Assembly: GCA_015061745.1 (NCBI GenBank)
Contig: SUWB01000010.1
Span: 1 to 64,000 of the forward strand
Length of the DNA stretch: 64,000 bases
Direction of reading: 5' to 3'
Source of the DNA: Lentisphaerota bacterium
GTDB taxonomy: Bacteria; Verrucomicrobiota; Lentisphaeria; Victivallales; Victivallaceae
Shown here: piece by piece, positions 1-64,000 of the stretch
How positions within the stretch are numbered: the stretch's first letter is position 1
How the letters are laid out: every line of letters starts with the position of its first letter
Translations under genes and position numbers: made by a program
Notes under the pieces: generated by a model
The model's input: only the letters and a program-made list of their open reading frames with translations
Databases searched by the model: none
What the model was told of the DNA's origin: nothing

Positions 1-116
1 TTGCCTTCTTTCAGATTCCACCTCACAATGGACACCCTTGGCTTTCGCTAACAGTTCCTACTGACAAGGCCTGTATCGGACTTTCACCGACGAGTCAATG
101 CGCATGCCGCGCATAC
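1..116 (-). mobile_element. 5' end of a bacterial group IIC intron (runs off the left edge)
   Basis: Read on the minus strand, these bases contain AACTGTTAGC, CAAGGGTGTCC and GAGGTGGAATCTGAA in the order and spacing found in domain I of group IIC introns such as the Oceanobacillus iheyensis intron (recalled from memory, not searched). The first bases, GTATG followed by CGCGGCATGC, fit a variant of the GUGYG 5' end. The element starts two or three bases after the U-tract of the rpsO terminator, the usual target of class C introns, which insert downstream of intrinsic terminator hairpins. The reverse transcriptase ORF and domains V-VI would lie left of the window, so it is unknown whether the intron is full length. 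Confidence 0.82.
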
Positions 117-117
117 C

Positions 118-145
118 AAAAAAAGCCCGCCGGAGCGAGCTTTTT
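118..145 (-). terminator. rpsO intrinsic terminator
   Basis: On the minus strand a six-pair stem, GCTCGC with GCGGGC (one U-G pair) around a TCCG loop, is preceded by five A and followed by a run of seven T. It lies 24 bases beyond the rpsO stop and abuts the group IIC intron. Confidence 0.85.
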
Positions 146-168
146 CAAAAACAAGTACCTGAGAAAAA

Positions 169-429
169 TTACTTGGCACGACGAATCTTCAGGGTGTCGG
201 TGATCTCAATGTACTTGGCATAGTTCTCGCTGGAAAGGTAAGCGAGAAGTTTTTTGCGGCGGGCAACCATAGCCAGCAGACCGCGACGGGTGCTGTGGTC
301 TTTTTTGTTGGCTTTGAGGTGCTCAGTCAGAGCGAGAATGCGGGCACTCAGCAGAGCGATCTGCACTTCGGGGGATCCGGTGTCGCCGGCGGTGCGGGCG
401 AACTTGGCGATGATTTCTTTCTTGTCCAT
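169..429 (-). CDS. rpsO: 30S ribosomal protein S15
   Basis: S15 binds 16S rRNA helices in the central domain and is an early protein in assembly of the 30S platform. The 86-residue product contains the family's GDTGSPEVQIALLSARI segment, the HKKDHSTRRGLL-like RNA-binding stretch (here NKKDHSTRRGLL) and a C-terminal LKIRRAK. It matches the usual length of about 88 residues. The start chosen is the ATG at 429, which has GGAG nine bases upstream; an in-frame ATG at 459 would add ten residues unlike the family. It is a single-gene unit with its own promoter and terminator. Confidence 0.96.
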   Translation of the reverse strand: MDKKEIIAKFARTAGDTGSPEVQIALLSARILALTEHLKANKKDHSTRRGLLAMVARRKKLLAYLSSENYAKYIEITDTLKIRRAK

Positions 430-517
430 TTTTATGTTCTCCATTTTTTTGACTTGCACTTCCCTTTGCCTTGCTGACGGACTTCAACAAGACGCAGCGG
501 AGCGTGATTGTTTTCAT

Positions 518-546
518 AATATACAACACGATCAAGGTTTTGTCAA
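518..546 (-). promoter_or_regulatory. Sigma-70-type promoter of rpsO
   Basis: Minus strand TTGACA (546-541), a 17-base spacer, then TATATT (523-518). It leaves a leader of roughly 80 bases before rpsO. The -35 box overlaps the last codons of the upstream membrane-protein gene. Confidence 0.75.
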
Positions 547-1920
547 GATATTTTTTCTGTAAAACTGCAAAAAGAGTTCCATTCTGTGAGGCATACAATA
601 TTTTTTCTCATCAAACCGGGGATCCCGCAAAGTTTCCTTCAAGATGCTCTGCCGGGAATTATAGCCGGAAAAAGAGCTTTCTTCCGGAGCAAAACGGTCC
701 CCGCAATATTCTCCCCCCAGCCGCAATACGATGCCGGCAGCCACCAATACAAGCACTATCCGGCAGAAGTTTTTATTGCCGCTTGCCGCCGTCAGAGTCA
801 GCAGAAAAAGCACCAAAGAAAAAAAGTTGATTCCATAAGTTCCGTAAACCACATCGGGCAGCATAATAAGAGAATGACGGGCCACCATAGCTGATGCACA
901 AAGTATCATCATTCCGATGCAGCATCCCCAGAGCAGCCCCAACGGCAGAACACGCCGTTCCCCTTTCCTGTGCCGGACACAGAAAAACAACAGTAATCCG
1001 GCACAAAGGAGTCCCCCTGTCACCGCGGCAATGCGGATATCGCCGGTAAAGCTGCTGAACCAGTTTCCCGCATTTCCAAAGAAGAAAAGTCCCCCCTGCC
1101 CTACACTGGCTGTTGAGATAGAAAAATCACGCTGATAGGAAAAGTCCGGCGTATACCCGTTAAAAAGCCGGACAAGAGCAGGGGTTATAAAGAGGTTGTT
1201 CAATATCCCGAAACAGGTCATCCCAAACGCCGCAAAAACCGGAAAACGCATACGGCAGGCCGACAAAAGGGTGTGTTTCCAATTGAAATAGAGCATCAGC
1301 ACAGCAGCACTTCCGGCAAAAGCTGCTGTAAAGAAAAATCCCTGACGGTCACTGAGTGTCATCAGCAAAAGTGACGCACAAAGAGCGGCTTTACTTTTTT
1401 TATCCCCGTAACGGAAGGTGCCCCAGGCGGCAAAAAGAGCTCCCCACAGCCCGAACGCAGTCAGGTATTTGGCACACCGGAAATAATTCAGACCGGTCAC
1501 AGCATCAGAAAGGACAAAAAAGACCGAAAAAAGTGTCACCAGCATCCCCGGTATCTTCGGAAAAAATTTCCGGGTGAAATAGTGCTGAATAAAAACCATT
1601 CCGCCGCAGAGCAGCAGTGAACAGATCGAGTGAAACCAGACGATATGTTTTTTCAGCAGAAACGCCACAAAGTGAGTGTCGATCCAGTCAAAGAAATAAC
1701 TTAATTCACGGGCCTGATAAAATCCCCAGTCATTCCGGGCAGGATCAAAAATCTTTTGAAGCAGCGAACGGTCATCAAGGTAATGCATAAAGAAAAAAAG
1801 AGATTCAAAGTGCAATTCACCACCGTGGCGGCATCCCAGTATGCACAGCTGAATAATGAGGCAAAGCACACTTGCCAGCACAGCTGCTCCGAAATTGGTT
1901 CTCTTAAAACAGATCTTCAT
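532..1920 (-). CDS. Polytopic membrane protein, unknown function
   Basis: This 462-residue protein has about ten hydrophobic segments. The first spans residues about 10-30, others cluster at about 85-240 and 275-400, and a charged tail of some 60 residues follows. The layout (short N-terminus, a large polar loop with FFDWID after the first helix, then many helices) is reminiscent of lipid-linked-sugar glycosyltransferases, but no catalytic motif can be assigned, so no function is claimed. The ATG overlaps the stop of the upstream 153-residue gene by four bases, so the two are translationally coupled. The product may act with that small membrane-anchored protein. Confidence 0.75.
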   Translation of the reverse strand: MKICFKRTNFGAAVLASVLCLIIQLCILGCRHGGELHFESLFFFMHYLDDRSLLQKIFDPARNDWGFYQARELSYFFDWIDTHFVAFLLKKHIVWFHSICSLLLCGGMVFIQHYFTRKFFPKIPGMLVTLFSVFFVLSDAVTGLNYFRCAKYLTAFGLWGALFAAWGTFRYGDKKSKAALCASLLLMTLSDRQGFFFTAAFAGSAAVLMLYFNWKHTLLSACRMRFPVFAAFGMTCFGILNNLFITPALVRLFNGYTPDFSYQRDFSISTASVGQGGLFFFGNAGNWFSSFTGDIRIAAVTGGLLCAGLLLFFCVRHRKGERRVLPLGLLWGCCIGMMILCASAMVARHSLIMLPDVVYGTYGINFFSLVLFLLTLTAASGNKNFCRIVLVLVAAGIVLRLGGEYCGDRFAPEESSFSGYNSRQSILKETLRDPRFDEKKYCMPHRMELFLQFYRKNILTKP

Positions 1921-2378
1921 TTCCGGACCGCCTTTCTTTCTTCTGCTTCAAGGTATGCCATTTTCTTGCGGAGGATCTGCAAAAAAACAAGTTGTTTATC
2001 CTGTTCCGCAAAAAATGCAGCCAGCTTATACCAATGACGTGCTTCTTGAAAACGCCGGTGCCAGGCAAGATAGTCTCCGTAAAAAACCATTACAGAGGGA
2101 TATCTGAATTCAGCACTTCCCAGCAGAAACCACTTTTGAGCAATATCGTGTTTTCCCTGTGCCGCATAAACGGCGGCGGCATAAGCAATATGTTTTGCCC
2201 GTGCCCGGTTAAAAACCAACCCCTCCTCGGTGGCAGCAACAAGTTTCATATCCACTGAGTCCGGCAGTTTCCACCTTTTTCCCGAAAAGGAGCGGGGCAT
2301 AAGAAACTGCTGAAGCAGCATAAGGAGAGGCAGACAAACAATGATCCCCAGTGCCGTGAATGTATTGACTTTTCTCAT
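1917..2378 (-). CDS. Small membrane-anchored protein with TPR-like helices
   Basis: The 153-residue product begins with a hydrophobic segment at residues about 8-28 that looks like an uncleaved anchor. Two helical pairs with tetratricopeptide-like spacing follow: AYAAAVYAAQGKHDIAQKWF, then the pair around WHRRFQEARHWYKLAAFF. TPR-like helices usually mediate protein contacts. Its gene overlaps both neighbours by four bases (the secreted protein upstream and the polytopic membrane protein downstream), so the three form one unit. It could be a scaffold for the membrane protein; this is inference from order only. Confidence 0.65.
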   Translation of the reverse strand: MRKVNTFTALGIIVCLPLLMLLQQFLMPRSFSGKRWKLPDSVDMKLVAATEEGLVFNRARAKHIAYAAAVYAAQGKHDIAQKWFLLGSAEFRYPSVMVFYGDYLAWHRRFQEARHWYKLAAFFAEQDKQLVFLQILRKKMAYLEAEERKAVRK

Positions 2379-4456
2379 TTTCTGATCCGGAACACCCGTG
2401 CTTCAAGTCCGGCAAAAGCGGTACTGAAAAACTTTTTACCGGGCAGAGTCAGTTTCAAACGGTTGGCGGCATTCCGGCAGTTGACCGCTACCAGCAGATA
2501 ATATCTGCCGCAGTCCCGCAGAGCCAGCTGGAATCCGTCAGGTTCTTTCACCTGAACAGCCGCGTGAGAATGGAACTCCTCCATCAGCTCATCAAGTTCC
2601 GCCCCGGTGGATGAAATAACCGACCAGAGCCGGGAGCGTTCCGCAGGAAGAAATCCGTGTCCCAGATGAAGCAGAGCCCCGGCACTGCCGTTGATGAAGG
2701 CCAGATAAAGCTCCGCCCGCAATTCTTCGGCACTGCGGCTGTAATTATTGGGCACGGTCACTCCGAACCAGTGCAAAAGCACCTTATCCGGAACTGTTTT
2801 ACGGATATTTCTGATTTCCCGGGCGATTTCCGGCATAGGGTCTGCGTAATAACTGCCCTTCACAGCGACTTCAAAAACATCACAAGCGGGAGCAAAACGT
2901 GATGCCACATTCTGCCGGTCGATCTGAAGTGAAAAGAGCTGTCCGGGAGCGGCCTTTTTCAATTCCTGATAGATTTTTTTGTAGAGAGCGGCTGAATCCG
3001 TTTCCAAAAATTTCTTATTGTTTTCAAACCAGCTTTTCATCTGGGCTTCGTAAGAGATCCGGCTGATCTGCAAAGTTTGTCCGTTGAGCTTCATTCCCAG
3101 GGTACGATAAAAATCAAGGACGCTTTTTTCATCTTTGGGGAAAACATATCCCGTTCCCTGAGGTGAACGGCGGAGCCGTTTGCCGGGAAGCTGCACCATT
3201 TCCAGAGCACCGGGGATCTTTCCGACGGTGATGTGCCCCAGATTGAAACAGGGGCCGTGATGCAGTTTCAACACCTTTGTCTGGGAACCGCCCAGCAGAA
3301 AACGCTTTCTGGTGCCGCAAACGAGGAAGTTCCCCTGAACGCTCCATTTCCCGCTGCAATCCCGCATCAAAGGAGCTGTTTCAAGCACTTCAAGAAGCCG
3401 GGAAAAACGGTAATTACCGCTTTGCACCGTCAGCTGATAACGTCCCGGAACTTCGGGAAGTGCAAATGTTCCCTGATCTTCAGCAGACTCCCATTTTCTG
3501 GAAGCAGGCCCGGAAAGAAAAAAACGTTTTTTCCCTTTGAAAGCACTCCGCCAGAAAATCTTTTTCTCATTGGGGGTGTAGTAATAGCGGTCAAGTTCCA
3601 AATAGGGACGGTTGTCAAATCCGCACTGAGCTGTCCGCTGCCAGAGGATCTGTCCCCGATTGTTTTTCAAACGGATGGTCCGGCGGTGCTGGGATTTCAA
3701 AGCGAGTTCCGCAGCAGGGGCGGAAAAACTCCACTTGCCCTCACGGGAACGGCATCCCTGCCACAGTTTGCCATCTTCCTCAACTTCAAGCTGATAAGAT
3801 TTTCCGTTAAGGACCCTTGCAGCAAGATCAAGACCGGATTGCTTTTCAATAACAACCACAGGAGCTGTGGAAGAACCGAAACGCAAATTGCCATACTCTG
3901 ACACATTGTGAAAATCCTTGCCGCCGCCCCAGCTGGAATGCTGACGCAAACTGCCTTTGGAACGGTTGTGGCAGAAATTGATCTTCCACACGGTTCCCTT
4001 TTGGGGTCTTTGCTGTCCCAGATCGGCAAAAGGAATTTCAATGACAATGCGGCTCCAATCTTTCACATCCGCTTTGAGTCCGGCAGGCTCCCAGGAAGTG
4101 TCCCTTTGTCTTGCACTGTAAATATCTCCTGCGGGATTGATGCCGATATGAAAATAAACTTTCCGGGCGGGATCGGGCGAGATTTGGATTTCCACCGATT
4201 CCTGCCCCACCACAGCAGGAGAATCTTTGGGAGCCCGCTTAAAGGTATAATCCCCGTTTTTCACCCCTGTGTAAAAAATAAATTTGAGTCCGGAGGAAGT
4301 TTCTTCGATGAGAACACAACTTTCCCCTGTTTTCCACTTACCTGTAATATCCAAAAAGTTGGCAGCCACACCGCCCGATGAAAAACACTCAGGAGCTGCC
4401 GCTCCGTTCAAAAAGCATAAAAAACTCAACAGGCAAAGGATAAACAGTTTTTTCAT
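2375..4456 (-). CDS. Secreted protein with CBM9-like N-terminus and glycosidase-like C-terminus
   Basis: About 693 residues. A signal peptide (residues 1-21, ending near GAAAPE) is followed by a region of about 170 residues with the alternating pattern of CBM9-like sugar-binding domains, including VEIQISPDPARKVYFHIGIN and the block around WSRIVIEIPFADLG. The C-terminal half from about residue 440 has alternating strand-helix character and FEVAVKGSYYADPMPEIAREI, resembling a (beta/alpha)8 glycosidase core, but no catalytic pair can be named. The ATG at 4456 follows GGGAAC; the TTG at 4462 is less likely. First gene of a three-gene coupled unit. Confidence 0.6.
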   Translation of the reverse strand: MKKLFILCLLSFLCFLNGAAAPECFSSGGVAANFLDITGKWKTGESCVLIEETSSGLKFIFYTGVKNGDYTFKRAPKDSPAVVGQESVEIQISPDPARKVYFHIGINPAGDIYSARQRDTSWEPAGLKADVKDWSRIVIEIPFADLGQQRPQKGTVWKINFCHNRSKGSLRQHSSWGGGKDFHNVSEYGNLRFGSSTAPVVVIEKQSGLDLAARVLNGKSYQLEVEEDGKLWQGCRSREGKWSFSAPAAELALKSQHRRTIRLKNNRGQILWQRTAQCGFDNRPYLELDRYYYTPNEKKIFWRSAFKGKKRFFLSGPASRKWESAEDQGTFALPEVPGRYQLTVQSGNYRFSRLLEVLETAPLMRDCSGKWSVQGNFLVCGTRKRFLLGGSQTKVLKLHHGPCFNLGHITVGKIPGALEMVQLPGKRLRRSPQGTGYVFPKDEKSVLDFYRTLGMKLNGQTLQISRISYEAQMKSWFENNKKFLETDSAALYKKIYQELKKAAPGQLFSLQIDRQNVASRFAPACDVFEVAVKGSYYADPMPEIAREIRNIRKTVPDKVLLHWFGVTVPNNYSRSAEELRAELYLAFINGSAGALLHLGHGFLPAERSRLWSVISSTGAELDELMEEFHSHAAVQVKEPDGFQLALRDCGRYYLLVAVNCRNAANRLKLTLPGKKFFSTAFAGLEARVFRIRK

Positions 4457-4478
4457 ACACAAGTTCCCGCTTCAATAA

Positions 4479-5585
4479 TCAAAAGTATTTCCAGAACGAA
4501 AGAAGAAGTGCCGCAAGGATAAAAAGAAACAGAATAATACTCGACCACATATATCTGCGGCGGCGGATATCCATTGAGTGCTGAAATGAACGGCTTTGAA
4601 AACTCAATACCGCTGCCCGCAATTCCGATACGGAACCGTAACGTTCAGCCGGATCTTTAGCCATTGCTTTACGGCAAACCGCTTCAAGCTCCGCAGGAAT
4701 GTAACACTGCCCCGGCGCAACTGACGCAAGCCTGGGGGGATCTTCGGTCATCGTTTTCAGCAGCACTTCTTCATTATCTTTGCCGGAAAAAGGCGGAACA
4801 AATCCCAGCATCACATAAAGCAGAGCCCCCAGGGCAAAAATATCGCTTGACTTGCTGACAGGGGGAGCGTCCGGATTGACCGTAATCTGTTCGGGAGCCA
4901 TATAGCCGGGAGAGCCCTTGAGTTTGGAACCTTTCAGCAATGCCTTGCCCCGGGTGTCGGTTTCACACGCCAGCCCCCAGTCAAAAAGCCGCACTTCGCC
5001 GAATTCGCCGATCATAATATTGTCGGGTTTGATATCCAGATGACAGATATTGAGCGAATGAGCATAATTGACCGCATTGCAAACACGCTGAAAAATACGC
5101 AGCCGCCGGTCAAGGGTGTAGTAGCTGCTTTCAAAGGGGCGGTTTTCCCGGATACGTTTGAGCACAGTGGTCAACGGCAGTCCCCGTAAATAAGCCATTG
5201 TGTAAAAAGGAGCTCCGTTGCAATCCAGACCGATATCGTGAACTGCCACAATATTGGGATGATTGAGATAGGCTGTAATGCGGGCTTCACGGATAAACTG
5301 TTCGTGATCTGCCTGAGGACGTTCCTTGAAATCGGGCATAAGAGCCATAGCGATCTCACGGCCGGTATCGTGATCGTGGACAAGAAGCACACACTTCATA
5401 CCGCCGAAACCGATACTGCGGATCAACTCGTAACGATCCTGATTTTTCAGAGGCAGAGATTCAAGAGAACAAACGAAACGGCCGGAAAGTGCAACCGGAA
5501 CCCCGTTCAGAGTCGTAGTATCATCGCCGTTACCGTGTCCTAAATTGTTTATCACCATCGTACTGGTGTTTTCAAGAACTGCCAT
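4479..5585 (-). CDS. Membrane-anchored Ser/Thr protein kinase with relocated lysine
   Basis: A eukaryotic-like kinase of 368 residues. The catalytic domain spans about residues 52-330 and a transmembrane helix lies near the C-terminus (about 345-365), so the kinase faces the cytoplasm. Visible motifs are the glycine loop IGFGGMKCV (58-66), the catalytic loop HLDIKPDN, DWG in place of DFG, and GSPGYMAPEQ. The VAIK lysine position reads IAMA (Ala81), while Lys64 inside the glycine loop sits where WNK kinases carry theirs. The Arg of HRD is Leu. With Asp and Asn of the catalytic loop kept, an active enzyme is likely. AGGAG lies close to the start codon. Substrates are unknown. Confidence 0.88.
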   Translation of the reverse strand: MAVLENTSTMVINNLGHGNGDDTTTLNGVPVALSGRFVCSLESLPLKNQDRYELIRSIGFGGMKCVLLVHDHDTGREIAMALMPDFKERPQADHEQFIREARITAYLNHPNIVAVHDIGLDCNGAPFYTMAYLRGLPLTTVLKRIRENRPFESSYYTLDRRLRIFQRVCNAVNYAHSLNICHLDIKPDNIMIGEFGEVRLFDWGLACETDTRGKALLKGSKLKGSPGYMAPEQITVNPDAPPVSKSSDIFALGALLYVMLGFVPPFSGKDNEEVLLKTMTEDPPRLASVAPGQCYIPAELEAVCRKAMAKDPAERYGSVSELRAAVLSFQSRSFQHSMDIRRRRYMWSSIILFLFILAALLLSFWKYF

Positions 5586-5691
5586 CTGCTCCTTCCAACA
5601 AGATTCTATTATTCAGAGAAACATCAAAAAAAATCCAACAGATCCGGGAAGCCCTGCAACAAGGCTTCCCGAATCCCGGCACACTGAAAAA

Positions 5692-6966
5692 TCAGCGTTT
5701 TTTAATGGCGGCACTTCCTTTACGCACCGCAGCACCATCTACCCGGCAGACACCGCCGCCTTTGGCAGGTGCATCAAACATCACATCGAGCATAATTTCC
5801 TCAAGCAAAGCCCGCAATCCCCGTGCACCGGTCCCCCGCTGCACAGCTTTTTCGGCAATAAGTTCAAGGGCTTCCTGAGTAAATTTCAGTTCCACATTAT
5901 CCATCGCCATCAAACGCTGATACTGTTTGGTCAGAGCGTTTTTGGGCTCAGAAAGGATCTTGACCAGATCATCTCTGGTCAGAGGAGCAAGGCTGGTCAG
6001 AACAGGCAAACGGCCGACAATTTCAGGGATCAAACCGAAACGGACCAGATCACCGGGCTCACAGAAGGCAAAAGGATTCTTCTGGAATTCTTCCATACTC
6101 ATACTTTCTTCTTCTGCATCTTTTTCATTGTCAAAGCCGATGATCTGTCTGCCGCAACGCCGTTTGACAATGTCAGCAAGACCGCAAAATGCTCCGCCGC
6201 AAATAAAGAGGATATTTGATGTATCAATATGCAGACACTCCTGATTGGGGTGTTTGCGTCCTCCCTGAGGCGGAACATTGGCGACTGTACCTTCAAGAAT
6301 CTTGAGAAGTGCCTGCTGCACGCCTTCGCCGGAAACATCCCGGGTTATGGACATATTTTCCCCTTTACGGGCAATCTTGTCGATTTCGTCCACATAGATG
6401 ATACCGATCTGGGTACGGGCAATATCTCCGTCAGCGGCCTGATAAAGCCGGAGCAATATGTTTTCCACATCTTCGCCCACATAGCCTGCTTCAGTCAGAG
6501 TTGTGGCATCGGCAATAGCAAAGGGCACATCCAGCATCTTTGCAAGAGTACTTGCCAGGAGTGTTTTGCCGCTGCCCGTAGGGCCGATAAGGAGTACATT
6601 GCTCTTGTCGATCTCAACTTCAGCAAAAGCCGCAGCGGCGTCAGGATCAGCATAGCGGGTCTGAAGCCTTTTGTAGTGATTTCTCACAGCGACGGCCAGA
6701 GTTTTCTTTGCTTCATCCTGTCCGACGCAGTAGCGGTCAAGCTCTGCTTTGATTTCGGAAGGAGACGGGATTTTCAAAGCTGCCACCGCACTGGCAGCGG
6801 GATTGGCCTCCCCTTTGGCAGAATGACTCTGCAGAGCGGCGTGACCGGCCTTAAGACAGGTGCTGCAAATCCCCAATCCTTCAAATCCGCTGGGAAAGAA
6901 ATCGTGGGGAATACGGTCAAACTCCTTGCCGCAGAAACCGCAGATAGTACGTTTTTCTTTAGCCAT
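5692..6966 (-). CDS. clpX: ATP-dependent Clp protease ATP-binding subunit ClpX
   Basis: ClpX is the AAA+ unfoldase that delivers tagged proteins to ClpP. The 424-residue product has the N-terminal C4 zinc-binding domain (CGFC near residue 9, CSTC near 34), Walker A GPTGSGKT, the pore loop GYVG, Walker [10 protein letters not shown] and the sensor/arginine region RGTGARGLR. Length matches the family. The start lies three bases after the clpP stop, so clpP-clpX is one operon with clpP first, the common arrangement. Confidence 0.97.
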
Positions 6967-6969
6967 AGT

Positions 6970-7578
6970 TTATTTATCGCCCTTTTTGGTCACGATTTTA
7001 TCAATGAGATGATATTCCAAAGCCTCCTCGGGGCTCATAAAGAAGTCCCGCTCAGAGTCTTTTTCAATGCGCTTGATACTCTGACCGGAATGGGATGCCA
7101 GAATTCCGTAAAGAATCCCTTTCAGGCGGAGGATCTCTTTGGCCTGAATGTTGATATCAGCAGCAGTCCCTTCGGCCCCGCCCCAGGGCTGGTGCACCAT
7201 AATCCGGCTGTTGGGCAGAGAATAACGCTTTCCGGCAGCACCGGCAGCAAGAAGGACAGCCCCCATAGAGGCACACTGACCGATACAATAAGTCCGCACG
7301 TCGGGAGCGACCATCTGCATTGTGTCATAGATTGCCAATCCGGCAGTCACTGAACCGCCGGGGCTGCAGATATACATAGAAATATCTTTCGTGGCATCTT
7401 CAGCTTCAAGGAAAAGCAGCTGAGAAACGACCAAGCCGGCGAGAGCATCATCAATAGGAGAACAAAGCATAATAATGCGTTCTTTGAGCAGTCTGCTGTA
7501 AATATCAAAAGCACGTTCACCCTGTCCGGTCTGTTCAATGACGGTAGGAACCAAATAAGATTTTGCTGTTCTGTCCAT
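6970..7578 (-). CDS. clpP: ATP-dependent Clp protease proteolytic subunit
   Basis: The serine peptidase that forms the 14-subunit degradation chamber for ClpX. The 202-residue sequence carries the full triad: Ser104 in GQCASMGA, His129 in MVHQPWGG and Asp178 in DSERDFF. The substrate-binding SPGGSVTAG motif is also present. Only a short N-terminal propeptide is visible. The start has AAGGAG eight bases upstream. It is the first gene of the clpPX operon, downstream of tig with a terminator between, so clpPX is probably transcribed from its own promoter; no convincing -35/-10 pair was found. Confidence 0.97.
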
Positions 7579-7674
7579 AACTTAACTCCTTCGTTTGTTA
7601 ATCGAAAAATTATCTTCCGGCAACTATATACGTTCTGACAAAGATGATTTTTTCATCTATGTTCAAAAAATCAC

Positions 7675-7718
7675 AAAAAACAACACCCGACCGGGACGTT
7701 GAGACACGCCCGGCCGGG
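7675..7718 (-). terminator. Terminator after tig
   Basis: On the minus strand a ten-pair stem, CCCGGCCGGG with CCCGGTCGGG (one G-U), is followed by TGTTGTTTTTT. It separates tig from clpPX. Confidence 0.85.
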
Positions 7719-7775
7719 GATAGTTTTATTCACACCGACTCAAACCGGGCAGTGTAAACATTCCGCTGAGTTTGA

Positions 7776-9089
7776 TTATTTCAGCACCTTGGCAACGATT
7801 TTTTCCAAAGCACTTTCTGCAGCCATTTCCATACGGAGTTCTTCGATTGCACCGTTGCGCTCGAGAGCCGTACGCATTTCGGCGGGTTTCATACCGTAGT
7901 AGTAACTCATACCGGTAATACGTTCATCGAGTTCAGCATCAGAAATGGTCAGGTTTTCCAGCTTGGCAAGTTTGGCAAGGATCAGACGACGACGGAGAGC
8001 GGCCTTGGCGTTGGCTTCGGCAGTTTTCTTGTGTTCGTCGAGTTCAGCTTTGAACTTTTCGGCATCGGCTTCACTGCGGACAGTGGTGCGGGCGATATTC
8101 TGCAGTTCCTTGGCGTTTTCGCTGTCAAGCAGAGCGGGAGGCAGGGGGAAATCGCCGGCAGCTTCTTCCAATTTCTTGAAAACAGCATCAGCAGCTTCCT
8201 GACGGCGTTTGGCTTCGCTGTCACGTTCAAGTCCCTGACGGATCACCTTGCGGAGTTCGTCAATGGAATCCATCTTGATTTTTTCCAGCAGTTCAGCATC
8301 GGTCAGTTCTTTACGACGCTGGACGGCAAGAACGGTCACTTTATAGTTGACACTCTTGCCTTTGAGAGCATCTTCGCCGCAGTCATCGCCAAAGTTGGCA
8401 GTAAAGCTGTATTCCTTGCCCTTTTCGGCACCGGTAAGGGCGGCGATGGAGCCGGGAATGCTTTCGGGTTCACTGAGCATCAGGAAGGTATCATCAGCAG
8501 CGACACGGCGTTTCAGGCTGGGGGAAGCATCTTCGGGCAGTTCAAAGTCACCGGCATAGTTGACTTTGAGCATATCATCGGCCTTGGCAGGTTCTTCCAC
8601 ATCGGTAAAGGAACCGTACATCGTATGATACAGTTTCAACCGTTCTTCGATCATTTCATCGCTGACGGCATCCTGAGGCAGTTCAACGCTGATGGCATTG
8701 TAGTCGCCCAGGTCAATTTCGGGAGCGGTGTTCATATTGAGGGTGAATTCAAGATCGCCTTCCTTGTCCAGATCGGGCTGGGTTTTGAATCCGACGGTCA
8801 GGATTTCGAGTTCCTTGTTTTCCTCGATCTTGGCAAAGGCGGCACCCATAATGCGGTTGCGGAGTTCTTCTTTGATTTCACCGGCAAACTTGGAAGCGAC
8901 CAGAGAGGCAGGAGCCTTACCGGCACGGAATCCGGGCAGACGGGCAACACCGCCGATGTAAGCGGTCACTTTGTTCTTTTCAGCTTTGACAGCATCAGCG
9001 GCAAAAGTAAAGGTTGCTTCGCAGCAGCAGGGCTGAGGATTGGCGTATTCAACTTTCACGCTTTCAGCAAGAATATTCTTTTTAGACAT
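7776..9089 (-). CDS. tig: Trigger factor (ribosome-associated chaperone)
   Basis: Trigger factor binds near the ribosomal exit tunnel and shields nascent chains. The 437-residue product has the N-terminal ribosome-binding domain with the signature LPGFRAGKAPASLV (compare GFRxGKxP) at about residues 50-65. A central PPIase-like region (about 155-235) and a long helical C-terminal arm follow. GAAAGGA precedes the start by ten bases. The gene order tig, clpP, clpX is widely conserved. Confidence 0.95.
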   Translation of the reverse strand: MSKKNILAESVKVEYANPQPCCCEATFTFAADAVKAEKNKVTAYIGGVARLPGFRAGKAPASLVASKFAGEIKEELRNRIMGAAFAKIEENKELEILTVGFKTQPDLDKEGDLEFTLNMNTAPEIDLGDYNAISVELPQDAVSDEMIEERLKLYHTMYGSFTDVEEPAKADDMLKVNYAGDFELPEDASPSLKRRVAADDTFLMLSEPESIPGSIAALTGAEKGKEYSFTANFGDDCGEDALKGKSVNYKVTVLAVQRRKELTDAELLEKIKMDSIDELRKVIRQGLERDSEAKRRQEAADAVFKKLEEAAGDFPLPPALLDSENAKELQNIARTTVRSEADAEKFKAELDEHKKTAEANAKAALRRRLILAKLAKLENLTISDAELDERITGMSYYYGMKPAEMRTALERNGAIEELRMEMAAESALEKIVAKVLK

Positions 9090-9138
9090 AATTCAATGGT
9101 CCTTTCAAAGGTTTCTCAAATACATAATGTTAAGTGAT

Positions 9139-9166
9139 AATATAGCACGTTTTTTAAATTTTACAA
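9139..9166 (-). promoter_or_regulatory. Promoter of tig
   Basis: Minus strand TTGTAA (9166-9161), a 16-base spacer and TATATT (9144-9139), about 50 bases upstream of the tig start. Confidence 0.65.
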
Positions 9167-9188
9167 GGAGATATTTGTCAAAAAGCTC

Positions 9189-11216
9189 TTATTTCAATGC
9201 CGTATCAACGATTTTTTCCTTGACTTTGTCCACATACATATTGCCGAGATGCCCTCCTCTGGCAAACCAGATCATCTTTTTTCCAAAATTGCGGTTCAGC
9301 CAGCGGCGGTGTTCCGGAGCAAGCAGCGGGTCATCCCAGGTATGGATCACCCGGACGTCAGGATTCTTCCGCATATTGGAAAACTTGCGCAAATCGCCCT
9401 GATCCAGGAGATAATCCAGAGACTTGCCGGGGAACTGGGGGGCAACAAAACGTTCTGAATATTCTTTGAAACTGACTTTGTCAAGTTCCAGATAAAGTTT
9501 GTTGCGCCTGCCCCATTTGTAAGGAGTCTTGACAGGAAGCTTCATACCGCTGCGGCTGGCCTCAAAGAGTATATGCCGCAGAGGAAGCCTGAAATAAAGT
9601 CCTGCCGCAAACCGGCCGGCTTCTTCCCCGGGTTCAAAGAGGGGGAACGGTCCCTTTTTCAAAAGTTTATCCTCAAGACTCCGGGCAGTGAGAAGTCTTC
9701 CTGCCGTCTCGGCAAGAAGATCGAAAGTCTCTTTTTCGCTCCATTTGCTTCCTGCGGTTGAAAGAGTGTCCGCCACCCGGGAGGCATAAGCAAGAGAAAC
9801 AGGAGGATTGATCGCAAGAAAACGCTCAATATGAAGCCGTGGGTCTTTATATTCCATATCCGCGAGCTTGAGTGTATAGAGGCCGCCGAAACTGTATCCG
9901 GCAAGAATCAGCCGGGGAGATTCTTCAACCAGATCTTTTTCCTCAAGAAGTTTGACCGCAGTAAGGAGCACTTCCCGTAAAAGAGCACTGTCATACTCCA
10001 CATTTCCGGGCAGCTTTCCTGAACGGCTCTGCTCCATAAAGGAGCCTGAAAAAGCACAATCGAAGGTCAGAACTGAACAATTTTTCTTGTAAAAACTCTC
10101 AGCCAATGCCATTGTGGAAGCTCCATTGAAGCTGCCCCCCACACCGGGCAGGATCACCACAAGAACAGGCTCCGGCTGCACTTTTTCCGGATCTGAACGG
10201 TCAAGAGCTTTGGCTTTCCAGAAACCGCAGGTCACCTCGCCGCCTCCGGCAGTGGGGACGTAGACTTTTTTCATATCGTTGGCAAAATCGCTGTTGAAAA
10301 TCGAAAGCGGCATATACCACCAGTCATCTCGTCTTTCAGGCTGCCACAAAACCGTTCTGAGAGTGGAAACAACAGGCGAACTGACACCGAATTCCGGCAG
10401 ATCGCACCATTCGCCTCTGATCCCTGCGGGAGCTTTGAAAGGAGGTGTTTTTTTCTGCACAGGAACAAAAAATTCTTTCAGCCGGTCGCCGCTTTTATAC
10501 GTCCAGAGACGGTTTTGCAGTTCCCGGCGCAGCACCATCGCCTCACGGTAACTCTTGTAAGGATCTCCGGCTCCGGAAACGACGCCGCTGTAAAGAGCCT
10601 GAGCCACAATGGCCTGATTGAGCATAACCACACTGGAATAGGGAATATAGGTCTTGGCATCAAAGGCGTAATCAAAGATGAATCCCGCCGCATCACGCAC
10701 ATTCACCCGGGGAAGAAAAGGCAGAATAAAGGTACATCCGGGGTCGATGCCCCAGGTATGAAAGGTCTGCCCGAAGTCGGAATCAGTAGAGTAGAGCCCG
10801 AACCAGTACTGTCCCACATCAAAAAGTCCGCCGATCCCCAACGTGGAATTGGCAAGAAAACGCAGAAATTCGTGCCCTGCCCCCCGCCATTCAGCCCGGA
10901 GCAGCACGCTGAAAAAGCGGGCCGGAAACTCCAGATTCAGACAAAGATTGTTGATGCACTTGATGACCGGCCGGGGCAGGATCGACGTATACACCCGGCC
11001 GATCCAATCCACAGGATACTCCATAATAACGTGCTGCACGGTAAAAAGAGTTCTGTTAAAGGGTTCAATGGGATCTGTTCCGGCAGCTTTATTTTCCAGT
11101 TCCGACAAAGTCCAGGGGGTATTCCGGGGCTTTTCATCCAAAGGAGTGCGGCAGCCATTCAAAAGCAGCAGAGCAAAACAGCAAAGTACAAAGGTTGAAA
11201 GAAATCTTTTTTTCAT
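9189..11216 (-). CDS. Lipoprotein: MlaA-like domain fused to a YheT-like alpha/beta hydrolase
   Basis: A signal peptide with lipobox LNGC gives a lipid-anchored protein of about 675 residues. Residues about 45-245 match MlaA/VacJ: DPIEPFNRTLF, FLANSTLGIGGLFDVG and DFGQTFHTWGIDPG, the outer-membrane component that removes misplaced phospholipids. From about residue 340 an alpha/beta hydrolase follows. It has VVILPGVGGSFNGAS as the oxyanion strand, the nucleophile elbow GYSFGG, an acid in IHTWDDPL and a terminal His in GGHLG, resembling YheT/EMB8 enzymes. The triad appears complete. The ATG at 11216 gives the best signal peptide; an ATG at 11234 adds six residues. I infer a phospholipid-handling enzyme; the fusion is unusual. 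Confidence 0.82.
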   Translation of the reverse strand: MKKRFLSTFVLCCFALLLLNGCRTPLDEKPRNTPWTLSELENKAAGTDPIEPFNRTLFTVQHVIMEYPVDWIGRVYTSILPRPVIKCINNLCLNLEFPARFFSVLLRAEWRGAGHEFLRFLANSTLGIGGLFDVGQYWFGLYSTDSDFGQTFHTWGIDPGCTFILPFLPRVNVRDAAGFIFDYAFDAKTYIPYSSVVMLNQAIVAQALYSGVVSGAGDPYKSYREAMVLRRELQNRLWTYKSGDRLKEFFVPVQKKTPPFKAPAGIRGEWCDLPEFGVSSPVVSTLRTVLWQPERRDDWWYMPLSIFNSDFANDMKKVYVPTAGGGEVTCGFWKAKALDRSDPEKVQPEPVLVVILPGVGGSFNGASTMALAESFYKKNCSVLTFDCAFSGSFMEQSRSGKLPGNVEYDSALLREVLLTAVKLLEEKDLVEESPRLILAGYSFGGLYTLKLADMEYKDPRLHIERFLAINPPVSLAYASRVADTLSTAGSKWSEKETFDLLAETAGRLLTARSLEDKLLKKGPFPLFEPGEEAGRFAAGLYFRLPLRHILFEASRSGMKLPVKTPYKWGRRNKLYLELDKVSFKEYSERFVAPQFPGKSLDYLLDQGDLRKFSNMRKNPDVRVIHTWDDPLLAPEHRRWLNRNFGKKMIWFARGGHLGNMYVDKVKEKIVDTALK

Positions 11217-11260
11217 AATATAACTATCTGACATTCCGCAAAATATTGTTCAAGTGTAAG

Positions 11261-11289
11261 AATATAGCTCTTGTACCTGTAAAAGTCAA
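11261..11289 (-). promoter_or_regulatory. Promoter of the MlaA-hydrolase gene
   Basis: Minus strand TTGACT (11289-11284), a 17-base spacer and TATATT (11266-11261), about 45 bases upstream of the chosen start. Confidence 0.65.
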
Positions 11290-11304
11290 ACCTTTCCCGC
11301 ACAA

Positions 11305-11343
11305 AAAAAGTGCAAAAACACCATATAAAGCGTTTTTTGCACT
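11305..11343 (-). terminator. Terminator after the 1182-residue secreted protein gene
   Basis: Minus strand AGTGCAAAAA and TTTTTGCACT form an extended stem followed by a run of seven T. It lies about 20 bases past the stop at 11362. Confidence 0.8.
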
Positions 11344-11361
11344 GTAAGAACTGAAAAAAAA

Positions 11362-14300
11362 TCAGTAGACTTTGATCTCGGTTCTGAAACTCACACTCCC
11401 TCCGGGAGCAATGGTCAGAGGCTTGTAGAAAGGCTCGCAGGTGGCGGCGAAAAGATCCGGTGTATCCCAGACAGCCACACCTCCGAAACAAGAAGCGGGC
11501 AGCAGTGTGATCTGCATAGACTTTCCTTTGGCTGATTTGAATTTCAGCACATTTCCCTGAACAAAGATCGAGGGATTTTTCACCAAAAAGATCCGGCGGA
11601 TAACTGCTTCGGAAGCACCGTCGATATCTTTTTTGTAGAAACTGTATCCGTGGGGACGGTTGATCTTTTTACCGCCGATTTCCATATAACCGCCATTTTT
11701 ATTGTTCCAGGCAGAAGGCATAAAATACCAGCGGAATCCCACATCATTCATAGAGATCTCGGTGGGATTGGTCACGATCGTTTCCACCGTCAAAGAACTC
11801 AAATCCTTTGAAAAAGTGAGGATCCGTTTGAATTTTGCTCCAACCAGAGCAGGATAATTCCGCCCGGAAGTAACACATTCTCCGGCAATACGCACCCCTT
11901 GAGAAGTTATTTTCTGCTCCGTCACCCGGTAGGCGTTAAAAGATTGCATACCGTTTTTACCGGGACTCCAGAAACAGCTCATCGAAAATCTGCTTTCTGC
12001 CTGAGGGGCTCCGTCGACGATCCATTGAGTCACAACAAGCCCCCGGGGATCGAGAGTCACACTATTTTTCCCGGCACTGATCTGCAGCTGATTTTTGCCT
12101 TTGGGATCAATGACTTTACAGCTGATTTTTCCATCTTTGAGAGCTTTCCACTCGCCGAAATCGTTTTCGCTCATCAATGCTTTATCCCGGGCAGCTTCGG
12201 CATCGGCAGCAGCTTTGTTGGCTTTATTGAGAAAACGTTTCTGCTTTTCCAGATCGGCAGCCGTCAGCTGAGGGACAGCAGAAGGAGCATCGCAAAGAGC
12301 AATTTCAAAGAAAACCCAGCGCAAAGCCCCGGCGTGGAGCAGAATACCCTTTCTCAAATCGCTGCCGTTGAAAAGTTTTCCCTGCGCTTTGGTAAACTGG
12401 CGGTTATAGGGAATTTCTTTGACAGAGTAGGTCTGCAAAGGCTTGAGCCCGGAAACGGAAAGTTTGAAAACCACATCTCCTTTTTCCCAGAAGTTGCCCA
12501 CAGCCACAAGATACTTTCCCTCTTTGGCAAAACTGACGGCTTGAAGGATATCGCTTGTTTTGATGTCAGGCATCATACGGGGGCTGATATTCTGAACAGG
12601 AGCAGGGAAAGGTGTCACAGGAGTGACTTTGGCGTTTTTCACCTTTTTGCCCCCCATTACATAATCTTCTGTAAGAGCAATCAAGCTGGAACTGCGTCCC
12701 AGCTCTCGCCAGAAACGGTGATCGTATCCTCTGGGGAAGAAATAAAGCTGAGAAGCATCGAATCCCGCAAGGAAGGCACTGATCTGATCCATTGCCATTC
12801 CTTCCGGCTGACCGAGGGCGGTAGTCCCCACCTGATTTCCGTGAGGCATCGCCAGAAGTTTTGCTCTTGTTCCGGGCAGAGACTTGACGTAATCCGTATG
12901 AGCACGACGGATCGTTTCCCAGAAACGCAGATAAGCCGCCTTTGAATATACATAAGGACGTTCGCCGATAAACCAGATGTAAGGACCCCAGACGTTGAGC
13001 CACTTGGTTTTTCCGGCATAGCAGTAGGGTGAATATTCTCCCTGTTCGGCATTGTAACGGGGGTACCGGATGATCTGGTCGGTTCCCACTTCGGGACACA
13101 TTCCCACCTCTTTGCCGCCGGCTTTCATAATTTCTTCGTGAAGCACAAGGATCATCTTTCCGTGCTGCCAGCCCCGGAACTTGATGGCCGTCTCACGATA
13201 TTTCCGGCCCAGCTGCAATTCTTTGGGCCAGACGGTGTTGATTTTTTCCGCAGGGATCTTGGCAAATTTGGCAAATTCCTTTTTGCAAGTATCACAGAAA
13301 CATCCCATATTACGGAAAGTGTAAGGCTCCCAGTTGGGCGTAAAACCGTCAAGTCCGGTAATTGCCTTTTTGACAGCGGGCACAACAACGTCGTAATAAT
13401 AAGGCGTTTTGAGGTAGATTGCAGCAGGACAAGTAGCATAAGCACCGCCATTGGCAACAGGACGTCCCAGCAGATCCCGGTAAATGGAATAGGAGGGCTT
13501 TTTATCATTTGGGACTCGCCCCACCCGGTATCCGTTGGCAAGGGCCCAGGGTTCACTTGTCACATATTTGACCCCGTATTTCCTGTAAAGCCGGGAATCT
13601 GCGGCAGAAAGAGAAGCAGTGATCCAGCGGGTACCGCTTTTTTCACTCACAAATCTGGCAAAACTTTCCACCGCAGCCGGGAATCGGCCGAACTGGATAT
13701 CTCCTGACACAGAACTGAAACCGGGAAGAAAACGCTTTGCCATAATCACTTTGGGCAGAGGCGGAGCAATGCGGATCGTGAAAGATTCTTTGTTGCTCAG
13801 GATGCCGCTTTTGTCAACAAGAGCAAGAGAACACTGCCAGGAACTTCCCGGTTTTCCTTTGCCGCACAGCATAATACCGGGAACGTTCCAACCGGTAAAT
13901 GCGTTATTGTTACGGACAGACAGAGGTATCTGAGTGGTCATCGGCAAAGTCCACTTTTTGTACTTTTTACCGTTGCAGAGAATATCTTTTGAACTCATCT
14001 TGCCGGTAAACAAGTTATTAACGCCCAATATCTCGACCTCGGCGGGCAATTCCATTTCAAGAGCGATCCGGTAATTTTTGAAAACCCCTTTGGGCAGCGT
14101 GTTCCGGATACGCATACTCATAATGGCAGGATCACCGGAAGCGAGAACAAAGGTATTGTCCAGCATCTTCATCGGAGTCACCTGGATGACCAGAGGAGCT
14201 TTGGCTTTTTCAACCTTTTCCAGATGAGCACTTCTGACCAGAGTCCTGCCGCAGCCGTCAGAACGGAACACCACATTCAGAGCCTTTGTCCCGGCGGGGA

Positions 14301-14910
14301 CAGTCAATTCTATGGTATTATTGCTCCAACCGGGCTGCGGGGGATAGCGGAACACCTGATAGGAACGGGTGTTTTTGCCTTTTTCGATTTCAGAAAGATA
14401 ATAGATCAGCACTGCCTGACTGGAAGTCGAAGAACCGATTTTCTGACTGCGGTACTGAAACGTCAGCCTGTAAATCCCGCCTTGAGCATCAGGCAGGGGA
14501 ACAGTCTGAGTTGCAGAGATGTAAAAAGCTGAAGCATTGGGCCCCATAAGCTGTTCCAAAGCAATGGGGCGGTTAAGATCCAGAGCACTTCTGCCGCCGT
14601 CAACGGTCGTACGGGCTTGAGAAATTTTACGGGCTTGAGCAAAATATTTTTTCTGATTCTCGGCTCCAAAGAGCCAGCACCCTTTTCGCCAGGTGCCGGT
14701 TCTTACCTTGGAGGGGACAAAGGCCTTACTGAAATCGCCGTCTTTCAATAAATTTTCCCCGCGGGGAGTTCCCCGGACATTGAAACGCTCAGCGGAAATT
14801 TTTTCCATTGGAAAAGTAACCCCGCCCCGGTGAAAACGTAAATCCCCTGCTGCCGCAGAAAAAATATTTGCGGCAGATAAGGCAACGATTAATAACTTAT
14901 AAAACTTCAT
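11362..14910 (-). CDS. Large secreted glycosidase-like protein, family not assigned
   Basis: A 1182-residue protein with a signal peptide (about residues 1-21, ending SAAAGD). The N-terminal 230 residues are beta-rich and resemble a carbohydrate-binding module. A middle region (about 390-780) looks like a glycosidase TIM barrel, with GFTPNWEPYTF (acidic residue at a strand end), the cysteine group CFCDTCKKEF and a second acidic strand, MCPEVGTDQ. The C-terminal 250 residues are again beta-rich. Cysteine clusters of this kind occur in GH42-type enzymes, where they bind zinc; that comparison is from memory. Secretion and architecture point to extracellular polysaccharide breakdown. The substrate is unknown. 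Confidence 0.7.
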   Translation of the reverse strand: MKFYKLLIVALSAANIFSAAAGDLRFHRGGVTFPMEKISAERFNVRGTPRGENLLKDGDFSKAFVPSKVRTGTWRKGCWLFGAENQKKYFAQARKISQARTTVDGGRSALDLNRPIALEQLMGPNASAFYISATQTVPLPDAQGGIYRLTFQYRSQKIGSSTSSQAVLIYYLSEIEKGKNTRSYQVFRYPPQPGWSNNTIELTVPAGTKALNVVFRSDGCGRTLVRSAHLEKVEKAKAPLVIQVTPMKMLDNTFVLASGDPAIMSMRIRNTLPKGVFKNYRIALEMELPAEVEILGVNNLFTGKMSSKDILCNGKKYKKWTLPMTTQIPLSVRNNNAFTGWNVPGIMLCGKGKPGSSWQCSLALVDKSGILSNKESFTIRIAPPLPKVIMAKRFLPGFSSVSGDIQFGRFPAAVESFARFVSEKSGTRWITASLSAADSRLYRKYGVKYVTSEPWALANGYRVGRVPNDKKPSYSIYRDLLGRPVANGGAYATCPAAIYLKTPYYYDVVVPAVKKAITGLDGFTPNWEPYTFRNMGCFCDTCKKEFAKFAKIPAEKINTVWPKELQLGRKYRETAIKFRGWQHGKMILVLHEEIMKAGGKEVGMCPEVGTDQIIRYPRYNAEQGEYSPYCYAGKTKWLNVWGPYIWFIGERPYVYSKAAYLRFWETIRRAHTDYVKSLPGTRAKLLAMPHGNQVGTTALGQPEGMAMDQISAFLAGFDASQLYFFPRGYDHRFWRELGRSSSLIALTEDYVMGGKKVKNAKVTPVTPFPAPVQNISPRMMPDIKTSDILQAVSFAKEGKYLVAVGNFWEKGDVVFKLSVSGLKPLQTYSVKEIPYNRQFTKAQGKLFNGSDLRKGILLHAGALRWVFFEIALCDAPSAVPQLTAADLEKQKRFLNKANKAAADAEAARDKALMSENDFGEWKALKDGKISCKVIDPKGKNQLQISAGKNSVTLDPRGLVVTQWIVDGAPQAESRFSMSCFWSPGKNGMQSFNAYRVTEQKITSQGVRIAGECVTSGRNYPALVGAKFKRILTFSKDLSSLTVETIVTNPTEISMNDVGFRWYFMPSAWNNKNGGYMEIGGKKINRPHGYSFYKKDIDGASEAVIRRIFLVKNPSIFVQGNVLKFKSAKGKSMQITLLPASCFGGVAVWDTPDLFAATCEPFYKPLTIAPGGSVSFRTEIKVY

Positions 14911-14961
14911 AATCCATTCTCATTATTTTCTTGCCTTAATCTGCTGCAGGATGCCGCAAAT

Positions 14962-15255
14962 TCAGGCTGTTTTTTCCATAAGGAGCAGTGCCTCACGCCC
15001 CGGCATTCCAACGCTTACGCCGCATTTGGCAGCTTCAGGGCTGAGATCAGCCACAGGAGCGTTGAGCACCTCATCAATGGTGCTCACCCCCCGGACAATG
15101 GCAAAGCGGTCCTGCATTTTTTCAGCCGCAGCCATTGAAAAGTAACCGCATCCCAGATTGGCCTTCTGCCCCTGGATCAGCAGTATAACGCTGTTGGCCG
15201 TGGGGAGAAGAACCGTTTTAAAAGAGATACCTTCAACAAGGACAGTATCTGTCAT
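14962..15255 (-). CDS. DUF1805 family protein
   Basis: A 97-residue cytoplasmic protein with the family's core: [20 protein letters not shown], then [25 protein letters not shown], where the Cys-Gly-Tyr and RGV motifs are diagnostic (compare Bacillus YunC). Function of the family is not established. The ATG overlaps the purT stop by four bases, so it is co-translated with purT; a link to purine or formate metabolism would be guesswork. Confidence 0.8.
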
Positions 15256-16424
15256 AACTCCACCTTGACCTTGTCACGCATAGCCATAACCTTGCCAAGA
15301 GCTTCCTGAACATTCTCACCCCGGGCAAGACAAACACCAAGACGGCGGTGTCCCCGGAGTTCGCCTTTGCCGAAAAGACGGACATCGGTCAGAGGCTCGC
15401 ACAAAGCTTCGCGGATATCAAAAGAAACAGAACTGGAGTTGCCGTCCACCACAATAGCCTTGGAGGCAGCGGGACCATAGAAGTCAATGGGAGGAATGGG
15501 CAGACCGAGAACAGCACGGGCGTGAAGATCAAATTCAGACAGATTCTGAGAGATCATCGTCACCATACCGGTATCGTGGGGACGGGGGCTGACTTCACTG
15601 AAAATAGCCTGATCGCCTTTAATAAAGATCTCGACACCGAAAATTCCCTGACCGCCCAGAGCAGCAGTAATAGCACCGGCGATCTGACGGGCCTGACGTT
15701 TGGCTTCAAGACTCATTTCCTGAGGCTGCCAGGATTCCTGATAGTCGCCGTTGACCTGATGATGTCCGATAGGTTCGCAGAAAATCGTTCCGCTGACGCT
15801 GCGGACGGTCAACTGAGTGATTTCATAATCAAAATCCACAAAACCTTCCACGATGACCCGTCCGGCACCGGCGCGGCCGCCTTCCTGAGAGACCCGCCAG
15901 GCTTCGTCGATGTCAGCTTCGCTCTTGACGGTGCTCTGACCGTGGCCGGAAGAACTCATAATAGGTTTGACCACACAGGGGATGCCGATGCGTTTGACAG
16001 CTTCAACATATTCTTCGTATGTACCGGCGAACTCATAAGGAGAGGTGGGCAGATTGAGTTTTTCGGCGGCAAGACGGCGGATGCCTTCACGGTTCATTGT
16101 CAGCAAAGCGGCATTGGCAGTGGGGATGACCCGGTAGCCCTCTTTTTCAAGTTCCACCAGAGTGGGAGTGGCAATGGCTTCCACTTCGGGAACGATGTAG
16201 TCAGGTTTTTCCAGTTCGATCACCCGGCGGAGTTCTGCTCCGTCAAGCATATTGATAACGTGGCTGCGGTGAGCAACCTGCATACCGGGAGCGTTGGGAT
16301 AACGGTCAACGGCAATGGTTTCCACACCGAGACGCTGCATAGCAATAACGACTTCACGGCCCAATTCACCGGCACCGCAAAAAAGCACTTTGGTGGCTGA
16401 AGGGGTCAAAGCTGTTCCGATCAT
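15252..16424 (-). CDS. purT: Formate-dependent phosphoribosylglycinamide formyltransferase
   Basis: PurT makes formylglycinamide ribonucleotide from GAR, formate and ATP, the folate-independent alternative to PurN in purine synthesis. The 390-residue ATP-grasp protein has the N-terminal [15 protein letters not shown] nucleotide-fold motif, the P-loop-like [37 protein letters not shown] for metal binding and a C-terminal [13 protein letters not shown]-type end. Length matches E. coli PurT (392). It is coupled to the downstream DUF1805 gene. Use of formate suits a fermentative anaerobe. Confidence 0.96.
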
Positions 16425-16491
16425 AGTTCAAGTTCCTTTCTGTTTTGTCACTTGATTTTTGTTTTTCTGTAAAATAAATTATTATAGCGTA

Positions 16492-17346
16492 TCAATTCAG
16501 AATACACCAGCAAGAAATTCCTGCGGGGAGTACTTTTCCGGTACTTTCGGGGATCGTCATTTCTTCCCCTTCCACCCGGCACTCGCCAAAAATATCCCTG
16601 ACCATCCGGGAAAAGACCTCAAGAGAAAATCCGGGGGAATGGCAGCTCAACACCAGATTGAAAGGCCGCTCCGGATCACGGAGTTCCCGGCAGCACTCAA
16701 GAAGCCGGGGCAAATCGGTTTCAATCTTCCAGACCTGACCGGAACTTCCCCGTCCGAAACTGGGGGGATCAAGAGCGATCAAATCATAACGGCTGCCCCG
16801 CCGCACCTCGCGGTTGATGAATTTTTTAACATCATCGGTGATCCAGCGGATCACGTTGGGCACCTGGGGATTGAGAAGCATATTTTCCTGTCCCCATTCG
16901 TTCATTCCCCGGGCAGCATCCAGATGACACACCCGGGCACCGCCCGCAGCCATTGCCATTGAACCGATGCCGGAGTACCCAAAGAGGTTGAGTCCGTTTT
17001 TGAAATTTCCTTTGCGGAACCGTTCCCAGTTCCGGTATTGTTCAGCAAAAAAGCCCAGATGTCCGAAATTGGTAGGTTTCATTTTCAACGTGAATCCGGC
17101 ATATTCCACCAGCCACGATTCGGGGAGACGTTTTCTGAAATCCCATTTTCCGCCGCCGGAATTGTCCCGGGTAAAAACAGCGTGAGCAGCATTCCATTCA
17201 CTTTCGTCAAGGCTGGGTGACCAGAAAGCATTAAGCGCAGGTCTCACCAGACGGTAAGGACCTACCTGTTCCAATTTTTTCAGATTGCCGCTGTCAAGAA
17301 GACGATAGGGCAAAGGAGAATTGTTTTTTGTCTCTTTATTATTCAT
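16492..17346 (-). CDS. RlmI-like class I SAM-dependent methyltransferase
   Basis: A 284-residue protein with the Rossmann methyltransferase core. GLNLFGYSGIGSMAMAAGGA is the SAM-binding motif I, VCHLDAARGMNEW is motif II, and LIALDPPSFGRG is the catalytic DPPSF motif IV typical of RlmI/RlmK-type rRNA methyltransferases. It lacks the N-terminal PUA domain of E. coli RlmI (396 residues), so the exact target is uncertain. It is followed by purT with about 67 bases between. Confidence 0.82.
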   Translation of the reverse strand: MNNKETKNNSPLPYRLLDSGNLKKLEQVGPYRLVRPALNAFWSPSLDESEWNAAHAVFTRDNSGGGKWDFRKRLPESWLVEYAGFTLKMKPTNFGHLGFFAEQYRNWERFRKGNFKNGLNLFGYSGIGSMAMAAGGARVCHLDAARGMNEWGQENMLLNPQVPNVIRWITDDVKKFINREVRRGSRYDLIALDPPSFGRGSSGQVWKIETDLPRLLECCRELRDPERPFNLVLSCHSPGFSLEVFSRMVRDIFGECRVEGEEMTIPESTGKVLPAGISCWCILN

Positions 17347-17369
17347 AAGTTTTTCAATATACTTCTGTG

Positions 17370-18554
17370 TTATTGTGCCTGATCCCGATAGATGATCTCG
17401 CCGCCCCGGACAGTCATAAGCACCCGGTTGGTTTTCATTTCAAAAATGGCAAGATCCGCCCGGCGGGTGGGAAGCAGAACGCCCCGGTCATCAAATCCGA
17501 ACACCCGTGCCGGGTTGGCAGTCACACTCTGTGCGGCATCGTTTTCGCTCAGATGTCCGCAGCTCATAAGGCTGTGCCAACCGGTATCAAGCATTGATGA
17601 ACTGCCGGCGAGAGTACCTTCTTCTGTCTGCGAAAGTCCGTCGCGGACAACAATTTTTGCAGGACCGATGGTGTAAATCCCATTAGGCATTCCCGAAGCC
17701 ATCGTGCCGTCGCTGATACCGATAAGGCGGTTGACCCGTTTGCAGCGGCAGACCAGATCCACGATCCGGGGATGCACGTGAACACCGTCAATAATCAATT
17801 CCACCGTCACCCTGCGATCAGTGAGTGCGATACCGATAAGTCCGATATCCCGCTGATGCAGAGAGGACATACCATTAAAAAGATGTGTACAGTAACGGGC
17901 TCCGGCATCAACCGCCCGGAGAGCGGAAAATTCATCAGCACAACTGTGTCCCATTGCGGGCATCACATTGTTTTCGCACAGAAGCTCAATCAGTTTGTCA
18001 GCCCCCGGCAATTCAGGAGCGAATGTCATCAGTTTGACCAATTCGCCGCCGGCACTGAGCAGTTCCCGGGCGAACCCGAGATCTATCTGCGACAGAAATT
18101 CTGCAGGCTGGGCACCGCATTTATCAGGATTGAGAAAGGGGCCCTCAATATTGATACCGATGGGTTCAGCTCCGGACACGGGCTTTTTCATTTCAGCGGC
18201 GAGAAGTTCCAGATTTTTCAGCATCCGCGTTTTGTCATCTGCCACTACGGTCGGAAAAAAGCCGGTAACGCCCCGGCTGCACAAGATCGCACACATAGAG
18301 GAAAAGGGATTCACTGACTCCCCGACTGACGAACAGTCAAAACCTCCGGCACCGTGAATATGGGTGTCAATAAATCCGGGAGTGATATAGGCATCAGGGA
18401 AATCATATACCTCGATTTCCTTTTCCATCCGGAATCCTGAAATCCCCCCTACGGCAAGAATGGAACTGTTTTCTGCAAGCAGCGCACCGTTAGCTATACT
18501 CTGCTCGGGAGTAATAAGCTTTTTAGCGCAGAACATTCTCCTGATTCGTGCCAT
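17370..18554 (-). CDS. nagA: N-acetylglucosamine-6-phosphate deacetylase
   Basis: NagA removes the acetyl group of GlcNAc-6-phosphate, feeding amino sugars from glycans or recycled wall into glycolysis or UDP-GlcNAc synthesis. The 394-residue amidohydrolase shows the HxH metal motif in DTHIHGAGGFD, the metal Glu in INIEGPF, AMGHSCAD, THLFNGMSSL, the catalytic region GVHVHPR and the late Asp in GISDGTMAS. Length is normal. It lies two bases after pgsA, so rimO-pgsA-nagA is probably one transcript. No nagB is visible here. Confidence 0.95.
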   Translation of the reverse strand: MARIRRMFCAKKLITPEQSIANGALLAENSSILAVGGISGFRMEKEIEVYDFPDAYITPGFIDTHIHGAGGFDCSSVGESVNPFSSMCAILCSRGVTGFFPTVVADDKTRMLKNLELLAAEMKKPVSGAEPIGINIEGPFLNPDKCGAQPAEFLSQIDLGFARELLSAGGELVKLMTFAPELPGADKLIELLCENNVMPAMGHSCADEFSALRAVDAGARYCTHLFNGMSSLHQRDIGLIGIALTDRRVTVELIIDGVHVHPRIVDLVCRCKRVNRLIGISDGTMASGMPNGIYTIGPAKIVVRDGLSQTEEGTLAGSSSMLDTGWHSLMSCGHLSENDAAQSVTANPARVFGFDDRGVLLPTRRADLAIFEMKTNRVLMTVRGGEIIYRDQAQ

Positions 18555-18556
18555 AA

Positions 18557-19189
18557 TCAGTTATTTTCTCCTTTTTCCGCCCGTTCCAAAAAAAGATGGC
18601 GGTATTTGATAAAATATCCGGCTCCGGACAGAACCGTTACCAGGACGATACTCCACAAGTAGGCAAGCCACACATACCAGAGACGGACACCCCACCACTG
18701 GGCATTCTGCAGATAATTGACACCGCCATCCATCACCCAGGCAAAACCGGCAATGGCGAGCATAATCATTTGCAGTGCGGTTTTCAATTTTCCCCAGCGG
18801 TCGGCAGAAATGACGACCTGCTTTTTGGCAGCAAGGGTACGCAGTCCCGTAACCATAAATTCCCGGCAGAGCACCAGCACGGCGATAAAGGCAGGCATCA
18901 GATCGAACTCGATTGCCATAAGCATAGTACCGGTCACAAAAATCTTGTCGGCAAGGGGATCCATAAGGGCTCCGAAATCACTGACGATGTTGAATTTCCG
19001 GGCAAGATAACCGTCCAGCAAATCGGTAACTCCCGCCAGAATGACGAGAATATAAGCGATCCAGCGTAAAAGATACATCTGATCGGTGCTTTTGCCAAAA
19101 TAATAAGGATCGGCAAGGGTTGCCATCAGGACAAAAACCAACACCAGCACGATACGGCTGACAGTTAAGATATTCGGAACGTTTTTCAT
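18557..19189 (-). CDS. pgsA: CDP-diacylglycerol-glycerol-3-phosphate 3-phosphatidyltransferase
   Basis: PgsA makes phosphatidylglycerol phosphate at the inner membrane, the committed step to acidic phospholipids. The CDP-alcohol phosphotransferase signature is present: DLLDGYLARKFN then FGALMDPLADK, with the expected Asp spacing, plus about five membrane segments. The ATG at 19189 gives about 210 residues and begins MKNVPNILTVSR, as in the family; a GTG at 19201 would add four. It follows rimO closely. Confidence 0.93.
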   Translation of the reverse strand: MKNVPNILTVSRIVLVLVFVLMATLADPYYFGKSTDQMYLLRWIAYILVILAGVTDLLDGYLARKFNIVSDFGALMDPLADKIFVTGTMLMAIEFDLMPAFIAVLVLCREFMVTGLRTLAAKKQVVISADRWGKLKTALQMIMLAIAGFAWVMDGGVNYLQNAQWWGVRLWYVWLAYLWSIVLVTVLSGAGYFIKYRHLFLERAEKGENN

Positions 19190-19225
19190 TGTTTCAACCA
19201 CTTTTTTTCTGTTCTGAAACCTTTT

Positions 19226-20530
19226 TCAGCGCAGAAGTTCTCCTTCCAGATCTCCGCCGGAAAGGGCTTTGATTATCTTGACTTTAACTCTGTCGCCGGG
19301 AGAAGCTCTGAACTTCCTTTTCCAGGCGACATAAACATTCTGATCTATATCAGGAGCGTCCGCATCGCTTCTGCCGACAGCGTATTCTCCGTCCACATCA
19401 TCCAACATAATTTCCACAATCTTTCCCACCATCTTTGCATTGGCTCTGGCTGTACGCAGATGCTGACGGCGCATCAGTTCTTTTGCCCGGCACTCGGCAA
19501 CGGCAGGATCCACCTGATCCGCCATAAGAGCGGCAGGAGTTCCCGGTTCAGGGGAGAAAGCAAAGACACCCAACCGTTCAAAGCGGGCTTCGGCTGTAAA
19601 ATCCACCAGTGCCTGAAAATCCGCTTCCGTCTCGCCGGGGAATCCGGTGATAAAGGTGGTCCGCAGGGCGATTCCGGGAATAGCGGCACGCAGTTTTTTG
19701 ACCAGGTCTCTGATCCATTTTGAATCGGTATGACGGTTCATCCGTTCAAGCATTGCATCACTGATGTGCTGCAAGGGGATATCAAGAGCGGGAATAAACT
19801 TCTTTGCCTTGCTGAGCACTTCTATAAGTTCATCGGTATAATGCGCCGGATGTGTGTAAAGAATCCGGTATCTGAAAAATCCGGGCATATCTTCAAGAGC
19901 CCGGAGCAATCCGGCAAAAGTTTCGCCGTTTTCACCGAAAGCAGTGGTATCCTGAGCAATAAGGATCACTTCTCTGACGCCCACATCCACCAGCTGTCTT
20001 GCCTCAGCAATACAGGAAGCGATGGTTCTGGACTTTTTATCCCCTCTGAGAGAAGGAATGAGACAGTAAGCACAGCGGTTGTCGCATCCGTCGGCGATTT
20101 TCAGATAAGCGACGTGAGGCAGAGTCAACTGCAGCCGCAGGGGAACGCCCCCGGGACAGGGCAGAGGAATCACCTTGTCAAGTTCATTGGGAGCAGCCCA
20201 AATGTCCACTTCAGGAAATCTCTTTTTGAAGTTCTCAAGTTCCTGATGCGCAGCAAGGCAGCCTGTAACGACAAGTTTTCCGGCGGGATTATCCTTTTTC
20301 CACAAAGCTCCTTCTGCGATCGCCTCCTCAGCCTCGTTCCGGGCACTGGCCAGAAAGGCACAGGTATTGATAAGGTAGACTGTTGCACAGTCAGGATCAA
20401 AGGTCAAAGAGACCCCGGCATTGACAAATGCCCCTGTAAGCATTTCAGTATCAACAAGATTTTTCGGACACCCCAGAGAAACAGCATACAGCAGTTCTCT
20501 GGGAGAACCAGCGGTTTTTTTTGCCGTCAT
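19226..20530 (-). CDS. rimO: Ribosomal protein S12 methylthiotransferase RimO
   Basis: RimO is a radical-SAM enzyme that methylthiolates an Asp of ribosomal protein S12. The 434-residue product has the N-terminal MTTase domain (SLGCPKNLVDTE, with Cys in INTCAF and VTGCLA), the radical-SAM CxxxCxxC motif in DNRCAYCLIPS, which lies just after a Cys-Asp, and a C-terminal TRAM domain. The GCPKN variant separates RimO from MiaB. GGGGGAAA lies upstream of the start. First gene of the rimO-pgsA-nagA run. Confidence 0.96.
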   Translation of the reverse strand: MTAKKTAGSPRELLYAVSLGCPKNLVDTEMLTGAFVNAGVSLTFDPDCATVYLINTCAFLASARNEAEEAIAEGALWKKDNPAGKLVVTGCLAAHQELENFKKRFPEVDIWAAPNELDKVIPLPCPGGVPLRLQLTLPHVAYLKIADGCDNRCAYCLIPSLRGDKKSRTIASCIAEARQLVDVGVREVILIAQDTTAFGENGETFAGLLRALEDMPGFFRYRILYTHPAHYTDELIEVLSKAKKFIPALDIPLQHISDAMLERMNRHTDSKWIRDLVKKLRAAIPGIALRTTFITGFPGETEADFQALVDFTAEARFERLGVFAFSPEPGTPAALMADQVDPAVAECRAKELMRRQHLRTARANAKMVGKIVEIMLDDVDGEYAVGRSDADAPDIDQNVYVAWKRKFRASPGDRVKVKIIKALSGGDLEGELLR

Positions 20531-20571
20531 TGAGATTTCCCCCGGAAAACTTAAATAGTATCACAGTCTTA

Positions 20572-20600
20572 AATATATACTGCAAACGCAAGTTTTGCAA
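20572..20600 (-). promoter_or_regulatory. Promoter of the rimO operon
   Basis: Minus strand TTGCAA (20600-20595), a 17-base spacer and TATATT (20577-20572), about 40 bases upstream of the rimO start. Confidence 0.65.
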
Positions 20601-20632
20601 ATAGACAAAGCAGTTTTTTTTCATTTTCCCAC

Positions 20633-20660
20633 TTGATTTTTTGCATCACCGCTCTATTAT
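20633..20660 (+). promoter_or_regulatory. Promoter of the DJ-1/PfpI gene
   Basis: Plus strand TTGATT (20633-20638), a 16-base spacer and TATTAT (20655-20660). It fires away from rimO, giving a divergent arrangement, and leaves a leader of about 100 bases. Confidence 0.5.
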
Positions 20661-20767
20661 GAAATATGGTGACAGCAAAAAGAGGAGTATTTTTACAACA
20701 TCAGCACAAAGGCAGAAAAATTCAAAAAAGACATTTTTCACCCGCCGCCAAAAAGAGGAGAAAAACA

Positions 20768-21505
20768 ATGAAAAGAGTACTGATCGCCGTAACTTCCCAC
20801 GACCGTATGGGGTACACCGCAGAACAAACCGGGCTGAATCTGGAAGAATTCGCCTGTGCCTATCACCGTTTCACAGAATGCAGTTTCAGCGTCACCGTCG
20901 CTTCTCCTGAAGGCGGCGAAGTCCCCATTGATCCCCGGAGCGTTACACTCCGGGCCCTGGGAGTCGACAGTAAACGCTTTCTTGCGGGAGAAGATACCAT
21001 TCTGGACAACACCGAAAAACTTGCAGACATCGACCCTGATGACTTCTGTGCCCTGTTTTATCCCGGCGGTCACGGTTCTATGTGGGACCTGGCAACCGAC
21101 CACCGCAATGCCAGGATCGCCTCCTCGTTTTTTGAACGCGACAAACCCGTAGGTGCGGTCTGCCACGGCTGCGCCGCCTTGCTGAAAGCCCGGAAATATG
21201 ACGGCTATCCCGTCATTTACGGACGCAAACTGACAGCCATTTCCAATACGGAAGAAGCTGAGACCGGTTTTGACGGGATCGTTCCTTTTATGCTCGAAGA
21301 CAGACTGAAAGAACTGGGAGCAATTTTCAGTTCCGGAAACACCTGGCACCCCCATATCGTCAGGGACGGCAATCTGATCACAGGACAAAACCCCCGTTCT
21401 GCCGGAGGCGTGGCAGACTCCATCATCAGGGAGATACGCCGGAATAACGGCAGGATCCCCCTCTGCCGGGCCGTGGCGTGGCGGTATGTGATCAACTTTT
21501 TCTGA
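20768..21505 (+). CDS. DJ-1/PfpI family protein (HchA-like)
   Basis: A 245-residue class I glutamine-amidotransferase-fold protein. Visible are FYPGGHGSMWDLA, the nucleophile elbow AVCHGCAALL with the reactive Cys, and VTVASPEGGEVPIDP near residue 40, as in HchA/Hsp31-type proteins. Members act as glyoxalase III or deglycase-like enzymes, chaperones or peptidases, and the sequence alone does not choose among them. The ATG at 20768 follows GAGGAG; upstream in-frame codons are AT-rich leader. It is a single-gene unit before rpsB. Confidence 0.85.
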   Translation: MKRVLIAVTSHDRMGYTAEQTGLNLEEFACAYHRFTECSFSVTVASPEGGEVPIDPRSVTLRALGVDSKRFLAGEDTILDNTEKLADIDPDDFCALFYPGGHGSMWDLATDHRNARIASSFFERDKPVGAVCHGCAALLKARKYDGYPVIYGRKLTAISNTEEAETGFDGIVPFMLEDRLKELGAIFSSGNTWHPHIVRDGNLITGQNPRSAGGVADSIIREIRRNNGRIPLCRAVAWRYVINFF

Positions 21506-21534
21506 AGATAGTTGAAAAAACCTCCGCAAAGTGC

Positions 21535-21563
21535 TTGAAAAAAAGACATTTCCGGTGTATATT
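21535..21563 (+). promoter_or_regulatory. Promoter and long leader of rpsB-tsf
   Basis: TTGAAA (21535-21540), a 17-base spacer and TATATT (21558-21563). The transcript would have a leader of about 120 bases before rpsB, containing GGTGT and ACACC arms at its start. S2 operons are often autoregulated through their leader; whether this one is cannot be told here. Confidence 0.65.
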
Positions 21564-21688
21564 AAGAAAATTGAGGTGTCTCATCGGAGAGAACACCGAC
21601 AATATTAAACCAAAAGGCGACTTCATAACTCCGCAAAAACAGTTAAAACAAGCGGAAGTAAAGCGCCGGAAAAAAGGAAGTTGTAAAA

Positions 21689-22600
21689 ATGGCCAAGATC
21701 ACTATCAATGACCTGTTGGAAGCCGGTTGTCATTTCGGACACCAGACCCGCCGCTGGAACCCCCGGATGAAAGATTATGTGTACACTGTCAAGGGCGGAA
21801 TTTCCATCATCGACCTGACCAAAACAATGCGTCAGATCGCCGATGCCTGCAACTTCCTGCAGCGCACCGTTGCCGAAGGCGGCGAAGTTCTCTTTGTGGG
21901 AACCAAACCCCAGCTCCGCGAAACTATCAAAGAACTGGCTGAACGCACCGGTATGTACTCTGTTTCCGAACGCTGGCTCGGCGGTACCCTGACCAACAAC
22001 GTCACCATCCGCAAGAGCATCGCCAAGATGAACGAAATCGACGCCACCCTCAACAGCGACGCTGTCAACGGTATGAAGAAAAAAGAGGTTGCCAGTTTGA
22101 GCCACCGCGCTGAAAAACTCCACCGCGACCTGGACGGCATCGCCGAAATGAAAAAGCTTCCCAAAGTGATGGTCGTCGTCGACGTGAACAACGAAATGAA
22201 CGCTGTCCGTGAAGCTATCCGCCTGCACATTCCGATCGTCGCTATCGTCGATACCAACGGCGACCCCACCCTGGTGGATTACCCCGTTGCCGCCAACGAT
22301 GAAGCTGTGAAGTCCGTCGGTATCATCACCAACATCTTCGCTGATGCCATCAAAGTTGCCAAAGAAATCTACAACAAGCGCGCCGCCGAGGAACGCGAAG
22401 CTGCTGAAGTTGCCAAGCGTGTCGCCGAAGAACAGGCCGCCAACGAAGAACCTGCCAAGGAAGCAAAACCCCGCCGCACCCGCAAGGCTGCTCCTGCCGA
22501 CGGCGAAGCCAAACCCCGCCGCACCCGCAAGACTGCTCCTGCCAACGGCGAAACCGCTCCCAAAGCTCCCGCTGCTCCCAAAGCCGCTGACGCTGAATAA
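21689..22600 (+). CDS. rpsB: 30S ribosomal protein S2 with extended C-terminal tail
   Basis: S2 binds 16S rRNA on the 30S body and is needed for S1 attachment. Residues 1-225 match the family, including the opening ITINDLLEAGCHFGHQTRRW, then FVGTKPQLRE, RWLGGTLTN and PIVAIVDTNGDP. The 303-residue product is about 60 longer than E. coli S2. The excess is an Ala/Glu helix followed by a basic, low-complexity tail with a 15-residue unit (AKPRRTRKAAPADGE) present twice, the second with two changes. tsf follows 32 bases later, the usual pairing. Confidence 0.96.
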   Translation: MAKITINDLLEAGCHFGHQTRRWNPRMKDYVYTVKGGISIIDLTKTMRQIADACNFLQRTVAEGGEVLFVGTKPQLRETIKELAERTGMYSVSERWLGGTLTNNVTIRKSIAKMNEIDATLNSDAVNGMKKKEVASLSHRAEKLHRDLDGIAEMKKLPKVMVVVDVNNEMNAVREAIRLHIPIVAIVDTNGDPTLVDYPVAANDEAVKSVGIITNIFADAIKVAKEIYNKRAAEEREAAEVAKRVAEEQAANEEPAKEAKPRRTRKAAPADGEAKPRRTRKTAPANGETAPKAPAAPKAADAE

Positions 22601-22632
22601 TCAATCACCGAAATAATCCGAGGTAAAATATT

Positions 22633-23451
22633 ATGAATATCACTGCCAAGATGGTAGCCGATCTCCGCGAAAAAACCGGAGCCGGTATGATGGATTGCAA
22701 AAAGGCTCTCGTCGCCGCCAACGGCGATATGGAAGCCGCTATCGAAAATCTCCGCAAGAGCGGTATCGCCAAAGCTGAAAAGAAAAGCGGCCGTTCCACC
22801 AATCAGGGCAAAGTCTGGACCGCCATCTGCGACGGCTGCAACGCTGCTGCCATCGTTGAAGTTCTCTGCGAAACCGACTTCGCCGCCAAGACCGACCGTT
22901 TCGGCCAGCTGGTGACCGATGTGGCTGACTCTGCTCTCAAGACCGCCGGCGACGGCTGCGTTGCCGAAGCTGTCAACGAAGCTGCCAAAGCTGTTCTGAC
23001 CAACGCTATCGCCACCATCGGCGAAAATATGCAGATCCGCCGCGCTGTCCGTTTCCAGGGCAATGCCGACAGCACCTTTGCCGGTTATCACCATATGGAC
23101 GGACGCGTCAGCGTTCTCGTCGAATTTGAAGGTGCCGTTGACGAAGAACTCAAGAAGGCTGTCTGTATGCACATCGCCGCCTTCTCTCCCCGCTATGTCG
23201 CCAGCACCGATATCCCTGCTGAAGTCATCGCCAAGGAAAAAGAAATCGCCGCTGCCGCCGATCCCAAACTCGCCGGCAAACCCGCCGAAATGCTGGAAAA
23301 GATCCTCGCCGGTAAAATCAACCGCTTCTACTCTGAAGTCTGCCTGATGAACCAGCCCTGGGTTATGGACGACAAGACCACTCTGGCCAAAGTCGCTCCT
23401 ACCCTCAAGATCAAGCGTTTCGTCCGTTGGATGGTCGGTGAAGAACTCTGA
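22633..23451 (+). CDS. tsf: Elongation factor Ts
   Basis: EF-Ts recycles EF-Tu by exchanging GDP for GTP. The 272-residue product has the N-terminal UBA-like helix set (MVADLREKTGAGMMDCKKAL), the TDFxxK-type motif as CETDFAAKTDRF in the core, and the coiled-coil/C-terminal module ending in VGEEL. Length is close to E. coli Ts (283). AGG in CCGAGGTAAA lies before the start. Co-transcribed with rpsB and closed by a strong terminator. Confidence 0.96.
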   Translation: MNITAKMVADLREKTGAGMMDCKKALVAANGDMEAAIENLRKSGIAKAEKKSGRSTNQGKVWTAICDGCNAAAIVEVLCETDFAAKTDRFGQLVTDVADSALKTAGDGCVAEAVNEAAKAVLTNAIATIGENMQIRRAVRFQGNADSTFAGYHHMDGRVSVLVEFEGAVDEELKKAVCMHIAAFSPRYVASTDIPAEVIAKEKEIAAAADPKLAGKPAEMLEKILAGKINRFYSEVCLMNQPWVMDDKTTLAKVAPTLKIKRFVRWMVGEEL

Positions 23452-23474
23452 TTTTTCACACTTGACTTGATTTG

Positions 23475-23506
23475 AAAGCCCGGGGTAATTTTCCCGGGCT
23501 TTTTTT
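23475..23506 (+). terminator. Terminator of rpsB-tsf
   Basis: AAAGCCCGGG and CCCGGGCTTT form a perfect ten-pair stem with a short loop, followed by four more T, about 24 bases past the tsf stop. Confidence 0.93.
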
Positions 23507-23552
23507 GCATTCCTGCTTTGTTCCCTACACAAGATACAAGGAGATTGGGAAT

Positions 23553-24125
23553 ATGCTGAAAAATCTTGAAATCATTACTCCGGCTGCGCCGGAAGATTTC
23601 CAAAAGCTCTGGGAACTTAATTACAAGATCTTTGCAGACGAATTAAAGATGCGCCCAGCGTCCCCGGAGCACTATCTTGTTGACAAGTTTCACTGCAAAA
23701 ACATCTACCGCGCCGCATACGACAGAGAAAACAATCTCTTTGCCGGTATGATTTCCGCTCACTGGCAAGCACCCTACTCCGCAGCAGAACACTTCGGCGA
23801 TGCCCTCTGCACGCCGCCCCCGGCAGGCTTACTCGCAGAAATACGTCTCTTTGCCCTGCTTCCCCAATACCGGCATACAACAACAGCCTCCCAACTGGCA
23901 GTCCCCCTGCTTCAGGAACTTGAAGAGCAGGGAGTTTCCGAAGTCATTATTTCCGGCATTTCCAACCTGAAGCCCTTTTACGAACATATCGGATTCCGCA
24001 CAGCAGGCATTCCTGTCACTGCCGGAAACACCCTTCTTTATCCTATGCGGGGCTCACTGAAGCTCATTCTTGAACGTTGTTCAAAAGCCTTTGAACGTTA
24101 CCGTCCACTGCATCCGGAACAGTGA
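23553..24125 (+). CDS. GNAT-like N-acetyltransferase, unknown substrate
   Basis: A 190-residue protein with GNAT-like order. An acceptor-binding N-terminal part is followed by a beta strand AEIRLFALLPQYRHTTTASQLAVPLLQEL (acetyl-CoA loop region, in which the Q/RxxGxG/A motif is replaced by QYRHTTTA) and FYEHIGFRTAG, typical of the last GNAT strand. The weak pyrophosphate loop leaves room for an acyl-homoserine-lactone-synthase-like or inactive relative. The ATG at 23553 has AAGGAG upstream. No operon partner. Confidence 0.65.
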   Translation: MLKNLEIITPAAPEDFQKLWELNYKIFADELKMRPASPEHYLVDKFHCKNIYRAAYDRENNLFAGMISAHWQAPYSAAEHFGDALCTPPPAGLLAEIRLFALLPQYRHTTTASQLAVPLLQELEEQGVSEVIISGISNLKPFYEHIGFRTAGIPVTAGNTLLYPMRGSLKLILERCSKAFERYRPLHPEQ

Positions 24126-24165
24126 ACCCTTGAAAATATAGTATTTACTTTTATACTTCAAGCTC

Positions 24166-24194
24166 TTGTAAAAAACACAAAAGAGTGATATATT
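24166..24194 (+). promoter_or_regulatory. Promoter of the vor operon
   Basis: TTGTAA (24166-24171), a 17-base spacer and TATATT (24189-24194), about 75 bases upstream of the ferredoxin gene. Confidence 0.65.
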
Positions 24195-24267
24195 ATACAA
24201 AAAGGTTGTTCCCTTTGCAGGGAAACGTCCGCAAAAGCAATTCCCAATAACAGGAGAATAGAATAAA

Positions 24268-24495
24268 ATGGCTGCAAAAAAATTCCGCGTGCAGATCGCC
24301 TTTGATGAATGCAAAGGTTGCGGCAGATGCCTCAAGGCCTGTCCCAAAAAACTGCTCGCCGTCGGGAGCGCACTGAACAAACAGGGTTATCTCGCCATCA
24401 AGGCTGATGAGCCTGAACTTTGCATCGGTTGCGGTTCGTGCTTCTACCAGTGCCCGGAACCGGGTGCCATCACCATTGTGGAAATCACGGAGTAA
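24268..24495 (+). CDS. 2[4Fe-4S] ferredoxin subunit of a 2-oxoacid oxidoreductase
   Basis: A 75-residue protein with two cluster motifs, CKGCGRCLKACPK and CIGCGSCFYQCPEPG, each with the CxxCxxCxxxCP pattern. It opens the operon that encodes VorB and the fused beta/gamma subunit, with eight bases between it and vorB. It therefore corresponds to the delta (VorD/KorD-type) subunit that passes electrons from the thiamine site to ferredoxin. Confidence 0.92.
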   Translation: MAAKKFRVQIAFDECKGCGRCLKACPKKLLAVGSALNKQGYLAIKADEPELCIGCGSCFYQCPEPGAITIVEITE

Positions 24496-24502
24496 TATCA
24501 TT

Positions 24503-25570
24503 ATGGCTTACAGCAACTCATTGATGCTTAAAGGAAACGAAGCCGTCATCCACGGTGCTCTCATCGCCGGATGCGATTGCTATTTCGGTTATCCTATCAC
24601 CCCCGCCAGCGAAGTGGCTCACTCCGCGGCCAAACTTTTCCCGATGCTGAACCGGGTCTTTCTGCAGGCCGAATCTGAAATCGGTGCTATCAATATGGTT
24701 ATGGGTGCCGCTGCCGCCGGTAAACGCACTATGACTGCCAGCTCCGGTCTGGGTATCAGTTTGAAACAGGAAGGTGTCAGTTACATCGCTGCTCTCGAGC
24801 TTCCTGTGGTCATCGTCGACATCACCCGCGGCGGCCCCGGTCTCGGCAACATCGGTCCTGAACAGTCCGACTATTTCCAGGTGACCAAGGGCGGCGGACA
24901 CGGCAGCTACCGTTGTCTCGTGCTCACTCCCAACAGCGTTCAGGAAATGTGCGATTTCGCCCGGACCGCTTTTGACCTGGCTGAAAAATACCGTATGCCC
25001 TGTTACATTATGGCTGACGGTGTTATCGGACAGATGATGGAATCTGTAAAACTTCCCGAACCTGAAGACCGTCCCTATGATCCTGATTGGAAAATGGGCA
25101 AAGTCGTTGACGGCAAAGCCAATATCGCCACCTCTATCTATCTGGAACACAACGATCTGGAAGCTATCAACCACAAACTTCAGGCCAAATACGCCGAAGT
25201 TGTCGCCAATGAACAGCGTTCTGAAGAGCTTTACACCGATGATGCCGAACTGGTCATCGTCGCCTATGGCATCTGCTCCCGCGTGGCCGCCGGTGCCATT
25301 GAACAACTCCGTGCCGAAGGGTACAAAGTGGGTATGCTCCGTCCTCAGATGGTGTGGCCCTTCCCCTCTGATGCCCTGATGAAGATCGCCACCAACGGCA
25401 AGTGCAAAGGCTTCCTGAGCCTTGAACTCTCTGCCGGACAGATGATCGAAGATGTCCGCCTTGCCATTGAGTGTAAAAAGCCCGTCCACCTTTACAACCG
25501 TATGGGCGGCAATGTTCCCAGCTGCGACGAAGTCGTCGAGGCGGCGAAAAAAGTTCTGAAGGAGATTTGA
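24503..25570 (+). CDS. vorB: 3-methyl-2-oxobutanoate:ferredoxin oxidoreductase alpha subunit VorB
   Basis: A 355-residue pyrimidine-binding/alpha subunit. LMKGNEAVIHGALIAG-like opening (here LMLKGNEAVIHGALIAGC), FGYPITPASEV, QAESEIGAINMVMGAAAAG, SSGLGISLKQEGVSYIA and RGGPGLGNIGPEQSDYFQ match VorB-type enzymes closely. Such enzymes oxidise branched-chain or other 2-oxoacids to acyl-CoA and reduced ferredoxin, or run in reverse for amino-acid synthesis. 2-oxoglutarate as substrate (KorA) is the alternative. The ATG at 24503 was chosen because the longer frame overlaps the ferredoxin gene. Confidence 0.88.
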   Translation: MAYSNSLMLKGNEAVIHGALIAGCDCYFGYPITPASEVAHSAAKLFPMLNRVFLQAESEIGAINMVMGAAAAGKRTMTASSGLGISLKQEGVSYIAALELPVVIVDITRGGPGLGNIGPEQSDYFQVTKGGGHGSYRCLVLTPNSVQEMCDFARTAFDLAEKYRMPCYIMADGVIGQMMESVKLPEPEDRPYDPDWKMGKVVDGKANIATSIYLEHNDLEAINHKLQAKYAEVVANEQRSEELYTDDAELVIVAYGICSRVAAGAIEQLRAEGYKVGMLRPQMVWPFPSDALMKIATNGKCKGFLSLELSAGQMIEDVRLAIECKKPVHLYNRMGGNVPSCDEVVEAAKKVLKEI

Positions 25571-25574
25571 GCAA

Positions 25575-27047
25575 ATGAGCGAAAAAATAAAATTCGGCCG
25601 TTCCCCGGTGTTCTTTGATCCCTTTGAGCGTCGTCCGGGTCCCATTAAGAAAAATATGCACTACTGCCCCGGCTGCGGTCACGGCATTCTGCACAAACTG
25701 GTGGCTGAAGCCATTGACTACCACGGCATTCAGGGCAAAACGATGTTTATGGTCCCTGTGGGCTGTGCTGTTTTTGCCTACTACTATTTCAATGTGGGTG
25801 CTATTTCCGTTCCTCACGGCCGTGCTCCGGCGGTGGGTACCGGTGTTGCCCGTGCGGTGCCCGATTCCTACGTCATTTCCTATCAGGGTGACGGAGACCT
25901 GGCCGCTATCGGTTTCAACGAATTCCTCCAGGCTGCCAACCGCGGTGAGAAAATTTCCATTTTCTTTGTGAACAACTCCAACTACGGTATGACCGGCGGC
26001 CAGATGGCCCCTACCACACTGCCCGGACAGAAAACGGCTACCACGCCTTTCGGCAGAAACGTTCTCACCGACGGTTTCCCCGTGCACGTGGCTGAAATGG
26101 TCAACACCCTCACCGCTCCCATCTACATTGAGCGTGTGGCACTGACCTCTACCGCCCGGATTATGAATGCCAAAAAAGCGGTCTTTAAGGCTATCGAAAA
26201 CCTGAAAGAACGCAAAGGATTTTCTTTCGTTGAAGTTCTGGCTCCCTGCCCTGTCAACTTGAAAATGACTGCTGACCAGATCAACGACTTTATCGAAAAC
26301 CAGATGATCCCTGAATTTCCTCTGGGCTGCATCCGCGACCGTTCCGCTGAAACGGCTCCCGGAACCGTCCCTGCTGCACCTGCACACGATGTGGAAAGCG
26401 TCAAAAAAGTGCTTTTCCCGCCTGCCGTTGAAGGTGCCGGAAACGTTAAAGAAAACACCTCTGAGATCTTTAACCGTGAGCTGCGTATCAAGATGGCAGG
26501 TTTCGGCGGTCAGGGTATCCTGAGTCTGGGTATCACCCTTGCCAATATGGCCCGTCTGCGGAACTTCAACGTCAGCTGGATGCCCTCTTACGGTCCGGAG
26601 CAGCGGGGCGGTGCCGCCAGCTGTGCTGTGATCGTCAGCCGCAACCGGATCCCCTCTCCGATGATTTCAAAGGATTGCGATCTGCTTATCGCCACCACCC
26701 AGACCGCTCTTGACAAATATGTGGGCGAACTCAAAGATGACGGTATCCTCATCTATGACAACACCGCTGTGACTTTGCCTGAGCTGCCTGCGGCTATGAC
26801 CAAAGTGGGTGTGGATGCTGTGGGTATTGCCTCCAGAGATGTGGGCAGTCCCAAGTTCGTCAACTCTGTTCTGATCGGTGTGCTGTCTGTGGTTCTTGAG
26901 CAGAAAGGATTGCTCAACGCAGAAGACCAGGCCGACTTTGAACAGGCTTTCACCGCTGCTGTCCGTGAAAAATTCGGCAAAAAACCCGGTGCTGTTGAAT
27001 CCAACGCCCAGGCTTTCGCCGCCGGACGTCAGGGAGTTGCAAAATGA
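25575..27047 (+). CDS. Fused beta (TPP-binding) and gamma subunits of the 2-oxoacid oxidoreductase
   Basis: A 490-residue protein with two parts that are separate in many relatives. Residues about 1-270 are the thiamine-pyrophosphate subunit: YCPGCGHGILHKLV, GDGDLAAIGFNEFLQAANR and NNSNYGMTGGQMAPTT (TPP/Mg motif). Residues about 295-480 are the gamma domain: IKMAGFGGQGILSLGI, PSYGPEQRGGAASCAVIVS and CDLLIATTQTALDKYV. An acidic linker at about 270-295 joins them. It starts four bases after vorB, so the complex is made as ferredoxin, alpha and beta-gamma from one mRNA. Confidence 0.92.
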   Translation: MSEKIKFGRSPVFFDPFERRPGPIKKNMHYCPGCGHGILHKLVAEAIDYHGIQGKTMFMVPVGCAVFAYYYFNVGAISVPHGRAPAVGTGVARAVPDSYVISYQGDGDLAAIGFNEFLQAANRGEKISIFFVNNSNYGMTGGQMAPTTLPGQKTATTPFGRNVLTDGFPVHVAEMVNTLTAPIYIERVALTSTARIMNAKKAVFKAIENLKERKGFSFVEVLAPCPVNLKMTADQINDFIENQMIPEFPLGCIRDRSAETAPGTVPAAPAHDVESVKKVLFPPAVEGAGNVKENTSEIFNRELRIKMAGFGGQGILSLGITLANMARLRNFNVSWMPSYGPEQRGGAASCAVIVSRNRIPSPMISKDCDLLIATTQTALDKYVGELKDDGILIYDNTAVTLPELPAAMTKVGVDAVGIASRDVGSPKFVNSVLIGVLSVVLEQKGLLNAEDQADFEQAFTAAVREKFGKKPGAVESNAQAFAAGRQGVAK

Positions 27048-27769
27048 AATTCCTCTCTGTCATCACACTCTTTCTCTTTTGCGCCCTGAGCCTCTGGGGA
27101 GATGCCGTTATCGTCATTAAAGGAAAGGCCCGCCGCTCTTCCATTAAATTGACGGAACGTTCAGGCATTACCTGCCGGGTCAGACGGTACAATGATACCA
27201 CTGAAGTTTCTATCCGTGCCAGAAAGAAATTTCAGAGTGCAAAATTGACTTTCAAAGTAGTCGGTGATGACGAGTATTCTTTCACCCTCGGCGGCGGTTA
27301 TACCCGCAAAGAGGGTGACAGAAAAAATGAGTTTGAATGGATCGACTGTACACTTTTCAAAGTCAACGGTCAGGAAATGATCGGCCCCAAGGCCGGCAAA
27401 GAGGGCAAAAAGAGCGAAACGCTTTCCCGTCCCAAGCCGGTCAAAGGGGTTGTCAAAGCCAAAAAAGGCAGCACATTGACTCTTGAAGTGACAGTGCGTT
27501 CAACTCCCCGCAAAGAAGCCAAAAAACGCGATGTTGAATCCACTATGACCAAACGCCAGAAAGAACGTTTCAAACGCGAGGAAGCAAAAGATAAGGCAAG
27601 AGCTCAGGAACGTGAAAGAGAAGAAAAAGAGCGTAAAGCGATTTCAAATTCCAACCGTTCAGTGCTTGAAAAGCGTTACGGTGTTAAAGTCAAAGATAAA
27701 AAACAGGTTCCCCAAACTGAAACAGAGCAGCCCACTGCAGCTGCCGGTGAGGAGCCTGACAATCAGTAA
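27044..27769 (+). CDS. Secreted basic protein, unknown function
   Basis: A 241-residue product with a signal peptide (about residues 1-19, ending LWGDA). A beta-rich middle follows, and then a highly charged Lys/Glu/Arg helix (about 165-205) that may form a coiled coil, then an acidic tail. No recognised domain. The ATG overlaps the stop of the fused oxidoreductase gene by four bases, so it is co-expressed with the vor operon although it must act outside the cytoplasm. The link is positional only. Confidence 0.6.
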   Translation: MKFLSVITLFLFCALSLWGDAVIVIKGKARRSSIKLTERSGITCRVRRYNDTTEVSIRARKKFQSAKLTFKVVGDDEYSFTLGGGYTRKEGDRKNEFEWIDCTLFKVNGQEMIGPKAGKEGKKSETLSRPKPVKGVVKAKKGSTLTLEVTVRSTPRKEAKKRDVESTMTKRQKERFKREEAKDKARAQEREREEKERKAISNSNRSVLEKRYGVKVKDKKQVPQTETEQPTAAAGEEPDNQ

Positions 27770-27783
27770 AATGCTTCTCTTGA

Positions 27784-27815
27784 GGAGTGCAAGCAATTTC
27801 TCTTGCACTCCTTTT
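27784..27815 (+). terminator. Terminator of the vor operon
   Basis: GGAGTGCAAG and CTTGCACTCC form a perfect ten-pair stem with an eight-base loop, followed by TTTT. Confidence 0.85.
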
Positions 27816-27878
27816 GAGTTTACTTTAAGAAACAAATTTTCCCATATAAAAACAAAAAAATCCCAAAGGTATAAGAGA

Positions 27879-29111
27879 ATGGCTACTTTCCTTCCCTTCC
27901 GCGGCATTCTGCCCCCCGTCGAACGTGCTTCCAAAGTTGCAGCAGTTCCCTACGATGTTGTCAATACTCAGGAAGCCGCAGAGCTTGCCAAAGGCAATCC
28001 CTGGTCTTTCCTCCACGTTTCCAGACCGGAAATCGACCTGGAACCCGGCATCGATCTGCACGACGACAAAGTCTATGCCCAAGCCAAGATCGCTTATGAC
28101 AAACTTTGTGCAGAAGTCCCCCTGACTCAGGATGAAAAACCCCATCTCTACATCTACCGTCTGATTATGGACGGCCGCAGCCAGACCGGTGTCATCGGTG
28201 CTGCTTCCGCCGCTGAATACAATTCCGGGATCATCAAAAAACACGAAAAAACCCGTGCCGACAAAGAAGATGACCGCACACGGCACGTTATGACTCTGCG
28301 TTCCCATACAGGTCCTGCATTTTTTACCTATCAGGATTCCGATGACATTGATGCTATCATCGCCGATGAAATGACCAAAGAACCCCTCTTTGACTTCACC
28401 GCCGTTGACGGGATCCAGCACACCTTGTGGCGTATGGATGAGAACCGCAGCCGTGAACTTTCTGTCTGGTTCCAGAAAGAGGTGAGCTGCTTCTACATCG
28501 CCGACGGACACCACCGCAGTGCCGCCGCCGCCCGGACCGCCGCTGAATGTGCCCCCGGCAACCCCAATCACACCGGAACCGAAGATTACAACTACTTCCT
28601 GGCTGTGGCTTTTCCTGCCAAACAGCTGGCGATCCTGCCCTACAACCGTGTAGTGCGCCACCTGAACAATCTCTCCCCTGCTTCATTCCTCACGATGCTG
28701 AACGAAAAATTCATCATCACCCCTGCTGAAAACGGCACCGTGGAAAAGCCCGGACGCTTCAATATGTACATTGCAGGCGAATGGTATCAGGCGATCCCCA
28801 CCTTTAATTTGAACACCCTCGGCGTCATCGAAAAACTGGATGTGAGTGTCTTGCAGAACTACGTTCTCAATCCCCTGCTGGGCATCGAAGATCCCCGTAC
28901 CTCAAAAGAGATCGACTTCATCGGCGGTATCCGGGGCACCGGAGAACTGGAACGCCTGGTGGATTCCGGTGACTATGCCATTGCATTTTCAATGTATCCC
29001 ACCACAGTTGACCAATTGATGGCAATTGCTGATGCCGGCGAAATTATGCCTCCCAAATCCACCTGGTTTGAACCCAAGCTCCGTGACGGCTTGGTCTGCC
29101 ACAATTTCTGA
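27879..29111 (+). CDS. DUF1015 family protein
   Basis: A 410-residue cytoplasmic protein. The opening FLPFRGILPPVERASKVAAVPYDVV, the NPWSFLHVSRPEID motif and FYIADGHHRSAAAARTA (an HHR motif resembling a ParB-like phosphate site) define DUF1015. Members are often near serine-synthesis or methyltransferase genes in anaerobes and are of unsettled activity. The ATG at 27879 follows AAAGGT and matches the family's N-terminus. It is followed by a PHP-domain gene after 15 bases. Confidence 0.85.
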   Translation: MATFLPFRGILPPVERASKVAAVPYDVVNTQEAAELAKGNPWSFLHVSRPEIDLEPGIDLHDDKVYAQAKIAYDKLCAEVPLTQDEKPHLYIYRLIMDGRSQTGVIGAASAAEYNSGIIKKHEKTRADKEDDRTRHVMTLRSHTGPAFFTYQDSDDIDAIIADEMTKEPLFDFTAVDGIQHTLWRMDENRSRELSVWFQKEVSCFYIADGHHRSAAAARTAAECAPGNPNHTGTEDYNYFLAVAFPAKQLAILPYNRVVRHLNNLSPASFLTMLNEKFIITPAENGTVEKPGRFNMYIAGEWYQAIPTFNLNTLGVIEKLDVSVLQNYVLNPLLGIEDPRTSKEIDFIGGIRGTGELERLVDSGDYAIAFSMYPTTVDQLMAIADAGEIMPPKSTWFEPKLRDGLVCHNF

Positions 29112-29126
29112 GGAAAAACAGTTCCT

Positions 29127-30872
29127 ATGAAAAGCTCCCTGCGTATCGGTTACTGGGAACACTGGTTCAAACTGGATTACCACATCGGAACATTTCTGAA
29201 AGAAAAGTTCAACTGCAATGTGGAAAAGGTCGATTACTCCCAAAAGAATTACTACGACACAGTTGATGTTCTTATCATCAGCCAGAGCGGTGTCAACGAC
29301 TATTTGGAAAATGACCGTGACCGGCTTCACGATTACGTTCGCAACGGCGGTATCTGCTGGATTATGCACCAGGACTGGCGGCGTTACAATCCCTGTTTCC
29401 TGCCTGAAGAAGCTGGCCGCCCCCTCCTTGTCCACCGTTATTGTGCGACGCTGGGCGGCAAACACGCCTCAATGACCTATCTCCAGCCCTGGATCGAGGA
29501 CGCAGGCAAAGGTCTTTTCGGTGTCCCAAATCAAATCACTCCTGATGAAATGGTTTACTGGGAACTGGATGCTGATTCATTTGATGCCGTTCATATGAAT
29601 GAAGCTCCCACCCGAGTCCGTACCGCTGCGACAGGTGCTTTGACAAATGTGGAAAAATGGGAGGTTTTCGGCAGCTTTATGGATGCCGGAATGCCTGAAA
29701 ACAGTGCTCTTGTAATGCAGATGAAATACGGCAAAGGACTTTTCCTCTGGAATCAGATCCTTTTCCCGGAACTGCGTCTTGACGAAAATGACCGGGTGAT
29801 GAAATTCTGGGAGCGTTACTGTGAAAACGCCCTCCATTACTTTGACAGTTTCATCAAAGGCGAAACTGTCACTGCTCCTGCTGCTCCTGCCAAAAACATT
29901 TCCGCCGGAAACAGCTGGAAAAAGACCATCACCCATCTGCACACCCTTGACTGGTATGCCGCAGACCACACCCTGGCTGATCTCAATGCCGCTATGCGTT
30001 TCCTCAAATTTGATGCTGCGGTGCTGGGATTCAAGGATGCCTTGAGCTACCACGATGCCCCGGATTACGAAAAGTATTCCGATGACAAGGTCACACTGCT
30101 GCCCGGTATGGAGTATCATCCTTTCAACTTCCAGCACCCCACCAGCCAGAATGCTTACCATATGCTGGCTCTGGGTGTCCGCAGCTGTTACAACCGCTTC
30201 ACCCGTTCCCTCTTTGATGATGCTGATGTGGACGAATATATCACCACCGCCCTTGAGCACATCAAAAAGGAAGGGGGAGCCTCCTGTGCCACTCATCCGG
30301 ATGATGAATATTGGCGTAAATATGACTTCGATGCCGTTGACATCTATGACTGGGATATTTCCCGCAGAGGACCGGAACGGATCGAAAGCAAGCCTTTCTC
30401 TGAAAACGCCGTCCAGAAGGCGTGGATGGAAGGCAGCCACATCACCCTTATGGCTTCCGTGGATATGTGGGGCGTTACCCGTTTGCGGAACAATCCCGTG
30501 TGCAACTTCATCTGCTATCAGGGGGATATCACCCGGGAAAATCTGGTCAAAGCGGTCAAAGCCGGACACGTTATGCCCGCATTCGGCATCCACAGTGCCG
30601 CCGTTACTCTGGGGGAATTCCTCCCCGGCGATACGATTCCGGTGTCTGCCCTGGCTCAGGGGATCAAGTGTTCTTTCTCCGCTCCGGAAGAACTCACTGA
30701 GCTCCGTCTCTGGGCCGGGGACAAGATCGTTCTGAGTGAAACGCTCCCTGCGGGAACAACTGCCATTGAACGGACCATTGAGGTGGCTCGGTACACAGCT
30801 GCTCCCTATCTGCATCTGGAACTCAGAGGTAAAAATGCTCATCTGATCTCCAATCCTTTCTTCCTGAGCTGA
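29127..30872 (+). CDS. PHP-domain (CehA-like) protein with N-terminal amidotransferase-like domain
   Basis: A 581-residue protein. Residues about 1-235 look like a ThuA/GATase1-like alpha/beta domain (DVLIISQSGVNDYLENDRDR, then LHDYVRNGGICWIMH). Residues about 265-480 are a PHP metallophosphoesterase-like domain with the HxH motif in THLHTLDWY, a metal Glu/His in PGMEYHPF and the His in SCATHPDDE. The C-terminal part is beta-rich. PHP proteins hydrolyse phosphate or carboxy esters; the substrate is unknown. No signal peptide. It probably shares a transcript with the DUF1015 gene. Confidence 0.78.
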   Translation: MKSSLRIGYWEHWFKLDYHIGTFLKEKFNCNVEKVDYSQKNYYDTVDVLIISQSGVNDYLENDRDRLHDYVRNGGICWIMHQDWRRYNPCFLPEEAGRPLLVHRYCATLGGKHASMTYLQPWIEDAGKGLFGVPNQITPDEMVYWELDADSFDAVHMNEAPTRVRTAATGALTNVEKWEVFGSFMDAGMPENSALVMQMKYGKGLFLWNQILFPELRLDENDRVMKFWERYCENALHYFDSFIKGETVTAPAAPAKNISAGNSWKKTITHLHTLDWYAADHTLADLNAAMRFLKFDAAVLGFKDALSYHDAPDYEKYSDDKVTLLPGMEYHPFNFQHPTSQNAYHMLALGVRSCYNRFTRSLFDDADVDEYITTALEHIKKEGGASCATHPDDEYWRKYDFDAVDIYDWDISRRGPERIESKPFSENAVQKAWMEGSHITLMASVDMWGVTRLRNNPVCNFICYQGDITRENLVKAVKAGHVMPAFGIHSAAVTLGEFLPGDTIPVSALAQGIKCSFSAPEELTELRLWAGDKIVLSETLPAGTTAIERTIEVARYTAAPYLHLELRGKNAHLISNPFFLS

Positions 30873-30891
30873 AGAATCACTACAAAAAATC

Positions 30892-30925
30892 AAGGGCCGT
30901 TGCGATATTTTCCGCAACGGCCCTT
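30892..30925. terminator. Bidirectional terminator between the PHP and CapA genes
   Basis: AAGGGCCGTTGCG and CGCAACGGCCCTT form a perfect 13-pair stem with an eight-base loop. It has T-rich flanks on the plus side and an A-rich left flank that serves the convergent CapA gene. Confidence 0.92.
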
Positions 30926-30947
30926 TTTATTGCTGTCAACTTTGTTT

Positions 30948-32156
30948 TCAGAGTTTCACAAACTCAGGATGCTGAGCCTTTTCAATAATATGGAAATTTT
31001 CCTGGGCCCGGGAAAGTTCATACCGTTCCATCAGCAGCAGGTCGTTCCTCAAAAGGTCGTAATGCGAGGCACAAGTCATCAGATTGCGCAAACCGAGATT
31101 GGCTTTGACACTTTCACGCACATCAAAGGATTCCGGTTTTTCACGGTTGAAGAAACCGTTGAAATAACCGCTTTTTGAACTCCAGGCATCAAAGATTTTC
31201 TGCAGTTCTTTTTCATCGGCAATAGGAGCATTGAGGGTGTCGATATAGGCAAAGAAAGCGGCACTTTCTTCTTCATTCATCGTCTTGAGCCCTGCTTTGT
31301 AATTGAAGTAAGGCAGGAGCTCCATTCCGTAAGCTCCGTCGGCATCAAAGAGGAACTTGGGCACATAGCCGATATACCAGCAGGGCAGCGAAGTGGGCCG
31401 GTTGGGGAAATAGAAGTTGCCGGGACTGTACACAATAGGCACACCGTTATAGATCTCGTACCCCTCAGGGCAATGGGTGTGGCAGTTGAAAACAGCATCC
31501 GCACCGCAGTCGGCAAAGAAACGGAACCAGGAACGCATCCGGGGGGTGGGGAAAGGCAGATGTTCGTGACCGCCGTGCAGGGTAACGACGACCAGATCGT
31601 TATTTTCCTTTTCAGCTTTGATCTGAGCGGCAAGTTTCACAGGATCAAGGCCGTAAGCTCCGGGAGTGTCTCCGTAAGCGATACCGAATTCATATTCAGC
31701 GGCGTTGATGAGAGACACTTTCAGACCGTTATATTCCGCGTGGACCGGCAAAGCAGCTTCAGCTTCATTCATTCCAGCTCCCACAGTACGGATATTGAGG
31801 CGGGCAAATGCTTCAAGAGAATCCTTGACGCCGGGGGCACCATAATCTCCCGTATGGTTGTTGGCAAGAAGCACAGTGTCAATATTCAGAGCTTCGGCAA
31901 AAACCGTACACTCAGGGTAACATCTGTGATTGGGACCGCTTTTATCAATGGGAGTATCCTGCCGGGTCACAGTGCACTCCCACTGGAGCACACGCATATC
32001 GGCACTGTCAAAAAAGGGTTTGACAGGAGCGGCGATCTCAGCGGCACGGGCGGTCAGGTCAGCACAATTTTCTTCACGGGGGCAGAAGTCTCCGGCAACA
32101 GCCATTGAAAAGCTCTTGCTGCCGGGAGTCCGCCATTGAAGCATACGGGTATTCAT
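30948..32156 (-). CDS. CapA family (PGA_cap) metallophosphatase-like protein
   Basis: A 402-residue protein with the CapA fold, related to calcineurin-like phosphoesterases. Motifs are VAGDFCPREENC (metal Asp), LANNHTGDYG, TLHGGHEHLP and FNCHTHCPEGYEIYNGVPIVYSPGNFYF. CapA proteins take part in poly-gamma-glutamate synthesis or in cell-surface polymer handling; many stand-alone members have unknown roles. No signal peptide or membrane helix is visible, unlike Bacillus CapA, which suggests a cytoplasmic hydrolase. A single-gene unit. Confidence 0.85.
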   Translation of the reverse strand: MNTRMLQWRTPGSKSFSMAVAGDFCPREENCADLTARAAEIAAPVKPFFDSADMRVLQWECTVTRQDTPIDKSGPNHRCYPECTVFAEALNIDTVLLANNHTGDYGAPGVKDSLEAFARLNIRTVGAGMNEAEAALPVHAEYNGLKVSLINAAEYEFGIAYGDTPGAYGLDPVKLAAQIKAEKENNDLVVVTLHGGHEHLPFPTPRMRSWFRFFADCGADAVFNCHTHCPEGYEIYNGVPIVYSPGNFYFPNRPTSLPCWYIGYVPKFLFDADGAYGMELLPYFNYKAGLKTMNEEESAAFFAYIDTLNAPIADEKELQKIFDAWSSKSGYFNGFFNREKPESFDVRESVKANLGLRNLMTCASHYDLLRNDLLLMERYELSRAQENFHIIEKAQHPEFVKL

Positions 32157-32485
32157 TTCTTTGTTTCACTTTCATTTGTTGTTTGCAATATTCTGCAATT
32201 CATTCTCTTTTTTGCAAGTTCTGTTCCCGATATGGGGGAAGTTTTCTGATTTCTCAACCTCTTTGACCGTCCTTTGTCAGAAACAGAGCTTTTTCTTAAT
32301 TTACACTGTAAAAAAGCGGATTGCAAATAGTGCTCTCTGATTTTTGAAGCAAAGAGCTGTTTTTTTCCATTATTCAACTTGAAAAACACTCTCAGACCGC
32401 TTATATTTAGACAATGAAAAGAAATTTTTTAGAAGTTCCGGATTTTCCGGTACGGGAAATTAAAATTTTTCAGGAGGTGCATTTT
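32157..32485. promoter_or_regulatory. Divergent intergenic region with two promoters (CapA and redox operon)
   Basis: Plus strand TTGAAA (32379-32384), a 17-base spacer and TATATT (32402-32407) drive the desulfoferrodoxin operon, with a leader of about 70 bases. Minus strand TTGCAA (32326-32321), a 17-base spacer and TAAATT (32303-32298) is a weaker candidate for the CapA gene. I saw no gene or RNA structure in the rest. Confidence 0.6.
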
Positions 32486-32863
32486 ATGAAAAACAATATT
32501 TCAGACATTTATCGTTGTTCTCACTGCGGTCTGACCGTTGAAGTAACCAATCCGGGGGCGGCCCCCGTTTGCTGCGGAGAAGAGATGATCCTTTGCAAAG
32601 AAAACACTTCTGACGGTGCCAAAGAGAAACACGTTCCGGTTTTGGAAGCCATCCCCGGCGGCAGCCGTGTCAAAGTAGGCAGTGTCGACCATCCGATGAC
32701 CGCTGAACACTATATCCAGTGGATCGAGATCATCAATGGAGCTTATGTCAACCGCTGCTATTTGAAACCCGGCGATGCTCCCGTGGCCGAATTCTATGTT
32801 CCCGCCGGAGAAAAACTGATTGTCCGTGCCTACTGCAATCTGCACGGTCTGTGGAAAAAATAA
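32486..32863 (+). CDS. Desulfoferrodoxin (superoxide reductase)
   Basis: Reduces superoxide to peroxide without releasing oxygen, a hallmark of anaerobes. The 125-residue product has an N-terminal desulforedoxin domain with an Fe(Cys)4 site (YRCSHC and PVCCGEE). The catalytic centre II ligands follow: KHVPVLE with the conserved Glu/Lys before His, VDHPMTAEHYIQWIE and CNLHGLW. It is therefore the two-iron class. A strong AGGAGGTG lies eight bases before the ATG at 32486. It heads an operon with FprA and rubredoxin, its likely electron donor. Confidence 0.96.
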   Translation: MKNNISDIYRCSHCGLTVEVTNPGAAPVCCGEEMILCKENTSDGAKEKHVPVLEAIPGGSRVKVGSVDHPMTAEHYIQWIEIINGAYVNRCYLKPGDAPVAEFYVPAGEKLIVRAYCNLHGLWKK

Positions 32864-32931
32864 TTCTGTAAGCGCAAGGCTCCTTTGCAAAAGGGAGCTT
32901 TGTGCTGAAACAAATTTCAAGGAAACAGTTG

Positions 32932-34134
32932 ATGAAAAAAGTCTTTAAAGCAATACAAGTTTCCGCCAATGTGTGGTGGGTGGGAGCGACTGACTGGAAT
33001 GTCAGAAACTTCCACGGTTATCTGACTGACCGGGGTTCCACCTATAATGCGTTTCTTATCATTGACGATAAAGTGACTCTGGTGGACACTGTCAAAGCCC
33101 CCTTTGCCGATGAAATGCTGGCCCGTATCGCCTCTGTGATCGAACCGGAAAAAATTGATTATATCATTTCCAATCACGCAGAACCCGATCACTCCAGTGC
33201 CCTGCCCGCAGTTGCGGCAGCTGTCAAGCCTGAAAAAATCTTCACCTCAGTTGCCGGAGCCAAAACTCTGACCGCCTACTACGGCGACCTGGGTTACACT
33301 GCCGTCAAAACCGGAGACAGCGTCGATCTCGGCAAAGGTAAATGTGCCTTTGTCGATACCAAGATGCTCCACTGGCCCGACAGTATGGTGACCTACTATG
33401 ACCGGGACAAGATCCTTTTCTCTCAGGATGCCTTTGGTATGCACCTTGCCGGAAGTTTCCTCTGGGCGGATATGTATAACAAAAGCATTCTTGAAGCTGA
33501 AGTCCGCAAATATTTTGCCAATATCCTCAATCTTTACAGCGAAAAGGTCATCGCATTGCTGGATTCCCTGCCCGGTCTCGGGCTGGATATCAGCATCATC
33601 GCCCCCGATCACGGTCCTCTGTGGCGGCAGGAGCATAACTGGATCATCGACCTTTACCGCAACTGTGCGGAACAATCCCCCCGGGCCAAAGCTCTGGTGG
33701 TCTATTCAACGATGTGGAACTCCACCAAATACTGTGCGGAAAGTTTTGCCGACGGCGTCCGTTCCAAAGGTGTCGAAGTGGAACTGGCAGATCTGAACTC
33801 CAATGACCGCAGCAATATCGCCACCAAAGCGGCCACGGCAGGAATCCTGGCTTGCGGAGCTCCCACGATGAATAATCAGGTGTTCCCGGCTATGGCAGAT
33901 ACCCTCAATTACCTTAAGGGTCTGCGGTTCAAAAACAAACTTGCTTTTGCCTTCGGTTCCTGCGGCTGGAGCGGCGAAGGGGCAAAACAGATCGCAGCTT
34001 GTTTTGATGAGATGAAACTGGAACAGCCTTTGCCTTTGAAGCAAGTCAAATATATGCCTTCTGAAAGTGATCTTCAGGAGTTTTTCGATGCAGGAGCAGC
34101 TCTTGCAGAACAACTGCTTGAAAAAATAAAATAA
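32932..34134 (+). CDS. FprA family A-type flavoprotein (oxygen/NO reductase)
   Basis: A 400-residue flavodiiron protein. The N-terminal metallo-beta-lactamase-like domain carries diiron ligands in [12 protein letters not shown], with later His and Asp in [20 protein letters not shown] and APDHGPLWR. From about residue 255 a flavodoxin domain has the FMN loop [15 protein letters not shown] and [10 protein letters not shown]. Such enzymes reduce oxygen to water or NO to nitrous oxide using rubredoxin, which is encoded just downstream. The ATG at 32932 has AAGGA upstream; an ATG at 32902 would add ten residues. Confidence 0.95.
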
Positions 34135-34157
34135 AAAAAAAAGAAAGGACAACAAAA

Positions 34158-34319
34158 ATGGATAAGTATGTGTGCAATATCTGCGGTTATGTTTACGATC
34201 CCGCCAAGGGTGATCCCGACAACGGTATCAACCCCGGCACTGCATTTGCCGATCTTCCCGAATCCTGGGTCTGCCCCGATTGCGGTGCAACCGTGGATGA
34301 ATTCGAGAAAGCAGAATGA
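34158..34319 (+). CDS. Rubredoxin
   Basis: A 53-residue electron carrier with one iron held by four cysteines in [16 protein letters not shown] and WVCPDCGAT, the two CxxC(G) knuckles of rubredoxin, and the family's [11 protein letters not shown] between them. GAAAGGAC lies before the ATG. It sits between the FprA gene and a lipoprotein gene, whose ATG overlaps its stop by four bases. It most likely feeds electrons to both FprA and desulfoferrodoxin. Confidence 0.97.
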
Positions 34320-34822
34320 AAAAAACAGTAAAGCATTTCTGCCAGGCCGGTCTCGCAGCACTTCTGGTGCTCTGCCTGACCGGCTGTTACAGTCAGGCGT
34401 CCAAAAATCTTGAACGTTCCCGGCAGCTCCGGGTCGGTATGACCAAAGCTGAAGTCCTCAAGATTATGGGCGATCCTGTCAAGGAAGAATTTTCCACTCC
34501 TGACCGCTGGTACTACTTCGTCAACCCCGTCTGGGGCGACGGTCTGACCACGGAAGAAGAGTGTATGCCCCTTGTTTTTGAAAAAGGCAAACTTTCCGGT
34601 TGGGGCAACAAATACTACGCTTCACGGCGTGCTGCAAAAAAGCTGAAAACTGAAGCTGATGACCTGCTGACGTCTTCAAAAAATGAAGCCGGCACTAAAG
34701 AAATCAAAAAGGCAAAGCAACTTTCTCCCAAAACTGTGACGCCCGCCGCAACAGCTGCTCCGGGGAACAGTGCTGCTGTCAAAAAATCTGAGGAAACGAA
34801 AACAGAGGAAACGAAAAAATGA
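34316..34822 (+). CDS. BamE/SmpA-like small lipoprotein
   Basis: A 168-residue product with a lipoprotein signal peptide ending LCLTGC. A domain of about 70 residues follows with [31 protein letters not shown], the SmpA/OmlA-like pattern found in BamE. Residues about 105-168 form a Lys/Ala/Glu-rich low-complexity tail. BamE helps outer-membrane protein assembly, but other lipoproteins share this fold, so that role is only suggested. Coupled by four-base overlaps to rubredoxin upstream and dCMP deaminase downstream. Confidence 0.72.
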
Positions 34823-35286
34823 GCATTGGCAAACGTCCCGGCTGGGACCGTTACTTTATGGATATTGCCCAAGTAGCGGCCTCACGCAGCAACTGCTCCC
34901 GCCGTCAGGTGGCCGCAGTGCTGGTCAGAGATAAACGGATCATTTCAACAGGTTATAACGGTACCCCCAGAGGCGTCCGCAACTGCAGCGACGGCGGATG
35001 TCCCCGGTGCAATTCAGATGCGCCTTCCGGCTCCCATTTGACCGAGTGTCTTTGCAGCCACGCAGAAGAAAATGCCATTGTTCAGGCTGCTTACCACGGT
35101 ATTATGGTCAAAGGAGCAACTTTGTACACCACGTTCAGCCCCTGTCTGCTCTGTGCAAAAATGATCATCAATGCCGGTATCGTTGAAGTCGTGTATCACC
35201 AACGCTACTCCATTGACGCGGTTTCTATGAACCTTTTGGCTGAAGCCGGCGTCAAAGTCCGTCCGGTTTCAGAGGATGATGAATGA
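34819..35286 (+). CDS. dCMP deaminase family protein
   Basis: A 155-residue zinc deaminase converting dCMP to dUMP for thymidylate synthesis (ComEB-type). Motifs are KRPGWDRYFMDIAQVAASRS, the substrate-binding GYNGTPRGV, the zinc His and catalytic Glu in CSHAEENAI, and the zinc cysteines in SPCLLCAKMI. An additional Cys/His set (CSDGGCPRC) lies before the active site, as in zinc-rich family members. The ATG overlaps the lipoprotein stop. Confidence 0.92.
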   Translation: MSIGKRPGWDRYFMDIAQVAASRSNCSRRQVAAVLVRDKRIISTGYNGTPRGVRNCSDGGCPRCNSDAPSGSHLTECLCSHAEENAIVQAAYHGIMVKGATLYTTFSPCLLCAKMIINAGIVEVVYHQRYSIDAVSMNLLAEAGVKVRPVSEDDE

Positions 35287-35287
35287 T

Positions 35288-35773
35288 ATGAGTGGTATTG
35301 CCGAACATATCCTCTCTCTTGAAGAAGCGGTCAAATGGCGCAACAGTATGCGTGAAAAAAATCTGACTGTTGCAGTTACCAACGGATGTTTCGATCTGCT
35401 TCACAAGGGTCACGCTGTTTACCTTGATGCCGCAAGAGATGAAGCTGATGCCCTGCTGGTGCTGGTCAACTCAGATGAATCTGTCCGGGCTCTCAAAGGT
35501 CCGGAACGGCCCTTGCAGTGTGAAGATGACCGTGCTTTTTTGCTCTGCTCCCTCAAAGCCGTCGATAAAGCAGTCATTTTCAACTCTCCCCGGTGCGACA
35601 GGGAGCTGGAAGCTCTCGCTCCGGATGTCTATGTCAAAGGAGGAGACTACACTGTGGAATCCCTCGATCCCGGTGAACGCTCCGCTCTTGAAAAATCAAA
35701 CAGCAAGATCGTTTTCATCTCCTTTGTTCCCGGACATTCCAGCACCAATATCATCAGAAAGATGAAATCTTGA
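35288..35773 (+). CDS. rfaE2: D-glycero-beta-D-manno-heptose 1-phosphate adenylyltransferase
   Basis: A stand-alone nucleotidyltransferase of about 161 residues. It equals the C-terminal domain of HldE and makes ADP-heptose for lipopolysaccharide core. The cytidylyltransferase-like HxGH motif is in TNGCFDLLHKGHAVYL, with YVKGGDYTVESLDP and FVPGHSSTNIIRKM (compare GxSTT) at the C-terminus. In-frame starts at 35276 and 35279 also exist; 35288 has GAGG 12 bases upstream and gives a family-like N-terminus. Points to an LPS-bearing outer membrane. Confidence 0.9.
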   Translation: MSGIAEHILSLEEAVKWRNSMREKNLTVAVTNGCFDLLHKGHAVYLDAARDEADALLVLVNSDESVRALKGPERPLQCEDDRAFLLCSLKAVDKAVIFNSPRCDRELEALAPDVYVKGGDYTVESLDPGERSALEKSNSKIVFISFVPGHSSTNIIRKMKS

Positions 35774-36648
35774 TCGACTGGTCCGCCATTGCCTCAACAG
35801 TGCTTGACACTGTACTTAAAGCATTGATAAGCTCAGGAATCATCCTGGGCTTTTTCTGCTGTTTTCTGCTGCTGGCCTCTCTGCTGCAGCTGATTACATT
35901 GACTCTCCGGCGGAAATGGTATGAGCTGCTGGGTGAAAAGAGCTGGATATTGCTCTCAGTTCCGGGAACGATCGTCCACGAATCAGCTCACGCTCTTTTC
36001 TGCCTGATTTTCCGGCACCGCATATTGGAAATGAAACTCTTTTCTCCGGGCGAAGACGGCACTCTCGGACTGGTCGATCACAGCTGGGATGCAAAAAGTC
36101 TTTACCAGCGGACGGGAAACTTTTTTATCGGTACCGGCCCTATTATTGTCGGGGTCGCCCTGATCGTGCTTGCAACGGTCTGGCTGCTTCCGGAAGTCTG
36201 GGAAGAAGTGACTCCCCCTGAAATCTACACCCTGAGCGATATGGCAGCGGGGATCCTCGTTCTCATCTGCCGGATGCTCAGAGCTCTTTTCTCTCTGGAG
36301 TTATGGCAGAAATGGCAAACCTGGCTCTGGCTCACCATTACTCTGCTTATCGGCTCCCATATTACTTTAAGCAGGGAGGATCTGAAAAATGCCACTGTGG
36401 GGCTCTGGCTCATTCCGGTGGTGGTTTTTCTTTTCAATCTGGCACTTATCTGGTTCTACGACCCTGCGGAGCTGCTTTTCAAATACGGCAGTGCCCGGAT
36501 CGCCTGTACTATGGCAGTAATGATATTCATTGCGCTGATTCTGATTTTTTTCACTTTTCTGCTTCATTTGCCAGTATTTCAAGTGGGATCTCCGCAAAAA
36601 AATTCTGCCTCACGCAAAAAAAGCGCAGGCAGAAAACAAGCTCAGTGA
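35770..36648 (+). CDS. Polytopic membrane protein with HExxH motif (M50-like)
   Basis: A 292-residue integral membrane protein with about six helices. PGTIVHESAHALFCLIFRHRI contains HESAH inside a hydrophobic stretch, as in site-2-type (M50) zinc peptidases. A matching third ligand (NPDG-like) is not evident, so activity is uncertain. The start is a TTG that overlaps the rfaE2 stop (TTGA). It ends the redox/nucleotide/heptose operon, and its last seven bases overlap the convergent tail-gene stop. Basic Ser/Lys-rich C-terminus. Confidence 0.65.
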   Translation: MIDWSAIASTVLDTVLKALISSGIILGFFCCFLLLASLLQLITLTLRRKWYELLGEKSWILLSVPGTIVHESAHALFCLIFRHRILEMKLFSPGEDGTLGLVDHSWDAKSLYQRTGNFFIGTGPIIVGVALIVLATVWLLPEVWEEVTPPEIYTLSDMAAGILVLICRMLRALFSLELWQKWQTWLWLTITLLIGSHITLSREDLKNATVGLWLIPVVVFLFNLALIWFYDPAELLFKYGSARIACTMAVMIFIALILIFFTFLLHLPVFQVGSPQKNSASRKKSAGRKQAQ

Positions 36649-37505
36649 CTCTCTTTCTTAAGGTGTTTCACAGCTTCAGCGGCCCGTTCAGCGGCACGCC
36701 GGATCTCCTCAGGGGAATAAAGTTCCTCCGGGATCGCCGCTGCCGGAAAAGTTCTTTTTTCTCCGGCAACTTCAAGGCACCGTCTGAGCAATTCAAGGGG
36801 CAGTGATGCAGCATATTCCAATGTCCACTTGAAACGGTATGCCGCCAGAATGACCTCTCCGGTGATCGTCTGACTCCCTGCGGCTGTTGAAAAATCATTT
36901 CCAACAGCCGGAGCATATCCGTTACCGGGCAATTCTGCGACGGAATAAAAATTTCCTTCTCCCTGCAAATCATCTTTGACTTCAAGATCAACTGCTGCAA
37001 AACTGTTGGAGTTCCGGGGAGTGTTCCGGATACAGAAACTTTCTTTTTCTGTTGGCAGACCGCCCCGCCATTCCACATTCTGCGCGCCCTGTCCTTCAGG
37101 AATTTTTGCAGAGCTCCGGAAAGTAAAAGATTTGTTTTCTTCATCACTCAAGCTGAATTCACATTTTTCCGGCAGCATTTCAACATCACAGGAAACAGAA
37201 AAACTGTTTTCTTCCCGCCCCCTGCCGGGAGAAAGTGTAAAAACTCCGGCTTTGCTCTTTTGGGATAAAAGAACAAAAGCCGAAGCCAGTTTCAGGGCAT
37301 CAGCCCCGGAGATCCTTTCCAGAGCTTCCCGGTAATGTTCCGGAAAGAAATGACGGAAAAGTCCGATGATCTTTTCCCGGGCGGAAACGGAGGGCATTTC
37401 AATGATTTTTCTGCACACAGTTTCCACGGCGTGCCAATCTGCCGTTCCGGGCAGAGAAAGATCAATATGCTCTCCTCTGCCGCTGATGACCGTCATCTGT
37501 TCCAT
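36642..37505 (-). CDS. Hypothetical protein after a phage tail-tube-like gene
   Basis: A 287-residue soluble protein without recognised domain. The N-terminal third is helical (ERISGADALKLASAFVLLSQ), the middle is polar and beta-like, and the C-terminus is a charged helix rich in Ala/Glu (EEIRRAAERAAEAVKHLKK). It starts three bases after the tail-tube-like gene. In tailed phages that position usually holds a tail assembly chaperone, so that role is possible but rests on position alone. No tape-measure gene follows; the next gene is convergent. Confidence 0.45.
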   Translation of the reverse strand: MEQMTVISGRGEHIDLSLPGTADWHAVETVCRKIIEMPSVSAREKIIGLFRHFFPEHYREALERISGADALKLASAFVLLSQKSKAGVFTLSPGRGREENSFSVSCDVEMLPEKCEFSLSDEENKSFTFRSSAKIPEGQGAQNVEWRGGLPTEKESFCIRNTPRNSNSFAAVDLEVKDDLQGEGNFYSVAELPGNGYAPAVGNDFSTAAGSQTITGEVILAAYRFKWTLEYAASLPLELLRRCLEVAGEKRTFPAAAIPEELYSPEEIRRAAERAAEAVKHLKKESH

Positions 37506-37508
37506 ATT

Positions 37509-37958
37509 TTACGCAAATGTGAAAAGTTTTTTGGTGCTGCTGTCGGCAAAGGCTTTGAAGACCAGTTTTGCCACGTGATCCTGTCCCATAGCAGGGACGT
37601 AACTTGCATCGGGCTGCAGATAGGCACAGGGGAAAACAAGTGTTTTTTCATTTTCCGCAAGGGGTGTGAAAGTCAGGGTGTTTTTGCGGCTTTCATCCAT
37701 AATATCTTCTCCGGCGGTAAAATCGCCCAGCAGTTCAAGAGCTGTGGTGATATCCTTGGTTTCAAGGGTCACAGTGGCACAATCCTGCACCAGCAGAGAA
37801 GCCACGGCCTCAAAGCCGCCGTTTTCATAAATGGTGGATTCCACGGTTTTCCGGTTGGTTTCGATCCGGGGGGCAGAAGCCAGCGGAGCGATTACTGTGG
37901 AGCCGAAACTGGCAACATAGGTATGCCTTTTGATTGTTGTGACATCGTAAGTACTCAT
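37509..37958 (-). CDS. Phage tail tube-like protein
   Basis: A 149-residue beta-rich protein. Its pattern fits small major tail proteins of siphophage-type particles: an opening with SFGSTVIAPLASAPRI, alternating strands VTLETKDITTALELLGDF and NTLTFTPLAENEKTLVFPC, and a C-terminal DHVAKLVFKAFADSSTKKLFTF. The final motif, a strand with HxVxLxFxA before a turn and LF, is the part I recognise; no search was possible. AAAGGAAA precedes the start. With the following 287-residue gene it makes a two-gene island flanked by ordinary chromosomal genes, with no integrase nearby. Confidence 0.55.
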   Translation of the reverse strand: MSTYDVTTIKRHTYVASFGSTVIAPLASAPRIETNRKTVESTIYENGGFEAVASLLVQDCATVTLETKDITTALELLGDFTAGEDIMDESRKNTLTFTPLAENEKTLVFPCAYLQPDASYVPAMGQDHVAKLVFKAFADSSTKKLFTFA

Positions 37959-38068
37959 TTGGCAAATTTCCTTTCTTTGGGATTTTTAACTTCCGCATTG
38001 TGCAAAAGTCTTTTCGTAAGTAACAATTATGTCAGGATATTTTATTTCCTGAATTACTTTTTAATGAC

Positions 38069-38097
38069 TTGTAATGATGATTTCTGCGTGCTATATT
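38069..38097 (+). promoter_or_regulatory. Promoter of the beta-helix protein gene
   Basis: TTGTAA (38069-38074), a 17-base spacer and TATATT (38092-38097), about 45 bases before the start at 38143. Confidence 0.65.
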
Positions 38098-38142
38098 AAC
38101 CTGATATGTATTATTTTCACTTCAAACAGAAAGAATTTGCAA

Positions 38143-41010
38143 ATGAAAAAATTTTATTTCCTCCTTCTTCTTACCGGAGCTTTTCTTCTTTCAGGAGCAG
38201 AACTTTTTGTCGGTCCCGGCAAAAAGTATTCCACCATTACTGCCGGTGTCAAGGCCCTGAAAGACGGTGACACACTGACCATTGCTCCAGGCAAATATTA
38301 TGAATCCGTCAGAATGCAGAAGCCGCTTAAAAACGTGACTATCCGTGCTCAGTTCCCCGGCTCTGTGCTGATTCACGGCGACAAACCCGCTCCCCGTTTC
38401 ACCAGAGTTCCCGGCTACCGTTTTGTCTACGTTGCCGACTGGAACGACAATGTGACTGCGGTCAATGAAAAAGATTCTTTCAGGATCTATTTCCCTGCCA
38501 GTGACGTGCGTTTTCTGGAATTCAACTTCGGTTTCTGGTTCAAAAAGGGGAACAAACTCTACATTTCAACCAGCGACGGCAAAGCTCCTGAAAAACATAC
38601 GCTGACCGTTTCAGTGCTCAAGGACAACGGTCTGTGGATCGCTCATCCTGAAAATGTTGTAGTCGACGGCTTGTCTTTCACCGGATTCTATTCCCATTTC
38701 CGGATCGGAGCCTGGAGCGGGATCAACGGCGTGCAGCTGCTGCGTCCTAAAAAATCAGTTATCCGCAACTGCCGTTCATTTTTCAACGCCAACGGCATTT
38801 CCCTTTCAGGCGGGAAAGATTCTGTCATTGAAAACTGCGTTGCCTTTGCCAACGGTTCCCAGTCCCCCAGTTCCGGCGGCAACATCATCGGCTGGAGCGG
38901 GACACGCAACGAGATCCGTAACTGTCTTTCTATGTACAAAATCTTTACAGGCGGCAGTCAGGGCCCCATCGGGATCCGCTTTTACGGCGTTATGAAAGAT
39001 TGCAAGATCATCAACTGCCGCAGTTTCGGTGAAGACGGCATCAATATCAAAGGCACTATCGGCAACAGTTACGCCGAAAACAACTACAGTGAACGTCACA
39101 TCAACATTACCAACAGCCGCAATAATATTTTCAGCCGCCAGAACGGTTACAACCCCAAAGATATTTCTCCTTCACTCAAGATCGGGAAAAATGAATGGCA
39201 CAAACACTTTGCCGACCCTGAAAATCACGATTTCCGTCCTCTTAAAGATGTGATCATCGGCAAAGTTGACAACATTGTTTCAGGAATGTCCATTCTGCTG
39301 CCCCCCAAAGTGTGGTCACCTCTGAATTTCAAAGCAGACAATGTCTCAATCAGTACTCGCGGAGCAGGGAAACGGGCGATCGTCAAAGGGGGAAATATTT
39401 CAGGAACAAATCTCAAACTTGAACAGCTTGAGATCACAGAACCTTTGAAGATCACAGGAAAAAATATACAGCTGCGCAACTGCATTATCAAAGGAAAGCT
39501 CACCGTTGCCGCAGAAAATGTTGAAATTGCCCACTGTCATATTGAAAAGGCTCCGGATTTCACAACCTCCACCGGATTCCACCACAGCAACACCGGTCTC
39601 ATTCCCAAATCGACCTTGCACGATCTGGAAAAAATCATCAGCCTTGACGGTTTTGAAAAGGGGCCCATCCGGGTGGTGCGTACGCCTCAGGATATTACCG
39701 TTACAGGTCCCTTTGTCTACGCTGTCAGCGATACTTCTGCAGATATTGAATGGTGGACAAGTTCAACAGCTGTTGCGTCCGGACTTTCTTACGGAGAAAC
39801 GCCCCAATGCGAAAAAAAGGTCGGCCACTCCTTTTCCGGAAGCAACTGGCACTCGGTTTCCATTACAGGCCTCACCCCGGGAAAGAAATATTATTTCCGG
39901 ATCAACAGCTATTCTCCCTTGCGGACACATCACAGCAACGAAACATTGGCCGAACTTGACCGGAAAATGAAACGCAGACGGGTATCTTCTTCCGTTTCTG
40001 CTTTCAGCACGGCGGCAAAAAAAGCAACTCCCAGAACTCTCAAAGTCACAGGTTCTGCCATTGCCCCTGTGTTGGACAAGGCACGTCCCGGAGATACAGT
40101 AATGATAAAGGGAGGTGTTTATACGGAAACCCTTTATCTGCGTTCCTCCGGCGTCACTTTGCGTAATGTTCCCGGCGAAAAAGTCTGGATCGACGGCAAG
40201 AGAACTCTTGGAGCCGGCATCATCCTTGAAAATAAATCTGACATTGTCATTGACGGTATTTTTTTCAAAGAATTTTTCGGCGGTTCCGGCGGCGGCGTGG
40301 TCATCAACGGCGGCAGCAATATCACATTGCGGCGGTGTTTCTACGACGGCCGCAGCAACAGTTACACCCCTGTCTTTATCAAGGCCAATGCAGCTTCAAA
40401 GCTGACACTTGAACATTCTGCCGTATTCCGTGGGTTCCACGGAGCCAACATTGCCCGCTGTCCGGATCTTACTATCCGGAACTGTATCTGGAGCAATAAT
40501 CAGATCAACCATATTTCCATACACAATCTGCCGGAACAAAAGGTCTTTTTCACTAAAAACATCTTCTTGGACAATATCCCCGGAAAAATCAGGAATTGCC
40601 TGATCCATCTGTGGCATCTTGAATGTTTCAATGAGCACTCCAACTGGTACTATTTCCGGCAGCCGGCAGACAAAAGGCTCTTTATCGGATACAAGTGCAA
40701 AAACAACCGTCCGGCGGCCGCCAAGGCAGTTCTGACCTATCCCCAATTTGTCCGGGCGGCAAATACTGAAATCACTTCCGGATTCGGCAATCCCGGTTTT
40801 ACGGCGATTCCCCGGCTTTTACAGTACAAAAGCGATAATTTTGCAGAAATGACCGCTTTCAATAAAGAATTCAGTTCCCTTGAATGCGGGCTCAAAAACA
40901 AAAAGTACACTCCCTGGGATTTCTCTCTTTTCAAAGTCACCGATCCCCGGTGTATCAAATCCGGTGCGGGCCCTGATGCCCGGCTCTTTACCAACGGAGT
41001 TGCCAACTGA
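38143..41010 (+). CDS. Secreted right-handed beta-helix protein with a fibronectin-like module
   Basis: A 955-residue secreted protein (signal peptide residues 1-18, ending LLSGAE). Two parallel beta-helix regions, about residues 20-500 and 640-900, show repeated short strands with Asn ladders (VIRNCRSFFNANGISL, KIINCRSFGEDGINI, LTLEHSAVFRGFHGANI). Between them at about 535-620 is a fibronectin III or purple-phosphatase-like beta sandwich (TSADIEWWTSSTAVASGLSY, ITGLTPGKKYYFRI). Helices like these occur in polysaccharide lyases and surface adhesins; no catalytic residues can be named. It stands alone between its promoter and a terminator. Confidence 0.8.
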   Translation: MKKFYFLLLLTGAFLLSGAELFVGPGKKYSTITAGVKALKDGDTLTIAPGKYYESVRMQKPLKNVTIRAQFPGSVLIHGDKPAPRFTRVPGYRFVYVADWNDNVTAVNEKDSFRIYFPASDVRFLEFNFGFWFKKGNKLYISTSDGKAPEKHTLTVSVLKDNGLWIAHPENVVVDGLSFTGFYSHFRIGAWSGINGVQLLRPKKSVIRNCRSFFNANGISLSGGKDSVIENCVAFANGSQSPSSGGNIIGWSGTRNEIRNCLSMYKIFTGGSQGPIGIRFYGVMKDCKIINCRSFGEDGINIKGTIGNSYAENNYSERHINITNSRNNIFSRQNGYNPKDISPSLKIGKNEWHKHFADPENHDFRPLKDVIIGKVDNIVSGMSILLPPKVWSPLNFKADNVSISTRGAGKRAIVKGGNISGTNLKLEQLEITEPLKITGKNIQLRNCIIKGKLTVAAENVEIAHCHIEKAPDFTTSTGFHHSNTGLIPKSTLHDLEKIISLDGFEKGPIRVVRTPQDITVTGPFVYAVSDTSADIEWWTSSTAVASGLSYGETPQCEKKVGHSFSGSNWHSVSITGLTPGKKYYFRINSYSPLRTHHSNETLAELDRKMKRRRVSSSVSAFSTAAKKATPRTLKVTGSAIAPVLDKARPGDTVMIKGGVYTETLYLRSSGVTLRNVPGEKVWIDGKRTLGAGIILENKSDIVIDGIFFKEFFGGSGGGVVINGGSNITLRRCFYDGRSNSYTPVFIKANAASKLTLEHSAVFRGFHGANIARCPDLTIRNCIWSNNQINHISIHNLPEQKVFFTKNIFLDNIPGKIRNCLIHLWHLECFNEHSNWYYFRQPADKRLFIGYKCKNNRPAAAKAVLTYPQFVRAANTEITSGFGNPGFTAIPRLLQYKSDNFAEMTAFNKEFSSLECGLKNKKYTPWDFSLFKVTDPRCIKSGAGPDARLFTNGVAN

Positions 41011-41030
41011 ACTTCGTGTTCAGCCAAACC

Positions 41031-41079
41031 AAAAGGGCTGTTTGCAAAACCTTCAACAAGGTCAGCAAACAGCCCTTTT
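41031..41079. terminator. Bidirectional terminator between the beta-helix gene and murA
   Basis: AAAAGGGCTGTTTGC and GCAAACAGCCCTTTT form a perfect 15-pair stem with a 19-base loop; A and T ends make it usable from both sides. Confidence 0.92.
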
Positions 41080-41093
41080 GATCGAGAAGATCT

Positions 41094-42374
41094 TTATTCA
41101 ACTTCTTCGACACAAGCTCCTATGGAACGGAGTTTTTCCACCAGATTTCCGTATCCCCGGTAGATGATCTCTGCCCGGCGTATGCGGCTTTCCCCTTTTG
41201 CACAGAGAGCCGCAATGACCAGAGCCATACCGGCACGGATATCAGGACTGGCAAGTTCGGTGCCCCGGAGTTCCGAAGGCCCCGTAATGACCACCCGGTG
41301 GGGGTCACAGATAATGGCATTGGCCCGCATATCAATCAATCTGTCCACAAAGTTCATCCGGCCGTCAAACATTTTTTCAAAAAAGGTGACAGTTCCCCGG
41401 CACTGGGTGGCAGCCACAATGGTGCAGCTCATCATATCCGTGGGGAACTGAGGCCAGGGACCGTCTGAGATCTGCAGAAATGGTCCTCCTGCATCATATT
41501 TGATCTGACGGCTCTGCTCTGAACTTACTGTAATATGGTTGTCATAAAGTCCCACATTGATGCCCAGTCTTTCGTAAACACGCCGGAGCATCCAGAAACT
41601 TCTGGGCCGGACACCTTCAATGGTCAAATCGGCTCCGGTAGCAGCGGCAAGAGCTACAAAACTCCCCGCATTGATATGGTCAAAGATGACTTCGTGTTCA
41701 ACTCCGTGGAGTTTTTCCACCCCTTCAATGGTCAATATATTGCTGCCGAGACCTGAAATCTTTGCGCCCATCTTGTTGAGCATTTCCCCCAGATCGGTCA
41801 CATGGGGTTCGCTTGCGGCATTGTACAAGGTGGTAATGCCTTCTGCGGTGACAGCGGCAGAAATGATCTGTTCGGTGGCAGTTACGCTGGGTTCATCGAG
41901 AAACAGCTCCCGTCCCAGCAATCTTTTTCCCAGCCGGGTAAAACGGAAACAGCTGTCTTCCGAAAAACGCGCCCCCAGATTTTCCAGTCCGTAAAAGTGC
42001 CCGTCAAGCCTTCTGCGTCCGATGGAGTCCCCCCCGGGACGGCCCAGGGCAATGCGGCCGCAGCGGGCAAGCATAGGACCGGCAAAGAGAATACTTGTTC
42101 TGTTTCTGGCACAAAGTTCTTTATCGACTTCAGTCCGGATCACATCTTTACATTGAAAATAAAGCGTATTTCCTTTGAGTTCCGCTTCAGCACCCAGATG
42201 CCGGGCAATGTCCAGCATCGTGCGGACATCGAGGATGTCAGGCACATTATGGAGCACACAGGGTTCATCGGTCAGCATCAGAGATGCAATCATAGGCAGT
42301 ACGGCATTTTTATTACCTCCCACCCGGATTGTTCCCCCCAAAGGCTGTTTGCCTTGAATAATAAGTGACGGCAT
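41094..42374 (-). CDS. murA: UDP-N-acetylglucosamine 1-carboxyvinyltransferase with Asp in place of the active-site Cys
   Basis: MurA transfers enolpyruvate to UDP-GlcNAc, the first committed step of peptidoglycan synthesis. The 426-residue product shows the conserved Lys22 in GGNKNAVLP, the catalytic loop in GRPGGDSIGRR and AEIIYRGYGNLVEKL at the end. Asp116 stands where E. coli has Cys115, the substitution that makes Chlamydia and Mycobacterium MurA insensitive to fosfomycin. It follows the 333-residue TIM-barrel-like gene by 12 bases, so it may be read with a carbohydrate operon; no promoter of its own was seen. Confidence 0.95.
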   Translation of the reverse strand: MPSLIIQGKQPLGGTIRVGGNKNAVLPMIASLMLTDEPCVLHNVPDILDVRTMLDIARHLGAEAELKGNTLYFQCKDVIRTEVDKELCARNRTSILFAGPMLARCGRIALGRPGGDSIGRRRLDGHFYGLENLGARFSEDSCFRFTRLGKRLLGRELFLDEPSVTATEQIISAAVTAEGITTLYNAASEPHVTDLGEMLNKMGAKISGLGSNILTIEGVEKLHGVEHEVIFDHINAGSFVALAAATGADLTIEGVRPRSFWMLRRVYERLGINVGLYDNHITVSSEQSRQIKYDAGGPFLQISDGPWPQFPTDMMSCTIVAATQCRGTVTFFEKMFDGRMNFVDRLIDMRANAIICDPHRVVITGPSELRGTELASPDIRAGMALVIAALCAKGESRIRRAEIIYRGYGNLVEKLRSIGACVEEVE

Positions 42375-42386
42375 CGGTATGACCTC

Positions 42387-43388
42387 TCAGGCTTGAGCTG
42401 CAAGAAATCCGCGGACCGTGGCGGCCTGTTCAGGCCACTTGAGGATCTCCCGGTCTCCCAGGATCACCAGGCCGTTGATCTTGCCGTCGGCAAGCATTTG
42501 CCGGGCCCCTTTAAGCTGATGAATCAGCAATTCAGGCAAAGCCCCGGCATCGGCGGTGCCGTAGTCGTGAAGAAAGAGTCCCAGCAGGATTTTTTTTCTG
42601 GGGAAGTGATAGCGGCAGTGATCCACATTCTTTTCCAGTTCCAGTAATTTTTCCTGATGCCAGAACCAGAGATTGACACCGTCAAGATAAGGAAGCAGTG
42701 CTGAAAAATCCTTTTTGGCAAGTTCGTGCTGATAGACCACGCCAAAAAGTTCCAAATCAGGGTTATGTTTTTTCAGATTGGCACTGATGGCGGCGACCTG
42801 TTTCACCTTTTTAGGTGTCACAGTTTTTTCACCTGCGGTCATATCGTCCATCATACCGCCCACAATATTCCGGTACTTGAGAGAAAATTTACTTAAATTT
42901 TCGGCACACTCCTCATCGCTTTCGGGCTGCTGCCCGGGGGCACGGCAGGTGGAACTGACCATACAGAGCAGTTTTTCCATTCCGGCGTGTTTTTTGAGCA
43001 TTTCCTCACTGGTCGCGCCATAAACATACACACCGTTGACGGCATTGAAATATTGAGCATTGGCCGCCAGCGTATCAGGCTGCATAGAGCCGCCCCATTC
43101 AGGGGTCGGTCCGCCCCACAGCCACAAATTTTCTGAAGTAATGGGAGTCCCCTGACGCCAGGGGGGGCATTGTGAAAGTTCCTTGCGGACTGCGGCAGCA
43201 AAGTTTTCATATTCGGCATAGATCTGCCGGGAATATTCTTCAAAAAGGGGAGAACGGGTCCCATCGGCAGTAGAACAGCGTTCCCAATAACCGGGGGCGG
43301 CGTTTTCACCCAAAGCGATACGGAGCAGTTCGTGCAAGCTTTCCTGCCGCCTCATCAGTTTTTTTCTGGCTTCTTCAAGTCCAAGCAT
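42387..43388 (-). CDS. Probable TIM-barrel protein, unknown function
   Basis: A 333-residue cytoplasmic protein (no signal peptide). Alternating strand/helix blocks suggest a (beta/alpha)8 barrel: NIVGGMMDDMTAGEKTV, LELFGVVYQHEL, LDGVNLWFWHQEKL, KKILLGLFLHDYG and INGLVILGDREIL. The paired Asp in MMDDM and the final strand resemble glycosidase-like or DUF barrels found in gut anaerobes, but no family is named. Third gene of the operon starting at 46660, between the SGNH hydrolase and murA. Confidence 0.6.
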   Translation of the reverse strand: MLGLEEARKKLMRRQESLHELLRIALGENAAPGYWERCSTADGTRSPLFEEYSRQIYAEYENFAAAVRKELSQCPPWRQGTPITSENLWLWGGPTPEWGGSMQPDTLAANAQYFNAVNGVYVYGATSEEMLKKHAGMEKLLCMVSSTCRAPGQQPESDEECAENLSKFSLKYRNIVGGMMDDMTAGEKTVTPKKVKQVAAISANLKKHNPDLELFGVVYQHELAKKDFSALLPYLDGVNLWFWHQEKLLELEKNVDHCRYHFPRKKILLGLFLHDYGTADAGALPELLIHQLKGARQMLADGKINGLVILGDREILKWPEQAATVRGFLAAQA

Positions 43389-43418
43389 AATTTCAACTCC
43401 TTAACTGTTATATAGATT

Positions 43419-44468
43419 TCAAATATTTCTGAAAAGCTCTGTCAGGACCTTGCAATAGAGCTGGTGTCCGAAATCATTGGGATGATTGACTCCATTGCCG
43501 GTCAGATCATAATAATTCTTTTTCTCAAGGACCCAGCTCCAGAGCGTATGCACATCAGCGACGGCACACCAGGGAGCAGCCAAACTCTTGAGAGCTTCGG
43601 CAAAAGCTCTGGAACGCTCTGAAATATCGCCGTGCCAGAGGGGATTGCGGCACATAGAACTGACAAGTATAAATTCCGTTTCCGGATGAAGTGCTCTTTT
43701 CTGTTCCACGATGCCGCTTACGATATCTCTGTATTCTTCGGGTGACATACCTCCAAAATCATTCATCCCATAGGCAATCATCAGCAAATCACACTTGGGG
43801 TAGAGCCAGCGGTCCCGGATCCTTACCGAGCCTCCGCAGCCGGTACCGCCGATGGCACCGTTGGTAACGGAAATGTGTGTCCGGTATTTTTCTTTCAATG
43901 CCCGGGCGAACTGATTGAGATAGGGGGGAGCATAGGGAAAAGCTTTCACAAATTCCGAGGAATTGTAACCTTCACTGATACTGTCTCCGATAAGGATACA
44001 GCTCAAAGGTTCTTCTCCGGCCTTGAGTTTGGCACAGAAGCGGGGCAGCTGTCCCGCTTCAAGAGCAGGCAGCTGAGGAAAGACAGTTCCCGGCACAGCC
44101 TTGTAATCGACGATTGCCTGATGACGGGCAAAGAAGCTGCCGTTGTCAAAAAGCAGGATTTTTCCGTCGGGTCCACCTTTGATGGCATTGGCCCCCCGGG
44201 CAGGAAAAATCTTTGCGGTGGCAGGATCGGGGAAAACTCCTCCCGGGAGGCCGCAGATGCCGGAACCCGGCACCGGAATCACAAGATCGCTGCCCGGAGT
44301 ATGGGTAAAGTGGACATCTTTTTGGTACACTGTGCCCAAGAGAGGATTACTGATACGGATTATTTCCTGAGCGGGAAAGAGCAATCTTACGGGTTCTTTT
44401 CCGAAAAAAAGACAGCTTTCTCCGGAAACGAGCAGAGTTTTCTCATCCCAAATAGGTGTGGGGTACAT
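43419..44468 (-). CDS. SGNH/GDSL hydrolase with N-terminal beta domain (CE2-like layout)
   Basis: A 349-residue protein. Residues about 1-140 are beta-rich. From about 150 an SGNH hydrolase follows with block I ILIGDSISEGYN (Ser nucleophile), block II Gly in GAIGGTGCGG, block III GMNDFGG and block V HPNDFGHQ (Asp/His). The order of beta domain then SGNH is that of CE2 acetyl-xylan esterases. Without a signal peptide it is probably cytoplasmic and may deacetylate imported sugars. Two bases downstream of the 733-residue glycosidase-like gene. Confidence 0.8.
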   Translation of the reverse strand: MYPTPIWDEKTLLVSGESCLFFGKEPVRLLFPAQEIIRISNPLLGTVYQKDVHFTHTPGSDLVIPVPGSGICGLPGGVFPDPATAKIFPARGANAIKGGPDGKILLFDNGSFFARHQAIVDYKAVPGTVFPQLPALEAGQLPRFCAKLKAGEEPLSCILIGDSISEGYNSSEFVKAFPYAPPYLNQFARALKEKYRTHISVTNGAIGGTGCGGSVRIRDRWLYPKCDLLMIAYGMNDFGGMSPEEYRDIVSGIVEQKRALHPETEFILVSSMCRNPLWHGDISERSRAFAEALKSLAAPWCAVADVHTLWSWVLEKKNYYDLTGNGVNHPNDFGHQLYCKVLTELFRNI

Positions 44469-44470
44469 AG

Positions 44471-46660
44471 TTAATTGTTCCTTTCAAGCATTTTTAAGAT
44501 ATATCTGCAATTCAAAACCTTTTCCCGGAGATCGTTGAGGGTGTAAAGGTAGTGATTGCTGGCTTCAAAACCGATCCGGGAATCCCGGCGGCAGATATGG
44601 TGCAGTTCCAATGCAAGTTTCAGTTCTTCTTCTGCACATTCGGCCATAATTTTTTTATCATATCCGTTGTCCCGTGCACGGACGAAACGAACCTGCAGAC
44701 AGGTTGACCGCAAATGACAATAAGATGCCTTCGCGACATTTTCCAGATCTTCAAAATCTGCTTTTTCCTCATCCTTGACCAGAGAACGGGCCTTTTCAAG
44801 AATATCAAGTCCTTTTTTCCACTGGGTTGTCAAAAGTTCAAACTGATTTTCAAAGATATCTTCAGGATAGAATGAACACCAGGATTTGAGGTCATCATAA
44901 GGGAACCCCACCATAGTAGCGTGATATCCTGAAGGCGTCAGGTAAAGCTGATTCACAGGACCCCAGTTGCAGGGGGATGTGTACGCTGTACCGACACTGA
45001 AGGGAAACTCTCTGAACCCTTCACTGAAAAACCGCCACGCCTGACAGACACATTCTGCCAGTTCCGGTGAAAAATGTTCAGCGGCACATTCTTCAGGAGT
45101 TTTGGAAAGGAGTTCCAGATTTCCTCCCGGATAACCTCCGTGAGTCCAGCTGAGCATAATTCCTTTGATCCCGGCCTTTTTCAAATTGTCCAGGTGTTCC
45201 CGGATCAGATAAGGAACAGGGATATAAGGCACTGCGGCCAGCTCCCAGGAGTTGTTGATCTGAACCTTTGCCACACATCCGATTCCCAGTTCTGCCCCAT
45301 TGCGCCAGGTGGTCAGAGCTTCCTCACTGGGGCCCACCTGAGAAATGGAATAGTCGTGTAAAATCCCTTTTACGCCTCCCACTTCAGTGGTTTTCCCCCA
45401 TTCGGAAACGCAGTTCACATAAAGATGTTCATTTTTGGGGAGCAGTTCCATAACCGCCTTTTTGAATTCCTCAGAAGTAACGTCCCGGGGAGTTCTTCTC
45501 CACGCCCAGTCATAAGCGATCATTTCCGCTTCGGGAGCGGCTCTGTGCATACCCCGTTCCATAGCAGCATTAATATCGGCAATGATCTTTTCAGGGGGGA
45601 ACTTTCCACAATAGGGACATTCATTTCCCTGGGCATCACAGTGGCAGTTGGTGGTATTTTCAGACATCGTAATGGTGAGGATACCTCCCAGATCAGGAAC
45701 GGCAGTAAAGATCGTTTCAAGGGAGCGTTCCAGATATTCCAGGACTTCAGACGTTTTTGTGGTGCAGTTGGCCACAGCCCCCCTGGCGTCCCGTCCCCGC
45801 CAGTCGGGTTTGTATGTGTAGAATTCCTCAGGCATCGTACGGGGTTCATTGAGATAAAGGTAGATCTTGATGCCGTATTTCTTGCAGCGTTGGACGATCT
45901 TTTTCAGATTTTCAAGGCGTTTTTCGTATCCGGCTGAAAACTTTTCCGCCCCGGGAATGGGACAGAGAAGATAGAGTATGGCGTGAAACCAAACCCCGTT
46001 GATCCCCATAGAGCTGTACTGAGCCATCAAATTTTCGGGGACGGGATCCAACAGATCAGCTTCTCCCAACACATCACCACAGCTGGCAGCGTAAGAGTGG
46101 ATAAAGTTGAATTTGAAACCGTCCTCTTTCTTTTTTTCTCCGTTTCCCCGTCCGTGATAAAGCTCTGCAAATTGATAAGCATCTTCGGAACGGATGAGCT
46201 GCTCAGGAGTCAGATATTCCCCGATGATCTCTTTGATCCGGGCAGTTTCCTTTTGTTCCTCGTCTGTCAGGGGTATATAACGCAGAACAGTTGCAGCAGG
46301 CTTCAACTTGCCCAGTTTGACCCAGAAAAAGTCTTCTTCCTTCAAGGTGTAGGCCATTTTTTCCGGAGTCCATTCCAAAAGTTCAAGCATCTGTTCATAG
46401 TTGAGCAAGTGCCAGTTGTTTCTGATCAAGGTCAAATATCCTCTGAGAAGCCATTTTTCGTTGACCCTGACCGGAAGGGGCAGGCCCATATCCCCGGCAG
46501 CCTTGAATATCTCCTCTGTGGAACATTTAAGTATTGCTGCCAGTTTTTCGACCTTGACCAATCCCCAGTTGCGCCAGAGGAAATGCTGCCAGCGCATAGG
46601 AAAACAGGGCGTGCTCAAAGGAGTCGGAGCACTCCCGACCGGCAATTCATCAATATTCAT
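44471..46660 (-). CDS. Cytoplasmic glycosidase-like protein, family not assigned
   Basis: A 729-residue protein starting at the ATG at 46660 (GGAG 12 bases upstream; a GTG at 46672 lacks spacing). An N-terminal region of about 160 residues has a helix-turn-helix-like segment (KVEKLAAILKCSTEEIFKAA). A TIM barrel (about 200-560) follows, with IKIYLYLNEPRTMPEE, GGILTITMSENTTNC, a Cys group CHCDAQGNECPYC and MIAYDWAWRRTP, as in GH20/DUF4838-type families. The C-terminal part is helical. Acidic residues at strand ends suggest hydrolysis; the substrate is unknown. First gene of the operon down to murA. Confidence 0.65.
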   Translation of the reverse strand: MNIDELPVGSAPTPLSTPCFPMRWQHFLWRNWGLVKVEKLAAILKCSTEEIFKAAGDMGLPLPVRVNEKWLLRGYLTLIRNNWHLLNYEQMLELLEWTPEKMAYTLKEEDFFWVKLGKLKPAATVLRYIPLTDEEQKETARIKEIIGEYLTPEQLIRSEDAYQFAELYHGRGNGEKKKEDGFKFNFIHSYAASCGDVLGEADLLDPVPENLMAQYSSMGINGVWFHAILYLLCPIPGAEKFSAGYEKRLENLKKIVQRCKKYGIKIYLYLNEPRTMPEEFYTYKPDWRGRDARGAVANCTTKTSEVLEYLERSLETIFTAVPDLGGILTITMSENTTNCHCDAQGNECPYCGKFPPEKIIADINAAMERGMHRAAPEAEMIAYDWAWRRTPRDVTSEEFKKAVMELLPKNEHLYVNCVSEWGKTTEVGGVKGILHDYSISQVGPSEEALTTWRNGAELGIGCVAKVQINNSWELAAVPYIPVPYLIREHLDNLKKAGIKGIMLSWTHGGYPGGNLELLSKTPEECAAEHFSPELAECVCQAWRFFSEGFREFPFSVGTAYTSPCNWGPVNQLYLTPSGYHATMVGFPYDDLKSWCSFYPEDIFENQFELLTTQWKKGLDILEKARSLVKDEEKADFEDLENVAKASYCHLRSTCLQVRFVRARDNGYDKKIMAECAEEELKLALELHHICRRDSRIGFEASNHYLYTLNDLREKVLNCRYILKMLERNN

Positions 46661-46692
46661 CTTTATAATCACTCCTGAAAGTTCAACTGTTC

Positions 46693-46712
46693 TATCACCT
46701 TTGCAGGTGATA
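46693..46712. promoter_or_regulatory. Perfect inverted repeat overlapping the start region of the glycosidase operon (candidate operator)
   Basis: TATCACCT and AGGTGATA are perfect eight-base arms with a four-base spacer, beginning in the last base of the -10 box of the minus-strand promoter. It is well placed for a repressor; a leader hairpin is the other reading. Confidence 0.55.
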
Positions 46713-46740
46713 ATATAGCAAAGTTTATAACATTCTGCAA
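46712..46740 (-). promoter_or_regulatory. Promoter of the glycosidase-SGNH-murA operon
   Basis: Minus strand TTGCAG (46740-46735), a 17-base spacer and TATATT (46717-46712), about 50 bases upstream of the start at 46660. Confidence 0.65.
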
Positions 46741-46876
46741 GAGAAAAAAGCTTTTTTTTTTAATTTTCGCTGTTATTTCAACTTTTTTGCGTGTATATTA
46801 GGTAAAAGGCAGCTTTTATGATGCCTTTTATTGAAATTTTATGCTGAAAAGCTCTTGAAATAAAGGAATAAAAAAA

Positions 46877-48550
46877 TTGGAAAACAGTGAAAGCTGGAAA
46901 CTCAGACTGCTTGGCCCTCTGGGAAAAGCCCTGGATCATTTTTGCTCCTGCCGTCTGACAGAAATTGACTTCGATGTTCTGCTTGAGCCTTTCCGTACGA
47001 AAAAAGGCCCTGAAGCAAAGGAAAATACTCTGCTCTGGGGAACCGTTGTCAGCGCAGGCATCACTGCCAATCACTTCATTTCAAATGAGATTCTTGACCG
47101 AAAACTGCGCAAAACCATTGCAGATATGCTGAAACTGCAGGAAAAAAACGGCTGTATTTCCGCTTGGCCTAAAAAGTGTCAGCTTCAGAATTGGGATGTG
47201 GCATCTCGCAGAAATCTGCTCAAAGCCCTGCTCAAGGCTTATACTTTTATGGGAAAAGATAAAGCAATCCGGCAATGCTGTGTCAATATGATGGATCACT
47301 TTATGACTCAGGTCGGAGAAGGAAAAAGATCCATCTTGCATTGCGGTATGGTGGGGGGATTGGATTCCTCTGCAATCCTTGATGCCGTTGTGGGCGTCTG
47401 GCAGATTTCCCGGCAGGAGCGTTTTCTTGCCTTTGCCCGTTATATCGCTTCAATGGGTTTTTCTCAGCAGCACAATGTGCTTGAGGCACTGCAAACAGGT
47501 CTTTCACCTTGCGAACTGGGCAACGGCAATGCCGTTTGGCTCAATGCCTGCTTTCAGGGATTGGCAGAACTTTCACTCATTGATGTTGATTTTTCGCCCC
47601 GCTGGAGAAAATACTGCAAGCTTTATTTCGATAAAATAGTTTCAGAAGAACTTTTCCTCACCGGCACGGGCGGCGGAGTCAGCCGGGACGGTTCATACTG
47701 GTGCAAAGGCGCACTTGCCCAGACAGCAGAAAGCTGCCGGGGCGGCAATTTCGGCAACAGTGCCGTCACATCTTCGTGCCTGAATTTCTTTGAAGCCTGT
47801 CACCGGGCTGTCCATTCATCATCCCCCGCCGCCTGGGCGGAGCGCACCCTTTACAATGCGCTTCTGGGAGCTTGGGAGCCGGAAACCTGTTCCTGGGGAT
47901 ATCTTGCTCCCGGGCCTCTGTCTGCAGAGTGTACAAAAACATACCTTTCTATGGAAAAGGGCGTGGATTTTTACAATTTCGCTGCCGCAGAAGGCCTTTT
48001 GCAAGCTCCCCTGCTGGCAGCAATGCCTTTAGAAGGAAACGGAATCCAACTCAATCTCTATGAGGATATGAATATTGAGCTTCCTTCAGGCTCCTTTGTA
48101 AAAGTACGGGGGAATCATCCTGTTTCAAACTTTGCCCAAATTACGATCAAGAGCCGTAACAAGTTCACCATTTCCCTGCGGATCCCCGAATATTGTACCG
48201 GAGTTTATTATGAGGACTGTCTGCTCAAAAGCCCTCAAAATTCTTACCTCACGATCAGCCGCAAATGGAGCCGCGATGAAACGTTGACTTTGAAATTTGA
48301 CCCCAAAGCCCGTGAAGTGGCACACCCCGGCAAAGAGCCCTTTACCGCTCTTATGCGGGGGCCCCTGGTTTTGACCGAAAGTTCTGCTGCCGAGGCCCCG
48401 GCGGAGTTTCTGAATAAACTTCAGTACAACAAACGGACTCTTATAGATTTCGCCTCAGCCGGCCGCCCGGGAAATAATTACGCGCCTTTCACAGTCTGGT
48501 TCCCCAAACAACTGCCTAAGTACCTTTACCACTACTTTGACTACGATTGA
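46877..48550 (+). CDS. GH127-like (DUF1680) glycoside hydrolase
   Basis: A 557-residue protein whose helical first half (for example LLKALLKAYTFMGKDKAIRQCC and ISRQERFLAFARYIASMG) forms a probable (alpha/alpha)6 barrel and whose second half is beta sandwich, with FTISLRIPEYC and ALMRGPLVLTE, the signature strands of DUF1680. Characterised GH127 members are beta-L-arabinofuranosidases with a zinc-cysteine site; such a site is not obvious here, so activity is uncertain. Translation starts at a TTG with AAAGGA nine bases upstream. Divergent from the glycosidase operon. Confidence 0.72.
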   Translation: MENSESWKLRLLGPLGKALDHFCSCRLTEIDFDVLLEPFRTKKGPEAKENTLLWGTVVSAGITANHFISNEILDRKLRKTIADMLKLQEKNGCISAWPKKCQLQNWDVASRRNLLKALLKAYTFMGKDKAIRQCCVNMMDHFMTQVGEGKRSILHCGMVGGLDSSAILDAVVGVWQISRQERFLAFARYIASMGFSQQHNVLEALQTGLSPCELGNGNAVWLNACFQGLAELSLIDVDFSPRWRKYCKLYFDKIVSEELFLTGTGGGVSRDGSYWCKGALAQTAESCRGGNFGNSAVTSSCLNFFEACHRAVHSSSPAAWAERTLYNALLGAWEPETCSWGYLAPGPLSAECTKTYLSMEKGVDFYNFAAAEGLLQAPLLAAMPLEGNGIQLNLYEDMNIELPSGSFVKVRGNHPVSNFAQITIKSRNKFTISLRIPEYCTGVYYEDCLLKSPQNSYLTISRKWSRDETLTLKFDPKAREVAHPGKEPFTALMRGPLVLTESSAAEAPAEFLNKLQYNKRTLIDFASAGRPGNNYAPFTVWFPKQLPKYLYHYFDYD

Positions 48551-48576
48551 TCAAAGTTGAAAAATCAACCTGAAAA

Positions 48577-48616
48577 AAAAGGCTGCTGCAATGTTTTATT
48601 CTTGCAGCAGCCTTTT
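48577..48616. terminator. Bidirectional terminator between the GH127-like and LysM genes
   Basis: AAAAGGCTGCTGCAA and TTGCAGCAGCCTTTT form a perfect 15-pair stem with a ten-base loop between convergent genes. Confidence 0.92.
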
Positions 48617-48630
48617 GTATTCCGCAAAAC

Positions 48631-49734
48631 TTACTTCTTGGGAACGTAAAGCATATCGTTGGGAGCCAGGGGCTCACTGGGGTTGAGCCGGGGATTGAGT
48701 TTGCAGAGGACTTCAATCGTCGTATTATGTTTGGCTGCAAAATCAGCCAGATCTTTGTATCCGGCAACCGAAACGAACTGAGTCGCAGATTCGACACTGA
48801 CTGTATCCGCAGGAGGCAGAACGTTGGCCGTTTCACCGTCCGCAACCGGAGCGGGAGCAGGAGCAGGAGCGGGAACAACGGAATCGACCGGAACGGGAGC
48901 GGGAGCAGGAGCGGGCGCAGGAGCAGGCGGCACAACAATGCTGTCGTCAGCAGCGGGCTTCACCTCTTTCTGCTGGGGCTGAACTTTCTTGGAAGCAGCT
49001 TTTTTGACAACATTCTTCTTCCGGGTATAACGGGCATCGGGGCCGGTGGGGATAACCAATTTCTGACCGATCTGCAGTCTGGTGGTTGCTTCATCACTCA
49101 GATTATTGGCAGCCTGCAAAGCCTTGGCACGGATACCGAACTTACGGGCGATCTTGGGAATATTGTCCCCTTTGACGATGGTATAGGTACCGTCGGCATT
49201 GAGTTTACCGGTGATCTTTTTACCGGTACGGGGGGCAGCTTTGCCTTTGGGAGCAGCTTTGGCACAACTTCCGCCGGGGATCACCAATTTTGAACCGGGA
49301 CGCAGGAAACGATCCTGAGCGGCAGTCCGGTTGTTGGCACTGCGCAAAGCGTTGACAGAGACGCCGTAACGACGGGCGATGCGGCCCAGCGTATCTCCGG
49401 GTTTGACCACATAAACACCGCCTTTAGCCACTTTTTTGCTCCGTTGGGGAGCGGCTTTTTTGCGGCGGGGAGTTTCATCTTCGATACCGCCATCAGCGAA
49501 CTCACCCTGCATAGGTTTGAAACGGGGAGTATCAGATACCGGGGTCTTCTCAACAGCTCTTTCCTGATGCTGGACGGGCCCCATAGGCTTCTGAACGGAA
49601 GACTGTTCCTTTTGGTCAAGGTCATCTTGGGGAACATCTCCTTTGAAACGCCGTTCCCCCATCACTTCAGTCGAGCAACCGGCCAGGAGTATCAATCCCG
49701 CCGCCATCAGCAGAGTCTTTGTTGTTTTGTTCAT
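48631..49734 (-). CDS. LysM-domain lipoprotein
   Basis: A 367-residue lipoprotein (signal peptide with lipobox LLAGC). Two clear LysM modules, about residues 107-153 (YVVKPGDTLGRIARRYGVS) and 183-230 (YTIVKGDNIPKIARKFGI), and a third degenerate one at the C-terminus (FVSVAGYKDLADFAAKHN) bind peptidoglycan glycans. A Pro/Ala repeat linker (about 265-300) separates them. No hydrolase domain is visible, so it probably tethers envelope layers or assists a partner enzyme. It follows the coaE-rho-DivIC cluster by about 120 bases. Confidence 0.88.
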   Translation of the reverse strand: MNKTTKTLLMAAGLILLAGCSTEVMGERRFKGDVPQDDLDQKEQSSVQKPMGPVQHQERAVEKTPVSDTPRFKPMQGEFADGGIEDETPRRKKAAPQRSKKVAKGGVYVVKPGDTLGRIARRYGVSVNALRSANNRTAAQDRFLRPGSKLVIPGGSCAKAAPKGKAAPRTGKKITGKLNADGTYTIVKGDNIPKIARKFGIRAKALQAANNLSDEATTRLQIGQKLVIPTGPDARYTRKKNVVKKAASKKVQPQQKEVKPAADDSIVVPPAPAPAPAPAPVPVDSVVPAPAPAPAPVADGETANVLPPADTVSVESATQFVSVAGYKDLADFAAKHNTTIEVLCKLNPRLNPSEPLAPNDMLYVPKK

Positions 49735-49855
49735 TTTTTCTCCCTACATATTAAATTGTTAGACCGCCCTTTATTTCGGACGGCAAGTACACTGTTTTGT
49801 TCCCGCAGATCTTAAGACCTGTCTCTTGCATAATATATTTGCGTTTTATTAAAAA

Positions 49856-50212
49856 TTAAAGCGTTTTTCCGGATTTTTTTGGTTTTTTTTCCATATTTTT
49901 TCCGGGCACGTTTTTTTGTACCGGATAAGTCATAACAATCTCGCCTTTTCTGACAAAATTGTACTTTTCCCGGGCGACTTTTTCAATCTCAGCAGGCGAA
50001 CTTTCCAACCGTTTGCGTCTCTCCAGCTGCTTCTGCCGTTCCAGTTTAGCAGCATCCAGCAATGCCCGCTGCTTGTCCTCCTCTGCGCGGACATTTCTGT
50101 AATTGCGCCAGGCAGGCAGGATCAGTACCGCCGTGGTGATGATCCACAACACCAGAAAAATCCCGAGGATAATATTCAGGATTCGCCCTCTGTTTTCCTG
50201 TCCTGCGCTCAT
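49856..50212 (-). CDS. DivIC/FtsB-like septum formation initiator
   Basis: A 118-residue single-pass membrane protein. A short cytoplasmic N-terminus is followed by a transmembrane helix (about residues 12-33), a charged coiled coil (about 35-75) and the family's terminal motif IEKVAREKYNFVRKGEIV. FtsB/DivIC proteins bridge FtsL and FtsQ in the divisome. The ATG shares one base with the rho stop (TGATG), giving tight coupling. The basic tail is Lys-rich. Confidence 0.85.
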   Translation of the reverse strand: MSAGQENRGRILNIILGIFLVLWIITTAVLILPAWRNYRNVRAEEDKQRALLDAAKLERQKQLERRKRLESSPAEIEKVAREKYNFVRKGEIVMTYPVQKNVPGKNMEKKPKKSGKTL

Positions 50213-52254
50213 CAGAAGTTATCCTTGACTGAAAAGAGGAATTCTACATTGGTTTTAAACTTCTTCAGATAGCTGAGCAGCACTTCAACGGCCTCACCGG
50301 AGGGCACATCGGTACATCCTTTGCGCAGCATCCACATTTTTTGCAGTTCCTCAGGGTGAACGAGCAATTCTTCCTTACGGGTTCCGGAAGCCTGCATATT
50401 GATAGCAGGATAGATCCGGCGGTCGGAAACGCTCCGGTCAAGATGAAGTTCCATATTACCGGTACCTTTGAATTCTTCAAAAATCACATCGTCCATACGG
50501 CTGCCGGTATCAATAAGGGCCGTGGCAATAATGGTCAAGCTGCCGTGTCCCTGAATGTTTCGTGCGGCTCCGAAAAAGTGTTTGGGTTTGTGAAGTGCGG
50601 CAGCATCCACACCGCCGGTAAGGATCTTGCCGCTGTGAGGCTGCAAGGTGTTGTAAGCCCGGGCCAGACGGGTGATACTGTCAAGCAGGATCACCACATC
50701 GTGACCGTATTCCACCTGACGTTTGGCCTTTTCGATGACCATTTCAGCCACCTGGGCGTGACGTTCCGGGGGTTCATCAAAGGTTGAACTGACCACTTCG
50801 CAGTCAATGACCCGCTTCATATCGGTCACTTCTTCGGGGCGTTCGTCGATGAGCAGAATAATAAGCTGGACTTCCGGATTATTCTTTCTGATGCTCTGAG
50901 CCACCTTTTGCAGAAGAACTGTCTTACCGGTACGGGGAGGAGCAACGATCAATCCGCGCTGTCCTTTGCCGATGGGGGTAACAAGATCCACCACACGGGT
51001 GGAGTATTCCGTGGGAGAATTTTCAAGGATCAGTCTTTCAGTAGGGAAATAGGGTTCCAGACTGGTAAAGGGGATAATATTCTTTTTGCGTTCGGGGACA
51101 TCGTTATTAATGGTTTCCACCTTGAGCATTGCGAAATAGCGTTCTTTTTCCCGGGGGGTGCGGATCTGTCCTGTTACATAGTCACCGGTTTTGAGCGCAA
51201 AGCGTTTCACCTGAGAGGTGCTGACATAGATATCTTCGGAGCTTGGCATATAGCTGTACTCGGGTGAACGCAGGAATCCGAAACCTTCCGGGAGCACTTC
51301 CAGATATCCGCTGCCGTACATCAGACCGTTTTTCTCGGCATTGGCACGCAGGATCTCAAAGATCAGTGCAGACTTTTCCAAAGCACCGATACCTTCGATA
51401 CCCAGTTCAGTTCCCATAGCGGTCAATTCATCCATTGATTTGCCCTGGAGTTCTGCAATATCCAGACTGGGAGCAGTAGGATCGCGGATAATAGATTCCG
51501 GGGCCACGTCACGGTATTCCCGGTAATCGCCTCTTTCTCCGGTCCGTTCCTGCCGGTTGCCTTCCCGTTCCATACGGTATTCATTCCGTTCCCGGGCATC
51601 CCGGTAATCCCGGTAATCCTGCCTGTCATAACGCTCACCGCGTTCAAAGCGTTCCCGGTCATTCCGGTCATTATTCCGGGATTTTTTATGATCATTGTTC
51701 CGGGACTTCTTGCGATCGCGGAACGTTTCACCGGAACGGCTGCTGCCGTTACCGTTATTGTTGTTATTATTGTTGTTGTTATTGTTATTATTACGCCGTT
51801 CTTCCTGCTGGGGAGCAGCATCGTGATTTTTTCTTTCGCCTTCCTCTCTTTCGGGGGCAAAAACCTCCACACCGGCGGGAGGGGGCGGCATAGGAGGAAG
51901 CGGCGCATCTCCCGGAACTGCGGGAGCAGAACTCAAGGGTTGTTTACCGGACTCCTGAGCAGTTTCTTGTTCCCCGGCAGACACTTCAGCAGCAACGGGG
52001 GATTTTTCTTCAGCTTGTTTTCCGGCAGGATTTTCCGCAACAGGCTTTGCAGCAGCACTTTTTCTGGGCTTTCTCACCTTGGGAGCAGGAGCCTCATCCG
52101 GGGCGGCTGGAGCTGCGGCGGCATCAGCAGCGGGAGAGTGATTTTGTTCCGGACGGGGATTTTTCGGGGGACGGCCCCGCCTTTTGGGAGCGGCAGGGGC
52201 TGCGGCTTCTTCTGCGGGGAGAAGATCTTTTTTTTCGCTGTTGTCGTTGCTCAT
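50212..52254 (-). CDS. rho: Transcription termination factor Rho with long disordered N-terminus
   Basis: A hexameric RNA helicase that ends transcription. Residues about 255-680 are a full Rho: the N-terminal RNA-binding part with [16 protein letters not shown], Walker [15 protein letters not shown], Walker [30 protein letters not shown] (Q/R-loop region) and [21 protein letters not shown]. The first 250 residues are an Ala/Pro-rich stretch, a run of 13 Asn and an Arg/Asp/Glu-rich tract, making 680 residues against 419 in E. coli. The ATG at 52254 has AAGGAG eight bases upstream. Confidence 0.96.
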
Positions 52255-52841
52255 ATACAAAACTCCTTGATAAAATCGTCGATCTGGCGGTAAAGAAATC
52301 CGGGGCCGCCGTTATTTATAAAAGCGATATCAGCTGCTTCAAGTTTTTTATCTGCCGACCACTGCCGTGCTTCACGGGCGATGATCTCTTCCTCAGTAAA
52401 ATTGCGATAGAGGCGCAATCTTTCGTGTCTGAGTTCTCTGCTGCACCAGACCACTGCGGTACGGTCAAAGTATTTTTCACAGCCGCACTCAAAAAGCAGC
52501 GGAACCTCGCAAAGCATATTGACCTGCTCCCGGCGGGCCCGGGCAATGCCGGATTCCATTTCTGCAAACAGAGCCGGATAAAGCAGTTCCGTCAGTTTTT
52601 TCAGTTCTGTTTCTGAGTTGAACACTTTAGCGGCCAACATCTTGCGGTCAATTGTCCCGTCACTTGCAAAACATTCACTGCCCCAGTTGCTGCAAACTGC
52701 TTTTCCCAAAGGGGCATCAATATGTGCATAAAGAGTATGACAGGTGCGGTCAGCATCAAAAAGACGCCATCCCTGTTTGACAAAATGCCCGCAGGCAGTA
52801 CTTTTTCCGCAGCCGATAGCTCCGGTAATGCCGAGAATCAT
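52251..52841 (-). CDS. coaE: Dephospho-CoA kinase
   Basis: Phosphorylates the 3'-hydroxyl of dephospho-CoA, the last step of coenzyme A synthesis. The 196-residue product opens with [14 protein letters not shown] (P-loop) and has [26 protein letters not shown] (compare the family's PLLFE) and [16 protein letters not shown]. The ATG at 52841 gives the usual N-terminus; a TTG at 52850 would add three residues. Its stop overlaps the rho ATG by four bases, so coaE-rho-DivIC is one operon. Confidence 0.95.
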
Positions 52842-53364
52842 AAAACTCAAAAAACTCCGGTAAGATTTTTATTTTCCGCAGTAAAGGACCTTCTTCACAA
52901 AGGATATTTATGCGGTATTGTTTGATTTCAGCCGGTTTTCTCAGAAAAAATCATCCGGAAACACAAAACTTTACAGAAAATTTTTCCGTAGAACCGGTAA
53001 GACAAGCCCTCAAAAAGCGAAAAATCATCTCAACGTATGATCCTGGGAAAAAAATATCTTCCAACGGAACAAAACAGCTTTTTTCAAAAAAATACAGCAT
53101 CATCCTGTCAGAGAATGGGAAACCGTTATTTTTCAGCTGAGGTACACATAAAAAGTTTTCTGTATCTGTACATATCAACTTTTCAGACGTTGAGCACTCC
53201 CGCCACACAGCATCGGCATCCGGTGTTTTTTGGACAAAAGGGAGGCCATTCGCATTATTTTGGAATCTTTTTGCGGTCTTTTATATAAAATAACTTGATT
53301 TTTTGATTTTTCAAGTGCATTTTATATTTTTGTAACAAAAAAGAACAGGAAAGGGTCCCAAGAT
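52842..53364. other. 523-base AT-rich intergenic region without a supported gene
   Basis: Divergent spacer between coaE and the Nudix gene. Short open frames on both strands have AT-rich, non-matching codon use and no ribosome site, so I do not call them. No tRNA, repeat or clear promoter pair could be seen, although TTGATT runs near 53294-53308 and TATATT near 53324 suggest a Nudix promoter with poor spacing. Confidence 0.5.
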
Positions 53365-53925
53365 ATGGAAGCAGTGATCGACAAGATAACACGGGTTGCC
53401 GGAGGCAAATTTTTGCAAATGGAAATCATTGAATTTACCGATGCCCGGGGAATCAAACGGAAATGGGAAGCGGTCAGCCGTACCTCTGCTGCCGGAGCGG
53501 CACTGATCATTCCCCGGATCGTCCCTGATGACCTTTTTGTTCTGGTTCGCCAATTCCGTCCTCCGGCGGGAAAAATGGTGTTGGAATTTCCGGCAGGCCT
53601 GATAGATCCCGGTGAAGATGCCGCAACAGCCGCTGTCCGTGAACTCAGCGAAGAAACCGGTTACAAAGGGCGTGTTGTTTCCTGTCTGCCCCCGGGCAAC
53701 AGTTCCCCCGGTATGTCGGGCGAAACCGTCACCCTCGTAACAATGGAAATCGACGGCAATTACTACAAAGATCACGCCCCGGTCGCTCATCCTGAAGAAA
53801 ACGAATCCATTGAAGTCTTTACAGTTCCCCGCAAGGAACTCAAGGATTTTATCGCAGCCCAGCGGGAACAGGGGGTGGGGATCGACGCAAAACTCCAAAC
53901 ATTTGCTCTGGCTTTGGATTTTTAA
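53365..53925 (+). CDS. Nudix hydrolase, ADP-ribose pyrophosphatase-like
   Basis: A 186-residue Nudix enzyme. The Nudix box is complete: GLIDPGEDAATAAVRELSEE followed by TGY, with the REL..EE metal residues. The upstream LVRQFRPPAGKMVLEFPAG is typical of ADP-sugar pyrophosphatases (NudF-like). It likely hydrolyses ADP-ribose or a related nucleotide sugar. GGAAAGGG precedes the start. CE15, GHL10 and asnB genes follow at 30, 26 and 0 bases, so it may open that operon. Confidence 0.9.
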   Translation: MEAVIDKITRVAGGKFLQMEIIEFTDARGIKRKWEAVSRTSAAGAALIIPRIVPDDLFVLVRQFRPPAGKMVLEFPAGLIDPGEDAATAAVRELSEETGYKGRVVSCLPPGNSSPGMSGETVTLVTMEIDGNYYKDHAPVAHPEENESIEVFTVPRKELKDFIAAQREQGVGIDAKLQTFALALDF

Positions 53926-53955
53926 CACTGCTCCCTTTTTTCGAGGAAATAAAAA

Positions 53956-55176
53956 ATGTACAGACAGCAAATTCCCTGGCAAGTCAATTACGATGAATCT
54001 CAAGTTCCCCCTTTCTCTCTGCCTGAGGTTCTGCGTACCGTTGACGGAGTTCCCATAGATTCTGTTGCCCAATGGGAAGCCAACAGACCGGCATTGCTGG
54101 AACTTTTCCGCAAGGAGATGTACGGGCGCAGACTTCCTCTGCCGGACAGTACGCAGTACAAACTTCTTTCTGAAAAGAAAGATGCTCTTGACGGAACTGC
54201 CATTATGCAGCAGATCGAAATGACTTTTTCTATGGATAACGGCAAAAGTCATAAAGCCATTATGCTGCTTTTCATTCCTGCAGCTGCCCGGAAACCGGTT
54301 CCGGTCTTCACCGGCTTGACCTTTAACGGCAATCACGTTGTCTGCAATGATCCGGATATCCTTGTAACAGGGAGCGTGGGAGCAGAGTTCCGGGACTTTG
54401 ACCGGACTTACGGCTCTCAAGCAAGAAGATTCCCCCTCAAAAGGATTATGGAACGCTCTTTTGCGGTGGCGGTCTGCTCCTATCACGATTTTTTCCCGGA
54501 CGATTACAGAGGGTGGGAAAAAAGTATTCTGCCTCTCTTTCTTTCAACAGAGGAACTCCGTCCCCGGGGCAAAGATATTTCCGCTATCGCCGTCTGGGCC
54601 TGGGGACTTTCACGGATGCTGGATTGCCTGGAAACAAATCCCCTGATCGATGCAGAGAAAGGGGCGGTTTTCGGACATTCCCGGCTGGGAAAAACAGCTC
54701 TCTGGGCGGGAGCGGAAGATACCCGTTTCAAACTGGTCTGCGTTAATGATTCCGGCTGCGGGGGAGCAGCTCCCAGCAGAAGACTTTTCGGAGAAACTCT
54801 TTTCAGTATGTGTGCCAAAGAAAATGGTTTCGGCAACTACTGGTTCACCCATACAGTCAAAGATATCTGTGCAGTTCCTGAAAAACTTTCTGTGGATCAG
54901 CACCAGCTCATTGCCCTGATCGCCCCCCGGGCGGTGGCAGTCCACAGTGCCACCCTTGACCGCTGGGCCGATCCCAGAGGAGAATACCTTTCCTTCTGGC
55001 ACGCAGCACCGGTCTACAAACTTTACGGCAAAAAGACAGTACTCAATGCAACGCCCCCGCCGCCGGAAACCCCTGTGGGCACAGATATGAGCTATTTTCT
55101 GCGGCAGGGGCGTCACGATATGCTTCTGTCTGACTGGGAGTGCTATATGGATGCCTTTGATGCCGCAGTAAAATAA
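53956..55176 (+). CDS. CE15-like glucuronoyl esterase
   Basis: A 406-residue alpha/beta hydrolase. GHSRLGKTALWAGAEDTRF is the nucleophile elbow (Ser about residue 240; CE15 has GxSRxGK), with NDSGCGGAAPSRRLFGETL after it, HQLIALIAPRAVAVHSATLDRWADPRGEY and a terminal His in RQGRHDM. CE15 enzymes cut the ester between glucuronic acid of xylan and lignin alcohols. No signal peptide is visible, which is odd for an enzyme acting on plant wall; a small imported ester may be the substrate. Confidence 0.82.
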   Translation: MYRQQIPWQVNYDESQVPPFSLPEVLRTVDGVPIDSVAQWEANRPALLELFRKEMYGRRLPLPDSTQYKLLSEKKDALDGTAIMQQIEMTFSMDNGKSHKAIMLLFIPAAARKPVPVFTGLTFNGNHVVCNDPDILVTGSVGAEFRDFDRTYGSQARRFPLKRIMERSFAVAVCSYHDFFPDDYRGWEKSILPLFLSTEELRPRGKDISAIAVWAWGLSRMLDCLETNPLIDAEKGAVFGHSRLGKTALWAGAEDTRFKLVCVNDSGCGGAAPSRRLFGETLFSMCAKENGFGNYWFTHTVKDICAVPEKLSVDQHQLIALIAPRAVAVHSATLDRWADPRGEYLSFWHAAPVYKLYGKKTVLNATPPPPETPVGTDMSYFLRQGRHDMLLSDWECYMDAFDAAVK

Positions 55177-55202
55177 CCTTTTTCATCAGGAGAAATCATC
55201 TT

Positions 55203-56486
55203 TTGAACACATCTAAAACCGTTCTTTTTCTTTTGGCACTTGCGGGAGTCCTCACCCTTTCAGGGGAAATCCTGAAAAACCGCAAAGGCATTCCTGTGCC
55301 CTATGCCGGGATCTATTCCAATACCCCCGTCAATCTGCCGCAGCTCCATTTCCGCCGGGTGCAGATGCGCGCGGTATGGTGCGCCGTGGTCAACAATCTG
55401 GACTTTCCCCGCTGTACCAATGAAAAACAGTTCAAAAGAAATTTTGCAGCTGTCATTGCCCAGTTACGCCGCCACAACTGCAATGTATTGTTCTTTCAAG
55501 TCCGTGCCAATGGAGATGCGGTCTATCTTTCCCGTTACAATCCTTTCAGTGCCTGGATCAGCGGCCGTGCGGGAACACCCCTGGGAAATTTCGATCCCCT
55601 GCCCTATATGGTCCGTGAATGCCGCCGCAACGGCATCGAATTTCACGCTTGGCTCAATCCCTACCGGATCACCGGTTCGACTTCTCTGAGCAAACAAAAA
55701 TATCTGAATACCCTCCCCGCACGCCATTTGGCCCGGCTGCGCCCCGATCTGGTACTGGCAAGCCGCAACCGGAACGGTACCTGGGCTCTGCAATACGATC
55801 CCGGACGCCCGGAGGTCATCAATCATATTCTCAACACGGTCAATGAAATCATTTCCAGAGCTCCGGTATCGGCCATTTGTTTTGACGATTACTTCTATCC
55901 TTACACCCCCTTACAGCCTGGTACTGACCGCAGAAGTTTTCTGCACTATAACCCCAAAGGTCTTTCTCTTGCCGACTGGCGGCGCGAAAATGTAAACAGC
56001 CTCATCGCCGCAGTTTCCCGTCTGTGCCGTTCCCGGCGTGTCCGTTTCGGTGTGAGTCCTTTCGGGATCTGGGCCAATGCCAAAAACATAAAAGGCGGTT
56101 CCCTGACAGGAGGAATGCAAGCCAGGGAGGATATTTTTGCAGATACACTTCTCTGGGTACGCCGGGGATATCTGGATTATATCATTCCTCAAATCTACTG
56201 GAACTTTGCTCACCCCAAAGCAGCCTACGCAGCTCTTACCGACTGGTGGGTCAGAGTTGCCCGGCGTTATCCGGGAACAGAACTGTACATCGGCCACGGC
56301 CTTTATAATATCAGCAGTACAGAGCTGTACAATCAGCTGCGTTACAACTCTGTGCATCCGGAAATCCGCGGAGAAGCTTTGTACTCTCTGCGTCATTTGA
56401 GGAACGGCAAACTCAGCACGACGATCCGGCATTGCTGGCCTGCGGCGGTTCCTTCAAGGCAATTCAGAACAGCGGAGGAAAATTAA
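55203..56486 (+). CDS. GHL10-like (DUF187) family 10 glycosylhydrolase, secreted
   Basis: A 427-residue protein with a signal peptide (about residues 1-20). RAVWCAVVNNLDFPRC, NCNVLFFQVRANGDAVYLSRYNPF, IEFHAWLNPYRI and AICFDDYFYPYT (the acidic pair at a strand end) mark the GHL10/DUF187 barrel, relatives of which cleave denuded peptidoglycan or other glycans. GVSPFGIWAN and DYIIPQIYWNF complete the barrel. Translation starts at a TTG with CAGGAG upstream. Adjacent to asnB with no gap. Confidence 0.85.
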   Translation: MNTSKTVLFLLALAGVLTLSGEILKNRKGIPVPYAGIYSNTPVNLPQLHFRRVQMRAVWCAVVNNLDFPRCTNEKQFKRNFAAVIAQLRRHNCNVLFFQVRANGDAVYLSRYNPFSAWISGRAGTPLGNFDPLPYMVRECRRNGIEFHAWLNPYRITGSTSLSKQKYLNTLPARHLARLRPDLVLASRNRNGTWALQYDPGRPEVINHILNTVNEIISRAPVSAICFDDYFYPYTPLQPGTDRRSFLHYNPKGLSLADWRRENVNSLIAAVSRLCRSRRVRFGVSPFGIWANAKNIKGGSLTGGMQAREDIFADTLLWVRRGYLDYIIPQIYWNFAHPKAAYAALTDWWVRVARRYPGTELYIGHGLYNISSTELYNQLRYNSVHPEIRGEALYSLRHLRNGKLSTTIRHCWPAAVPSRQFRTAEEN

Positions 56487-58397
56487 ATGTGCGGTATCGC
56501 CGGCATCATCAATCACCGGGATCAATATAATGAATCAGAGATCCTCAACGCAATGTGCGGAACTATGTACCACAGAGGCCCCGACGGCGGCGGTATTTTT
56601 GCTGCTCCGGGAGTTCTGCTGGGCCACAGACGCCTGGCGGTCATAGATCTTGAATCAGGAGATCAGCCCCTTTATTCTGAAGACCGTTCTCTTGCTCTGG
56701 TCATCAATGGAGAAATATACAATTTCGCTTCCCTCAGGCGGGAACTGGAATCAAAAGGCCATACCTTTGCCACATCATCTGATTCGGAAGTTTTGCTGCA
56801 TTTGTATGAGGAATCCCCTGACACCTTTATCAACCGTCTTGAAGGGATGTTCGCCTTTGCCCTCTGGGACAGTAAAAAACAGCGTCTCATTCTGGGACGT
56901 GACCGGATGGGCAAGAAGCCCTTGTATTACTTCATCAAAAAAGGCTCTCTGGTTTTCGGCAGCGAACTTGAAGTCCTGAAATGCCACCCGGATTGTCCCG
57001 GAACTCTTGATCCTGAGGCTTTAGCAGATTACTTTTCGCTGCTTTACGTTCCCCAGCCGTATACGGTTTACAAAGAGATCTACGCTCTGCCTGCGGCCCA
57101 TTATATGATTTTTGAGTGTGCTGCCGGAAAAGGAACTCTCCACCCCTACTGGCAGCTTGATCTGTCAAAGAAACACACCGCTCCCCGGGCGGAAATCGCA
57201 GAAGAACTGCGCCGTCTGGTCACTGAAGCTGTCCGCAAACGCCTTGTTTCAGACGTCCCGACCGGCGTATTTCTCTCAGGAGGCATCGACTCAAACATCG
57301 TCACAGGCCTTGCGGCGGAACTGCTCCAGGGCAACTCCTGCCGTGCCTACACAGTAGGCTTCAGGGAAAGCCGTTACGATGAACGGGCTCTTGCACGCAT
57401 CGGGGCGGCCTTTATCAATGGCCGGAGCGGCGGGAATCTGATCTGCAAAGAGCGTGAAGTCGATATTCCGGACTTCTCTCTTGTTGAGGAACTCACCGCT
57501 CACTGCGGACAGCCTTATGCAGACAGTTCCATATTGCCGACGGCTCTTTTGAGTGCTTTTGCCAGAGAAGAAATCACCGTTGCCCTGTCAGGAGACGGAG
57601 CCGACGAACTTTTCGGCGGTTATGAACGTTATCTTGCTATGGCTATGGCGGCGAAATTGGAAAAACTCCCCCGTTTTTTCCGTCGGAGTATGCTGCAAGG
57701 CATCTCCCTTTTCCCCGACCGGGGAGAACGGAGTTTTTCCGGACGGCTGAGAAGATTTCTGCGTATCAGCTGCACGGAAGAAAAGAACCGTTACTTTGCC
57801 ATTCTTGACCGGGCTCCTGAAACGCTCCGGCGCAAACTTTTTTCACAGGAGTTTTACAGTCAGCTTTGTTCTTCAGGAGCCGAAAGATTCCGGCGTAATG
57901 CAGGAACGCTCACAACAAGAGACCGGGGAGAAATATTTTCAGAAATGGATCTGCACACCTATCTGCCGGGAGATATTCTTCCCAAAGCGGATATCAGTTC
58001 AATGGCGAACAGTCTGGAAGTGCGTTCACCTTTCCTCGACCGGGAAGTTGTGGAATTTGCTTCCCGGATCCCCTGGGAAATGAAACTCTGCGGCAAAGAA
58101 CGCAAAAGCATCCTCAAAGAGGCTTTCGGTCATCTTCTTGCCCCGGAAATCCGTTCCGCCCCCAAAAAGGGTTTCGGCGTTCCCGTCGCCTCACTTCTCA
58201 GAAACCGCTGGTACAACAGTGCTGAAGAATTGCTCTTTTCAGAAAAATTACTGCAAAGCGGATTCCTGAATCCGGAAACACTCAAAACCCTCTGGCGGCA
58301 GCACCAGTCAGGAAAACTCGACCACAGCTACATCCTCTGGAGCATCATCATCTTTGCCCTCTTTCTGAAAAACGCTGTTCCCGATAAAGGTCGGTAA
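56487..58397 (+). CDS. asnB: Asparagine synthase (glutamine-hydrolysing)
   Basis: Forms asparagine, or amidates a surface-sugar carboxylate in some relatives, from glutamine and ATP. The 636-residue product begins MCGIAGIINHRD, with the Ntn nucleophile Cys2. The glutaminase domain spans about 1-190 (RGPDGGGIF, GEIYNF, SDSEVLLHLYEE) and the synthetase domain starts at about 235 with the pyrophosphate loop SGGIDSNIVT and SGDGADELFGGYERY. The start follows the GHL10 stop directly. The last codons lie in a repeat that recurs 270 bases downstream. Confidence 0.93.
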   Translation: MCGIAGIINHRDQYNESEILNAMCGTMYHRGPDGGGIFAAPGVLLGHRRLAVIDLESGDQPLYSEDRSLALVINGEIYNFASLRRELESKGHTFATSSDSEVLLHLYEESPDTFINRLEGMFAFALWDSKKQRLILGRDRMGKKPLYYFIKKGSLVFGSELEVLKCHPDCPGTLDPEALADYFSLLYVPQPYTVYKEIYALPAAHYMIFECAAGKGTLHPYWQLDLSKKHTAPRAEIAEELRRLVTEAVRKRLVSDVPTGVFLSGGIDSNIVTGLAAELLQGNSCRAYTVGFRESRYDERALARIGAAFINGRSGGNLICKEREVDIPDFSLVEELTAHCGQPYADSSILPTALLSAFAREEITVALSGDGADELFGGYERYLAMAMAAKLEKLPRFFRRSMLQGISLFPDRGERSFSGRLRRFLRISCTEEKNRYFAILDRAPETLRRKLFSQEFYSQLCSSGAERFRRNAGTLTTRDRGEIFSEMDLHTYLPGDILPKADISSMANSLEVRSPFLDREVVEFASRIPWEMKLCGKERKSILKEAFGHLLAPEIRSAPKKGFGVPVASLLRNRWYNSAEELLFSEKLLQSGFLNPETLKTLWRQHQSGKLDHSYILWSIIIFALFLKNAVPDKGR

Positions 58398-58440
58398 AAA
58401 GGGTGAAAGGAGTTGGGGCGAGAGGAAAGACCTTTTGAGG
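58363..58440. repeat. Copy A of a roughly 78-base repeat, overlapping the 3' end of asnB
   Basis: Begins TTCTGAAAAACGCTGTTCCC and ends near GACCTTTTGAGG. About 80 percent of the bases match copy B at 58636-58712 (aligned by eye). It encodes the last dozen residues of AsnB. Confidence 0.75.
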
Positions 58441-58635
58441 AAAGGCCGAAACGTCGGCTTCGTTGTATTTGCTTGCCCCCTTGTCCCGGCGTAGTGCAAC
58501 GAAGACGGAACCCACCTTTCCCAAACCTTTTTCAGTAACGCTTTTCATTTTTGACTGCTCAAAAATAAAAAGCGGTCTATAAAAACTTTCCGGAAAAAAA
58601 AGTTATTTTACCTACCCATATTAGGGAACAGAGCG

Positions 58636-58712
58636 TTCTGAAAAACGCTGTTCCCGGCAAAAATCGGTAAAAGAGGGTGAGGAGTCGGGGCGGATAAAGG
58701 ACCTTTTGAAAA
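58636..58712. repeat. Copy B of the roughly 78-base repeat
   Basis: Same orientation as copy A and wholly non-coding. Its first 20 bases also pair with GGGAACAG and GCGTT just upstream (58624-58637) as an imperfect hairpin. Confidence 0.75.
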
Positions 58713-58728
58713 GGAATTGAAAAACGGC

Positions 58729-58774
58729 AAAAAAAATCCGCTGCAGCCCCTTTTTCCGGCGGCCTTGCAGCAGA
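58729..58774 (-). terminator. Terminator of the eno-SGNH-amidotransferase group
   Basis: Minus strand TCTGCTGCA and TGCAGCGGA make a nine-pair stem (one U-G) with a 20-base loop, followed by eight T. Confidence 0.8.
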
Positions 58775-58801
58775 CTTTTGAGTTTTGTGAAAATATTGTG
58801 C

Positions 58802-59545
58802 TCAGCTGTGAAATTTCTGTGCCGCAGCAATGAATCCTTCAAAGATTCTCTTACGGTGATCCCAATCGTCAATACGTTCAGGATGCCACTGGACTCCCAA
58901 ACCGAATTGACGGTCACTGTATTCAATGGCTTCCACCACATTGTCCTCGGTACTTCTGGCGGTGATCCGGAATTTGGGAGCCACATATTCAGGATCGACT
59001 GCCTGATGATGACAGGAGTTGACTCTGATACGCCGGGAACCGAAAAGTTCTTCAAGCAGAGAATTTTCTGCAACTTCCACAAAGTGATAGGTGTCTGGAC
59101 GCTTGTTAGTGTCAGTATCCACATAAGTGTTGCGATGCCGGGGAGTCAGATCATAAAGATGCTGGATCAGCTTGCCGCCGGAACCCACATTGAGCTCCTG
59201 ACAGCCGAGACAGACGCCGATAAAAGGCATATCGCTTTGAAAGACCTGTTTCACAAGAGCCAGATGAGCTTCTGCAATTTCTTCCGGCAGAAAGGTACAA
59301 TGCTCTGTCAGGGGTTCTTCATTATACATCTGAGACGGAATATCAGGCCCGCCGATAAAGATCATTGCATCCACATATTCAAGATAGCGCAAAGACTCCT
59401 CTTTTGTAAGAAAAGCCGGGATCGTCACCGGTATGCCGCCAAAATCGTGGACTGCCTGACAATAATCCTGAGGGTGGGGATAAAGGGTCGTCACTCCCTG
59501 CCGGGCATATATTCCCGTCACTCCGATCAAAGGACGTTTTTTCAT
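58802..59545 (-). CDS. Gamma-glutamyl-gamma-aminobutyrate hydrolase-like class I glutamine amidotransferase
   Basis: A 247-residue protein. Motifs are RPLIGVTGIYAR, AMIFIGGPDIPSQMY, the nucleophile elbow GVCLGCQELNVGSGG, HHQAVDPEY and LGVQWHPER (catalytic His and Glu), as in PuuD/peptidase C26 enzymes that hydrolyse gamma-glutamyl amides. The ATG at 59545 shares one base with the stop of the SGNH gene (TGATG); a GTG at 59557 would add four residues. The substrate is not evident. Confidence 0.88.
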   Translation of the reverse strand: MKKRPLIGVTGIYARQGVTTLYPHPQDYCQAVHDFGGIPVTIPAFLTKEESLRYLEYVDAMIFIGGPDIPSQMYNEEPLTEHCTFLPEEIAEAHLALVKQVFQSDMPFIGVCLGCQELNVGSGGKLIQHLYDLTPRHRNTYVDTDTNKRPDTYHFVEVAENSLLEELFGSRRIRVNSCHHQAVDPEYVAPKFRITARSTEDNVVEAIEYSDRQFGLGVQWHPERIDDWDHRKRIFEGFIAAAQKFHS

Positions 59546-60150
59546 CACATATTCCACGCTTTTACAATGGCTTTGGCAATATCTTCGTATATGGGAGCGT
59601 GAGGATGAGTTCCGTCACGGGTGACGACACATTCGCTCAAAGGAGCATTGCCCCGCAGCTTGAAAAAGAGAGAATCCAGCGGCACTGAATAAGCTCCCAT
59701 TGCATCGGCAGCTTCCCGGGCGGCAAGGTAATAGGGGGCAATGATATTGCCGTGAGCTTCATAAGCAGCTCCTTCCAGACCGAAAGGCGTGGCAATGGAG
59801 ATCTTTTTGATCCCTTTCAAATGACAGAGATGTGCCATCCAGACCAGATTGCAGCGGAAAGCTTCAGGCGTGACGATGGGTTCATCTGCCCAGCATCCCC
59901 GGCCTATTGCGGCATCGTTGGCACCGAGAAAGATAAAAAGAGCATCGGGCTCCTGATCGATGACATCCTGCTGGAACCGGGTCAGAGCCCAGGGGGTCTT
60001 ATCCCCGCCCCGTCCGGCATTGACAACGGTGTTGTCAGGCAGCAGAGCCTGAAGATATTTCACATAGGAGCCCTCTCCGGCAGTAAGGCTGTCGCCGAAA
60101 CAGATAACTTTTTCTCCTTTTTCAAGGAAAGGTTTGGTAAGGTCGATCAT
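59545..60150 (-). CDS. SGNH/GDSL hydrolase
   Basis: A 201-residue cytoplasmic esterase-like protein: VICFGDSLTAGEGSYV (block I Ser), VNAGRGGDKT (block II), IFLGANDAAIG (block III Asn) and DGTHPHAPIY (block V Asp/His). Small SGNH hydrolases deacylate sugars or lipids; the target is unknown. AAAGGAA lies ten bases before the ATG. It lies 41 bases after eno. Confidence 0.88.
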   Translation of the reverse strand: MIDLTKPFLEKGEKVICFGDSLTAGEGSYVKYLQALLPDNTVVNAGRGGDKTPWALTRFQQDVIDQEPDALFIFLGANDAAIGRGCWADEPIVTPEAFRCNLVWMAHLCHLKGIKKISIATPFGLEGAAYEAHGNIIAPYYLAAREAADAMGAYSVPLDSLFFKLRGNAPLSECVVTRDGTHPHAPIYEDIAKAIVKAWNM

Positions 60151-60191
60151 TTTTATTTATTCCTTTAATTTACAGTGTTAAAAAATCACAC

Positions 60192-61469
60192 TTAAAATGT
60201 TCCGTAAAGAGCCCCTTCCCCCAGCTGGTCCTCAATACGGAGCAGCTGATTGTACTTGGCAAGGCGTTCACTGCGGGCAAGAGAACCGGCTTTGATCTGC
60301 CCCGTTCCCAGAGCGACCGCCAGATCAGCGATAAAGCTGTCACAGGTTTCACCGGAACGGTGACTCATAATGGTGTTGAAATGGCTGCGTTGAGCCAGTT
60401 GGGCGGCGGTGCAGCATTCAGTCAGAGTTCCGATCTGATTGGGTTTGAGCAAGACGGCATTGGCACACTTTTCAGCGATGCCTTTTTTAAGCAGTTCAAC
60501 ATTCGTCACAAAAAGGTCATCTCCGACAAGCTGACATTGAGAGCCAAGTTCGGCAGTAAGAGTACGCCAGCTTTCCCACTCATTTTCGGCGAGGGCATCC
60601 TCAACAGAATCAACGTTGTAACCGTGCACTAATTTTTTGATAAATGCAATCTGTTCATCAGCAGTCAGTTTTGCCCCCTCCTTTTCAAACACGGAATAGT
60701 CGTAGATTCCCTCTTTGAAAAAGGAACTTGCCGCCATATCAATGGCAATGGAAATCTCTTTTCCGGGAGCAAGAGAAGCTTTTTCAACGGCATTATTGAG
60801 CAGTTCCAGCACAGCAATGGTCCCGCCTTGAAATCCCGCAGGCGCAAATCCGCCTTCATCTCCCACAGTGACAGAATATCCTTTCCCCAGCAGAAGTTCA
60901 CGCAGACAGGCAATGACAGAACTTGCCATTTCAATGGCATCGGCGAAACTGTCGGCCTTTTTACACCGGAGCATAAACTCCTGACAGGCGACAGGAGCTC
61001 CGGAATGGGCTCCGCCGTTGAAAACATTAAGCAGAGGCACCGGCAGAACTCTTGCATTTGTCCCCCCCACATAACGGTAGAGGGGCAATCCAAGTTCCAA
61101 AGCGGCAGCCCGGGCACAGGCGAGAGAAACCCCCAGTATGGCATTGGCTCCCAACCGGGATTTTTCCGGAGTGCCGTCCAGGTCGATCATTTCCTGATCG
61201 ATGCCCCACTGGTCACAGATGTCCATACCGTTGATTTCAGGAGCAATAAGCTCCTCAACGTTATACACTGCCTTAAGGACGCCTTTGCCCCGGAAACGCT
61301 TTTTGTCGCCGTCTCTGAGTTCAAAAGCCTCCCGTTCCCCTTTGGAAGCTCCGGAAGGAACTGAAGCTCTGCCGAACACGCCCCGGACGGTTTCGACTTC
61401 AACTTCAAGGGTGGGAGTCCCCCGGGAATCAAGAATTTCTCTTGCAAAAACAGATTTGATCTCTGACAT
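60192..61469 (-). CDS. eno: Enolase
   Basis: Converts 2-phosphoglycerate to phosphoenolpyruvate. The 425-residue product has AREILDSRGTPTLEVEV, SGASKGEREA (mobile loop), the catalytic Glu region in CQEFML, GDEGGFAP (Glu209 equivalent), AVLLKPNQIGTLTE (catalytic Lys) and MSHRSGET, and ends after AKYNQLLRIEDQLG. The usual HADNxVDIQEFM stretch reads HSGAPVACQEFM here. The ATG at 61469 has GGGGGAAA upstream; an ATG-less extension to 61481 is unlikely. It has its own promoter. Confidence 0.96.
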   Translation of the reverse strand: MSEIKSVFAREILDSRGTPTLEVEVETVRGVFGRASVPSGASKGEREAFELRDGDKKRFRGKGVLKAVYNVEELIAPEINGMDICDQWGIDQEMIDLDGTPEKSRLGANAILGVSLACARAAALELGLPLYRYVGGTNARVLPVPLLNVFNGGAHSGAPVACQEFMLRCKKADSFADAIEMASSVIACLRELLLGKGYSVTVGDEGGFAPAGFQGGTIAVLELLNNAVEKASLAPGKEISIAIDMAASSFFKEGIYDYSVFEKEGAKLTADEQIAFIKKLVHGYNVDSVEDALAENEWESWRTLTAELGSQCQLVGDDLFVTNVELLKKGIAEKCANAVLLKPNQIGTLTECCTAAQLAQRSHFNTIMSHRSGETCDSFIADLAVALGTGQIKAGSLARSERLAKYNQLLRIEDQLGEGALYGTF

Positions 61470-61498
61470 AATTTCCCCCAAAAATTAACTTCACTTAT

Positions 61499-61527
61499 AA
61501 TATAAGTCGGCAGGTCTGTTTTTTCAA
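61499..61527 (-). promoter_or_regulatory. Promoter of eno
   Basis: Minus strand TTGAAA (61527-61522), a 17-base spacer and TATATT (61504-61499), about 30 bases before the start. Confidence 0.7.
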
Positions 61528-61544
61528 GGGTGCTTTTACTGAAA

Positions 61545-62798
61545 TTATGCCAGGATAAAACGTTTTTCCCGGGGTTCAGAAAGAGCCGCGACCGCCCATA
61601 CCAGAGCATCAAGCCGGTCAGGAGACTTTACTGCCGTCAGGGGGGAATAAGAACACATCTCCTCCTCCAAATCAGAAAAAAGTCCTGCGTGATGAACAAG
61701 ATTTTTTTCATAGAGTGCCGCCACAGGTTCCGCCCGGAGAACTTTTCCCCTGCGGGCGGAAACCGCCTGAAAGGGCAATCCCGGAGAGAGTTCACAAAGC
61801 ATCGTCCGGATAAGATCGCCTCCGTTATTGACTTCACCGATGACCCGGTCGGCGTTGAGTTCCCGGTACAGTTTGATCACCTCCCGCCCCCATTCAAGAG
61901 GATTGACCCGGCAGCTGCGGTCAGCAAGGATATAATAGTGGCCGTCCGCTGACGTTCCCGCTCCCACAATGCCGGTCAGGTCGGAATTTTTCCCTGCCGT
62001 CACGGCTGGATCGACTCCGATGACCACCCGGAGCAGTTCCGGAGGATTCACCACCCGGTTGCGGTCGATGATTTCGCTGTTCCACAAAGCCCCCTCCACT
62101 TCATCCTGCCATTGTCCTTCGAGGAACCGCCGTCTCTGCCGCACAGAAAGAGTCCCCAGAGTATCGTCGATATATCCGGGAGGCAGATTTTCTTTGTTGT
62201 CCGCCGGATTGATACGCATCATCGCATATTGCTCCGGCAAAACAAGGGGCGTATTGTCGGCGGGGTTGAGTTTCTGAACGAACATCCGGTAACTCCAATG
62301 GGACTTCCCCGGCGGATTGCAGTCAAAAAAGGCTTTGTTTGAAAGTCCAGGCACATATTGAGCCAGCCGGGTCAGAGCCGTCTGCACACTGCCGAAATCC
62401 AATTCGGAACACTCGTTGAAGTACAATGTGGCAAACTCTCTGCCCAATATTTTTTCCGCCCGCTGAGCATCATCCAGTCCGACCAGCTGAATTTCCGCCC
62501 CGTTGGGAAATCTGAACACAGAATCAGTTTTGCTGTATTCATACTCAACCCCGGGGAAACGGCAGCGCAGTGCTTTGGGCATCGTGTCATTGCCCACTGC
62601 ACTGCGGACACCGTTGAAGTGACGCCGGATCACTGCGTGGCGGGAGCCGGCTCCTTTCAAAGCCCGGATAACCAGAGCACAGCAGAGCACAAAGGTTTTA
62701 CCGGACCGGCTGCCGCCGTAAAGCAGACAGAAACGGGCTCCCGATCCCAACAAGCTCAAAGCCTCCTGTTGAGCGGGACTGTATTTGAAATTCCCCAT
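61545..62798 (-). CDS. Phage terminase large subunit
   Basis: The ATPase-nuclease that pumps DNA into phage heads. The 417-residue product is full length: Walker A GGSRSGKT (residues 28-35), Walker B TLYFNECSELD, the coupling region ending RFLEGQWQDEVEGALW, then the RNase H-like nuclease with IGVDPAVTAGKNSDLTG, DRVIGEVNNGGD and SPDRLDALVWAVAAL carrying the metal-binding Asp residues. No frameshift or stop is present. The gene lies seven bases after a Cys-rich/HTH gene and just before the eno promoter, with no phage lysis or integrase genes in view. Confidence 0.93.
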   Translation of the reverse strand: MGNFKYSPAQQEALSLLGSGARFCLLYGGSRSGKTFVLCCALVIRALKGAGSRHAVIRRHFNGVRSAVGNDTMPKALRCRFPGVEYEYSKTDSVFRFPNGAEIQLVGLDDAQRAEKILGREFATLYFNECSELDFGSVQTALTRLAQYVPGLSNKAFFDCNPPGKSHWSYRMFVQKLNPADNTPLVLPEQYAMMRINPADNKENLPPGYIDDTLGTLSVRQRRRFLEGQWQDEVEGALWNSEIIDRNRVVNPPELLRVVIGVDPAVTAGKNSDLTGIVGAGTSADGHYYILADRSCRVNPLEWGREVIKLYRELNADRVIGEVNNGGDLIRTMLCELSPGLPFQAVSARRGKVLRAEPVAALYEKNLVHHAGLFSDLEEEMCSYSPLTAVKSPDRLDALVWAVAALSEPREKRFILA

Positions 62799-62804
62799 AT
62801 CCGT

Positions 62805-63323
62805 TTACTGATTTTTTTGGCAGCGGCCGCAACTTTTAAATTTACTTTTCAAACCGCCCACCCTGCGCAGAGCAGTTTGAAAAAGAGCAGCCAGTTCCGG
62901 GAAACGCAATACGGAATCCACCATTTTTTCGTGCATAGACTGCCTTGTACACCCTCTCAGTTCCGCCAGATACGCCAAACTGACACCGCCGGGACGCTGC
63001 TGAGAAGGAGAAATCATTTCTGCCACGATTCCCAAGGTATAGCCGTCAAGGGACATAATCCACTTAAGCATTCTTGCCAGAGCGGCGATCATCTCATCCC
63101 GGAACTGCGGCGGCAGTTCCTCCTCTCCGGGGATCCGGCAGTTGGGATCGGCGAACCATTCTCCCACGGCATTGTCCAAACTGACCAGCCCCTGCCTTCC
63201 GCTGAGGCCGACAGTACTTTTTGTGTAGAACTCACAGGAACTTTTGTAAACACAGCTTTTACACTTTGCCTGAGAAGAAAAGCTCCCGTAACACGCCTTT
63301 GAATCATTATGTTTTCTCATCAT
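62805..63323 (-). CDS. Cys-rich protein with HTH-like segment (candidate small terminase)
   Basis: A 172-residue protein. The N-terminus has a Cys cluster (CYGSFSSQAKCKSCVYKSSC) and the C-terminus two more (KSCGRCQKNQ), suggesting metal binding. The middle holds SLAYLAELRGCTRQSMHEKM, a helix-turn-helix-like stretch. The position directly before the large terminase is that of terminase small subunits, which bind DNA through an HTH, so that role is inferred. GAGGGTGA precedes tandem ATG codons; the first was used. Adjacent to the connector-like gene. Confidence 0.55.
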   Translation of the reverse strand: MMRKHNDSKACYGSFSSQAKCKSCVYKSSCEFYTKSTVGLSGRQGLVSLDNAVGEWFADPNCRIPGEEELPPQFRDEMIAALARMLKWIMSLDGYTLGIVAEMISPSQQRPGGVSLAYLAELRGCTRQSMHEKMVDSVLRFPELAALFQTALRRVGGLKSKFKSCGRCQKNQ

Positions 63324-63692
63324 TCACCCTCTCTGCAAAGCAATTTTTCCCGTTTTGAGCGCATTACATAATTCCAATGCCCGGGGCGAAAAGAAACCGC
63401 GGAATTCACCTGAAGCATAGGTTACACTTCCGGCTCCTTCCACGGTTTCTGAAACGATTTCTCTGGCAGGAGTCATCAGACGGTTGCAGTTGAGAAGCAG
63501 ATAGATAGCCTGTTCCCCCACGGCGGCGGCAAAGAGTTCGGACTCTTTATCCACAGCATTCCCCGTATGGCAGAGGACATCGTGTTCTGCCATCGTCAAC
63601 GCGGCACGACGCTGATCCGGGGTGGCAGAAGTATACAAAGCTCCCGCAAGATGGGAAGCGATAAAACGTTCAATTTTTTCCGGAATATTCAT
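63324..63692 (-). CDS. Phage head-tail connector-like protein
   Basis: A 122-residue helical protein with a run of four helices (IERFIASHLAGALY, TPDQRRAALTMAEHDVL, SELFAAAVGEQAIYLLLN) and a polar loop, then a C-terminal helix. This matches the size and layout of small gp6-like head-completion proteins that sit beside capsid genes. The call rests on neighbours (capsid-like gene upstream, terminase downstream) and composition, not on a sequence motif. GAGGTG is the ribosome site. Confidence 0.5.
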   Translation of the reverse strand: MNIPEKIERFIASHLAGALYTSATPDQRRAALTMAEHDVLCHTGNAVDKESELFAAAVGEQAIYLLLNCNRLMTPAREIVSETVEGAGSVTYASGEFRGFFSPRALELCNALKTGKIALQRG

Positions 63693-63705
63693 TTTTCACC
63701 TCGTC

Positions 63706-63749
63706 AAAAAGCTCCTTTCTCTTCCCGGTACGGCGAAAAGAGAAAGGAG
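63706..63749 (-). terminator. Strong hairpin with T-tract after the capsid-like gene
   Basis: CTCCTTTCTCTT and AAGAGAAAGGAG form a perfect 12-pair stem with a 14-base loop. On the minus strand the stem is followed by CTTTTT, so it can act as a terminator or attenuator between capsid and connector genes. Confidence 0.75.
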
Positions 63750-63763
63750 GCGGCACACTCTTA

Positions 63764-64000
63764 TCAGTCGGCGCGGAGCATACTCAACGCTTCAGCGGAA
63801 CCCATCAGATTTTTGATGCGGCAGCAACGCTGTTTGGCATTGCGGAACTCAAAAGTCAGTTCCCCCAGAGCAGTACGGCGGATACCGTCAAATCCGGAGG
63901 GAGTGGCATCTTCATCACTGATGCCCCGTCCCTGCAGACTGGCCAGACCGAAACCTTCGGGGTCGATGATCCACGCTTCAGTATCAGGCATATCAGGATC
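63764..64000 (-). CDS. C-terminus of a probable phage major capsid protein (cut by the right edge)
   Basis: The reading frame is open to the window edge, so only the last 78 or so residues are seen. EAWIIDPEGFGLASLQGRG and RRTALGELTFEFRNAKQRCCRIKNLMG resemble the end of HK97-fold capsid proteins of the SU10/DUF5309 kind: an extended strand with Asp-Pro, then a strand ending in RNxKxxxxIxNL. This is my reading without a search. Gene order (capsid, hairpin, connector, HTH, terminase) supports it. Confidence 0.45.
   Translation of the reverse strand, partial: DPDMPDTEAWIIDPEGFGLASLQGRGISDEDATPSGFDGIRRTALGELTFEFRNAKQRCCRIKNLMGSAEALSMLRAD

Follow-up and report, generated by a model that had tools for sequence, protein, structure and literature searches.

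A phage head operon in Victivallaceae is probably part of a scattered, mostly vertically inherited gene set resembling a gene transfer agent

In a temperate prophage the head genes share a single block with genes for integration, replication, lysis and the tail. Phage satellites carry an integrase and mobility functions, and the capsid-forming cf-PICIs have head, portal and terminase genes without an adjoining tail module. Gene transfer agents (GTAs) are described as hard to find: they resemble prophage remnants and are spread over several loci (PMC11841831). Six criteria set out for GTAs include that the DNA packaged is mostly random host DNA, that the agent's own genome cannot be fully packaged and that the DNA is delivered to other cells (PMC9662315). 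The same account places the genes of RcGTA at five loci; in BhGTA/VSH-1 it describes a conserved single-copy terL outside the structural cluster and genes that co-diversify with the host, and for BhGTA it records a structural cluster of 16.3 kb together with an endolysin validated by experiment (PMC9662315). Among the matches listed in our literature search on GTAs and phages of Lentisphaerae, Verrucomicrobiota and Victivallales, there was no GTA for this group.

The window analyzed here comprises 64,000 bases (1–64000 of contig C73, 76,757 bp) of a 3.10-Mb assembly with 75 contigs and 91.6% completeness. At its right end lies part of a phage head operon with the order TerS-portal-scaffold-MCP-adaptor-HTH/Cys-TerL and a divergent S24-type repressor. 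Three genes fall beyond the window: TerS, the first of the operon (67030–67485; PHROG 309, 3.3e-31), the portal (65599–66975; PHROG 145, 7.5e-41) and the scaffold (64971–65516; PHROG 194, 1.3e-6). The gene for the major capsid protein (MCP; SU10_MCP, 6.1e-46) extends over window-equivalent positions 63764–64918 (L001:3764-4918), with its C-terminal end inside the window (63764–64000, minus strand). It is followed, also on the minus strand, by genes for a head-tail adaptor-like protein (63324–63692; adaptor-like model), a protein with Cys-rich and helix-turn-helix-like parts (HTH/Cys; 62805–63323) and the large terminase subunit TerL, which closes the operon (61545–62798; Pfam Terminase_6N/6C, PHROG 979). 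Terminase_6N/6C are the fitting families, and a search of the window's own genome with PF03354 (TerL_ATPase) gave no match. The initial annotation, made from the window's sequence, had recognized a phage head module in noncanonical order beside enolase, and this holds: TerL adjoins enolase, and the contig right of 64000 completes the operon with the rest of MCP, scaffold, portal, TerS and the repressor before host genes resume.

Two products of the region could act in regulation. The HTH/Cys-rich protein is probably a regulator; it also occurs in related phage regions, and an alignment of 30 homologs shows that the Cys residues and the C-terminal part are kept, with no convincing family match in Pfam and PHROG scans. 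The S24-type repressor (67655–68221, plus strand; Peptidase_S24, 1.7e-9) has its catalytic Ser replaced in the window's copy, and its intergenic region, read by eye, contains a palindrome, ATTGCAC-NN-ATGCAAT, over a sigma-70-like promoter. Between the capsid and adaptor genes, a hairpin followed by a T-rich stretch (63712–63749, minus strand) is attenuator- or terminator-like, and the 90-nt intergenic stretch has a raw fold energy of -26.8 kcal/mol. Folding the same spot in eight relatives gave a strong hairpin of other sequence in G012, G027, G013, G032, G019, G014 and G135 and a weak one in G125.

The unusual gene order is inherited from a phage lineage and was not made by local rearrangement, a possibility that the initial annotation had raised, since two phage regions carry the same order (TerS-portal-scaffold-MCP-adaptor-...-HTH/Cys-TerL). 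One is L414, an IMG/VR contig of 44.8 kb (21 kb examined), which adds stopper-like and tube-like genes; the other is prophage L165 (G102:C10), which adds a minor head gene and tail-type genes. In a third region, prophage L252 (G121:C90), the head part reads HTH/Cys-TerS-TerL-portal-scaffold-MCP-adaptor and is followed by a minor head gene, a gene in the stopper position, a gp10-like gene, a tube gene and a PF10145 tape measure. All three regions have homologs of the seven genes of the operon. Unlike the window operon, they hold tail-type genes in one stretch with the head genes, and L165 and L252 also have the minor head gene. In tblastn searches against 50,697 deposited phage records, identity was 25.5–28.1% for MCP in the best 15 of 28 matched records and 23.4–26.0% for the portal in the best 15 of 34. 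By these values, the parent phage lineage of the head genes is remote from deposited phages.

Head genes are present in most of the family. Among 78 genomes of Victivallaceae (Lentisphaeria), we found MCP in 64, the portal in 65 and TerL in 66 (including one genome with a 46-aa fragment only), usually as single copies, which contradicts the possibility raised earlier of a complete prophage present in one strain only. Beyond the family, MCP occurs in three f2 genomes and three f4 genomes, for an order total of 70/137. In a set of 60 genomes, TerL is found in 40 (the window's own included), usually as one copy without stops, and in 30/33 other members of the window's genus (a fragment only in G005). 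Across 28 loci chosen for holding the operon (27 from the genus and one prophage), TerL, HTH/Cys, adaptor, MCP, scaffold and portal genes are each present in 28/28, TerS in 27/28 and the repressor in 22/28. Damaged copies are few: MCP is in two pieces in G006, a TAG interrupts the portal gene of G121:C58, and G095–G097 have TerL only in pieces. Two incomplete drafts have a stopper and none of the three head genes (G023) or a tube and a stopper with only the TerL fragment (G005). The named relatives (n = 41) are Lentisphaeria, Lentisphaerae, Victivallaceae or uncultured bacteria, all MAGs or uncultured, many of them, by their record titles, from ruminant or horse gut.

In the window's genus the head genes form one operon; its host neighbors vary among subclades. 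In G024, as in the window's genome, enolase is the neighbor of TerL, and next to the host gene pair c14-c15 the operon occurs in both orientations. Outside the genus, MCP, portal and TerL are mostly apart, on different contigs or distant on one. Among 35 non-genus genomes with portal and TerL, MCP stands beside TerL only in prophages G121:C90 and G102:C10, where all three genes are together. On the single 3.88-Mb contig of G125, MCP, portal and TerL lie at 0.57, 1.86 and 2.24 Mb; in G135 they lie at 1.77, 1.79 and 1.60 Mb, with MCP and portal 12 kb apart and TerL 170 kb off. The recurrent units outside the genus are a scaffold-MCP-adaptor cassette, often a second unit of portal and stopper-like genes, and a third of TerL, sometimes with TerS. 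Exceptions to dispersal include a portal that adjoins TerL (G122, G121:C58) or lies near it (G128) and MCP-portal gaps of 9–12 kb (G102, G135, G136).

The dispersed genes nevertheless occur together. Among the 44 non-genus family genomes, 35 have both portal and TerL, nine have neither and none is mixed (P = 1.4e-9, Fisher's exact test, a value that overstates the evidence because the co-absences cluster in five genera and one genome and are not independent); MCP is mixed in one of these genomes and the stopper in three. Nine loci (L081, L094, L096-L098, L101, L103, L104, L111) showed MCP, scaffold and adaptor only. A capsid-only, encapsulin-like compartment was considered for them and rejected, as TerL and portal are present elsewhere in all nine genomes (TerL also in two control genomes; the portals were assigned to the nine by contig number and coordinates).

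Tail-type genes lie away from the head operon, among host genes. With profiles built from prophage and family genes, tube-like genes were found in 30/78 and stopper-like genes in 48/78 family genomes, both named from position in related prophages and from weak matches. The window holds a gene for a tail-tube-like protein of 149 aa (37509–37958, minus strand) among host genes 24 kb from the head operon, which matches profile A5 (one prophage gene and five family genes) with E = 2.3e-13 in the genome search and 6.8e-15 locally; PHROG and Pfam scans of the protein gave nothing useful. The gene has neighbors in common with G012, G013 and G027 and partly with G024. Directly after it is encoded a 287-aa protein (36642–37505, minus strand) with conserved ends and a variable middle, whose position makes it a candidate tail-assembly chaperone; PHROG and Pfam scans gave no family match, and homologs follow the tube gene in G012, G013 and G027, with a short one in G024. 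Elsewhere in the window's genome, C36 carries a second tube gene and C28 the single stopper gene, which has neighbors in common with G012, G013 and G027. The stopper adjoins the tube in six further members of the genus (G005, G006, G007, G009, G019 and G032). A PF10145 tape measure was absent from the window's genome (G000) and present in 15/78 family genomes; we rejected it as a common component, and it marks other prophages. Tip and lysis genes did not turn up in the scans made for other genes.

In the window's subclade, a shared upstream element links these scattered loci. A genome-wide pattern match placed the element, CCTGACAT...CGAAA, upstream of the window's tube gene (38012–38038, minus strand); TerS (C73:67439-67465), both the stopper and the second tube, and further genes of this genome are preceded by it as well. 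Upstream of TerS, the stopper and both tubes it reads C[CT]TGACAT, then a run ending in (A/G)AAAG. The eight-letter motif precedes 5/33 TerS, 6/18 tube and 4/28 stopper genes, all in the window's subclade, where the fractions are 5/5, 6/6 and 4/5 (0.009 expected per 320 nt). It was found before none of 47 TerL, 31 HTH/Cys, 44 adaptor, 45 MCP, 42 scaffold, 41 portal and 24 repressor genes, nor before any gene examined outside the subclade. The element was thus found in the subclade only and does not account for the dispersal seen beyond the genus.

Scanning with the element recovered two further recurrent gene families. A strict pattern occurs at four places in the window's whole genome, before TerS, both tubes and a MuF-domain gene, and misses the stopper. 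A looser, longer pattern gave 42 matches in six genomes, against 15 for the reversed pattern; of the 32 examined, 22 precede five gene families, and the other 10 fall within long frames or have no gene downstream. The families are TerS, stopper, tube, a small protein starting with MIVELKSL or a near variant (6/6 genomes, always followed by a conserved 281–298-aa protein) and a decoration-like protein of 297–329 aa that weakly resembles cement or decoration proteins of phages (4/6 genomes). In G012, G013, G027 and G024 the tube sites fit the eight-letter element only, not the longer pattern. By eye, G006, G009, G015 and G002 have a TTGACAA-type element before TerS and the unlinked stopper, and the TerS/stopper upstream match exceeds shuffled sequences (12 per pair) in G006, G015 and G002. 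TerS matches in G007, G009 and G019 are no better or barely better than 12 shuffles per pair, and the match in G032 is of different sequence. At best, members of the genus outside the subclade have a variant element.

Inheritance of the head genes is mostly vertical, with trees largely congruent with that of the host marker rpoB. Trees of MCP, portal and TerL (38 genomes) have 17–18 of 22–24 well-supported splits in common and 1–3 conflicting, and their distances correlate also among 11 non-genus genomes (r = 0.76–0.83). In comparison with rpoB (500 aa, 20 genomes, 10 supported splits), the portal has eight splits in common and no conflicts (distance correlation 0.71), TerL seven and one (0.69), and MCP seven and two (0.60). 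Estimates of dN/dS (Nei-Gojobori, up to eight genome pairs) are 0.03–0.15 for the portal, 0.07–0.21 for MCP, 0.05–0.17 for TerS and 0.10–0.33 for scaffold, adaptor and HTH/Cys. Single values are rough, as dS approaches or exceeds 1 in many pairs. For the terminase, whose dN/dS had been proposed as a check, the range is a low 0.04–0.12. Values for the tail-type genes are 0.12–0.14 for the tube (two pairs) and 0.15–0.37 for the stopper (three pairs). A G012/G027 stopper row of 27 codons and two adaptor rows with infinite dS were left out.

These results suggest that the head operon is probably part of a domesticated siphophage, scattered, vertically inherited in most of the family and under selection, that constitutes a GTA of independent origin. 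The reading draws on three GTA criteria together with the placement of TerL and portal among the most constrained genes. First, Pfam and PHROG matches for TerL, MCP, portal, TerS and scaffold, with the adaptor-like model, indicate origin from a tailed phage (caudoviricete). Second, the genes lie at dispersed loci in G125, G135 and most non-genus genomes, and tube and stopper are apart from the operon (exceptions are G122 and the MCP-portal cases at 9–12 kb). Third, portal, MCP and TerL co-diversify with the host, by comparison with rpoB in 20 genomes. With a head of ordinary size, such an agent could not fully package its own genome, because its genes are dispersed. We class the gene set as GTA-like, short of a proven GTA.

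One alternative is a domesticated particle with a job other than DNA transfer, such as delivery of protein cargo. The MuF-domain gene behind one of only four strict-pattern places gives it some appeal: the protein matches PF04233 at 1.8e-6, just below the curated cut-off, and PHROG head morphogenesis at 9.4e-8, and toxin tails are known from MuF proteins of phages. The long C-terminal part of this protein may be polymorphic-toxin-like, and the gene comes from G000, the one genome searched for it. Since TerL and portal, both required to package DNA, rank with the most constrained genes, a DNA-carrying particle is favored and a cargo particle is unlikely.

A capsid-forming satellite like cf-PICIs, which assembles its heads itself and uses the tails of a helper phage, would account for an operon of head, portal, terminase and adaptor genes without a tail module alongside, and for neighbors that vary among subclades of the genus, as if the block or its surroundings had moved. 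We consider it very improbable. The frames scanned beside the operon contain no integrase or replication gene, and neither these frames nor the rpoB comparison reveals the mobility of a satellite. In most of the family the genes form separate loci with trees that largely follow the host, they are present in most genomes and usually once, and these genomes also have tail-type genes that share the element. A functionless cryptic remnant would fit the few broken copies and the lack of integrase, lysis, tip and tape-measure genes among those seen, yet dN/dS is far below 1, frames are open in nearly all genomes and the scattered genes of the subclade have a common element, and we give this already disfavored reading scarcely any credence.

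The initial annotation had offered either the edge of a prophage or a domesticated particle such as a GTA; distribution, rpoB trees, dN/dS, separate loci and the shared element bear out the second part, and the host genes that flank the operon left and right speak against the first. The operon block stops about 8 kb before the contig end. No integrase, replication, lysis or tail gene was found among the frames scanned on both sides (the scan left out the contig's last three frames and most of the window), in agreement with the earlier remark that no integrase or lysis gene was seen, and the one-block layout of a temperate prophage is not what these frames show. Related phage regions with tail genes do exist (L165, L252, L414), but an active prophage with rearranged order has next to no probability given the flanking host genes and a conservation pattern of a gene set common in the family.

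Under the GTA-like reading, a regulator would turn the scattered units on together; the S24-type repressor and the HTH/Cys-rich protein are candidates for this role. MCP and scaffold would build a head that TerS, TerL and portal load with host DNA, the adaptor and stopper would seal the neck, the tube proteins would form the tail, and the particle would carry DNA to kin cells. We lean toward a more specific form of this reading, in which an independently evolved Lentisphaeria GTA, about as old as the family, has been split almost gene by gene (the units being the MCP cassette, portal with stopper, TerL, the tube, and the decoration-like and MuF-like genes) and is joined by shared control signals (in the window's subclade, the promoter-type element), with one genus having, or having kept, a seven-gene operon that a related phage may have re-supplied. 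The window's operon could preserve an old, consolidated arrangement, or a phage such as L165 could have re-supplied it.

If true, this would add a new phylum and a new ancestral phage type to the known GTAs, and a route of gene flow in bacteria with many relatives from ruminant or horse gut. It would also offer unusual material for studying the conversion of a phage into a host organ, with an operon-bearing genus beside genera with scattered genes. How far a GTA may disperse and still work becomes testable, and the element common to the scattered loci is a handle for recovering more of the set.

Compared with RcGTA (Rhodogtaviriformidae), the gene set has in common tailed-phage head and packaging genes, endogenization at several loci and vertical inheritance. 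It differs in phylum and in having an SU10-type capsid protein, and it has no tail cluster or lysis gene. MCP, portal and TerL are mutually apart in most non-genus genomes here, whereas RcGTA keeps them in one cluster. Its TerL apart from the other genes and its co-diversification with the host resemble BhGTA/VSH-1 (Brachygtaviriformidae). In contrast to both systems, the evidence here comes from genes, and compared with BhGTA these genes are distributed over units of one to seven.

Copies of the S24-type repressor encoded divergently from the head operon differ at the S24 catalytic place. Among the 25 copies found in 31 loci, Ser is kept in 17/25, Gln, Met or Glu takes its place in 6/25, and the motif is absent in 2/25. 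The window copy (L001:7655–8221, in the operon locus that extends beyond position 64,000) carries Gln, and because of this residue we suggest, from sequence, that self-cleavage of the repressor may have been lost in the window's subclade.

The scaffold-MCP-adaptor cassette occupies one common chromosomal site in four loci (L094, L098, L101, and L104), where it is preceded by aconitase-family (leuC/leuD-like) genes and followed by a gene for a P-type ATPase (Pfam run on genes of L104 and L101). The contig of a further locus, L097, starts at the cassette, so that only the ATPase side is visible, and there it matches the common site. The host genes c14 and c15 adjoin the head operon in both L051 and L058, with the operon in opposite orientations between these two loci.

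Some head genes look damaged or fragmented. The MCP of genome G006 (L040) is split in two pieces, and the portal gene of G121 (contig C58, L251) has an internal TAG. TerL is present in G095, G096, and G097 only as several pieces over many contigs, which represent repeated, interrupted, or badly assembled copies. The host marker rpoB has two full-length matches in G010, on contigs C40 and C44, reflecting contamination or a second copy.

On contig C7 of the window's own genome (G000), the next gene 3′ of the shared CYTGACAT-type element encodes a MuF-domain protein (L358:1579–2664, plus strand) with a long C-terminal part of unassigned kind. By eye, the frame that follows is membrane-protein-like, and the pair could be a particle-borne effector with its immunity gene.

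Finally, in L261:1–2560 and those other family tube matches that have frames of ~300 aa, the tail-tube domain runs on into a second domain. Such frames are possibly fusions of the tube gene with that of a tail-completion-position protein, since by eye the second domain resembles the protein at that position in prophage L165 (G102, contig C10), which has the window's head gene order together with tail-type genes.
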